Shown: one piece after another, positions 1-41,667 of the stretch
Numbering within the stretch: the stretch's first letter is position 1
Layout: each line of letters begins with the position of its first letter
Source: an uncultured Bacteroidota bacterium
GTDB lineage: Bacteria; Bacteroidota; Bacteroidia; Bacteroidales; P3
Direction of reading: 5' to 3'
Assembly (NCBI GenBank): GCA_902776365.1
Contig: CACYPU010000013.1
Span: 1 to 41,667 of the forward strand
DNA: 41,667 nucleotides
Program-made: the position numbers and the translations under genes
Notes under the pieces: generated by a model
What the model saw: the letters and a program-made list of their open reading frames with translations, nothing else
The model's database searches: none
What the model was told of the DNA's origin: nothing

Positions 1-144
1 GGCCGCCTCGTCTACACTAACACATTCAAGCATTCACACATTCACACATTCTCCCTCGACGTCTCCTCCTGGCCCCGCGGCACCTACCTCCTCCGCATCA
101 CCACCTCCAACGGCATCACCACTAAGAAACTGCTGCTCCGCTGA
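1..144 (+). CDS. C-terminal end of a T9SS-exported protein (partial)
   Basis: Frame 1 is open from the window edge to the TGA at 142-144 (47 residues seen). The end has the shape of a type IX secretion sorting domain (type A): a short beta-rich tail with a G-x-Y-L-L-R-I strand followed by a Gly-Ile turn and a final KKLLLR strand. In this family the tail directs passage through the outer membrane, where it is cut off and replaced by an anchor. The cargo domain lies outside the window. An 8-nt tandem repeat (22-53) is read through in frame and gives a His/Thr-rich stretch that looks inserted between two strands of the domain. Assignment to the sorting-domain family is fairly sure; the function of the whole protein is unknown. 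Confidence 0.7.
   Translation, partial: GRLVYTNTFKHSHIHTFSLDVSSWPRGTYLLRITTSNGITTKKLLLR
22..53. repeat. 4 x 8-nt imperfect tandem repeat (ACATTCAC type), in coding sequence
   Basis: Four adjacent 8-mers, ACATTCAA, GCATTCAC, ACATTCAC and ACATTCTC, lie in frame inside the T9SS sorting domain. It is the first of about twenty such short repeats in the window. Confidence 0.75.
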
Positions 145-163
145 CGGCAACGGCTTTTTTTTT

Positions 164-241
164 CGTCGGCGAATTTAGCGAATTAAGACAATGCCTCTTT
201 TCTGCGGCAGCCATTCGCCCAATTCGCTTAATTCGCCGACG
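164..241. repeat. Inverted repeat of 9-nt units between convergent genes; possible bidirectional terminator
   Basis: The arm at 164-186 and the arm at 219-241 are reverse complements at 20 of 23 positions, starting CGTCGGCGAATT. Each arm is itself built of 9-nt repeats (GGCGAATTT, AGCGAATTA). A run of nine T at 155-163 lies just before the left arm. The element sits between the end of the T9SS gene and the end of the convergent hypothetical gene, which fits a two-way terminator, but the T-run is on the wrong side for the forward gene. Confidence 0.6.
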
Positions 242-258
242 ATAAGAAAGTACGCCGT

Positions 259-1032
259 TTAGTTCGTCAGTCCTCCGTAGCTTTCTGCCGCCGCCTGCAG
301 GGCGGCGGGGGTGGTGTAGCGCTCGTAGTAGGTGCAGCGCGTCACCGCCTGCTGGCTCGAGCAGCGGCCGCCTTCCTCGCGCACCAGTCCCCAGCCCGCC
401 AGGGGGTCGGCGAACACCGCGCCCGTCAGGGCCAGGCGTCCTTCCACTTCCGTCACCGCCACCTCGCAGGGCCGCAGCGTCGCGTCGCGCGAGGTCACCG
501 TCGTGGCCAGCCGTCCGTTGTCCACCAGCAGGTCGAACCAGGCGCCGAGGCGCGGGGTCTCGTGGTCCATCGTCTGGCGCAGCGTGTAGAAGCGCACGCT
601 CTCGCCGCGCTGGAAGGTCATGGGCAGGTCGGTGAGCAGCGCCGCCTGACCCTCCACTTCGCCCAGGCGGTAGCCGATGTCGGGCAGCGTGCCGTCGGAC
701 AGCGGCATCGACGGCAGCAGCAGCGAGGCCCCCGAGCGGTGCTCGCCGGCCGTGAGGTAGACCACCGTCAGCTTGTTGGCCAGCGTGGCGAAGCGTTGGT
801 AGGTGTTGTCGCCGCCCATGAATAGCGGTCGGCCGGCCCATTTCAGCGAGCGCCACAGGGCGGTGGTGTGCGCCATGCGCTCGCGCATGTCGAACTGCTT
901 GCGGCTGCGCCGCTTCGGCTGGCGGCTGCGGGCCACCCGCATGATGGTCTTATCGCCTCGTGTATAGAGTGTTACGCCCGCCACACGCAGGCTTCCGTTC
1001 ACTAGGATGGCATTGCTTTTCGATGTTTTCAT
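259..1032 (-). CDS. Conserved hypothetical protein (DUF6266-like N-terminus)
   Basis: 257 residues starting MKTSKSNAILVNGSLRVAGV, with no signal peptide and no membrane segment. The first 60 residues have a small beta-rich pattern (Gly-Ser-Leu, Gly-Val, then a basic segment RSRQPKRRSRKQFDMRER). This resembles the start of DUF6266-type Bacteroidales proteins, which often occur near phage or mobile DNA. That similarity is by eye only and I cannot name a function. The C-terminal half has two Cys (GGRCSSQQ and TRCTYYE). The gene is monocistronic and its upstream side holds a tandem 11-nt repeat (1065-1119), which could be a control site. It is convergent with the preceding T9SS gene. Confidence 0.75.
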   Translation of the reverse strand: MKTSKSNAILVNGSLRVAGVTLYTRGDKTIMRVARSRQPKRRSRKQFDMRERMAHTTALWRSLKWAGRPLFMGGDNTYQRFATLANKLTVVYLTAGEHRSGASLLLPSMPLSDGTLPDIGYRLGEVEGQAALLTDLPMTFQRGESVRFYTLRQTMDHETPRLGAWFDLLVDNGRLATTVTSRDATLRPCEVAVTEVEGRLALTGAVFADPLAGWGLVREEGGRCSSQQAVTRCTYYERYTTPAALQAAAESYGGLTN

Positions 1033-1064
1033 AATGGGTTGTTTTTATGTGGTTTATAGCTCAT

Positions 1065-1119
1065 TTCTTCGGTACTTCTTCGGTATTTCTTCGGTACTTC
1101 TTCGGTCTATACCGAAGAA
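1065..1119. repeat. Four tandem 11-mers plus one inverted 11-mer upstream of a hypothetical gene
   Basis: TTCTTCGGTAC, TTCTTCGGTAT, TTCTTCGGTAC and TTCTTCGGTCT occupy 1065-1108, followed by ATACCGAAGAA (1109-1119), which is the exact complement of copy 2. The 11-bp spacing puts every copy on the same face of the helix. It lies 33-87 bp before the start of the reverse-strand hypothetical gene, so an operator or phase-variable spacer is possible. Confidence 0.8.
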
Positions 1120-1251
1120 ATGCCAAAGATGTAACGTTGATATAACGAAAATATTGTCTAAGTGGGGAGAAAAAAAAGAGTTGGCAGGACAGCGCCTGCC
1201 AACTCCACGTATATTTGCAAAACCAAGTTATGAAAAACTTGCGTGGGAATG

Positions 1252-2550
<1,299 letters not shown>

Positions 2551-2593
2551 TTAGGTTAAAATGTTTAATAATTATTGTTGACTATTAAAGGTG

Positions 2594-2601
2594 CAAAGAT
2601 A
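2594..2601 (-). promoter_or_regulatory. -7 box of the eno promoter (TATCTTTG)
   Basis: Reverse-strand TATCTTTG followed by CACC, 50 bp before the eno start, within an AT-rich stretch. It matches the Bacteroidota -7 consensus TAnnTTTG. No clear TTG is seen at the -33 position. Confidence 0.75.
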
Positions 2602-2641
2602 CGAAAAAAAGTTGTTACCAGGCGAATTTTTTTGATTTTTT

Positions 2642-3805
2642 CTATTTTTTTCGTTCGGTGATGAGCCAGCCGATTTCGGGTCGGAGGGCCAGGGTCTTGC
2701 TGTCTTGGGCGATGCCCACGAATCCGGCGCGGAGGGTGAGGGTGGTCTTGGCGGCGCCGGCGTCTATTTTGAGGGGGACGGAGAGGACCTCGGAGGGCAG
2801 GTGTTGGTCGCCTTCGTAGAGTTTCTCGAGGTCGTTACGTCGCCCTTTCTCGTCGTAGGGGTAGAACTTGACAATCCATCCATCGACATCGGGATGGGAG
2901 GGGCCGCAGCCATGGCCCCTGTCCTTGCGGTGGAGCTTGAACATGTCGCACCAGAAGTCTTTGTCGACCTCGCCTTCGGAGGCGCGTTTGATTTTCTCGA
3001 GCACGGGCAGCATCTTGTCGACCCACCAGGCGAGCTTGTACTCGCGCAGCACCTTCACGCGGTCGATAATCGACTGCCAGTCCTCGGGGGCGCCGTGGAG
3101 TATCACCTGCGGGATGCCGCAGATGGCCGTCAGCTCATAGTCGAAATACTTCTTCATGGCGACCATGATGGTGATTTGTGTGGCGGTGTGGGAGACGGAT
3201 GTCGAGGTGGTGAAGTCGCTGCCCATGACGGAGACGAGCTCCTTGCCGGTATAGGAGGCTATCTGCTTGGTGAACTGAGGGAAGAGGCGCTCCCATGCCT
3301 CGGGATTTTCCGGGAAGCGGTTGGTTTTTACGGTCAGCGTTTTCTTTCCGTCGAAGTCGACGAACATCGGCCGCAAATCCTCGGCGTTGTTGTTGACGTG
3401 GTAGGAGAATCCCTGGCAGATGAGGAGCCACAGGGCTTCGGGTGAGAGCTCGAAGGGGCGGTGGTCGGCGTAGGCGTGGTACATGGCATTGAAGAACGGG
3501 TTTTGTCCTCCCATCACCAGTTGCCGATCGAGGCGGTTGTGGGAGACGATGGATTCGGTATCGCCTGTGAAGTAGTAGGTATCAAGCAGGAGGTCGTAGG
3601 ATAAGGTGTCGAGCAGCTTTTGGGGAGCCTTGAGGTTTTCGACATCGATAACGATGGGTTTGCGGGCGTGTTTTTGTCCGACGGTATAGTTGTAGAAGGT
3701 CGTGTCCGAACGGTCGATGGATTTATTGTTTTGTCCGGTCGAGTTGTATGCCGGCAGGAGGAGGGTGACCAGCGCCATCAAGGGCATGAAGCGAGACTTT
3801 CTCAT
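2642..3805 (-). CDS. Secreted DUF4419-family protein
   Basis: 387 residues from the ATG at 3805 (MRKSRFMPLMALVTLLL). An upstream in-frame ATG at 3832 lies inside the -7 promoter box at 3830-3837 and so cannot be the start. The N-terminus is a signal peptide. The body shows DUF4419 features: the central PFELSPEALWLLICQGF block, a TxTxxSHTATQI segment, and the IPQVILHGAPEDWQSI motif followed by a C-terminal beta-rich part. DUF4419 has no established biochemical function that I know. The gene has its own promoter and is not obviously in an operon with eno, which follows 98 bp downstream on the same strand with a separate promoter. Confidence 0.85.
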   Translation of the reverse strand: MRKSRFMPLMALVTLLLPAYNSTGQNNKSIDRSDTTFYNYTVGQKHARKPIVIDVENLKAPQKLLDTLSYDLLLDTYYFTGDTESIVSHNRLDRQLVMGGQNPFFNAMYHAYADHRPFELSPEALWLLICQGFSYHVNNNAEDLRPMFVDFDGKKTLTVKTNRFPENPEAWERLFPQFTKQIASYTGKELVSVMGSDFTTSTSVSHTATQITIMVAMKKYFDYELTAICGIPQVILHGAPEDWQSIIDRVKVLREYKLAWWVDKMLPVLEKIKRASEGEVDKDFWCDMFKLHRKDRGHGCGPSHPDVDGWIVKFYPYDEKGRRNDLEKLYEGDQHLPSEVLSVPLKIDAGAAKTTLTLRAGFVGIAQDSKTLALRPEIGWLITERKK

Positions 3806-3829
3806 GACGAATTTATTTATTTTCGGCTG

Positions 3830-3837
3830 CAAAGATA
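3830..3837 (-). promoter_or_regulatory. -7 box for the DUF4419 gene (TATCTTTG)
   Basis: Reverse-strand TATCTTTGCAGCC, placing transcription start near 3823-3825. This excludes the longer ORF start at 3832 and selects the ATG at 3805. Confidence 0.75.
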
Positions 3838-3865
3838 CGAAAAAAAATTTTTTGGAGAGGATTTT

Positions 3866-3896
3866 TTGGTCATTTGCAAAAAAAGTTGTATTTTAG
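3866..3896 (+). promoter_or_regulatory. Probable promoter of the PorE-like gene
   Basis: TTG at 3866-3868, a 20-bp spacer, then TATTTTAG at 3889-3896. This deviates from TAnnTTTG at the third T of the TTTG block. It leaves a leader of about 85 nt before the ATG at 3989. No other candidate was seen. Confidence 0.45.
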
Positions 3897-3988
3897 CAAT
3901 TTGAATTGACGCATTGAATGGGGCGGAAAACCCTTTTAATGAGTTGGTTTTGATATTGATACGTGTAAAAAGAAATAGAATAGTATAT

Positions 3989-6739
3989 ATGAAAATGCTG
4001 AAAAAAGGTCTCTTGCTGCTCCTGTTTGCCCTGCTGGCAGGGGTGGGAGCGAGTGCACAGAAAAGCCTGGCCGCGAAGGCCGACGAACTCTTCGACCAGA
4101 ACCGCTTCGTGGAGGCGGTGAAGGAATACGAGGCCGCCTATGAGAAAATCAAGGACAACAAGGCCGAGAAGAACCGCGTCTATTTCCAGATTGCCGAGTG
4201 CTACCGACTGACCTACAACTATCCCCGCGCCGAGCGCATCTACAAGCGTCTGGCCGACGAGGAATACTACAAGAGCGAGCGCAAGCTTTATTTCAACCTC
4301 GCCGAGATGTGCCGCTTCCAGGAGAAGTTCGACGAGGCGGAAGCCTACTATACCAAGTACCTCGAGATGGAGCCGAAGGACTCTTACGCCATCAAACGCA
4401 AGGAGTCGCTGATATATGTCAACCAGCTGTCGAACAACCGCACGCGCCACGTCATCAGGAAGCTGAGCGAGTGGTGCACCGACTTCAACGACTTCGCCCC
4501 GCGTTTCGTGGGCGACGACACCACGAAGATTGTCTTCACCTCGTCGCGCTTCAGCGAGGGCGAGGCCGCCAGCAAGGACCCCTGGACCGACCAGGCCTAT
4601 TCCGAAATCTACCAGGTCTACATGGACCGCAACGGGCAGTGGGTCTCCGACCCCGAGTCGTGGGACAAGAGCGGCAAGATCAATACCCCTGTCAACGAGG
4701 GTGAGGCTTCGTTCACGCCCGACGGCAACACCGTCTTCTTCTCGCGCTGCGACGTGCGAGAGAACGAGTCGCTGACCTGCCGCATCTACACCTCGACGAA
4801 GGCTCCGCAGACGCTCGACAAGAAGAACGACAAGAAGGCCAACAAGAAAGCCAACAAGAAGAAGAACAACAAGAAGAAAAAGAAAGGGCAGAAGGAAGAG
4901 TCCGAGGAGCCTGTGCAGGAGGCCGAGGGTGAGGAGGTGGCTCCCGGCGAGTGGTCGACGCCGGTGTATGTGCATCTGGGCGACACCGCCTACAGCTTCC
5001 TCTATCCCGCCATCAGCAGCGACGGCCTGACGCTCTATTTCTCGTCCGATATGCCGGGTGGCTTCGGCGAGTACGACCTGTGGAAGGCCACGCGTAAGTC
5101 CACCGCCGACGACTTCGGGCGTCCGGTGAACCTCTCCTCCATCATCAACACCCCCGGCCGTGAGATTATGCCGGTGCTGAGGAACGACTCGCTGCTGTAT
5201 TTCTCCTCCGACGGCCACCCCGGCGTGGGCGGACAGGACCTCTTCAGCGCCGTGCTCAACTCCAACGGCAAGTTCTCCGAGCCCGAGAATCTGGGCATCC
5301 CCATCAACTCGTCGTATGACGAGATGTCCATCGTCTTCTACCCCGACGGCAGCAAGAACAACATCCTCGAGCGCGGCTATTTCTCGTCGAACCGCCCCTA
5401 TGTGGACCCCCACAGCCGCAGCGCGCAGAACGAGAACCGAAGCACGCAGAACCCTCCCATCAACGATAACCTGTTCTATTTCGAGCTCCCGGGCTTGAAC
5501 TACGCCATCCAGGGCACCGTGCGCGACGAGAAGTCGATGCAGCTCATGAAGGACGTGCGTGTGAAACTCGTGGGTTCCGACGGCACCAATATCGAGACGC
5601 GCACCGACAAGAAGGGCTTCTATAAGTTCGACAGCACCGTGGTACGCCGCGACGTGGTGTACAAGATGTACCTCTCGAAGCAGAGCTACTACAGCGTGGA
5701 GGGCTCGGCGAGTACCCGTGGCTACTTCACCAACAAGACCATCGTGCAGGACTTCCGCATGGATCCTGTGCCGCGCCGTCCCATCGTGCTGCCCGAGATA
5801 CGCTTCGACCTTGCCAAGGCCGACCTGCAGGCGCAGTTCATGGATTCCCTCATGGACCTCTACCTGGTGATGGAGAACAACCCCAACCTCGTGGTGGAGA
5901 TTCGTTCGCATACCGACTGCCAGCCTTATATAGGCATGACCAACGACACCCTGTCGCAGCGCCGCGCCCAGAGTGTGGTGGACTATCTGGTAAACCGCGG
6001 CATCGACCGCGAGCGTCTGGTGGCCAAGGGCTATGCCGACCGTGTGCCGCGAGTGCTCGACGAGGATGTCAGCGTGACCCTCAACGGGAAGAGATATGAC
6101 TTCTCCGCCGGCACGGTGCTGGATTGCGACTACATTGCCACCCTCAAGGGCGACCACCAGCAGGCGGCGCACTCGCTGAACCGCCGCATCGAGTTCCTGG
6201 TGCTGCGCGAGGACTATGTGCCGCGCAACATGGTGGAGAACCTTACTGCCCCGAAGGAGGGCGACGGCAAGGTGGTGAACCTCGTCCAGCGCCCCGAGGG
6301 TGAGGAGGAGACGGGGGAGCCGCAGACCACCATCGTCCACGACGAGAGCACGGTCTTCGTCACCATGATTAACTCCACCCGCGGCGAGATGACCTGCATA
6401 GCCAACGGCATCCAGATTCCCATGCTCATCGACGAGCGCTATGCCGAACCTATCGCCATCTCATGGGAGGAGGCCATGAGCCTGCTCTACCAGCAGCGCC
6501 TCACCAAGGAGGACTTCCCCCTGCGTGACCAGTCGTTCGACCCCGAAGGCAATATCCTCGACCGCACCACCATCATCTTCAAGAACATGCAGATTGGCGA
6601 GCAGCGTCGCGAGAATGTCGAGGTGGTGGTAGTGAAGGGCATCGACTATAAGTTCATCATCAACCGCACGGGTCTGCTGCAGTTCGGCAAGTACGAGTTC
6701 GACAAGCAGCGCTCGCGGCTCATCTTCCTGGATGAATAG
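3989..6739 (+). CDS. PorE-like OmpA-family protein with TPR, beta-propeller, regulatory-like, OmpA and degenerate retropepsin-like domains
   Basis: 916 residues from MKMLKKGLLLLLFALLAGVG (signal peptide); an upstream in-frame ATG at 3914 has no signal peptide directly behind it and is not chosen. Order: TPR-like helices about 25-140; PD40/WD40-type propeller about 170-500, interrupted by a Lys/Asn-rich stretch (about 270-305); carboxypeptidase-regulatory-like beta domain about 505-595; OmpA peptidoglycan-binding domain about 600-735 (NDTLSQRRAQSVVDYL, NRRIEF). This architecture is that of PorE (P. gingivalis PG1058), the T9SS component that ties the machinery to peptidoglycan. The tail (about 790-916) looks like a clan AA aspartic protease fold: NGIQIPMLID at the catalytic position, then IIFKNMQIG and LLQFGKYEFD, but the D-T/S-G triad reads D-E-R (Asp815). 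It overlaps miaA by 8 nt. It may be a PorE paralogue rather than the orthologue. Confidence 0.8.
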   Translation: MKMLKKGLLLLLFALLAGVGASAQKSLAAKADELFDQNRFVEAVKEYEAAYEKIKDNKAEKNRVYFQIAECYRLTYNYPRAERIYKRLADEEYYKSERKLYFNLAEMCRFQEKFDEAEAYYTKYLEMEPKDSYAIKRKESLIYVNQLSNNRTRHVIRKLSEWCTDFNDFAPRFVGDDTTKIVFTSSRFSEGEAASKDPWTDQAYSEIYQVYMDRNGQWVSDPESWDKSGKINTPVNEGEASFTPDGNTVFFSRCDVRENESLTCRIYTSTKAPQTLDKKNDKKANKKANKKKNNKKKKKGQKEESEEPVQEAEGEEVAPGEWSTPVYVHLGDTAYSFLYPAISSDGLTLYFSSDMPGGFGEYDLWKATRKSTADDFGRPVNLSSIINTPGREIMPVLRNDSLLYFSSDGHPGVGGQDLFSAVLNSNGKFSEPENLGIPINSSYDEMSIVFYPDGSKNNILERGYFSSNRPYVDPHSRSAQNENRSTQNPPINDNLFYFELPGLNYAIQGTVRDEKSMQLMKDVRVKLVGSDGTNIETRTDKKGFYKFDSTVVRRDVVYKMYLSKQSYYSVEGSASTRGYFTNKTIVQDFRMDPVPRRPIVLPEIRFDLAKADLQAQFMDSLMDLYLVMENNPNLVVEIRSHTDCQPYIGMTNDTLSQRRAQSVVDYLVNRGIDRERLVAKGYADRVPRVLDEDVSVTLNGKRYDFSAGTVLDCDYIATLKGDHQQAAHSLNRRIEFLVLREDYVPRNMVENLTAPKEGDGKVVNLVQRPEGEEETGEPQTTIVHDESTVFVTMINSTRGEMTCIANGIQIPMLIDERYAEPIAISWEEAMSLLYQQRLTKEDFPLRDQSFDPEGNILDRTTIIFKNMQIGEQRRENVEVVVVKGIDYKFIINRTGLLQFGKYEFDKQRSRLIFLDE

Positions 6740-7670
6740 TTTGATTACTATTTTAGGTCCTACGGCTACGGGGAAGACTGCCCTTGCGGCCGAGGTGGCC
6801 TGTCGTCTGGGGGGCGAGATTATCAGCGCCGACTCGCGACAGGTGTTCCGCGGCATGGACATAGGCACCGGCAAGGACCTCGACGAATACTCTGTTGCTC
6901 AGCCACTCAGCCACTCGGTCACCCACATACCCTACCACCTCATTGATATCTGTGAACCGGGCGAGGAGTACAGCGCCTACCGCTTCCTACGCGACTTCAA
7001 TGAAGCCTATGCCGACATCGTTGCGCGTGGCCGCCAGCCTATCCTCTGTGGTGGCACAGGCCTATATATCGACGCTGTGGTTCGTGGCTACCGGCTGGCC
7101 GACGCGCCGGTGGACGAAGTGTATCGCCGCTCGCTGGAGGCTTTCAGCGACGAGGAGCTCACGGAGCGGCTGGCCTCCTACATCAAGCTACACAACCACA
7201 CCGACACCGAGACGCGCGAACGCCTCGTCCGTGCCCTCGAGATACAGGAGTTTGCCCTCGCGCACCCCGAGGCCTGCACGCAGGCACCGGAGATGGAACA
7301 CCGCATCTACGGCCTGCTGTTGCCGCGCCAGGTGGTCATCGACCGCATCGAGGCGCGCCTGCGGCGCCGTATGGAAGAGGGTATGACCGACGAGGTGCAG
7401 CGGCTGCTCGACGAAGGAGTGCCGCCCGAAAGGCTGAAGCGCTACGGCTTGGAATACCGTCATGTGACGCGCTACCTGCTGGGCGAGTGTACAAAAGAGG
7501 AGCTCTTCCGCGACCTCTTCACCGACATCCGGCGCTTCGCCAAGCGTCAGATGACGTGGTTCCGCCGCATGGAGCGCAACGGCGTCGCCATCCATTGGAT
7601 TGATGGCATGCTCCCGGTGGACGAAAAAGCCGACATCATCGCTCTTGAAGCACGTCGCCGTGGTCGTTGA
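6732..7670 (+). CDS. miaA: tRNA dimethylallyltransferase
   Basis: 312 residues. The enzyme adds a dimethylallyl group to N6 of A37 in tRNAs reading UNN codons, using DMAPP. Marks: P-loop GPTATGKT (residues 9-16), DSRQVFRGMDIGTGK (34 onward), IPYHLIDI, CGGTGLYIDAV, and RFAKRQMTWFRR near the C-terminus. The start overlaps the 3' end of the PorE-like gene by 8 nt, so the two are translationally linked. Between GTGKDLDEY and IPYHLID, where other MiaA proteins have a short loop, this protein has an extra Ser/His-rich segment coded by an 8-nt tandem repeat (6893-6924). The 3' end overlaps the convergent C69 peptidase gene by 35 nt. Confidence 0.97.
   Translation: MNSLITILGPTATGKTALAAEVACRLGGEIISADSRQVFRGMDIGTGKDLDEYSVAQPLSHSVTHIPYHLIDICEPGEEYSAYRFLRDFNEAYADIVARGRQPILCGGTGLYIDAVVRGYRLADAPVDEVYRRSLEAFSDEELTERLASYIKLHNHTDTETRERLVRALEIQEFALAHPEACTQAPEMEHRIYGLLLPRQVVIDRIEARLRRRMEEGMTDEVQRLLDEGVPPERLKRYGLEYRHVTRYLLGECTKEELFRDLFTDIRRFAKRQMTWFRRMERNGVAIHWIDGMLPVDEKADIIALEARRRGR
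6893..6924. repeat. 4 x 8-nt imperfect tandem repeat inside miaA
   Basis: Units TGTTGCTC, AGCCACTC, AGCCACTC and GGTCACCC are read in frame. They code for the variable loop just before the conserved IPYHLID block. Confidence 0.65.
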
Positions 7671-9327
7671 CAATCAGGCGGTAGAACCAGGCAGGGTAGG
7701 GGGGCTGTTTGATGCCGGTGACGACGCCTGTGGGAGTGGTCTTGATGCGGCCGTTTTCGACAGTCTTAATGTTTCCGTCGATGTATTTCATCAGCAGTAG
7801 CTGGTCGAGCTCGTGCCAGCGGCGCATCATCTTCTCGGCGCGGTCGTTGCTGAAGCGGTTGAGGGCGCCCACGAGGCGTGTCTCGTTGTCCTCCTGTGCC
7901 CAGCGGCGGCAGTAGGCCTGCTCGTCGGTGACGAACTCGTCCTCCAGCTCGCGCTGCACACGCTGCACGTCGACAATCATGGAGTCGTAGCGCAGGTAGC
8001 AGAAATTGCTGACGCGGTTGAAGAGCCAGAAGGCGGCGGTCTCGGAGTAGCGGCTCATGCTGCCGTTGCCCTCCTCGAAGCAGACGGGCACCTGGGTGAC
8101 GCCGCAGTAGACGGGGCAGTAGCAGGTGCTGTAGGTGTCGTCGACGCCGAACCAGAGGATGCCGCCGAGCTTGGAGGGCAGCCAGGAACGGCACTGCGCC
8201 ACGAAGGAGAATCCTGTCTGCTGGGTGCTGATGGCACGTTCGTGGACATATTTCTTGCCATCGACCTCGAAGTCCATGGGGCGCCAGCGGTAGGGGCAGT
8301 GGAAGGGGCCTGCGCCGACGTCGTTGGTCATATCCATGGGCGTACCCTCGAAGTGGTCGCGCATCAGGGCCATGCAGTCCTGCACGGAGAGTTTGCGGTT
8401 GGGTTTCACCCAAAGGGGGAGCCGTTCGGCGGTGTCGTCGCCCATGGCGTATTTTTCATAGCGCTGCATGCCGTCGGCACAGCGATTGAACATGGCGTAC
8501 ACACGGGCCTCACAGGCGCGGAGGCCGGAGAAGGTGAGGGGATTGTAGGTGTCGGCGAAGGAGAAGTCGGCATCCTTGCCGCTGTAAAGCCCCTGCTTGC
8601 GGGCGAAGGAGGCCACATCCTCGCTGTAGACGCACTCGATGTCCCTGTCAAATATGCGTTTAATGTTTTTGCTGCTGAGGCTGTTCTTCACTTTCTTGCC
8701 TTCCCAAGGGAAGGTGGTGATGCGGGCCTGGTTGGCGTGTCCGCAGATATAGCCGTCGGGCACACGACGCGCCACCCACACGGCACCTTTCTCGAAGTGG
8801 CCCTTGCTGGTGATTTCGAAAATCCATGCCTCGTTGGGGTCGGCGAGGGAAAAGCTTTCGCCGCCGTCGCTGTAGCCGTAGGTCGCCACCAGCTCGGCCA
8901 TCACCTTGATGGCCTCGCGGCAGTTCTTGGCCCTTTGCAGGGTGACATAGATGAGGTTGCCGTAGTCGATGCCCTCGGCGTTGCCCTTGTCGAGGGGGCT
9001 GATGCCGCCCCAGGTGGTCTCGCCGATGGCCAGCTGGTGCTCGTTGATGAAGCCCACCACCTGGTAGGTGTGTGCCGGCTGCGGTATCTCGAGCTGGAAC
9101 TTCAGCGAGCCGTAGTTGTAGAGGCGCAGCGTCTCGCCGGGCTCGTGGTCGGCGGCGGGACAGTAGCGCAGTTGGCCATAGCGCGTGTGGCTGTCGGCGG
9201 CATAGGTGATGAAGGTGCTGCCGTCGGCACTGGCACCTTTCGACACGATGAGGTTGGTGCAGGCGTTCGAGGTGAAAGGTGAGAGGAGAAAGGTGAAAAG
9301 GGTGAGGAGAAGGATTATACGTTTCAT
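7636..9327 (-). CDS. Secreted C69-family dipeptidase
   Basis: 563 residues. The N-terminal signal peptide (residues 1-22) is followed directly by Cys23 in ACTNLIVSKGASADGS. In the C69/PepD family this Cys becomes the N-terminal nucleophile after processing, and the SADGS motif is typical. Further family blocks are HTYQVVGFINEHQLAIGETT, YGYSDGGESFSLADPNEAW and ICGHANQARI. The family hydrolyses dipeptides; the periplasm or cell surface is the likely place. The gene has its own promoter and is divergent from the beta-propeller gene. The signal peptide is largely coded by a 7-nt tandem repeat (9271-9298). Its 3' end overlaps the convergent miaA by 35 nt. Confidence 0.93.
   Translation of the reverse strand: MKRIILLLTLFTFLLSPFTSNACTNLIVSKGASADGSTFITYAADSHTRYGQLRYCPAADHEPGETLRLYNYGSLKFQLEIPQPAHTYQVVGFINEHQLAIGETTWGGISPLDKGNAEGIDYGNLIYVTLQRAKNCREAIKVMAELVATYGYSDGGESFSLADPNEAWIFEITSKGHFEKGAVWVARRVPDGYICGHANQARITTFPWEGKKVKNSLSSKNIKRIFDRDIECVYSEDVASFARKQGLYSGKDADFSFADTYNPLTFSGLRACEARVYAMFNRCADGMQRYEKYAMGDDTAERLPLWVKPNRKLSVQDCMALMRDHFEGTPMDMTNDVGAGPFHCPYRWRPMDFEVDGKKYVHERAISTQQTGFSFVAQCRSWLPSKLGGILWFGVDDTYSTCYCPVYCGVTQVPVCFEEGNGSMSRYSETAAFWLFNRVSNFCYLRYDSMIVDVQRVQRELEDEFVTDEQAYCRRWAQEDNETRLVGALNRFSNDRAEKMMRRWHELDQLLLMKYIDGNIKTVENGRIKTTPTGVVTGIKQPPYPAWFYRLIVNDHGDVLQER
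9271..9298. repeat. 4 x 7-nt imperfect tandem repeat in the C69 signal peptide
   Basis: GGTGAAA, GGTGAGA, GGAGAAA and GGTGAAA (forward strand), with a degenerate fifth unit after it. On the coding strand it reads as TTTCACC-type heptamers, giving the Leu/Phe/Thr-rich core of the signal peptide. Confidence 0.75.
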
Positions 9328-9346
9328 AATGTCATCAATTTGGGTG

Positions 9347-9354
9347 CAAAGATA
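9347..9354 (-). promoter_or_regulatory. -7 box of the C69 dipeptidase promoter
   Basis: Reverse-strand TATCTTTGCACCC, 20 bp before the start at 9327. The predicted leader is only about 13 nt. Confidence 0.7.
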
Positions 9355-9365
9355 CTAAGAAAAAT

Positions 9366-9395
9366 TGAAAAACAATTTATTTTTCGTATGTTTGC
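9366..9395 (+). promoter_or_regulatory. Promoter of the beta-propeller gene
   Basis: TTG at 9366-9368, exactly 19 bp, then TATGTTTG at 9388-9395, a full match to the Bacteroidota -33/-7 pattern. The leader to the ATG at 9466 is about 63 nt. Confidence 0.75.
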
Positions 9396-9465
9396 AATTG
9401 GAACAGAGGAGGTGTGATAAGTGCATCTAGTTAAAAATGAATGACTAAAGATTAAAATACAAGAG

Positions 9466-10818
9466 ATGATGATTCTTTCAAAGCTACATAAGGCGGTTAG
9501 GTTAACGTTCTGTGTCTGTCTGATTTGCAATTTCCAATTTTCAGATTTCAGTTCTGTCAGCGCACAGGACACCGCAGCCAAGGAGAACCGCCTCCCTGTG
9601 ATTCACCCTGCGATGGGGACGAAGGAGGAGATGGCGGGCATTACTGTCGAGCTGGTGGGACGCAAGCAGCATTATGCTCCGTATATCAAGGAGACTGCCG
9701 AAAAGGATATCTACTCGCCGAAGTCGGTCAACATCCATCCTTCGGGCGAGAAATACTATGTCAACTCGCTGGAGGGCGGGAGCACTGTGGTGTTCGATTT
9801 TGCGACCGGCAAGAAGCTGAAGACCATCCATCATCGCTTCACACAGAAAGATATGGGGCTGTGGGCGCCGACGAGCGGACTGTTCCCCTTCACGCACTAT
9901 TCGAAGAACCTGAACACTTTCATGGGCAAGCCCGTGGAGAGTACCTTCTCGCATGAGGGCCGCTACCTGTGGGTGCCCTACTACCGCCGCAGTTTCGATA
10001 TCAACGCTCAGGACCCCTCGGCTCTGGCGGTCATCGACACCGAGAACGACAGCATCGTGCGCCTTTTCGAGACGGGGCCGCTGCCGAAGATGATTGCCAC
10101 CTCGCCCGACAACCATTATATCGCCGTGACGCAATGGGGCGACAACACCGTGGGTATCATCGATATCAGTGGCGAGAAGATGGAGGACTGGCATTATGTC
10201 TCCTGTCTGGTGGTGGACTACAAGATGGAGCTCAACTATAGCCTTTCGACTCCCGTGAACCGCGACTGCAACTGCGGCTACTGCCTCCGTGGCACGGTGT
10301 TCACCCCCGACAACAAATATCTTTTGGTGGGTTGCATGGGTGGCAGCGGCGGCATCGCCGTCATAGACCTCCCTTCCGGCAAGTATCTGGGCCGTATCAT
10401 GGGCATGAAGTCCAACCTGCGTCACCTGGTGATACAGGGGGAGTATCTCTACCTGAGCATCAACAATGCAGGCTATATCCAGCGTATGAAGCTGGAGGAT
10501 TTCATGGCGGCTATTCCCAATCTGACGGAGCAGAAGAAGACCTTCAGCCTGGGGGGCTGGGAGAGCTGCAAGGTGCCTGCCGGTGCACGCACCATCGTGC
10601 TCTCGCCCGACGGCAACTACCTCTTCGCCGCCTGTAACACGTCGAGTTGCATGGCGGTGGTCGACACCCGCGAGATGAAGCTCCTGGGCACCATCGCCGC
10701 CGACTCCTATCCCGTGGGCCTTGACATCTCCGCTGACGGCCAGTACATCTTCCTCACCTCGCAAGGGCGTGACGGCCAGGGCGGCAATTCAGTGGACATC
10801 TTTAAAGTTACTTATTAA
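9466..10818 (+). CDS. Secreted YncE-like beta-propeller protein
   Basis: 450 residues with an N-terminal hydrophobic signal segment (to about residue 34, ending VSAQD). Repeated blade motifs are visible: PKSVNIHPSGEKYYV, KMIATSPDNHYIAVTQWGDN, GTVFTPDNKYLLVG, RTIVLSPDGNYLFAACN and VGLDISADGQYIFLTSQG, each followed by a VxDxxxxK-type strand. This is the YncE/surface-layer propeller pattern. Substrate or partner is unknown; a cluster NRDCNCGYC at about residue 262 could bind a metal or heme but no complete CXXCH is present. It precedes the metal-uptake-type cassette. An ATG three bases downstream (9469) is an equal alternative start. Confidence 0.8.
   Translation: MMILSKLHKAVRLTFCVCLICNFQFSDFSSVSAQDTAAKENRLPVIHPAMGTKEEMAGITVELVGRKQHYAPYIKETAEKDIYSPKSVNIHPSGEKYYVNSLEGGSTVVFDFATGKKLKTIHHRFTQKDMGLWAPTSGLFPFTHYSKNLNTFMGKPVESTFSHEGRYLWVPYYRRSFDINAQDPSALAVIDTENDSIVRLFETGPLPKMIATSPDNHYIAVTQWGDNTVGIIDISGEKMEDWHYVSCLVVDYKMELNYSLSTPVNRDCNCGYCLRGTVFTPDNKYLLVGCMGGSGGIAVIDLPSGKYLGRIMGMKSNLRHLVIQGEYLYLSINNAGYIQRMKLEDFMAAIPNLTEQKKTFSLGGWESCKVPAGARTIVLSPDGNYLFAACNTSSCMAVVDTREMKLLGTIAADSYPVGLDISADGQYIFLTSQGRDGQGGNSVDIFKVTY
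9524..9551. repeat. 4 x 7-nt imperfect tandem repeat in the signal segment of the propeller protein
   Basis: TTTGCAA, TTTCCAA, TTTTCAG and ATTTCAG are read in frame just before the predicted signal cleavage region. Confidence 0.65.
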
Positions 10819-10848
10819 AAATGTTTTTGTCAGTTCGCTCAACTTTTG

Positions 10849-10856
10849 TATTTTTG
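10849..10856 (+). promoter_or_regulatory. -7 box for the HYC_CC_PP-like gene; near-leaderless transcript
   Basis: TATTTTTG followed by CACC. The ATG is at 10865, so transcription would begin only a few bases before the start codon, and no ribosome site is possible in between. Confidence 0.6.
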
Positions 10857-10864
10857 CACCCGGA

Positions 10865-11224
10865 ATGAAACATGCAACGAACATATTCTTATCGGTTATC
10901 ATGCTGACAATGATACTCTTGGGGACATCGGGAGTGTCGGTGGAGAAGTGTTCGTGTACGGGAAAAGTGTCGCTGGTGCTGCCGACAGACGGTGACTGCT
11001 GTCCCGGTGAAGGTGGCTGCATGACGGTGAAATCCATGCAATTGTCTGACTATATGCCGACGGCGACAGCCAGCCTTGATTTGCCAGTGCTGCCGATGCT
11101 TTTCGCTGTGATTCCACCAGCGGCTCAAGAAAACAATGGTGACTATAGTGGCTATAGTTACTATAGATTTGACGTGGCTCCTCCGGGGAGAACGCCGCAG
11201 ACGGTCACCGTGCTGAGGGTTTGA
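10865..11224 (+). CDS. Small Cys-rich secreted protein, HYC_CC_PP-like
   Basis: 119 residues. The signal peptide is MKHATNIFLSVIMLTMILLG, followed by VEKCSCTGKVSL, then GDCCPGEGGC, and later a double Pro (IPPAAQ). This spacing of a C-x-C or H-x-C pair, a CC pair and a PP pair is the mark of the HYC_CC_PP family, found in Bacteroidota next to TonB receptors and heavy-metal-associated domain proteins. Here exactly that order follows, so a role in copper or other metal handling is likely by context. Function is not established. The start was chosen because the promoter -7 box ends 8 bp before it and because it gives a clean signal peptide. Confidence 0.7.
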   Translation: MKHATNIFLSVIMLTMILLGTSGVSVEKCSCTGKVSLVLPTDGDCCPGEGGCMTVKSMQLSDYMPTATASLDLPVLPMLFAVIPPAAQENNGDYSGYSYYRFDVAPPGRTPQTVTVLRV

Positions 11225-11240
11225 TTGGAAGGTTTCTTCG

Positions 11241-11272
11241 AATGCGTTAATGCGTGAATGTGTTAATGCGTG
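11241..11272. repeat. 4 x 8-nt imperfect tandem repeat before the TonB receptor gene
   Basis: AATGCGTT, AATGCGTG, AATGTGTT and AATGCGTG, located in the gap between the Cys-rich gene and the receptor gene. This is the non-coding counterpart of the element at 22-53, and its units are close to the reverse complement of those. Confidence 0.8.
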
Positions 11273-11305
11273 AGTAAAGTTTCTTTCAATCAAACAATCA
11301 TTAAA

Positions 11306-13321
11306 ATGAATAAAAGAATTTTTATTGCCAGTTTGCTGGCACTGGTTTCACCTTTCACCTTTCATCTTTCACCTTGCCATGCCCAGACTGACACCACGCG
11401 TAGCAAGACGCTGGAGGAGGTATCCATCCAGCAGCGCAAGAGTGAGGGTGTGTCGCGCCTCGGCGGTGCTGTCAACGGCCTCGAGATAGGACAGGACGAG
11501 CTTTTCCGTGCCGCCTGCTGCAACCTCGGCGAGAGTTTTATCACCAATCCCTCTGTCGACGTGAATTACAATGACGCGGCCGTCGGCGCCCGTCAAATCA
11601 AACTGCTGGGCCTCAGCGGCCAGTATGTGCAGATGCTGCTGGAGAACCTGCCCGTGACCCTCGGTGCCGCCATGCCCTACCAGCTGGGCTATGTGCCGGG
11701 TGCCTGGATGAAGAGCATCTCGGTGAGCAAGGGTGCCTCGAGTGTCAAGAACGGCCCCCAGAGCATCACCGGCCAAATCAACGTCGAGTACCTTAAGCCC
11801 GAGGACGACCCCGCCCTGCAGGTCAACGTTTACGGCGACAGCCGCCTCAAAGGCGAAGCCAACATCATGGGCAACATCCACCTCAACCACCACCTCAGCA
11901 CTGAGGTGCTGGCGCACTTCGAAAAGGACTTCATGCACATGGACGAGGACGGCGACGGCTGGCAGGATGCGCCGGCAGTGGAGCAGTGGCATGTGCAGAA
12001 CCGCTGGAAATACCAGAAAGGCCACTATATCATGCATGCCGGCTTCGGCTACCTCCACGAGAACCGCGAAGGTGGCCAGATGGACGACGCCTCTGCCAAT
12101 CCCTACATGGTGATGACCGAATCCAACCGCCTGGATGCCTACATGAAGCATGCCTTCCTCCTCGACCGCGACCACAATACCAACCTCGCCCTCCTGGCCA
12201 CCGGTAGCCTCTATAATTTCGACGGCACCTTCGGCCTCAAGGAATACAACGACAAGCAGGGCAGCCTCAACGCCTCGCTGGTGCTGGAGCACGACTTCAA
12301 CGACATCCACAACCTCTCCACCGGCTTGAGCTTCAACCTCGACCAGCTCAATGAAACACTATTAACTGTTAACTCTCAACTCACCAATGAATACACTCCT
12401 GGCGCCTATGCGCAGTACACCTTCAAGCCCAGCTACCACCTCACCGCGATGGCGGGCCTGAGGGTCGACCATAGCTCGCTCTACGACCGGACCTATCTCA
12501 CGCCGCGTATGCATGTGAAATGGGTGCCCTTTGACTGGATGTCGCTGCGCGCCTCCACCGGCAAGGGCTACCGCACCCCCCATGTCCTCGCCGAGAACCA
12601 CTACCTGCTGACTTCGGGCCGCACCCTCACGGTGAACGACCTGAGACAGGAAGAGGCCTGGAACAGCGGCGTCAGCCTCTCCTTTTACATCCCCGTGAAC
12701 GACCGCACGCTGACCCTCAACGCCGAATACTACTACACCGACTTCATCAACCAGGCCGTCGTCGATTACGACAGTGATCCCACTGCCATCACCATTGACA
12801 ACCTCAATGGAAGTTCCTACTCGCATACCCTTCAGGTCGATGCCAACTATGACCTCACCGAGGATCTCAACCTCCTGGCGGCCTTCCGCTACAACCACGT
12901 GCGCTGCACCTATGGTGGTCAGCTCATGGAAAAGCCCTTGCAGAGCCGCTACAAAGGCCTCGTCACGCTCAGTTGGAAGCCCATGCTGGCCCTGTGGCAG
13001 GTGGACCTCACGCTGCAGCTCAACGGCGGTGGCCGTGTGCCAGCCTATATTCCCGAAGGCGAGATGCTAGCGGTCAGCAGAGACTTCCCCGCCTACCTGC
13101 AGCTTAACTTGCAGCTGACACGCGAGTTCCGCCACTTCTCGCTCTATGTCGGCGGCGAGAACCTCACCAACTACCGCCAGAAGAACCCTGTGATCAATGC
13201 CGCCAACCCGTGGTCTTCCACGTTTGACCCCACACTTGTCTGGGGCCCCGTGCACGGCATCATGGCCTACGCTGGCATTCGACTGAACTTCCCCCTGCCG
13301 GAACATCACAACGAACATTAA
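11306..13321 (+). CDS. TonB-dependent outer-membrane receptor, probable metal transport
   Basis: 671 residues from MNKRIFIASLLALVSPFTFH; an earlier in-frame ATG at 11270 lacks a signal peptide at its start. After the signal peptide comes a plug domain (GARQIKLLGLSGQYVQMLLE, LGYVPGAWMKSISVSKGASS, GPQSITGQINV) and then a 22-strand-type barrel rich in aromatic and Asn/Asp turns, ending in a strand AYAGIRLNFPL. It lacks the N-terminal carboxypeptidase-like domain of SusC proteins, so it is not a glycan receptor. Flanked by an HYC_CC_PP-like gene and an HMA-domain gene, it probably imports copper or another metal complex. Two 7-nt tandem repeats lie within it, one in the signal peptide (11346-11373) and one in a barrel loop (12358-12385). 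Confidence 0.92.
   Translation: MNKRIFIASLLALVSPFTFHLSPCHAQTDTTRSKTLEEVSIQQRKSEGVSRLGGAVNGLEIGQDELFRAACCNLGESFITNPSVDVNYNDAAVGARQIKLLGLSGQYVQMLLENLPVTLGAAMPYQLGYVPGAWMKSISVSKGASSVKNGPQSITGQINVEYLKPEDDPALQVNVYGDSRLKGEANIMGNIHLNHHLSTEVLAHFEKDFMHMDEDGDGWQDAPAVEQWHVQNRWKYQKGHYIMHAGFGYLHENREGGQMDDASANPYMVMTESNRLDAYMKHAFLLDRDHNTNLALLATGSLYNFDGTFGLKEYNDKQGSLNASLVLEHDFNDIHNLSTGLSFNLDQLNETLLTVNSQLTNEYTPGAYAQYTFKPSYHLTAMAGLRVDHSSLYDRTYLTPRMHVKWVPFDWMSLRASTGKGYRTPHVLAENHYLLTSGRTLTVNDLRQEEAWNSGVSLSFYIPVNDRTLTLNAEYYYTDFINQAVVDYDSDPTAITIDNLNGSSYSHTLQVDANYDLTEDLNLLAAFRYNHVRCTYGGQLMEKPLQSRYKGLVTLSWKPMLALWQVDLTLQLNGGGRVPAYIPEGEMLAVSRDFPAYLQLNLQLTREFRHFSLYVGGENLTNYRQKNPVINAANPWSSTFDPTLVWGPVHGIMAYAGIRLNFPLPEHHNEH
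11346..11373. repeat. 4 x 7-nt tandem repeat in the TonB receptor signal peptide
   Basis: TTTCACC, TTTCACC, TTTCATC and TTTCACC. The word is the same as in the C69 signal peptide on the opposite strand. Confidence 0.8.
12358..12385. repeat. 4 x 7-nt tandem repeat in a barrel loop of the TonB receptor
   Basis: ACTATTA, ACTGTTA, ACTCTCA and ACTCACC, read in frame as ETLLTVNSQLT between two beta strands. The AT-rich composition contrasts with the GC-rich gene around it. Confidence 0.75.
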
Positions 13322-13340
13322 CAAATAATATAATACCACC

Positions 13341-13649
13341 ATGAAACAGACACTTTTAATCCTTCTCTCCAGCCTGCTGCTGATGGCGGCCGGGAAAGAC
13401 CTCCGCGTGCTGGTGATGACTCCCACGCCGCAGATGCACTGCGAAAAATGCGAGAACAAGATCAAGAAGAACCTCCGCTTCGAGAGCGGCGTGAAGAAAA
13501 TCGAGACCAGTATCAAGGAGCAGACCGTCACCGTGACCTACGACGCCACCAAGACCGACGTCAAGAAAATCCAGGCCGCCATGAAAGAAATCGGCTACGA
13601 CACGAAGGTCGTCTCCGACACACCGAAGGAGAAAGAAAAGAAGAAGTAA
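13341..13649 (+). CDS. Secreted heavy-metal-associated (HMA) domain protein
   Basis: 102 residues. A signal-like segment MKQTLLILLSSLLLMAAG is followed by an HMA fold with the metal motif MHCEKC (MxCxxC), then a helix (ENKIKKNLR), GVKKIETSIKEQTVTVTYD, and the C-terminal helix-strand DVKKIQAAMKEIGYDTKVV. A Lys/Glu-rich tail ends the protein. The HMA family binds Cu(I) or similar soft metals through the two Cys. It starts 19 nt after the receptor stop, so it is the third gene of the cassette. A strong terminator follows immediately. Confidence 0.9.
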   Translation: MKQTLLILLSSLLLMAAGKDLRVLVMTPTPQMHCEKCENKIKKNLRFESGVKKIETSIKEQTVTVTYDATKTDVKKIQAAMKEIGYDTKVVSDTPKEKEKKK

Positions 13650-13651
13650 AA

Positions 13652-13678
13652 GAAAAGGCGTCTGCAGACGCCTTTTTT
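13652..13678. terminator. Bidirectional intrinsic terminator between the HMA gene and ribBA
   Basis: A perfect palindrome AGGCGTCTGCAGACGCCT (13656-13673) is flanked by A-rich sequence on the left and seven T on the right, so it works for both convergent transcripts. It touches the ribBA stop codon. Confidence 0.9.
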
Positions 13679-14889
13679 TATTTGATGTGGAGCTCATGCC
13701 CCATTCTTTCTTGTTTGGTTTTGAGGTAACGCTCGTTGTACTTGTTGGGCTCGATGACGATGGGGACAATCTCGGTGACTTCGAGGCCGTAGCCTTCAAG
13801 GCCCGTGCGTTTTACGGGGTTGTTGGTGATGAGGCGCATCTTGGTGACGTGTTGGTCGCGGAGAATCTGGGCGCCGATGCCATAGTCGCGCTCGTCGGCT
13901 TTGAAGCCCAGCTTGAGGTTGGCGTCGACGGTGTCGAAGCCCATCTCCTGCAGGTGGTAGGCTTTCAGCTTGTTGACCAGGCCGATGCCGCGACCCTCCT
14001 GGCTCATGTAGGCGATGAGTCCTTTGCCCTCTTTCTCGATCATCTCCATGGCGTGGTGCAGCTGGTCGCCGCAGTCGCACTTGCAGCTGCCGAAGATGTC
14101 GCCCGTGGCGCAGCTGGAGTGGACGCGCACGAGGATGGGCTCGTCCTCCTTCCACTCGCCTTTTTTGAGCACCATGTGGGTGTTGCCATTGTCGAGCTGG
14201 GTGTAGGCGATGAGCTGGAAGTTGCCCCACCGTGTGGGCAGGAACACTTCCTGCTCCTTACGGATAAGGGTCTCGTGGGCGATGCGGTAGGCTATGAGGT
14301 CCTTGATAGTGACGATTTTAAGACCGAAGCGTTTGGCCACCTCCTGCAGTTGCGGCATGCGGGCCATGGTGCCGTCGTCGTTGATGATTTCGATGAGTGC
14401 GCCGGCGGGATAGAGTCCAGCGAGGCGCGCGAGGTCGACGGCTGCCTCGGTGTGGCCGGCACGCACCAGCACACCGCCGTTGCGGGCGCGCAGGGGGTTG
14501 ATATGGCCGGGACGACCCAGCTGGTCGGCCTTGGTCTTCGGGTCGGCAAGGGCTCGGATGGTGCTGGCGCGGTCGTGCATGCTGACGCCTGTGGTGCAGC
14601 CGTCCTCGAGGTTGTCGACGGTGACGGTGAAGGGGGTGCCGAGGAGCGAGGTGTTGTCGTGAACCTGCATGTCGAGCTGCAGCTCGTGGCAGCGCTGCTC
14701 GGTGATGGGGGCGCAGAGCACGCCGCGACCGTTCTTGAGCATGAAGTTCACATGCTCGGCGGTAATCTTCTCGGCGGCCATGATGAAGTCGCCCTCGTTC
14801 TCACGGTCTTCGTCGTCGACGACAATCACAAACTTGCCCTCGCGGAAATCCTCGATGGCCTCTTCTATAGTGTTGAGTTTAAATTCCAT
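13678..14889 (-). CDS. ribBA: Bifunctional 3,4-dihydroxy-2-butanone 4-phosphate synthase / GTP cyclohydrolase II
   Basis: 403 residues. The N-terminal half is RibB ([16 protein letters not shown], the acidic metal-binding loop; [15 protein letters not shown]), making the four-carbon unit of riboflavin from ribulose 5-phosphate. The C-terminal half is RibA (GTP cyclohydrolase II) with the zinc site [15 protein letters not shown] and [16 protein letters not shown]. The start is [20 protein letters not shown] at 14889; an upstream in-frame ATG at 14922 lies inside the -7 box and is excluded. No FMN riboswitch was recognised in the very short leader. The gene is monocistronic, convergent with the HMA gene and divergent from dapB. 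Confidence 0.97.
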
Positions 14890-14919
14890 AGCAGTAAAAC
14901 GTCTTTTCAAATGACTCTG

Positions 14920-14927
14920 CAAAGATA
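14920..14927 (-). promoter_or_regulatory. -7 box of the ribBA promoter
   Basis: Reverse-strand TATCTTTGCAGAG. It sets the transcription start near 14913 and the translation start at 14889. Confidence 0.75.
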
Positions 14928-14934
14928 GTAAAAA

Positions 14935-14962
14935 AATAAGAATTAAGAATTATGAATTAAGA
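14935..14962. repeat. 4 x 7-nt tandem repeat upstream of ribBA
   Basis: AATAAGA, ATTAAGA, ATTATGA and ATTAAGA lie directly upstream of the -7 box, in the position of the -33 region of the ribBA promoter, so it may supply or alter that element. Confidence 0.7.
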
Positions 14963-14984
14963 AATAACCGACGGAAAGCAATAA

Positions 14985-15113
14985 AACTGGTACATCTCCC
15001 CCCATACCCTCGCCGGCTGGAAGGTGTGGTTTAACGAGCACAAAACCGATCTCCGATTCTGCCCCCGCTACCATGTCATTTATATTGTTAAAAATCTTGA
15101 AATAATCAGATAA
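14985..15113 (+). pseudogene. Possible gene remnant (42 codons, no start)
   Basis: Between ribBA and dapB a forward frame reads WYISPHTLAGWKVWFNEHKT and further protein-like sequence (FCPRYHVIYIVKNLE) to a TAA at 15111. A TAA also lies immediately before it and there is no ATG at the front. The composition (Trp, Tyr, His, Cys) looks like former coding sequence rather than random DNA. I do not recognise the family. The last part overlaps the dapB promoter region. Confidence 0.3.
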
Positions 15114-15116
15114 AAT

Positions 15117-15147
15117 TTGGTCGTTCCCGAAAAAGTGCGTATCTTTG
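15117..15147 (+). promoter_or_regulatory. Promoter of dapB
   Basis: TTG at 15117-15119, a 20-bp spacer, and TATCTTTG at 15140-15147. The leader is about 20 nt. Confidence 0.75.
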
Positions 15148-15172
15148 CAGTTTCTTTTGAAATGAAAATGAT

Positions 15173-15844
15173 ATGAATATAGCACTGATAGGATACGGGA
15201 AGATGGGTCACGCCATTGAGGCGTTGGCCGCGGAGCGGGGTCATGAGGTCACTGTCAAAATCGACAAGGACGACCCATGGCCCGCAGAGATGGATGCCGA
15301 TGTGGCCATCGAATTCACCATGCCGGCGACGGCGGTGGACAATATGCTGCGTTGCTTCGAGGTAGGCCTTCCGGTGGTGTGCGGCACCACGGGTTGGTAT
15401 GGCGACTACGAGAAAGTTGTCGCCGCGTGCAAGGCCCATGGCGGCCGCCTCTTCACGGCCACCAACTTCAGCATCGGTATGAACATCATGTTCGCCCTCA
15501 ATGAGCGTCTGGCCAAGTTGATGCGTGGCCGCGAGGACTACAAGGTATCCATCAGCGAGACCCACCACATCCACAAGCTCGACGCCCCCAGCGGCACAGC
15601 CATCACGCTGCAGGAGCAGATAGTGGAAAACGGGGAGCGGAAAGCGGATAGCATCCCCATTGCCTCGTTCCGCGAGGGCGAGGTACCGGGCACGCACACT
15701 GTGGTCTATGACAGCGAGATTGACACCATCACCCTGACCCATGAGGCCCACTCCCGCAAGGGGCTGGCTTTGGGAGCCCTGTTGGCGGCTGAGTTTTTGG
15801 CGACAGCCGATGCCGGCATCTACACAATGAAAGACATCTTGTAA
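15173..15844 (+). CDS. dapB: 4-hydroxy-tetrahydrodipicolinate reductase
   Basis: 223 residues, at the short end for the family. The enzyme reduces hydroxy-tetrahydrodipicolinate with NAD(P)H in the lysine/diaminopimelate pathway. Visible: the nucleotide-binding loop GYGKMG (residues 7-12), the EFTMPATAVDN segment, CGTTGWYGDY, ATNFSIGMNI, and the catalytic block ETHHIHKLDAPSGTA. The C-terminus ends in a typical AAEFLATADAGIYTMKDIL. A 7-nt tandem repeat (15623-15650) codes for the variable surface segment between the catalytic block and SFREGEVPGTH. The first of a run of same-strand genes, it is followed 13 nt later by the permease gene. Confidence 0.96.
   Translation: MNIALIGYGKMGHAIEALAAERGHEVTVKIDKDDPWPAEMDADVAIEFTMPATAVDNMLRCFEVGLPVVCGTTGWYGDYEKVVAACKAHGGRLFTATNFSIGMNIMFALNERLAKLMRGREDYKVSISETHHIHKLDAPSGTAITLQEQIVENGERKADSIPIASFREGEVPGTHTVVYDSEIDTITLTHEAHSRKGLALGALLAAEFLATADAGIYTMKDIL
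15623..15650. repeat. 4 x 7-nt tandem repeat inside dapB
   Basis: GTGGAAA, ACGGGGA, GCGGAAA and GCGGATA are read in frame as a Glu/Asn/Arg/Lys-rich stretch. The words resemble the element at 27611-27638. Confidence 0.55.
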
Positions 15845-15866
15845 TGATTAACGGTTAATGGTTAAC
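15839..15866. repeat. Heptamer repeat that supplies the permease start codon
   Basis: GATTAAC, GGTTAAT and GGTTAAC (15846-15866), with a weaker unit TTGTAAT before them that contains the dapB stop. The ATG of the next gene (15858) spans the end of unit GGTTAAT and the start of the following unit. Confidence 0.65.
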
Positions 15867-16877
15867 GAAAGAAGATCGGGAAGAGCCAATCCGTGGGTGC
15901 TGCTGGTGCTGACGGTTGTGTTGCTGATGGTCATAGCGGCCAGCTGTCTGTTCGGCATGGTGGACATCAAGATGGAGGACCTGCTGAAAGCGTTCGAGCA
16001 GTGGCGTGCCGAGGGCAGGATGCCGCAGATGTTGCACTATTTCCTCAATTTCCGCATTCCCCGTGTGCTGATGAGTGTGCTGGTGGGAGCGGTGTTGAGC
16101 GTTTGCGGCGCTGCCTATCAGAGCATTTTCCGCAACCCGTTGACCGACCCTTATATATTGGGTGTGAGCAGTGGGGCATCGTTGGGTGCTGCCGTAGCTT
16201 TCCTGCTGGGCCTCAACGCTTTTTTCTGGGGCGTGGAGAGTCTTGCCTTGGTGACGGCCTTGCTCACGGTGCTGCTCATTTATGGCATAGCGTCCATCGG
16301 CAACCGCATGCACACCACCACGCTGCTGCTGACGGGTGTTTGCATGACGTTGCTGATATCGGCCATCATCTCGTTTCTAATAGTGCTGAATCCCCACAAG
16401 ATGGACAGCATCTATTTCTGGACCATGGGAAGTTTTGCGAACAGGGGATGGGACGATGTGCTGATTCTGCTTCCTGTGACTGTGGTGGGCAGCGGTGTGG
16501 TGCTGTGGTATGGACGTGACCTGAACCTGTTGCTTGCGGGCAGCGAGGCGGCGCGGAGCATGGGTGTCGAGGTGGAGAAAGTGAAGCGCCTGCTGCTGTT
16601 GGTGACGACGGTGATGGTGGCCTTCGCCGTGAGCAGTTGCGGCGTGTTGGGTTTTGTAGGTCTGATTGTGCCGCATGCAGTTCGACTCGTGGCAGGTGCC
16701 GACAACCGAAAGGTAATACCTTATTCGATACTTTGCGGTGCGATATTCGTGTTGCTGTGTGACACGTTGGCACATACACTCCTCTACCCGAATGAGATAC
16801 CTGTGGGCAGCCTCACTTCGATGATTGGGGCCCCGCTGTTCATCTATCTGCTCTACAAAAACAAGAAAAGTTACTAA
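15858..16877 (+). CDS. FecCD-type ABC transporter permease (iron chelate / cobalamin / heme class)
   Basis: 339 residues with about nine or ten hydrophobic segments. Family signatures: SVCGAAYQSIFRNPLTDPYI followed by LGVSSGASLGA (the GxxxQxxxRNPLAxP element of BtuC/FecD permeases), TGVCMTLLISAIISFL, GSFANRGWDDV and LGFVGLIVPHAVRLVAGAD. The ATG lies inside a heptamer repeat; no other start gives the usual N-terminus. Three nt separate its stop from the ATPase gene. No substrate-binding protein gene and no cobalamin riboswitch are seen nearby, so the substrate cannot be named. Confidence 0.93.
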   Translation: MVNERRSGRANPWVLLVLTVVLLMVIAASCLFGMVDIKMEDLLKAFEQWRAEGRMPQMLHYFLNFRIPRVLMSVLVGAVLSVCGAAYQSIFRNPLTDPYILGVSSGASLGAAVAFLLGLNAFFWGVESLALVTALLTVLLIYGIASIGNRMHTTTLLLTGVCMTLLISAIISFLIVLNPHKMDSIYFWTMGSFANRGWDDVLILLPVTVVGSGVVLWYGRDLNLLLAGSEAARSMGVEVEKVKRLLLLVTTVMVAFAVSSCGVLGFVGLIVPHAVRLVAGADNRKVIPYSILCGAIFVLLCDTLAHTLLYPNEIPVGSLTSMIGAPLFIYLLYKNKKSY

Positions 16878-16880
16878 AAA

Positions 16881-17624
16881 GTGATAACCCTCGACCATAT
16901 ACAAGTCTGCTTCGGCGACCGCCGCATCCTCGACGACATCAGTGCCGAGATTGCCGGAGGACGCATCACGGCGGTGATGGGCCCCAACGGGTGTGGCAAG
17001 ACGACGTTGTTGCGCTGTATCGGTGGCTTGCTGCAGCCCTCCTCCGGCAGGGTGCTTGTCGACGGGAAGCCTGTGCACGACTACTCCGCCCGTGCGCTGG
17101 CGCAGAAGGAGGCCTTCGTGCGGCAGCAATCGCAAACCGACCTCGACTTTTCGGCTTTCGAGATTGTGCTCATGGGGCGCAACCCCTATCAGCGGCGTCT
17201 CCAGAATGAGTCGCAGGCCGACTGGGACATCGTGGAGCAATGTATGCGGCAGACCAACACCTGGCACCTCCGCCTCGCGAAGCCTGGCCAGATGAGTGGT
17301 GGCGAGCTGCAGCGTGTGATGATTGCCCGTGCCCTGACCCAGCAGACACCCGTGCTGCTCATGGACGAACCGGTGTCGAACCTCGACATCGCCCATCAGT
17401 TCGAGATTATGCACCTGTTGCGTGAGGCCAGGGAGAAGACCATTGTGATTGTCATCCATGACCTCAACCTCGCCTTGCAGTTCTGCGACGACCTGTTGCT
17501 TTTCCATTCCGGGAAACTGCTTTACCAAGGTCCTGTCGCCGGAGGCCTCACCCCGGAGAACATCCGTACCGTCTATGGCGTTTCCGCACACATGGCCGAC
17601 AATAGGATAATATACGACTATTGA
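16881..17624 (+). CDS. ABC transporter ATP-binding protein (FecE/BtuD type)
   Basis: 247 residues. Walker A GPNGCGKTT near residue 34, Q-loop around VRQQSQTD, signature MSGGELQRVMIARAL, Walker B VLLMDEPVSNLD and H-loop IVIHDLNLALQF are all intact. The C-terminal segment (GPVAGGLTPENIRTVYGV) is typical for iron-chelate/cobalamin importers. The start is a GTG at 16881, three bases after the permease stop, so the two are co-translated as one importer. The next gene begins 22 nt downstream. Confidence 0.95.
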   Translation: MITLDHIQVCFGDRRILDDISAEIAGGRITAVMGPNGCGKTTLLRCIGGLLQPSSGRVLVDGKPVHDYSARALAQKEAFVRQQSQTDLDFSAFEIVLMGRNPYQRRLQNESQADWDIVEQCMRQTNTWHLRLAKPGQMSGGELQRVMIARALTQQTPVLLMDEPVSNLDIAHQFEIMHLLREAREKTIVIVIHDLNLALQFCDDLLLFHSGKLLYQGPVAGGLTPENIRTVYGVSAHMADNRIIYDY

Positions 17625-17646
17625 AAACCAACCAGAGAATCCAGAT

Positions 17647-19152
17647 ATGAATATAAAGAGAATTTTTGTTTTGAGTCTTATCGGTCTCATGAGTTTCGTG
17701 GGCATTGCTAACCTGCAGGCACAGGAGTTGCGCAACATAAACCCCGACTCTGTCATCAACGAGGCCATGAAATATATTGGTGTTCCCTACAAGTGGGGCG
17801 GCAAAACCCCCAAGGGATTCGACTGTGCTGGATTCACTCGCTACATTTATGGCAAGTTCGGAGTCTCGCTGGCCGCTTCGGCAGGGCCGCAATACAAGGA
17901 AGGTGTGCGAATAAAGAAAGACGAGCTCGCCCCTGCCGACCTAGTGTTCTACGGTGGCCGCCGTAGTTCCAAGTCTATCGGTCATGTGGGTCTCGTCACC
18001 TCCGTGGAGGAGGACGGCAGCTTCAATTTCATCCATGCCTCGAGCACCGGCATACGTGTCAGCTCGTCGAAAGAGGCCTACTATGCCAAGCGCTACATCG
18101 GTGCCTGCCGCCTCATCGACCGTGAGCAGGTGGCCCGGGCGGGCATCCTAGAGCAGCCTGTCGACACGTTGACCCCCGACAGTCTATACACCATCGCCAT
18201 GGTGGGCGACATGATGCTCGGCACCCTCTACCCCAAGCCCCAGCTGCCAGCCAACAATGGCAAGAACCTTTTCGACGATGTGCGGCGAATCCTCTCCATG
18301 GCCACCATCGCCGTGGGCAACTGCGAAGGAGCCTTCTGTGGCGGCAACCTCAAGTGCAGCAAAGGTTCGGGACGCTATTCCTATGCCTTCCGCATGCCGC
18401 CTGCCTATGCCGGCCTCTTCAAGGATGCCGGTTTCGACTTCCTCAGCCTGGCCAACAATCACAGCGAGGATTTCGGCTCCGAAGGGGTGAAGGAGACCAT
18501 GGCCATCCTCGACAGCGTCGGCATCCGCTATGCCGGCGTGAAGAAACTCTGCCAGACAGCCCTCATTCAGCGCGACAGCGTCACCTACGGCTTCTGTGCC
18601 TTCGGCCACAACAGCTACACCTACCGCCATCAGGACACCACCCAGGCGCTCGCCATCCTCCGCTCGCTGCGCGACTCCTGCGACATCCTCATCGTCTCCT
18701 TCCACGGCGGCGCCGAAGGGAAGGACATGGTCCACCTACCCAAGGGTACCGAGACTTTCCTCGGCGAGGACCGTGGCTCCCTGCGCTCTTTCGCGCACCT
18801 CTGCATCGACAACGGCGCCGATATCGTCTATGGCCATGGTCCCCATGTCTGCCGTGCCGTGGAGGTATACAAGGGCCACTTCATCGCCTATAGCCTCGGC
18901 AACTTCTGCACCCCCGCGGGCATCAGTGTCTCGGGCATCAGCGGCTATGCGCCCGTCATCACCGTGCGCCTCAACAGCGACGGCATGCTCATCGACGGTA
19001 AGATTCACTCCTTCATCCAGTCTTTCGGTAAAGGTCCCCGGGTCGACAAAAAGAATATCGTGGCCAAAGCCATCCGCTCCCTCACCCGCGAAGACTTTTC
19101 CAACCCCCACATTCGCATCGAGGACGACGGCTCCTTCGTGCCCGTGGAGTAA
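17647..19152 (+). CDS. Secreted NlpC/P60 endopeptidase fused to a CapA-type domain
   Basis: 501 residues. A signal peptide (to about 26, LQAQ) is followed by an NlpC/P60 domain at about 33-155 with catalytic Cys in PKGFDCAGFTRYIYG, His in SIGHVGLVTSV and a third polar residue in NFIHASSTG. A short linker (VDTLTPDSLY) leads to a CapA/PgsA-type metallophosphoesterase-like domain at about 178-440: MVGDMMLGTLYP, VGNCEGAFCGG, SLANNHSEDFG, SFHGGAEG, YGHGPHV and IAYSLGNFC. NlpC/P60 enzymes cut peptide stems of peptidoglycan; CapA-type proteins are linked to poly-gamma-glutamate or capsule handling. Both in one chain suggests an envelope enzyme acting on gamma-glutamyl bonds, by inference. It lies behind an ABC importer and before an M23 peptidase. 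Confidence 0.88.
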   Translation: MNIKRIFVLSLIGLMSFVGIANLQAQELRNINPDSVINEAMKYIGVPYKWGGKTPKGFDCAGFTRYIYGKFGVSLAASAGPQYKEGVRIKKDELAPADLVFYGGRRSSKSIGHVGLVTSVEEDGSFNFIHASSTGIRVSSSKEAYYAKRYIGACRLIDREQVARAGILEQPVDTLTPDSLYTIAMVGDMMLGTLYPKPQLPANNGKNLFDDVRRILSMATIAVGNCEGAFCGGNLKCSKGSGRYSYAFRMPPAYAGLFKDAGFDFLSLANNHSEDFGSEGVKETMAILDSVGIRYAGVKKLCQTALIQRDSVTYGFCAFGHNSYTYRHQDTTQALAILRSLRDSCDILIVSFHGGAEGKDMVHLPKGTETFLGEDRGSLRSFAHLCIDNGADIVYGHGPHVCRAVEVYKGHFIAYSLGNFCTPAGISVSGISGYAPVITVRLNSDGMLIDGKIHSFIQSFGKGPRVDKKNIVAKAIRSLTREDFSNPHIRIEDDGSFVPVE

Positions 19153-19167
19153 GACGGCAACAGTCTC

Positions 19168-19202
19168 ACGGCAAGGACATATCCTTGGCTTTGCCGTTTT
19201 TT
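19168..19202 (+). terminator. Intrinsic terminator after the NlpC-CapA gene
   Basis: The stem ACGGCAA / TTGCCGT encloses a second small hairpin (AAGGA / TCCTT) and is followed by six T. Confidence 0.75.
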
Positions 19203-19215
19203 AAGATAAATTAAT

Positions 19216-19246
19216 TTGGTCGGTAACGATATTTTTTGTATTTTTG
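19216..19246 (+). promoter_or_regulatory. Promoter of the M23-LysM gene
   Basis: TTG at 19216-19218, 20 bp, TATTTTTG at 19239-19246. The leader is about 30 nt to the ATG at 19282. Confidence 0.7.
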
Positions 19247-19281
19247 CAAAGTTTTTACCCACCATATAACGACTATTCATA

Positions 19282-20397
19282 ATGAAACATACAGAACGTA
19301 TCCTATTGTTATTGGCATTGTTGACCTTCCCTATAGTGGCTTCGGCGCAGAGCGACGACCCCCAAAACAAGTCCGAGAAACCGGAAATCAAGGTCAACAA
19401 ACTGGATGTCATCTACGATGATGAAGAATATAAGGGTGTGGCCACCGAGAATCAGAACGAGCGGGAGACCGAGAACAACCTCTACCAGGTCCCTTTTGTC
19501 GTAGAGCCCGACGATGAAGGCGAAGAAGACGATGACGAGATTCCGTCGGTCTTCACCCTCGACGACGAGGGCGTGGAGAGAGAGGACGACATCATCCTCG
19601 AGGGCTTCGACACTGCCGCCATCCACCTGCCCAAGTTCGATGTCAGCACCATCACCGAACCCATCATCATCCAGCTCTGCGACAAATCTAATGGAGAGAA
19701 GTTCACCTGGCCCACGCCTTGGACCTCGCGGCCCTCGTCGCACTTCGGACCCCGCCGCCGCCGGTTCCATTATGGCCTCGACCTGGCGCAGCCCACGGGC
19801 GAACCCATCTATGCCGCTTTCGACGGCGTGGTGCGTATCTCCAAATACAACAAAAGCTACGGCAACCTTGTTATCATCCATCATGCCAACGGCCTCGAAA
19901 CCTACTACGCCCACATGTCGCGCCGCGATGTGGTGGCTGGCCAGCGCGTGAAGAGTGGTGAAGTCATCGGCCTCTGTGGCAACACGGGCCGTTCTTTCGG
20001 TAGCCATCTCCACTTCGAAATTCGCTACCAAGGCAACGCCATTAACCCTGAGGACGTCATCGACTGCGCCACCCACGACCTCGTCAGCGACCAGCTCACC
20101 CTCTCCTCCAACTCGTTCCGCAAGGTGTCCAAAGGGGGCAGGAACGTCAGCAACGGCGCCAGCGGTGGTTCCTCCACCGGCGATGTCTGGTACCGTGTCC
20201 GCAAAGGTGACACCCTCGGGAAGATTGCCCGCCGCAACGGCACCACCGTCAAGCGCCTCTGCCAACTCAACGGCATCAGTGCCAACAAGACACTCCGCCC
20301 CGGCGAGAAGCTGAAAGTCCGCGGCAGTGCCTCGCCGCAGAAGAAGAGCAACGCCAAAGCCAAGAAAAGCAAGAAGAAAGGTAAGAAACGCAGATAG
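19282..20397 (+). CDS. Secreted M23-family metallopeptidase with C-terminal LysM domain
   Basis: 371 residues. A signal peptide (to about 22, ASAQS) is followed by a long acidic linker (about 50-100, [10 protein letters not shown]). The M23 domain at about 145-260 carries the zinc motifs [13 protein letters not shown] (HxxxD) and SHLHFEIRY (HxH), plus [20 protein letters not shown] and [10 protein letters not shown] Gly/Ser linker leads to a LysM domain ([37 protein letters not shown]) and a very Lys-rich tail. Such enzymes cut cross-bridges of peptidoglycan, with LysM holding the glycan. It has its own promoter, and trmD follows 4 nt after its stop. Confidence 0.94.
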
Positions 20398-20401
20398 TGA
20401 T

Positions 20402-21094
20402 ATGAGACTCGACATCCTCACCCTCTTCCCGAACATGATGACCATGTTTTTCGAGGAGAGCATCCTCAAACGGGCCCAGAAGAAAGGGCTCGTCGAGGTT
20501 CATTTCCACGACCTCCACGACTATTCCCTCACCAAATACGGCTCCGTCGACGATTACCCCTACGGCGGTGCCGCCGGCATGGTCATGGCTGTCGAGCCCT
20601 TGGCCAACTGCATCGAAGGTCTCCAAGCCGAGCGCCACTACGACGAAGTCATCTATACCGCCCCCGACGGCGAGATGCTTTCCCAGCCCATGGCCAACGA
20701 GCTGTCGCTGGCCGAGAACCTGATGATTCTCTGTGGCCACTACAAGGGTGTCGACGAACGTGTGCGCGAGCACTTCATCACCAAGGAAATCTCCATCGGC
20801 GACTATGTCCTCACCGGTGGCGAGCTGGCCACAGCCGTCATCTGCGATGCCGTCATCCGCCTCGTCCCCGGCGTCCTCGGCGATGAGCAGTCGGCCCTCG
20901 GTGACTCCTTCCAGGACGGCCTCGTGGCCCCGCCCGAATACACCCGTCCCCCCGAGTTCCGCGGCTGGAAAGTCCCTGATGTCCTCCTCTCCGGCAACCA
21001 CGCAAAAATCGAGCAGTGGCGCATGGAACAAGCCATCGCCCGCACCAAAGAACGCCGCCCCGACCTGCTGAAAGAGATGAATAATAAAAAGTAA
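20402..21094 (+). CDS. trmD: tRNA (guanine-N1)-methyltransferase
   Basis: 230 residues from [20 protein letters not shown], the usual TrmD N-terminus; a longer frame beginning at 20327 overlaps the preceding gene and is not used. The enzyme methylates G37 of tRNAs with SAM. Family blocks: [41 protein letters not shown] (trefoil-knot SAM site) and [12 protein letters not shown]. It begins 4 nt after the M23-LysM stop, so it is cotranscribed with it. Confidence 0.97.
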
Positions 21095-21109
21095 TACAAT
21101 GTGTTATGT

Positions 21110-21140
21110 ATTTTGCGGTCAAAAATTTCGACCGCAAAAT
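21110..21140. promoter_or_regulatory. 31-nt palindrome upstream of the ORF6N pair (candidate operator)
   Basis: Two 15-nt arms around a central A at 21125 match at 14 of 15 positions; the left arm is ATTTTGCGGTCAAAA. The inner 27 nt match, at 25 positions, a palindrome found inside the following gene (21364-21390). It lies 20 bp before the ATG. There is no T-run, so a terminator is unlikely. Confidence 0.7.
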
Positions 21141-21160
21141 AGACAAAATGGGGAACAAAA

Positions 21161-21730
21161 ATGGATAATTTAAAAGAACTGATACCATACAATGAGGTAG
21201 AAAACAAGATTGCCATCATTCGCAAACAAGATGTCATCGCCGATGCGGATGTCGCGGAGTTGTATGGCGTAGAGACCAAGGAGGTAAATCAGGCAGTGAG
21301 AAACAATCCCGACAAGTTCCCCGATGATTACATGTTTGAACTCACAAAGAGAGAGTTAGGTACTTTGCGGTCAAAAATTTTGACCACAAATGTGTCAAAT
21401 AAAAGTAGATCAGCGACTAAGGTCTTCACGGAAAAGGGACTCTATATGCTGGCAACAATATTGAAGAGTGAGAAAGCAACAGCCGCAACGTTTGCCATCA
21501 TCGAGACCTTTGCCAAGGTGCGGGAGTTGAAGCGGGAGTTGGTAGAGTTGCACAAGGAGACCGACAAAACGATGCAGGAGAAAAAGATGCAGCATTTCGG
21601 CGAAGTATTGACCGACATAGTGATGCCCGACCTCGAGACCTCCGAGACGGAATCATCATTGGAGACAAACTTTATCATTGGCAAAATCAAGCACACCGTC
21701 AAACGAGTAAAGAAAGACAATAAGAAATGA
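21161..21730 (+). CDS. ORF6N-domain protein 1
   Basis: 189 residues. The ORF6N domain (a predicted DNA-binding domain, often in phage and mobile-element proteins) spans about 10-110: NKIAIIRKQDVIADADVAEL, YGVETKEVNQAVRNNPDKFP, DYMFELTKRELGTLRSKI, VFTEKGLYMLATILKSEKA. The C-terminal part is helical and charged (RELKRELVELHKETDK), then a Lys-rich tail. The codons for GTLRSKILTTN carry a 27-nt near-perfect palindrome. The stop overlaps a 14-codon reading frame by the four bases ATGA. It sits between trmD and a second ORF6N gene, interrupting what is otherwise housekeeping DNA. Confidence 0.88.
   Translation: MDNLKELIPYNEVENKIAIIRKQDVIADADVAELYGVETKEVNQAVRNNPDKFPDDYMFELTKRELGTLRSKILTTNVSNKSRSATKVFTEKGLYMLATILKSEKATAATFAIIETFAKVRELKRELVELHKETDKTMQEKKMQHFGEVLTDIVMPDLETSETESSLETNFIIGKIKHTVKRVKKDNKK
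21364..21390. promoter_or_regulatory. 27-nt palindrome inside ORF6N gene 1
   Basis: Two 13-nt arms around a central A at 21377 match at 12 of 13 positions; the left arm is TTTGCGGTCAAAA. The same half-site occurs in the upstream palindrome at 21110-21140. Confidence 0.75.
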
Positions 21731-21771
21731 CTGTGCTGGAAGAAATGGGGAATAGAAAACTGCTGAAATAA
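21727..21771 (+). CDS. Possible coupled small peptide (14 aa) after ORF6N gene 1
   Basis: The ATG overlaps the ORF6N stop (ATGA) and reads MTVLEEMGNRKLLK then TAA. A closely similar frame follows ORF6N gene 2 in the same overlap (22375). Conservation of both overlap and sequence is the only evidence that it is translated. Confidence 0.4.
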   Translation: MTVLEEMGNRKLLK

Positions 21772-21781
21772 AAACATTGAA

Positions 21782-22378
21782 ATGGATGAAGGAATAATCA
21801 TAAAAGCTAACACAGACATTGAAGTCATCAAGCACCGCATCTACGAGGTGCGTGGTTTGCGTGTTATGCTTGACCGTGATTTGGCGGAGTTGTATAATGT
21901 AGAAACTCGTGCTCTGAATCAGGCGGTGAGACGTAATATCGACAGATTCCCCGAGGATTTTATGTTTGTGATGACCGAGGATGAGATGAATGCTTGGAAA
22001 TCACAAATTGTGATGTCCAATTCAATCCGTATGGGTATGCGCCGTCCTCCTGTTGTATTTACTGAACTTGGTATTGCTATGCTGAGTTCGGTGCTGCGGT
22101 CGGAGACGGCCATACAGGTCAACATCAATATTATGCGGGCGTTTGTGGCCATTCGTCACGCAATGGGTGCCTGGCAGGGAGTCAACTTGAAGGTGGAACA
22201 ACTGTCGCACAAAGTCGACAACCTCAACGCCCGTGTGGACGAGATTCTCCACGAACAGAATGAGAACAATATGGAGATGGCCGTGCAGATAAACGCCCTC
22301 AACGACGCCCTCGACCAACTGCGCGAGAAACCATCAACTCCCCGGAAACGGATAGGGTTTAAACAAGAGAACAAATGA
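21782..22378 (+). CDS. ORF6N-domain protein 2
   Basis: 198 residues. The ORF6N domain at about 15-115 shows IKHRIYEVRGLRVMLDRDLA, ELYNVETRALNQAVRRNIDR, FPEDFMFVMTEDEMNAWKSQ and PPVVFTELGIAMLSSVLRSE. A coiled-coil-like helix follows (VEQLSHKVDNLNARVDEILH), ending in a basic tail. It is clearly diverged from protein 1 but aligned along the whole domain. The codons at KSQIVMS carry a 27-nt near-perfect palindrome at the same domain position as in gene 1. The stop overlaps a 23-codon frame (ATGA). It starts 51 nt after ORF6N gene 1 and ends 70 nt before clpP. Confidence 0.9.
   Translation: MDEGIIIKANTDIEVIKHRIYEVRGLRVMLDRDLAELYNVETRALNQAVRRNIDRFPEDFMFVMTEDEMNAWKSQIVMSNSIRMGMRRPPVVFTELGIAMLSSVLRSETAIQVNINIMRAFVAIRHAMGAWQGVNLKVEQLSHKVDNLNARVDEILHEQNENNMEMAVQINALNDALDQLREKPSTPRKRIGFKQENK
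21994..22020. promoter_or_regulatory. 27-nt palindrome inside ORF6N gene 2
   Basis: Two 13-nt arms around a central A at 22007 match at 12 of 13 positions; the left arm is TTGGAAATCACAA. The sequence differs from the gene 1 palindrome although the encoded protein position is the same. Confidence 0.75.
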
Positions 22379-22446
22379 CCGTGCTGGAAGAAGTGGAAAA
22401 TAAGAAACTATTTAAGAAATTACAGCAAACAAAAAAACAATCATAG
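22375..22446 (+). CDS. Possible coupled small peptide (23 aa) after ORF6N gene 2
   Basis: The ATG overlaps the ORF6N stop as ATGA and reads MTVLEEVENKKLFKKLQQ, then TKKQS and TAG, two bases before the clpP ATG. The first 12 residues match the peptide after ORF6N gene 1 at nine positions. Confidence 0.4.
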   Translation: MTVLEEVENKKLFKKLQQTKKQS

Positions 22447-22448
22447 AT

Positions 22449-23111
22449 ATGACAGAATTTGAGAAATACGCCACCAAGCATCGTGGTATCAGCAGCACCA
22501 CCTACGCCAAGTATACCTCGGCTATCAACAATTCGCTGACTCCCTACATTGTCGAGGAGCGTCAGCTCAATGTGGCTCAGATGGACGTCTTCAGCCGCTT
22601 GATGATGGATCGCATCATCTTCCTCGGCACCGCCATCGACGACTACACCGCCAACGTCATCCAGGCTCAGCTGCTCTTCCTCGAGAGCGTAGACCCCGAG
22701 AAGGACATCCAGATCTACCTCAACTCGCCGGGAGGCTCCGTCTATGCCGGCCTCGGCATCTACGACACCATGCAGTACATCCAGCCCAAGGTGAGCACCA
22801 TCTGCACCGGCCTTGCCGCCTCGATGGCCTCTGTGCTGCTCTGCGCTGGAGAGAAAGGGCGTCGCTGCGCCCTGCCGCATGCCCGCGTTATGATTCACCA
22901 GCCCATGGGTGGCGCCGACGGTCAGGCCACCGACATGGAAATCACCGTCCGCGAGATACTGAAGCTCAAGAAGGAACTCTACGAAATCATCGCCCTCCAC
23001 AGCGGCCAGCCCTTCGAGCAGGTGGAGAAAGACTCCGACCGCGACCACTGGTTCACCGCCGAAGAGGCCCTGAAATACGGCATGATTGACGAAGTGTTGA
23101 CTAAAAAATAG
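22449..23111 (+). CDS. clpP: ATP-dependent Clp protease proteolytic subunit
   Basis: 220 residues, normal for Bacteroidales ClpP with an N-terminal extension. The serine peptidase S14 triad is visible as Ser125 (GLAASMAS), His150 (MIHQPMGG) and Asp199 (SDRDHWF). Other blocks are [12 protein letters not shown] and [20 protein letters not shown]. It forms the proteolytic chamber used with ClpX or ClpA-type unfoldases; neither partner gene is in the window. In many Bacteroidales clpP lies near tig and clpX, so the ORF6N neighbours suggest local rearrangement. dut follows 8 nt downstream. Confidence 0.97.
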
Positions 23112-23119
23112 GACTTCCT

Positions 23120-23557
23120 ATGCAACTCAAACTCAAGAATACCTCCCACCACCCGCTGCCCAAGTATGAGACCTCGCAGTCGGCGGGCATGGACCTCCGC
23201 GCCTACCTCCCCGAGGGACCTATCACGCTGAAACCCATGGAGCGCGGCTTGGTGAAGACCGGCCTCTTCATGGAGCTGCCCGCAGGATACGAGGCCCAGG
23301 TGCGTCCCCGCAGCGGCTTGGCGCTGAAGAAGGGCATCACCGTCCTCAACTCGCCTGGCACCATCGACGCCGACTACCGCGGCGAAATCTGCGTGATACT
23401 GATAAACCTCTCACAGGAGGACTTCGTCATCAACGACGGCGAGCGCATCGCCCAGATGGTCATTGCCCGCCACGAGCAGGCCGACATCGTCCAGGTGGAA
23501 GAGCTCACCGACACCGAGCGTGGCGCCGGTGGATTTGGACATACAGGAAAGAACTAA
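23120..23557 (+). CDS. dut: Deoxyuridine 5'-triphosphate nucleotidohydrolase (dUTPase)
   Basis: 145 residues, the normal length of the trimeric enzyme. It splits dUTP to dUMP and pyrophosphate, keeping uracil out of DNA. All five motifs are present: [10 protein letters not shown] (1), [12 protein letters not shown] (2), [14 protein letters not shown] with the catalytic Asp (3), [10 protein letters not shown] (4) and [13 protein letters not shown] (5, with His replacing the more usual Ser). It follows clpP closely and is probably in the same transcript. Confidence 0.97.
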
Positions 23558-23572
23558 GATAACTTCCTGTTT

Positions 23573-23639
23573 TCCACCATTGTTTAACCATTGTTTAACC
23601 ATTTAAAATGGTAGAACAATGGTAGAACAATGGTTAAAC
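23573..23639. repeat. Inverted repeat made of tandem 11-mers after dut
   Basis: Two copies of CCATTGTTTAA (23577-23598) face two copies of TGGTAGAACAA, the second at 23620-23630, around a centre CCATTTAAAATGG (23599-23611). The arms pair over about 28 nt with a few mismatches. It may act as a terminator for clpP-dut or as a protein-binding array. Confidence 0.75.
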
Positions 23640-23779
23640 AGAGGTTGATATAATTTATTTTCAGTAGATTACAGGGGTGCCTGTTCTGCTGATTTTTCTT
23701 TTTTTTGTTAAAATTTTCACCCCGATGTAAGATTTCGGCATAAAAGTGAGTATCATTTGGGTATGACACAACGCAATGA

Positions 23780-23896
23780 CAAGATAGTTATGTCATCGCC
23801 AACGGCACCTCTCAGAGCGTCGACAGCCAGATGGACCTGCTTGACCCGACTTATGAAGACAAGTACGGCAAGATTATTTTCCACCCTAAAAAGTAA
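23780..23896 (+). pseudogene. Possible 3' remnant of a gene
   Basis: After a TGA at 23777 a forward frame reads 38 protein-like codons (VIANGTSQSVDSQMDLLDPT, then YEDKYGKIIFHPKK) to TAA. There is no start codon at its front. I do not recognise the family. The 382-nt gap between dut and the muramidase gene otherwise holds only the 11-mer inverted repeat and AT-rich sequence. Confidence 0.35.
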
Positions 23897-23939
23897 TCTT
23901 GCACAATAATTTGCGGTCCTCCACGTTTTTACCAGCAAT

Positions 23940-25052
23940 ATGAAACGCACGACGCTCATATTGCTGGTTTTGTTGGCTGCGATGTCGCCGCTGCTCTTGT
24001 CGTGCCATGCACAGACCCCCGTTGCGGAGCGAACGTCAGGCAAGCGTGTTATCACTGGTGCCGAGCATTTGCTGATGACCGATTTCCAACTCGGACGTGC
24101 CGCTGTTGTGGCCAACCAGACTTCTATGGTGGGCGAAACCCATCTGGTGGATGCCTTGTTGTCGCGGGGTGCCAACGTGGTCAAGATTTTTTGCCCCGAA
24201 CATGGCTTCCGAGGCACTGAGGAGGCAGGTGCCCATGTCGACAACAGTGTCGATTCCAAAACTGGTCTGCCCATCATCTCGCTCTACGGCAAGAACAACA
24301 AACCCACGCCCGAGCAGCTGCAGGATGTGGATTGTGTGGTCTTCGACCTGCAGGATGTCGGTTGCCGCTTCTATACCTATATCTCCACGCTGCATTATGT
24401 GATGGAGGCATGCGCTGAAAACGGGATTCCCCTGCTCGTCCTCGACCGTCCCAACCCCAACGGCCACTATGTCGACGGGCCAGTGCTCGACACCGCGCAC
24501 TACCGCTCGTTTGTAGGCATGCACCCTGTTCCCATCGTCTATGGCATGACCATCGGCGAATATGCCCAGATGATTAACGGCGAGCATTGGCTGAAAGGCG
24601 GTGTGGAGTGCGACCTCACTGTCGCACCCATGTATCGCTACAAACGCGACAGCGTGGGCTATGAGCTCCCCGTGCCGCCGTCGCCCAACCTGCGCAACGC
24701 CCACGCCATCGCCCTCTACCCGAGTCTCTGCCTCTTCGAGGGCACCAACTGTGGTGTGGGACGAGGCACCGACTATCCCTTCGAGTGGGTCACCTACAAG
24801 AAAGACACCCTCGACCTGCGGCAGGAAACGGCTCCTGCAGCCTTCAGCCTCAAATACCTGATGGCCATGTATAAGCGAGTGCCCAAAGGCAAGTTCTTCC
24901 TGAAGAACAACTTCTTCGAGAAGCTCGCTGGCAACGGCGACCTGCGCAAGCAGATAGAGGCTGGCATGAGCGAGGAGGCCATCCGCGCCACCTGGCAGCC
25001 CGCCCTCGACGAGTTTATGAAAATACGAGAGAAATATTTAATTTACAAATAA
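23940..25052 (+). CDS. Exo-beta-N-acetylmuramidase, NamZ / DUF1343 family (GH171), lipoprotein
   Basis: 370 residues. The N-terminus has a lipoprotein signal with lipobox LLLSC, placing it on a membrane facing the periplasm or surface. DUF1343 blocks: RAAVVANQTSMVG, KIFCPEHGFRGTEEAG, YGKNNKPT, VVFDLQDVGCRFYTYISTL, VLDRPNPNG, GMTIGEYAQMING and CGVGRGTDYPFEW. Members (B. subtilis NamZ/YbbC; also Tannerella forsythia) release MurNAc from the non-reducing end of peptidoglycan fragments, which feeds muropeptide recovery. The nitroreductase gene starts directly after its stop (TAAATG). No clear promoter was found; the gap upstream contains a decayed gene. Confidence 0.93.
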   Translation: MKRTTLILLVLLAAMSPLLLSCHAQTPVAERTSGKRVITGAEHLLMTDFQLGRAAVVANQTSMVGETHLVDALLSRGANVVKIFCPEHGFRGTEEAGAHVDNSVDSKTGLPIISLYGKNNKPTPEQLQDVDCVVFDLQDVGCRFYTYISTLHYVMEACAENGIPLLVLDRPNPNGHYVDGPVLDTAHYRSFVGMHPVPIVYGMTIGEYAQMINGEHWLKGGVECDLTVAPMYRYKRDSVGYELPVPPSPNLRNAHAIALYPSLCLFEGTNCGVGRGTDYPFEWVTYKKDTLDLRQETAPAAFSLKYLMAMYKRVPKGKFFLKNNFFEKLAGNGDLRKQIEAGMSEEAIRATWQPALDEFMKIREKYLIYK

Positions 25053-25694
25053 ATGAAAAAGACAATCCTTATTCTGGCAGCTGCCGCCATGCTGTTCGGC
25101 GCCTGCTGCGACAAACAAGAAGCCACTTCGCAGGCCAATCCCGCCGATGTGGTGATGCAGAACATCCTCAACCGCAAGAGCGTGCGTTCCTACAACGGCG
25201 AGGCCATCCCCGACTCGGTGATGGAGAACATCCTCCGTGCCGCTATGTCGGCCCCCACGGGTATGGACATCCGCCCCTGGCATTTCGTGGTGCTCACCGA
25301 CAAGAGCCAGTATGAGACCATCTTCGAGGGCAACCATAACATGAAGAAATTCATGGAGAGCGGTGCTATCGTCGTCGTCTGTGCCGACACCACCGTCACC
25401 CGCGCTCCGCGCGAGAATCCCGACGGCCCCGCTGAAACCAGGCCCAATCCCATGTGGCGCGACGACATAGCCGCCGCCACCGAGAATCTCCTTCTCGCAG
25501 TGGAGGCCTATGGTCTCGGTGCTTGTTGGACGGCCTGCTATCCCTTCCCGGAGACGATGGCTCCCGTGAAGAAAAACCTGGGTTTGCCCGCCGAGATGGT
25601 GCCCTACGCTGTGGTGCCCATCGGATACCACGATGGTACCACCCAGCCGAAGGACAAGTGGGCGCCTGCCCGCATCCACTACGGACGCTGGTAG
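25053..25694 (+). CDS. Nitroreductase-family lipoprotein
   Basis: 213 residues. A lipoprotein signal peptide with lipobox LFGAC is followed by a nitroreductase (FMN-binding) domain: NRKSVRSYNGEAIPDSVMEN, LRAAMSAPTGMDIRPWHFVV, EAYGLGACWTACYPF and PIGYHDGTTQPK. The family uses FMN and NAD(P)H on nitro compounds and quinones, but envelope members often have unknown substrates. The start directly follows the NamZ stop with no gap, so the two are probably cotranslated. The 3' end overlaps convergent rsgA by 16 nt. Confidence 0.9.
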   Translation: MKKTILILAAAAMLFGACCDKQEATSQANPADVVMQNILNRKSVRSYNGEAIPDSVMENILRAAMSAPTGMDIRPWHFVVLTDKSQYETIFEGNHNMKKFMESGAIVVVCADTTVTRAPRENPDGPAETRPNPMWRDDIAAATENLLLAVEAYGLGACWTACYPFPETMAPVKKNLGLPAEMVPYAVVPIGYHDGTTQPKDKWAPARIHYGRW

Positions 25695-26659
25695 TCAGTT
25701 TCGATATCATCGAGAATACCGAGATAATTCTTGTAGCGCTCGGCGCTTAGGAGGCCCTCATCGAGGGCCTCTTTTACTGCACAGCCCGGCTCGTGGCGAT
25801 GGGTGCAGTTGGCGAAGCGGCATTTCGGCAGCAGCGCGCGCATCTCGGGGAAGAAGTGCGAGAGCTCCTGCGCGTTGAAATCCACCATACCGAACTCCTT
25901 GATGCCGGGGGTGTCGATAAGAAAAGTTAAGAGTTTAGAGTTAAGAGTTAAGAGTTGTACGGGGAATATCTCGGCAAAGGTGGTGGTGTGTTTGCCTTTG
26001 AGGCTCCAGTCGGAGATGTCGCCCACCTTGAGGGCGAGGCCAGGGGAGAGGGCGTTGAGGAGGGCGCTCTTGCCCACGCCGCTGTGGCCGGAGAAGAGGA
26101 CGGTCTTGCCGGCGATGAGTTGCTTCACCTCGTCGAGGCTCGTGCCTTCGAGGGCCGAGATCTCGAGGACGGGATAACCGGCAGAGGTGTAGATGGCCTT
26201 CACCTCGTTGTGAATCTCCCAGAGCTCGTCGTCATAGAGGTCGACCTTGTTGAAGAGGATGCAGGCGGGGATGTGGTAGGCCTCGGCGGTGACCAGCAGG
26301 CGGTCGATGAAGCCCGTGGAGGTGCGTGGGAGGCCGAGGGTGGCCACGATGCACAGCAAATCGATGTTGGAGGCGATGACGTGCGTCTGCTTGGAGAGCT
26401 TGGTGGCGCGGCGGACGATGTAGTTCTTGCGGTCGGCGACATCGTGGATGACGCCGGTGCCGTCGTCCTGCATCTCGAAGAAGACGCGGTCGCCCACAGC
26501 CACGGGATTCGTCTGCTTGTTGCCCCGCAGTCGATAGTTGCCGCGCAGCCGGCAGTCGATGGTGGCCTGCGTAGCATCACTAGCCACTGACCACTGACTA
26601 CTGACCGCTAGCACCTTGTACCAGCTGCCTGTCGTTCTTATAACCAGTCCTTCTTCCAT
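25679..26659 (-). CDS. rsgA: Small ribosomal subunit biogenesis GTPase RsgA
   Basis: 326 residues from MEEGLVIRTTGSWYKVLAVS; the longer frame begins upstream of the -7 box at 26670-26677 and is excluded. An OB-fold covers residues 1-75. The circularly permuted GTPase follows with G4 LFNKVDL, G1 SGHSGVGKSALLN, switch HTTTFAE and G3 DTPGIKEFG. A C-terminal zinc finger (CRFANCTHRHEPGC) completes it. RsgA helps mature the 30S subunit. Two heptamer repeats have been taken into the protein in frame: one within the OB-fold (26577-26611) and one between the switch and DTPG (25925-25952), where it adds about nine residues (LLTLNSKLL). Confidence 0.95.
   Translation of the reverse strand: MEEGLVIRTTGSWYKVLAVSSQWSVASDATQATIDCRLRGNYRLRGNKQTNPVAVGDRVFFEMQDDGTGVIHDVADRKNYIVRRATKLSKQTHVIASNIDLLCIVATLGLPRTSTGFIDRLLVTAEAYHIPACILFNKVDLYDDELWEIHNEVKAIYTSAGYPVLEISALEGTSLDEVKQLIAGKTVLFSGHSGVGKSALLNALSPGLALKVGDISDWSLKGKHTTTFAEIFPVQLLTLNSKLLTFLIDTPGIKEFGMVDFNAQELSHFFPEMRALLPKCRFANCTHRHEPGCAVKEALDEGLLSAERYKNYLGILDDIETDYQRP
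25925..25952. repeat. 4 x 7-nt tandem repeat in the RsgA G domain
   Basis: AGTTAAG, AGTTTAG, AGTTAAG and AGTTAAG (forward strand), with a fifth partial unit. It is strikingly AT-rich within a GC-rich gene. Confidence 0.85.
26577..26611. repeat. 5 x 7-nt tandem repeat in the RsgA OB-fold
   Basis: TCACTAG, CCACTGA, CCACTGA, CTACTGA and CCGCTAG (forward strand), read on the reverse strand as a Ser/Val/Trp/Gln segment. Confidence 0.75.
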
Positions 26660-26669
26660 TTTTCGGCTG

Positions 26670-26677
26670 CAAAGATA
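26670..26677 (-). promoter_or_regulatory. -7 box of the rsgA promoter
   Basis: Reverse-strand TATCTTTGCAGCC, 11 bp before the ATG at 26659, so the leader is very short. Divergent from the glycosyltransferase promoter. Confidence 0.7.
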
Positions 26678-26707
26678 CAAAAAAAATATCAATTGCATTT
26701 TTTTTCG

Positions 26708-26715
26708 TATTTTTG
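26708..26715 (+). promoter_or_regulatory. -7 box of the glycosyltransferase promoter
   Basis: TATTTTTGCAC, with a leader of about 17-20 nt to the ATG at 26739. Confidence 0.65.
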
Positions 26716-26738
26716 CACTTTCAAACAAGCAAACAATC

Positions 26739-30925
<4,187 letters not shown>

Positions 30926-30929
30926 GTAA

Positions 30930-30957
30930 AAAATTCAATTTTCAATTCTCAATTCTC
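30930..30957. repeat. 4 x 7-nt tandem repeat between beta-galactosidase and the CNNM gene
   Basis: AAAATTC, AATTTTC, AATTCTC and AATTCTC, ending 10 bp before the -7 box of the next promoter and so covering its -33 region. Confidence 0.8.
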
Positions 30958-30967
30958 AATTTATTCG

Positions 30968-30975
30968 TATCTTTG
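30968..30975 (+). promoter_or_regulatory. -7 box of the CNNM-gene promoter
   Basis: TATCTTTGCACC. The short leader contains ATGACGAAATGA (30991-31002), a three-codon frame whose stop overlaps the CNNM ATG; this could couple translation. Confidence 0.7.
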
Positions 30976-30998
30976 CACCATATTTTAGTAATGACGAA

Positions 30999-32054
30999 AT
31001 GACCTTACTCATTATATTTCTGTTAGGTGCGATGTCGATATCGTTCCTCTGTTCCGTGTTGGAATCGGTATTGATGTCCACTCCACTCAGTTTTATCACC
31101 ATGCGCGAGGACGAGGGCTACAAGGCCGCCCCCCTGTTCAAGAAATACAAGCAGGACAACGCCCGCGCCATCGCCGCCATCCTGAGCCTCAACACGATAG
31201 CCAACACCATCGGCGCCGCCGGCGTGGGCTACCAAACCACCGAAGCCTTCGGCAACGAGTGGTTCGGTGTGGTTTCGGCCATCACCACCGTTCTGATACT
31301 GGTCTTCAGCGAGATTATCCCCAAAACCATCGGCACCTCCCAGTGGCGCCGCCTTATGGGCTTCACGGCCTACACCATCCGTTTCCTCATCTTCATCCTC
31401 TATCCCATCGTGGTGACCGTGCAGTGGTTCACGCGCCTCATCGCCAAGAAGGACGAGGAGGAGACCGTCGTCAGCCGCGAGGAAGTCGCCGCTATGGCCG
31501 ATATGGGTGAGGACGAGGGCGTTATCGACGAGGACGAAAACAAAATCATCCAGAACGTCATCAAGCTCAACGACATCAAAGCCTATAACGTGATGACCCC
31601 TCGTGTCGTCGCCGCCACAGCCCCCGAGAGCATGTCCCTCAAGGACTTCTACCGCAACGACGAATACTCCCATTTCTCGCGCATCCCCGTCTACGCCGAC
31701 GAGGAGGATTTCATCACCGGCTATGTCCTCCGTAGCGAAGCCCTCGAAGAGCTCGCCGAGGACCATTTCAAGAAGACCCTCGGTGAAATCAAGCGCCAGA
31801 TACCCCTCTACAACGAGGAGATGTCGGTAGCCGACATTTGGGACAGCCTGCTGAAGCACAAGGAGCAGATTGCCGGCATCATCGACGAATTCGGCTCCTT
31901 CCAGGGCATCATCACCCTCGAGGACATCATCGAGACCATCTTCGGCCTCGAGATCATCGACGAGAGCGACGAGGTCGCCGACATGCAGCAGTACGCCCGC
32001 GAGCGCTGGCAGAAGCGCCAGAGCCGCTTCAAAGAAATCAAACTCCCGGAATAA
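30999..32054 (+). CDS. CNNM/CBS-domain membrane protein (hemolysin III / CorC-like class)
   Basis: 351 residues. The N-terminal CNNM transmembrane domain (about 1-150) has segments LLIIFLLGAMSISFLCSVLE, IAAILSLNTIANTIGAAGVG, VVSAITTVLILVFSEIIPKT and IRFLIFILYPIVVTVQWFT. The SEIIPKT motif and the SVLES start are typical. Two CBS domains follow (YNVMTPRVVAAT; EQIAGIIDEFGSFQGIITLE DIIETIFG). The usual CorC/HlyC C-terminal domain is absent; the chain ends soon after the second CBS domain. Related proteins are linked to Mg2+ or other cation transport. It is transcribed from its own promoter, and its end meets a reverse-strand gene fragment. Confidence 0.92.
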   Translation: MTLLIIFLLGAMSISFLCSVLESVLMSTPLSFITMREDEGYKAAPLFKKYKQDNARAIAAILSLNTIANTIGAAGVGYQTTEAFGNEWFGVVSAITTVLILVFSEIIPKTIGTSQWRRLMGFTAYTIRFLIFILYPIVVTVQWFTRLIAKKDEEETVVSREEVAAMADMGEDEGVIDEDENKIIQNVIKLNDIKAYNVMTPRVVAATAPESMSLKDFYRNDEYSHFSRIPVYADEEDFITGYVLRSEALEELAEDHFKKTLGEIKRQIPLYNEEMSVADIWDSLLKHKEQIAGIIDEFGSFQGIITLEDIIETIFGLEIIDESDEVADMQQYARERWQKRQSRFKEIKLPE

Positions 32055-32326
32055 ACGTTCATTTGTTCCTCTAGGTTAATTGCCTGCCGAATTGCGCCGC
32101 AAAGTAGAGTTGCTGCCCGCCTCCGACTTCGGTCGATAGAAGATATGTAGTCATTTTTTGCGAGTTCCTGATACAGCATCTGTCCCTTTACGGAGTAGGT
32201 ATTTCTGGCGGGGATGGCGGGCTTGACGGGTAGCTCGCTGATGACGGTACCCGTGCGGGTCTGACGGTAGAGGAGCTGGCCTACCTTACCACTGATTTTA
32301 GTGTTTGCTCCAAAGATTTTTCCCAT
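32055..32326 (-). pseudogene. Fragment of a DUF6266-like gene
   Basis: From the ATG at 32326 the frame reads MGKIFGANTKISGKVGQLLY, then RQTRTGTVISELP, the typical beginning of DUF6266-like proteins (Gly-rich start, KVGQLLYRQ, Arg/Pro-rich segment). After about 45 residues the resemblance fades, and the open frame runs into the CNNM gene on the opposite strand, whereas full-length members are around 200 residues. So the gene is probably truncated. Its promoter (-7 box at 32426-32433) seems intact. Similar genes accompany mobile DNA in Bacteroidales. Confidence 0.55.
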
Positions 32327-32425
32327 CGTTTGTTCCTTTCTTTGTTAAAGGGTTTGACTTTTGGTTACTCGTCTTCTTGGCGTGGCTCAGTATGTGCACC
32401 TACCGGCTGGCTTTGAAAGACGGTG

Positions 32426-32433
32426 CAAAAGTA
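32426..32433 (-). promoter_or_regulatory. -7 box for the DUF6266-like fragment
   Basis: Reverse-strand TACTTTTGCACCGTC, leader about 95 nt. The sequence GAAAGACGGTGC(A/G)AAAA around it recurs before the DUF4248 gene at 34241-34255. Confidence 0.55.
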
Positions 32434-32727
32434 CAGGGGTGGCAAAAAACGGAATCGGGCTTTGTCAGCTTCCGGTGGGCGTCAGGGGTGCGTTACGGGG
32501 GGGGTCGGGGTGGGATTGTCGCGATAAAAGGGAGGGGGGAAGAAGCGCAAAAAGAGGAAATGAGAGGTGGGAAACAAGTTTTTTTAACATACGTTCGGGT
32601 GGGGAAAATGACAACTTAAACCCATTTAATTGCATTAAAATATATAATTTACACCCCTTTGTTGTAATTTAACACAACCACAACACATTATAATTCAATC
32701 ATATAAAAACAAAATCAATAGATATAG

Positions 32728-32757
32728 TTGTGGATTGAGAAAAAAGTTGTATCTTTG
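32728..32757 (+). promoter_or_regulatory. Promoter of the DUF5678-like / retropepsin pair
   Basis: TTG at 32728-32730, exactly 19 bp, TATCTTTG at 32750-32757, followed by a leader of about 20 nt. Confidence 0.8.
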
Positions 32758-32784
32758 CATCGGCATAAAGTACACCTTTAAGAC

Positions 32785-33048
32785 ATGTTAGACAAAGAAT
32801 TTCAATATTATCTCCAACATCAGAACGAGCTTGTCGCACGTTATAATAACCGCTATCTGGTTATCCACGAGCAGCAAGTTGTAGGTGACTATGACACCTT
32901 CGCAGAAGCCGTCACGGAGGCACAAAAACAATTCCGGCCCGGAACATTCATTGTGCAGCGTTGCTCTGAAGGTCCCAAGGACTACACATTTAGCTACCAT
33001 TCAAGAGTGAGAATTCCCCATGCAGCAGTTCAAAGCATTCACTGTTGA
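32785..33048 (+). CDS. Small DUF5678-like protein
   Basis: 87 residues: [40 protein letters not shown], then [20 protein letters not shown]. The pattern (a helix with EYYLxNQxELVxxYN, then a short strand with VIxxxxVxGxYDT, then a helix and GTFxxQxC) matches DUF5678-type small proteins, function unknown. No signal peptide, so cytoplasmic. Its 3' end overlaps the retropepsin gene by 29 nt, which implies coupled translation and a shared task. The DNA is AT-rich compared with genes further left. Confidence 0.75.
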
Positions 33049-33583
33049 ATATTCTGGCACAGCCAGTTCTCTTCAAACTCAATGTGGCGTTTGTCCAGGT
33101 GTCGCTATCGAAGCTCTTGCTGCAGGAGAAAAGCATCCTGAAGTAAAAACTGTAGAGGCGATTTGGGACACCGGAGCAGAAGTTTCGTCAATCTCAACCC
33201 GCGTTGCATCAGAAATGGGATTGGTGTCGCTTGGGAAAGCGCACAACAGTACGGCTGCGGGATTTGTTGAAGTTGATGTCTTTGCAGTTAATATACTACT
33301 CCCCAATGGAGTCAATTTTGCCATGGTGCCAGTTACAGGAAACGACCTCGGTGATGTAGATATGCTTATTGGCATGGATATTATATCCAAGGGTGATTTC
33401 TCCGTTACCAATGTTGATGGCAAAACGACTTTCTCTTTCCGCATTCCGTCCATGGAACGCATTGATTATGTTAAAGAGGCCACGCCCAAGCCAATAGTTA
33501 AAGCCAAGGAGCCAGGACGGAACGACCCTTGCCCCTGCGGAAGTGGATTGAAATACAAAAAATGCTGTGGGAAGAATAGTTGA
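33020..33583 (+). CDS. Retropepsin-like aspartic protease with C-terminal SEC-C motif
   Basis: 187 residues. A clan AA aspartic protease domain at about 1-145 has the complete catalytic motif [13 protein letters not shown] (D-T-G), then [21 protein letters not shown] and the second core motif [16 protein letters not shown]. The fold would work as a homodimer, as in retroviral proteases. The tail [20 protein letters not shown] is a SEC-C zinc-binding motif like that at the end of SecA, which can hold proteins on ribosomes or SecB. The substrate is unknown. It overlaps the DUF5678-like gene by 29 nt; a terminator follows its stop. Confidence 0.88.
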
Positions 33584-33596
33584 TTTGATACTGAAG

Positions 33597-33641
33597 AAAA
33601 ACACCGAGGGCGAGGTGATCATCTCGCCCTCAGGTGTTTTT
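33597..33641 (+). terminator. Intrinsic terminator after the retropepsin gene
   Basis: A long stem (AAAAACACC, GAGGGCGAG / CTCGCCCTC, GGTGTTTTT) is active in both directions. The core GAGGGCGAG recurs in the terminator at 33924-33965. Confidence 0.9.
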
Positions 33642-33821
33642 AATGGTTAGAGTTCCTCGCTGCCAATAATTTGATTCTGCGGTGCTGACTCGCGGGCTTA
33701 AATAAACTCATAGGTGCTCGCGACCTACGGTTCGGTTCACTTTCGGGGTTCCATCAGTACTCTTGCCGATGGTTTTCCTAATGCTTTCTATTACAATTAT
33801 ATTCCCATTCCTTGTACTCAC
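33640..33821 (-). pseudogene. Probable transposase remnant in two frames
   Basis: On the reverse strand 33821-33708 reads STRNGNIIVIESIRKTIGKS and TPKVNRTVGREHL then TGA, resembling the N-terminus of IS1634-type transposases (short strand pair, VESIR, then a KxxxxRTVG segment). Overlapping in another frame, 33711-33640 reads MSLFKPASQHRRIKLLAARN, SNH, stop, which looks like a transposase C-terminus. This would be an insertion sequence that lost its middle. Terminal inverted repeats were not found. Identification is by eye and uncertain. Confidence 0.4.
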
Positions 33822-33923
33822 AAATTTTGCAAAAAAATGTGAGTATTTTCGACTGCAAAGACAGGAATATTTTTCAAGATGGTAAATTTTTTTTAATTTT
33901 GGTGGCGGTTTAATTCTATGATT

Positions 33924-33965
33924 AAAATCCGAGGGCGAGGCCGGGAGGTCTCGCCCTCGGATTTT
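33924..33965. terminator. Intrinsic terminator downstream of the first DUF4248 gene
   Basis: The stem AAAATCCGAGGGCGAG pairs with CTCGCCCTCGGATTTT around a 10-nt loop. It ends 22 bp from the reverse-strand DUF4248 stop at 33987 and shares its inner stem with the terminator at 33597-33641. Confidence 0.85.
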
Positions 33966-33986
33966 TAATGTTTTGGGGAGATTACT

Positions 33987-34193
33987 TTAGGGTTCGCCGA
34001 GGAAGGAGAAGAGGATTTGGAGTTGGCGGGGGGAGAGGCGTTTTTGGGCGGGGCGGTAGCCGGTGGGACGGAGGGCGTCGAGGAGGCCGGGGGTGAGGTT
34101 GATTTCACGGGCGAGGAGGCGGCTCGCGGTTTTCTTGCTACAGCCGTCAAAATAGGTCATAGCCAAATCTTGCTTGAATTGATATATTGCCAT
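33987..34193 (-). CDS. DUF4248 family protein, copy 1
   Basis: 68 residues from MAIYQFKQDLAMTYFDGCSK at 34193; an upstream in-frame ATG (34286) lies upstream of the -7 box at 34250-34257 and is not used. The sequence shows the small helical pattern of DUF4248 (KFKxxLAxxYFxxxxxxxAxRxLxxEI, GYRPAQKRLSPRQLQ, LGEP). Function unknown; family members are frequent in Bacteroidales mobile regions and have a helix-turn-helix-like look. A paralogue lies at 40115-40315. The gene ends at a strong hairpin terminator. Confidence 0.8.
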   Translation of the reverse strand: MAIYQFKQDLAMTYFDGCSKKTASRLLAREINLTPGLLDALRPTGYRPAQKRLSPRQLQILFSFLGEP

Positions 34194-34249
34194 ACATTTT
34201 TTCTTTTGAGGTTTTACAATTTGTTTACTTTGACTTTCGAAAGACGGTG

Positions 34250-34257
34250 CGAAAATA
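34250..34257 (-). promoter_or_regulatory. Weak -7 box for DUF4248 copy 1
   Basis: Reverse-strand TATTTTCGCACCGTC differs by one base from the consensus. The flanking sequence is shared with the DUF6266-like promoter at 32426-32433. Confidence 0.45.
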
Positions 34258-34295
34258 GAATAAACCTCAAAAGTGGGGTATGGCATTGTCCTCTT

Positions 34296-34329
34296 TCTAT
34301 ACTGATAATGGACCCAATCTATACTGATA
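34296..34329. repeat. Direct repeat of 12 nt, 22 bp apart
   Basis: TCTATACTGATA occurs at 34296-34307 and 34318-34329, two helical turns apart. A forward 40-codon frame (ATG 34308 to TAG 34430) starts between the copies (MDPIYTDTILLEKLGKSVFY) and ends inside the terminator stem; it might be a small gene, but no promoter supports it. Confidence 0.5.
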
Positions 34330-34402
34330 CTATCCTCTTGGAGAAGCTGGGGAAAAGTGTGTTTTATAGTGGCAAAGAGGCCGATTTGAGAAAAATTGGC
34401 AA

Positions 34403-34442
34403 TAAAAAAAGCGAAGCCCCTCCGTGTTAGGGAGAGGCTTCG
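34403..34442 (-). terminator. Terminator of the LRR-protein operon
   Basis: The stem CGAAGCC-CTCC / GGAG-GGCTTCG, with seven A on the forward strand to its left, gives a U-run for the reverse transcript that ends 25 bp upstream at 34467. Confidence 0.85.
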
Positions 34443-34466
34443 GGTAAAGCAGTGTAAAAGTGCGGA

Positions 34467-37400
34467 TTATTTCACCACAACCACCTTTTGCGTTGGCAAG
34501 GTGCCTATTTTGACGAGGTATACACCAGATGCTGGAACATCGAAGCGAGTCTTGCGACCGCCATCCACCTTACGTCCGACAATGTCGTAAATGCTGATTT
34601 CGTCTTTTTGATTGGTCTCAACTACAATCTGACCACCGAGTATATAGACCTTGACAGCATCTGCAATCACATCGTCTATGCTTTGTGTCGCTACGAAATA
34701 GGCTATATAGGTAGCATCTGACGTTACTGTTATTGTTCTTGGATTTAAAGTGTTTCCATCGTCCCAACGGTCAAATAAATAACCGTCGAATGGAACAGCT
34801 GTAAGTGTGGCTTCTTCTCCCACCCCGTATGGACCACCACCTGTCACGGTACCCATTGACGGATCGGCACTTGTAGCAGTAATGTTGTATATCGAACCCT
34901 CTTCTATAAACATTGCTGTCAGTTCTATATCAGTCGTTACTGCAAAAGTGTAAGGGTTATATGTCGAACCGTTACTCCACTGCACAAACCTGTAACCGCT
35001 ATAGGCTGTCGCTGTCACTGTACATGGGGAACCGTACTCATACTCACCACCACCATCAACACATCCATGTAGTATGTCATTAGTTGCGACACTTACGGTA
35101 TGCGTATCAATAGCAAAAATTGCCATTAATGTAGCATTATTGACTACTACATATTCCCTTGGATTATCTGTATTGCCATCATCCCACCGCACAAAATGAT
35201 AATGTTCACTTGCACTCGCAATAATTGTAACTGTGTCTAAATAATCGAATACGCCACCATTGCTGACACTACCCTGTGTTTCATCATTGCTCTGCACAGT
35301 CAACGCATATTGATTCTTTGCAAACAGGGCCACAAACGAGGTGTCTTGAGTCAAACATACCATACGAGGATTGTTTGTGTCGCCATCGTTCCAAGAGGAG
35401 AAATGATAACCATAATTGGAGGTCGCCGACAATGAAACGCTATCAAGATATTCCACTGTGTCGCTACCCGTGACATACCCCATTGTTTCATTATCTGATA
35501 TGCCAATAACACTATACCAATTTTTCGTAAAGTAAGCTGTGAGTAGGGTGTCTCGCATCAAGGTGATAACACGCGGATTGGTCGTGTCGCCGTCATTCCA
35601 ATGCAAGAAATGGTATCCATAGTTGGCTGTGGCTGCAATGCTCACAGTGTCGAGATATTCTGTTGTTGTGCTACCCACCACATTGCCTTGTATTGTGTCG
35701 GCACTAACGACAGTCACATTGTAGGAATTCTTTGCATACAAAGCGGTAAACACAGTGTCCTGTGTCAAGGTTATTGTTCGTGGATTAGTAGTGTCACCAT
35801 CATTCCAAACGGTGAAGTGGTAGCCGTAGTTAGCCGTGGCGGTGATTGTCTGTTCTGATAAATAGTTGTATAAACCTCCACCATCAACCGAACCATGAAT
35901 ATTGGTATCCACATTGAGGATAATGGAGTATTGGTTATAATCAAAATAGGCGGTAAACAAACTGTCCTTTGTTGCCTCAATGGTGCGTGGATTGGAGGTG
36001 TCGCCATCATTCCACGTTGTGAAATTATAACCATAGTTTGGTATAGCTGTTATCGTCACACTGTCAAGATATTCCGTCGAGGTGCTACCTGTTACAATTC
36101 CTCTGATTGTGTCGTTAGGTATAGCCGTGATGGTATAGGTGTTCTTTGCAAACAAGGCAGTAAATGAAGTGTCTTGTGTCAGCATAAAGACACGCGGGTT
36201 ATTAGTGTCACCATCATTCCAAGCGGTGAAGTGATAGCCATAGTTGGCCGTGGCAGAAATATTACAATTGTTTTGATATTCATATATTCCAGCACCTGCT
36301 ACGCTGCCATGAATAGAGGAATCCACCGACAAAGTCATACTGTAATAATTCTTGGAAAACAAGGCTGTAAAAGTAGTATCCTGTGTCAGAATAATAAAAC
36401 GTGGATTGCTTGTATCACCATCGTTCCATTGTGAGAAATGATAGCCATAGTTTGCGGTAGCGAAAAAGTTTATTGTATCAAGATATTTTGCTGTTGTATC
36501 ACCAGTTACACTACCTTGTATAATGTCAGCACTAGCAAGGGTAATATTGTATGTGTTTGGAACGAACACAGCAATAAATGAAGTATCCTGTGTGAGCGTT
36601 ATTGTTCTTGGGTTGTTTGTGTCGCCATCATTCCAATACCCAAAATGATACCCATAGTTTGCAATAGCAGTAATGGTGCACTCCGATTGGTAATTAAAAA
36701 TGTTACCACCGATGCATGTTCCGTTAAGAGATGTATTGGGCTGTACAGAAAGACTGTACTGGTTGGGTTCGAAAACGGCTGTCATTGTGATATTATTTGT
36801 TGCGACAACCTGTCGTGGATTTTCCGTACGGTTATCACTCCATTTTACAAAATGGTAGCCATAATTTGATATTGCTGTTAAGGTGACCGTGTCAAGGTAA
36901 TTAACCGTACCACCGCCCACGATGGATCCTCTAATAGAGTCATTGGCGACCACAACAACCGAATATTGGTTTTTGGAAAAAAATGCCGTAACAATACTAT
37001 CCCCAACAAGATGTAGAGTGTCAATACTTGCCACACTTCCATTGCTCCAGTTATCAAAGTGGTAACCATAGTATGATGTAGCTCTGACGATTGCTGTAGA
37101 ATCACAGTTTACGTCATGACCTCTTTGAGATACTATAGTTACATAACCATAAGATGGATTACTATTTAGGACGTCTATTGAGAAATTCACAATAGGTTCT
37201 TGCAGCGCACTCCTGTAGTTTGAAAACAATGGAGATCCTCCACACCATCCGGAACCATTGTAGTATGAATTATAGCTACCACAAGGAATGAGAATAATAC
37301 GTCCATATGCATTGTTATCAAAACAAGAGCCTTCAATACTTGGCGCAACTTCGGATCCCATTTGTATGGTGTCTAAACTAGTACAATATTCAAAAGCAGA

Positions 37401-39215
37401 ATAGCGAATGTTTTCTACTGAATTGGGAATATTGACATACGTTAGTTCATGGCAGCCATAAAAAGCAATCGGTCCAATAGTGTCAATAGTAGAAGGTATT
37501 ACCACATTGTCACCTGTACCAGAATATGCAACAAGATAATGTTTTGTGGAATCTGTGTAAATAAAGTCTCCCTCTTTTACTCCATTCATGAAAAGTGCTC
37601 CCCAAGGACATCCTGTTGCACAACCATTGTATTCAATATGACGCAAATTATAAAATGCATTATTTCCAATAATGGTTACAGAATCCGGAATAGTAATAGA
37701 TGCTATTCTTCGGCAGTTAGAGAAAGCACTGATTCCAATGTTAATCACAGAAGAAGGGATGCTTAAGGACGTTAATCCACCACAATACGAAAAGGCACTG
37801 CCTCCGATAGATGTAACTGTAGCAGGAATGGCTACCGAGGTTAAGGTGCTACAATTATAGAAGGCATATGGCTTAATTTCTGTCACTCCATCAGGAATAA
37901 CTAAATAATTCACTAATGTATCATTTATATATAAGTTTTGAGAATGACTAATCGGATTAGAATTCCCAGAAGAAAATGTGATATTACACCATTGCATTAT
38001 TGAGCCAGTGTAATTTGTCCTCGTCAAACTGCTGCATCCAAGAAAAGCATTATTACCGATATTAGTCACCGAGCCACCGATTGTAACGGTATTCAGACCT
38101 CTGCAATAATAAAATACTTCATTCCCTAGTATGTTTACAGATTCGGGAATTACTATTGATAGAAGACTATCGCATAAAGCAAATGCGGAGTTACCAATAT
38201 TTGTCACCGAGTTAGGAATCGTGATAGACGATAGTTCATTGCAGCGATAAAAAGCATATTCACCGATATTGGTTACTGAATTGCCAATTGTGGCCGTTGT
38301 TAAACCGCTGCAATCGCGGAAAGCCCTGTCGCCGATATTTGTCACCGAATTGGGAATAGTAATGGAAGATATCCCTGTGCATAATTCGAAAGCCCTGTCG
38401 CCGATATGTGTCACTGAATTGGGAATAGTAATAGAAGATAACCCTGTGCATGATTCAAAAGCGCGATACGGAATAATAGCCACATTATCTCCAAAAACAA
38501 CGGATGTCAAAGTATTGCATCCAACAAAACATTCCATCGTATCACAATTAATGGCATTATAATTGAGGGTAGTCAATGCACTACAATTTTCGAAAGCACG
38601 ATTATTAATACTAGTTACTGACGTCCCGATAGTCACTGATGTAATGCCGCTACAATTCCAAAAAGCCAAGTAACCAATACTAGTAACCGAATTAGGAATG
38701 ACAATATTGGTCAATCCTGTACATGATTCAAAAGCGCGATCCGGTATTGCTATTACACTATCTCCAAAAATAACTGTGGTTAGGGAATTGCATCCAACAA
38801 AGGCAGTGTAACCCAAGTAGTCCCCAAGCATAGTACAACTGACCGCATTAAAATAAACCGTTGTCAAACTGCTGCAATCCTTAAAGGCGCCTGCTCCGAT
38901 ACTGGTCACTGTACTGGGGATTGTTACTGATGTCAGTCCACTACATTGGCGAAAAGCATTTGTACGGATGTTTGTCACCAAATATGTTGTACCACCAGAG
39001 GAAACACTACTTGGTATAATCAACGCACCTGTTGGCTTAGAAAAACCATACCATCCATTATTCTCATTACCAGTAGGAACTGTCACTGTAACAGTATTTC
39101 CACTGATATTATAGTACAGAGTTTGTCCACTTGGCGCTACCGATGAAAAACTATAGGCAAAGGACTCACTGAAAAAAACAACAATAAATAGTATAAGTAG
39201 AAGTGTTTTTTTCAT
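34467..39215 (-). CDS. T9SS-exported BspA-like leucine-rich protein with twelve InlB-like repeats
   Basis: 1582 residues. A signal peptide (MKKTLLLILFIVVFFSESFA) is followed by about two dozen LRR_5/BspA repeats at about 60-650 (pattern SSITIPNSVTNIGDRAFxxC) and then twelve beta-rich repeats of about 69 residues at about 675-1505, each with YGYHFxxWNDGDTxNPRxITLTQDTxFTALF, similar to InlB B repeats. The end (about 1515-1582) is a T9SS type A sorting domain (ISIYDIVGRKV, GVYLVKIGTLPTQKVVVVK). Such proteins act as surface adhesins or host-binding proteins; that is inference. It is AT-rich compared with other genes here. Its ATG overlaps the stop of the small gene at 39212-39694 (ATGA). Confidence 0.93.
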   Translation of the reverse strand: MKKTLLLILFIVVFFSESFAYSFSSVAPSGQTLYYNISGNTVTVTVPTGNENNGWYGFSKPTGALIIPSSVSSGGTTYLVTNIRTNAFRQCSGLTSVTIPSTVTSIGAGAFKDCSSLTTVYFNAVSCTMLGDYLGYTAFVGCNSLTTVIFGDSVIAIPDRAFESCTGLTNIVIPNSVTSIGYLAFWNCSGITSVTIGTSVTSINNRAFENCSALTTLNYNAINCDTMECFVGCNTLTSVVFGDNVAIIPYRAFESCTGLSSITIPNSVTHIGDRAFELCTGISSITIPNSVTNIGDRAFRDCSGLTTATIGNSVTNIGEYAFYRCNELSSITIPNSVTNIGNSAFALCDSLLSIVIPESVNILGNEVFYYCRGLNTVTIGGSVTNIGNNAFLGCSSLTRTNYTGSIMQWCNITFSSGNSNPISHSQNLYINDTLVNYLVIPDGVTEIKPYAFYNCSTLTSVAIPATVTSIGGSAFSYCGGLTSLSIPSSVINIGISAFSNCRRIASITIPDSVTIIGNNAFYNLRHIEYNGCATGCPWGALFMNGVKEGDFIYTDSTKHYLVAYSGTGDNVVIPSTIDTIGPIAFYGCHELTYVNIPNSVENIRYSAFEYCTSLDTIQMGSEVAPSIEGSCFDNNAYGRIILIPCGSYNSYYNGSGWCGGSPLFSNYRSALQEPIVNFSIDVLNSNPSYGYVTIVSQRGHDVNCDSTAIVRATSYYGYHFDNWSNGSVASIDTLHLVGDSIVTAFFSKNQYSVVVVANDSIRGSIVGGGTVNYLDTVTLTAISNYGYHFVKWSDNRTENPRQVVATNNITMTAVFEPNQYSLSVQPNTSLNGTCIGGNIFNYQSECTITAIANYGYHFGYWNDGDTNNPRTITLTQDTSFIAVFVPNTYNITLASADIIQGSVTGDTTAKYLDTINFFATANYGYHFSQWNDGDTSNPRFIILTQDTTFTALFSKNYYSMTLSVDSSIHGSVAGAGIYEYQNNCNISATANYGYHFTAWNDGDTNNPRVFMLTQDTSFTALFAKNTYTITAIPNDTIRGIVTGSTSTEYLDSVTITAIPNYGYNFTTWNDGDTSNPRTIEATKDSLFTAYFDYNQYSIILNVDTNIHGSVDGGGLYNYLSEQTITATANYGYHFTVWNDGDTTNPRTITLTQDTVFTALYAKNSYNVTVVSADTIQGNVVGSTTTEYLDTVSIAATANYGYHFLHWNDGDTTNPRVITLMRDTLLTAYFTKNWYSVIGISDNETMGYVTGSDTVEYLDSVSLSATSNYGYHFSSWNDGDTNNPRMVCLTQDTSFVALFAKNQYALTVQSNDETQGSVSNGGVFDYLDTVTIIASASEHYHFVRWDDGNTDNPREYVVVNNATLMAIFAIDTHTVSVATNDILHGCVDGGGEYEYGSPCTVTATAYSGYRFVQWSNGSTYNPYTFAVTTDIELTAMFIEEGSIYNITATSADPSMGTVTGGGPYGVGEEATLTAVPFDGYLFDRWDDGNTLNPRTITVTSDATYIAYFVATQSIDDVIADAVKVYILGGQIVVETNQKDEISIYDIVGRKVDGGRKTRFDVPASGVYLVKIGTLPTQKVVVVK

Positions 39216-39694
39216 ATTCTTGGAGATTTAAGTTCATTGACTGGTTGAGGGAGTATGCCTAATACCTCCAAATAATCCATGTGGGATTCCAAATAGAAAG
39301 AACGTCCACGAGGAGCCCTATAATCTGTTAAACGCAATACAAGTCGTCCAATAAGCGGCTCCAACAATGGTGTCAATTCAACATCATATCCAATGTATGT
39401 TTCCCGGAAGTCCGAAAGTGTCTTTAGTACTTTAAAGGCACCTCCGTATATGTAAACGTTCTCTTCCTTGCATTTATAATCATTGAAAAGGCTGAAAATA
39501 TACTCTCGATTGAAATCATTATTGTTGTTCGGGCCTCTCCATCTTTGCCAGAAGACCCACTTGTCCCAACTTTCGCAAAATTCATCGTAAGGCTCTAGTT
39601 CATCTTGACTTTTCCATGCAAGATGTAATTTGTACTTCATTTGTTCTTCTGCTGAAAACCTCAGCAAATCATTTAACATGTATTTTCTGTCCAT
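39212..39694 (-). CDS. Hypothetical protein resembling the N-terminal part of GIY-YIG nuclease proteins
   Basis: 160 residues without signal peptide. Sequence blocks: FWQRWRGPNNNNDFNREYIF, VYIYGGAFKVLKTL, YIGYDVELTPLLEPLIGRLV and a final ESHMDYLEVLGILP. The middle (a gasp of [YW]xxGGxFKV followed by YxVELxPxxxxxIGRL) looks like the region before the catalytic domain in some GIY-YIG family proteins, but no GIY...YIG motif is present. So it is either a stand-alone domain or a truncated gene. It is first in the operon with the large LRR protein, overlapping by four bases, and is driven by a promoter about 320 bp upstream. Confidence 0.6.
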   Translation of the reverse strand: MDRKYMLNDLLRFSAEEQMKYKLHLAWKSQDELEPYDEFCESWDKWVFWQRWRGPNNNNDFNREYIFSLFNDYKCKEENVYIYGGAFKVLKTLSDFRETYIGYDVELTPLLEPLIGRLVLRLTDYRAPRGRSFYLESHMDYLEVLGILPQPVNELKSPRI

Positions 39695-40014
39695 ATCAAA
39701 GAATTATGTATTAACCTCCAATTCAAGCTATTGAGCAGGATGGTTATCTTTCAAATAAGTAGAATAAAGAAAGGCGCAAATCTTTCTTTAGATAAACTAC
39801 CACTTATTTCTTAATGTAGGTGTCTGGAATACCTTTGATGCAAATAAGTAGGAAAAGATTCACGCCAACGCGTAAACTTTCCGCTAACTTTTTCTCGCAT
39901 CATGATGAGTTTTCCAGACTTTACATTAAGGAGAACAAGAGCGTCAAGCTCAATATGTCTTTTGTTCTATATTATAGTTTTATATCATGTTGTTAATCTT
40001 TTTATTTCACGGTG
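39695..40014. other. Long untranslated leader of the LRR operon
   Basis: Between the predicted transcription start (about 40008, reverse strand) and the first ATG (39694) lie about 313 nt of AT-rich DNA without a convincing gene. A long leader could hold a regulatory RNA, but I recognise no known riboswitch. Confidence 0.4.
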
Positions 40015-40045
40015 CAAAAGTACGCATTTTTTCTCATTCCGCCAA
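40015..40045 (-). promoter_or_regulatory. Promoter of the LRR operon
   Basis: On the reverse strand TTG (40045-40043), 20 bp, TACTTTTG (40022-40015), then CACCG. Confidence 0.65.
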
Positions 40046-40095
40046 AAAAACTTTGTGAAACGGCTCCGCAAGAGTGAGTTTCACTTGCGGAGTCG
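40044..40095 (-). terminator. Terminator of DUF4248 copy 2
   Basis: CGGCTCCGCAAG (40061-40072) pairs with CTTGCGGAGTCG (40084-40095). Seven A at 40044-40050 would give a U-run about 11 nt after the stem on the reverse transcript. Confidence 0.65.
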
Positions 40096-40114
40096 TGTCG
40101 ATTTTAGGAGCAGA

Positions 40115-40315
40115 CTAACCGAGATACTTCTCGATAATGCTTACCTGTTTTGGTGAAAGTCGCTTCTGTGAACGACGGTAACCAGTGGCTTCCAATTCGG
40201 CCATAAGTTCGGCGTTGCCGTGGATTTCACGGGCTAACAGTCTGCGGGCGACCTCTTGGTCGTAACCTTCGAAATAGACCTGTGCAAGGTCCTGTTTGAA
40301 TTTGTACTGATTCAT
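40115..40315 (-). CDS. DUF4248 family protein, copy 2
   Basis: 66 residues: MNQYKFKQDLAQVYFEGYDQ, then EVARRLLAREIHGNAELMAE, and ATGYRRSQKRLSPKQVSIIE. It aligns over its whole length with the copy at 33987-34193 (shared KFKQDLA, YF, ARRLLAREI-like segment, TGYR, QKRLSP). Function unknown. It marks the right edge of the AT-rich island, as copy 1 marks the other side of the LRR operon. A hairpin terminator follows. Confidence 0.8.
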   Translation of the reverse strand: MNQYKFKQDLAQVYFEGYDQEVARRLLAREIHGNAELMAELEATGYRRSQKRLSPKQVSIIEKYLG

Positions 40316-40589
40316 TTTGCTTGAATTTTAGATTGATAATTGACTTACCTAATACTATATCAGGCAAGCGAAAAACTAATTCGAATTAAAAATTCAAGCA
40401 TAAAGGCGTTGAGACGTCCAGAAACGCCGGTTTGCAAAAAATGGAATCGGGAAGGCGATGATTGAAAATAATTTCTGGGGTGAATGGGACTAATGGGCAA
40501 CTTGAGCAAGACGGGCTATCTGATTGGTTTTCAGACAGTTTTGCGTATTATGGTTAAAGTGCTGGTTTTTAGGGTGGTATGGGGATTTC

Positions 40590-40622
40590 GTCGAAGGACC
40601 GCCGAAGGATCACCGAAGGGTC
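40590..40622. repeat. Three tandem 11-mers in the nifJ upstream region
   Basis: GTCGAAGGACC, GCCGAAGGATC and ACCGAAGGGTC. The core CCGAAG with 11-bp spacing is the same core as in the repeat at 1065-1119 (read on its complementary strand, ACCGAAGAA). Confidence 0.65.
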
Positions 40623-40901
40623 GCCAAGAGGGGATTTTGGCGTGGCTAAAGCCCCTGGCACGGGACAACCCATTAGGGCGGACGCAAGCGTCCGGGAGCG
40701 GGACGAAGCCGTGGGGATGGCGGACATAGAATGCCCGGACAAGGAACGAAGGGGCGGGATGGGGTTGGAAGTCGCGGGGAAACCGCGACACACACTGGAG
40801 GGGACTGGCGCGGGGGGAGAGAGAAAAAAAGAAAAAGCCCCCCAAGAAAAAAGCCCCCAACAAAAAAAGAGAAACCGCTGCTTGCGGCTCCGCTTGCTTA
40901 C
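40623..40901. other. GC- and purine-rich structured non-coding region
   Basis: There are no credible codons on either strand; open frames here are low-complexity Arg/Pro/Ser runs. Small hairpins are visible, such as GGACGCAAGCGTCC (40680-40693) and GCGGGGAAACCGC. From 40796 it turns into G/A-rich tracts with A-runs. It could be a non-coding RNA or decayed repeat. Confidence 0.4.
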
Positions 40902-41133
40902 GGGCGGCTGCGCCGCCCTCCTCTCTCGCTTCTTTTCTCTCTTCCCCTCTCCGCGCTTCTCTCTCCTCTTGTGGGCGGCTGCGCCGCCCCTCCTCTTTGC
41001 TTCTCCTCTCGCGCTTCTTTCGGGCGGCTGCGCCGCCCTACCCCTTCCGCTTCTCCTCCGCTTCTCTTCCGCTTTTTCGGCGGCTGCGCCGCCTCTCTCT
41101 TCCTCGCGCTCTCGTGGGCGGCTGGCGCCGCCC
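40902..41133. repeat. Array of five GC hairpins in a pyrimidine-rich tract
   Basis: GGGCGGCTGCGCCGCCC at 40902-40918, 40973-40989 and 41022-41038; a shortened copy at 41079-41093; and a variant with one extra G at 41116-41133. Spacers of 23-54 nt are almost pure C/T (TTCTCC, CTCTCT). Each unit is a 7-bp stem with a 3-nt loop. Confidence 0.85.
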
Positions 41134-41169
41134 CCTCTCGCCACTCTCTCTTTCCTCTCTATCAAACAA

Positions 41170-41223
41170 TTAACAATCCTTTCCGTTGCCGTCACAAGTC
41201 ATAAACTTTTTTTCTTTTGCCAT
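41170..41223 (-). pseudogene. Inverted, truncated copy of the nifJ start
   Basis: On the reverse strand ATG at 41223 reads [17 protein letters not shown] then TAA. The first 13 residues match nifJ ([13 protein letters not shown]) except residue 2. Of the five codons that differ, four are synonymous, so the copy diverged while still coding. Homology stops at 41185. Confidence 0.8.
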
Positions 41224-41239
41224 AATAATATCTTTCTTG

Positions 41240-41667
<428 letters not shown>

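Follow-up and report, generated by a model that had tools for sequence, protein, structure and literature searches.

The question raised by this locus is why two diverged neighbouring genes should each carry a long DNA palindrome at the same codon position, in the midst of the sequence that encodes a protein domain. Within the window (the whole 41,667-nucleotide stretch analysed here, from contig CACYPU010000013.1 of assembly GCA_902776365.1, an uncultured Bacteroidota bacterium), gene 1 (21161–21730, plus strand, 189 residues) and gene 2 (21782–22378, plus strand, 198 residues) stand in tandem, flanked by a tRNA (guanine-1)-methyltransferase gene (trmD) and a Clp protease gene. Both products belong to the ORF6N family (PF10543), scoring 106.5 bits (E = 8.7e-31) and 110.4 bits (E = 5.2e-32), respectively, against a curated cut-off of 27.8 bits. 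The palindromes, first described in a first-pass annotation and confirmed here, are TTTGCGGTCAAAAATTTTGACCACAAA in gene 1 (21364–21390) and TTGGAAATCACAAATTGTGATGTCCAA in gene 2 (21994–22020); each has a central A and arms that are complementary at 12 of 13 positions, and the two occupy a homologous codon position in two diverged ORF6N genes. An upstream copy of the gene 1 palindrome, TTTGCGGTCAAAAATTTCGACCGCAAA (21112–21138, 25 of 27 positions identical), lies between trmD and gene 1 and starts 49 bp before the ATG, and when the assembly (2.23 Mb, 89.65% complete) was scanned for the arms of the gene 1 site (TGCGGTC-N9-GACCGCA, at most one mismatch) only this copy and the gene 1 site itself were recovered. 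The ends of both ORF6N genes are overlapped through an ATGA by small ORFs starting MTVLEE (21729–21773 and 22376–22447); ATGA overlaps were seen at 33 among 207 genes, and MTV starts are confined to close relatives.

The in-gene palindrome recurs throughout the family. One scan for relatives of gene 1 returned 80 sequences, making 81 rows with the window gene; the searched motif was present in 77 of them, all scoring 10–13 complementary positions out of 13, and the first-pass motif found no match in the other four (L015, L019, L054 and L067). Pooling family searches, pattern loci, plasmid and phage loci and extra regions yielded 213 unique genes with both anchor columns, from sources that include Bacteroidales, Fibrobacter, Treponema, Kiritimatiellae, Fusobacteriota, Campylobacterota, Legionella and Butyrivibrio, many of them metagenome assemblies. 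The best palindrome in the segment scored at least 8/13 in all 213 genes and at least 9 in 211 (13/13 in 48, 12 in 83, 11 in 48, 10 in 24, 9 in eight and 8 in two); 26 of the genes come from loci picked by the palindrome pattern and were thus selected for having one, and the distribution is similar in the other 187 (38, 72, 45, 22, 8 and 2 genes for scores from 13 down to 8). ORF6N genes were found on plasmids and phages as well, with several per genome (up to nine).

Synonymous-codon resampling, which the first-pass annotation had named as the test that could overturn its proposal, argues instead that this symmetry is maintained at the DNA level, as the annotation had suggested. Across 176 genes with a full segment (four of them from palindrome-pattern loci; 300 resamplings), the observed palindromes averaged 11.56/13, whereas the resampled segments averaged 5.49 at the corresponding place and 7.79 when their best palindrome at any place was taken; against this latter measure, 119 genes beat all 300 resamplings and 166 reached p ≤ 0.05, with ten above. 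Paired substitutions across the arms, the other signature proposed at the outset, are frequent: in 128 distinct sites 1462 of the 1664 pair cells are Watson–Crick, many complementary cells having been kept through changes on both sides, and the pair 4 bp from the centre, for instance, is G-C in 55 sites, A-T in 50 and C-G in 15. At 13 bp from the centre 101/128 sites are still symmetric, at 14 bp only 53/128, and the weakest pairs within the arms lie at 9 bp (85/128) and 1 bp (98/128). Of 203 genes scoring at least 10, 181 have the centre on the first codon position and the remaining 22 on the second, and these second-frame genes have a similar DNA word at nearly the same place in the domain, with a very different peptide (LVANCDRF vs LRSQIATS).

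ORF6N genes mostly hold a single palindrome. A second one lies 30–42 nt away in the same gene at L062, L072, L082, L086, L103 and L132, apparently through duplication of the site inside the loop. The exact 17-mer GGTCRCAAWTTGYGACC is present in 22 of 119 genomes of the window's class, a control pattern read backwards in none, and its occurrences in the loci examined fall within ORF6N genes in 17 of 25 cases, near them in five and away from them in three. At one weak ORF6N match (L341, G480:C294:31583-31884) the same 17-bp core occurs three times with a spacing of 142–143 bp, and several truncated ORF6N copies (L117, L118, L119 and the second copy at L114) stop in, at or just past the palindrome. 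The window's genome also holds a solitary palindrome, TCTAAGGTCACAAATTGTGACCTCAAA (11/13; G000:C9:113186-113212, loci L172 and L337), outside larger ORFs and with no ORF6N gene within 1.5 kb, which is possibly a target in trans or a relic. A motif scan of viral contigs was left out of the evidence; among the matches listed, 114 of 120 places were outside ORF6N and on reading resembled either hairpins of the terminator kind or in-gene matches due to chance. Single proteins used as queries against viral sequences gave no matches.

What, then, does the palindrome respond to? An AlphaFold2 model of gene 1 (moderate confidence, mean pLDDT 73) places two helices, residues 28–35 and 39–48, as a helix-turn-helix in its confident part, the second being the predicted recognition helix (codons 39–48, 21275–21304, plus strand), a prediction in which the model and the co-variation with the palindrome agree. 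Strands 58–60 and 87–89 enclose a low-confidence loop in which a wing is poorly resolved, and the protein is taken to be of the helix-turn-helix type, probably winged; Foldseek against the PDB returned nothing at E ≤ 0.001 and a sequence search for a relative of solved structure gave none that was convincing. When protein columns were scanned against the palindrome core, the leading helix columns were residues 44 and 48 of gene 1 (Q44, 21290–21292; N48, 21302–21304; plus strand), residue 44 tracking the base pair 4 bp from the dyad and residue 48 the one at 3 bp. By protein alignment the corresponding stretch of gene 2 comprises codons 42–51 (21905–21934, plus strand), with Q47 (21920–21922) and R51 (21932–21934), likewise on the plus strand, in the two reader positions.

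The correspondence can be written as a simple code. Among the 213 genes, E44 occurs with G in 99 of 99, Q44 with A in 70 of 75 (of the rest, two have G and three a one-sided base) and R or K at 44 with C in 19 of 29, a weak rule; N48 occurs with A in 88 of 90 and R48 with C in 114 of 115. The counts hold once the 26 pattern-locus genes are removed (E44-G 85/85, Q44-A 62/67, R/K44-C 18/28, N48-A 85/87, R48-C 92/93), and genes with D41 show G, A or a one-sided base. The window genes follow the code, with core AA in gene 1 as predicted from Q44 and N48 and core AC in gene 2 as predicted from Q47 and R51, and so does ORF6 of Lactococcus phage bIL285, a member of the same family, where the palindrome in the gene scores 11/13 and the core is CA, in accordance with its K and N. 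The claim of the first-pass annotation that the symmetry rather than the word has been kept therefore stands for the symmetry and fails for the word, which is itself constrained because it follows the reader residues.

Beyond the two core pairs, the scan (99 neighbour pairs, about 100–125 protein columns per DNA position) returned N48 as the top column for 3 bp (1e-7), Q44 for 4 bp (2.7e-17) and 5 bp, and K40 for 7 bp. Outer-arm positions were led by R83 (9, 10, 12 and 13 bp) and S82 (11 bp), within a group of loop residues encoded by codons 79–83 (21395–21409, plus strand) that co-vary with the arms 9–13 bp from the dyad and may form a wing; these residues sit just a few codons from the palindrome. 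At 1, 6 and 8 bp the leading columns, E65, A118 and E126, give weak signals (p no better than about 1e-3) and lie outside helix and loop, and the 2-bp position barely varies. Helix and loop residues thus co-vary with the palindrome position by position, and of the functions proposed by the first-pass annotation it is self-recognition by the ORF6N protein that these correlations strongly support.

Is the association more than shared ancestry? On a tree built from 131 columns, with the helix and the palindrome-coded stretch left out, tree-disjoint pairs differing in residue-44 class (symmetric sites only) had both bases as predicted in 47 of 52 cases and the same base in three, a comparison in which the independence of the pairs is weakened, since no more than about 100 bp separates helix and palindrome and conversion that passed both on together could inflate the association; only four such pairs differ at residue 48, three of them as predicted. 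Among pairs with different residues at position 44, the six closest have flanks that are 82–86% identical: four of them (L020/L023, L008/L005, L007/L001 and L009/L006) differ in only two symmetric bases, plus one end base in L020/L023, and in the other two (the L160 paralogues and L134/L126) a larger part of the word differs. The Q-A/E-G switch is seen with either N48 or R48 present and in either frame.

Silent positions provide a further line of evidence. In frame 0 the third position of one codon (codon 71 in gene 1) supplies the left base 4 bp from the dyad, and with both gene sets pooled (score at least 10 in frame 0, at least 9 in the other frame) this base is G in 104 of 104 E44 genes (TCG 94, ACG 10) and A in 106 of 108 Q44 genes (TCA 106, TCG 1, TTG 1). 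In the other frame it is the right-hand base that is silent, with TGC or TTC in 14 of 14 E44 genes and TGT or TTT in eight of eight Q44 genes. Because these silent bases follow residue 44, co-evolution between parts of the protein cannot be the cause.

With the rule fixed beforehand, we applied the code to 104 new genes (72 genomic and 32 viral, none from pattern loci, all relatives of the first set), after dropping 22 rows without both anchor columns, ten genes already in the first set and two duplicates. The palindrome scored at least 10 in 96 of the 104, and both bases were right in 87. Restricting the comparison to the 97 genes with coded residues and a score of at least 9, the 4-bp base was right in 88 and the 3-bp base in 96 (61/66 and 66/66 for genomic genes, 27/31 and 30/31 for viral ones). 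The 17 failures mostly have R or K at residue 44, several together with D41, or a weak in-gene site.

The sequences themselves thus show a constraint at the DNA level, how far it reaches and the residue–base code, and from these we consider it very likely that the ORF6N protein binds the palindrome within its own gene. That the in-gene palindrome is the DNA site of the protein from the same gene, a self-encoded operator, is the explanation that we regard as likely. On this explanation an ORF6N dimer, whose formation on the site we infer, would bind the 27-bp dyad, helix residues 40/41, 44 and 48 reading the base pairs 3–7 bp from the dyad and loop residues 79–83 corresponding to the outer 9–13 bp. 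The site starts about 60–75 nt downstream of the reader codons, in a stretch coding for a tolerant loop past the helix, so that reader and address would move as a single block. The bound protein would then block transcription running through the gene that encodes it, and about 20% of genes have a further palindrome before their start codon; such autogenous repression is the simplest purpose, and given binding we rate it as somewhat better than an even bet. Should the code be correct, exchanging Q44 for E in gene 1 would shift the preference from the A core to the G core, that is, from TCAAAAATTTTGA to TCGAAAATTTCGA.

The upstream sites were defined as palindromes scoring at least 9 and matching some ORF6N word at 20 or more of 27 positions. 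They occur in 59 of 294 upstream regions, with none such in 235, and 64 of their 118 half-sites fit the gene's own code, as compared with 27.1 (sd 5.7) in shuffles, none of 10,000 of which reached 64. Both halves fit in 27 of the 59; of the 54 half-sites that are off their own code some may serve paralogues, the upstream site at L108 being the neighbour's in-gene site, and the one at L064 looks like chance. All eight genes in the upstream list whose in-gene site is off code (L105, L154, L207, L384, L412, L421, L428 and L472) have an upstream site with its two halves on code. The window's upstream site is a hybrid, AA in its left half and GA in its right, as are those of six of the seven closest relatives that have one (L005–L011). 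In 38 of 209 genes a 110-bp stretch with its start 310 bp ahead of the in-gene site held a palindrome scoring at least 10, versus 28 of 1050 mono-shuffles; the comparison stretches gave 20/205 (the preceding 150 bp) and 4/212 (the following 110 bp). A copy of the gene's own word (at least 20/27) was found elsewhere between −900 and +1200 in 36 of 167 genes versus 82 of 835 trials with foreign words, sites of paralogues being counted, and over 171 upstream regions there was no mean own-word effect (mean rank 0.53), because most lack a copy; the comparison restricted to the 59 regions with a palindrome is thus the more telling one. Helical phasing between upstream and in-gene sites was not significant (n = 23, p about 0.18), and looping in helical phase was rejected on this basis.

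For repression of this kind a parallel is purR, an autoregulator with an operator in its coding sequence and with both upstream and intragenic sites. The ORF6N genes resemble it in having upstream and intragenic sites of what would be one regulator; unlike purR, a single case, they carry the in-gene site as a feature of the family's reader domain. A search of the open literature for an intragenic operator together with autoregulation gave no match.

A second, separate family, Bro-N (PF02498), shows the same in-gene palindrome design and the same co-variation between helix and site. In 70 unique genes (from loci L504–L614, with 20 gapped rows and five duplicates left out) the palindromes averaged 10.9/13, versus resampled means of 6.7 at the corresponding place and 7.7 for any place, and in 65 of them no more than five of 100 resamplings reached the observed score. 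In 34 pairs drawn from the 68 genes scoring at least 9, one helix position, mostly Arg or Lys, tracks the 3-bp pair (R-C 46/47, K-A 17/20; p 5e-5) and a second tracks the 5-bp pair (3e-6). A single Bro-N match is present in the window's genome, and its palindrome scores 12/13 (L519, G000:C1:404988-405287). By comparison, nine KilA-N genes (14 places listed, five partial ones left out) had best palindromes distributed as in one shuffle each, and a search for Phage_pRha gave 11 weak places, gene 1 itself among them, none above the cut-off. The gene at L528, whose protein reads SQQQIAEIFGTQRPAITKHIKNIF and which we take to be RhuM-like, holds a 10/13 palindrome and perhaps represents a third family with an in-gene site. 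Among the genomic contexts, the ORF6N gene overlaps the following ORF at L040, L044, L045, L047 and L058, an ORF that presumably resembles HsdS; on a Treponema plasmid (L155) ORF6N lies between a DNA methyltransferase plus helix-turn-helix gene and a restriction subunit S gene. The longer ORF6N proteins (L153–L156, L162) have in common a C-terminal region, marked by an HDRFLIID-like motif, which we assume to resemble a phospholipase D-type domain.

Several other explanations have to be weighed against a self-encoded operator. The one that survives best, which we judge unlikely but worth retaining, is that the arrangement is selfish, a resident protein recognising, silencing or recombining incoming copies of its own gene. 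It would account for an in-gene site in nearly all genes, for a reader and an address that are inseparable, and for the many paralogues and broken copies, some of the truncated ones ending at the palindrome; against it, linked paralogues show no avoidance of shared cores (4 of 24 pairs share them, versus 4.9 expected), the correlation of distance matrices does not drop across the palindrome (0.53, within the 0.36–0.63 of other neighbouring segments), and neither window protein belongs to a nuclease family (Pfam, E ≤ 0.001). The recombination or homing site envisaged in the first-pass annotation found no support in the same correlation, even with a few truncated copies ending there. A recombination hotspot at the palindrome was accordingly rejected, as was a homing endonuclease gene, given the lack of a Pfam nuclease family and a site that is intact inside the gene.

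Considerably less probable is that the palindrome is a replication-origin or partition site and the protein an initiator-like factor. Precedents for genes containing the site of their own product are known, as reported for RepC of repABC (PMC2783167) and for lambda O (PMC5043065, PMC4488673), and the presence of ORF6N genes on plasmids and phages would suit such a role; their multiplicity within single genomes, and the rule of one dyad per gene, an adjacent second being confined to the six genes named above, speak against it. An ORF6N gene would resemble those two replicon initiators in holding its product's site and would differ from them in that the dyad is short, lies inside the code for the DNA-binding domain, is family-wide and comes without a known origin.

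The association might also have arisen by descent, with a few helix-plus-palindrome haplotypes spread by recombination and no direct reading of the DNA. The proximity of helix codons and palindrome gives this account its plausibility; we nevertheless think it improbable, since the Q-A/E-G switch crosses residue-48 backgrounds and frames, four of the six closest residue-44-differing pairs keep their outer arms (save the one end base), and the base preferences agree with the classical side-chain pairings (Gln-A, Asn-A, Arg/Lys-G, Glu-C). Finally, an RNA hairpin controlling translation or decay of the message, which the first-pass annotation had listed and whose arms could pair in the transcript and survive paired changes, can be set aside as very improbable, because its predicted excess of G-U over A-C mismatches is absent (G-T 34, A-C 61, other 107; 28 and 32 for the first two without the fifth pair), which points to a DNA dyad, and because the word tracks a helix residue beyond pairing, as an RNA stem would not need.

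Recognition of the in-gene palindrome by the product of the same gene thus remains the preferred reading, and it would place ORF6N beside other families for which codes have been derived from co-variation, such as LacI (PMC2978694), GntR (PMC4494728) and MerR (PMC5045206), at least in the accessible parts of those reports. As in these codes, the amino acid–base correlations of ORF6N run through the family; the LacI, GntR and MerR sites lie at regulated genes, whereas nearly every ORF6N gene carries its own. In the accessible part of the open literature on ORF6N, with subscription papers and preprints outside the scope, we found no DNA target, in-gene site or code.

Phages, plasmids and many bacterial genomes contain ORF6N and Bro-N domains, and at least ORF6N, a little-studied DNA-binding family of phage type, is hardly mentioned in the open literature searched (five of 5.39 million papers). 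If the genes of these families contain the targets of their own products, sequence alone would reveal which DNA many uncharacterised proteins recognise, and a recognition code could be derived and tested without prior binding data. It would also mean a new rule, in which an amino acid about 25 codons distant fixes a silent coding base because it reads that very base. More tentatively, and at odds we would put at somewhat below even, ORF6N and Bro-N may be self-addressed genes, in which helix and word, no more than about 100 bp apart and co-evolving under a simple code, let a mobile gene carry its address and a resident protein recognise all copies of its own kind. If true, self-addressing would be a general principle of self/non-self recognition among phage-derived regulators, and these genes would constitute a natural library of protein–DNA pairs.
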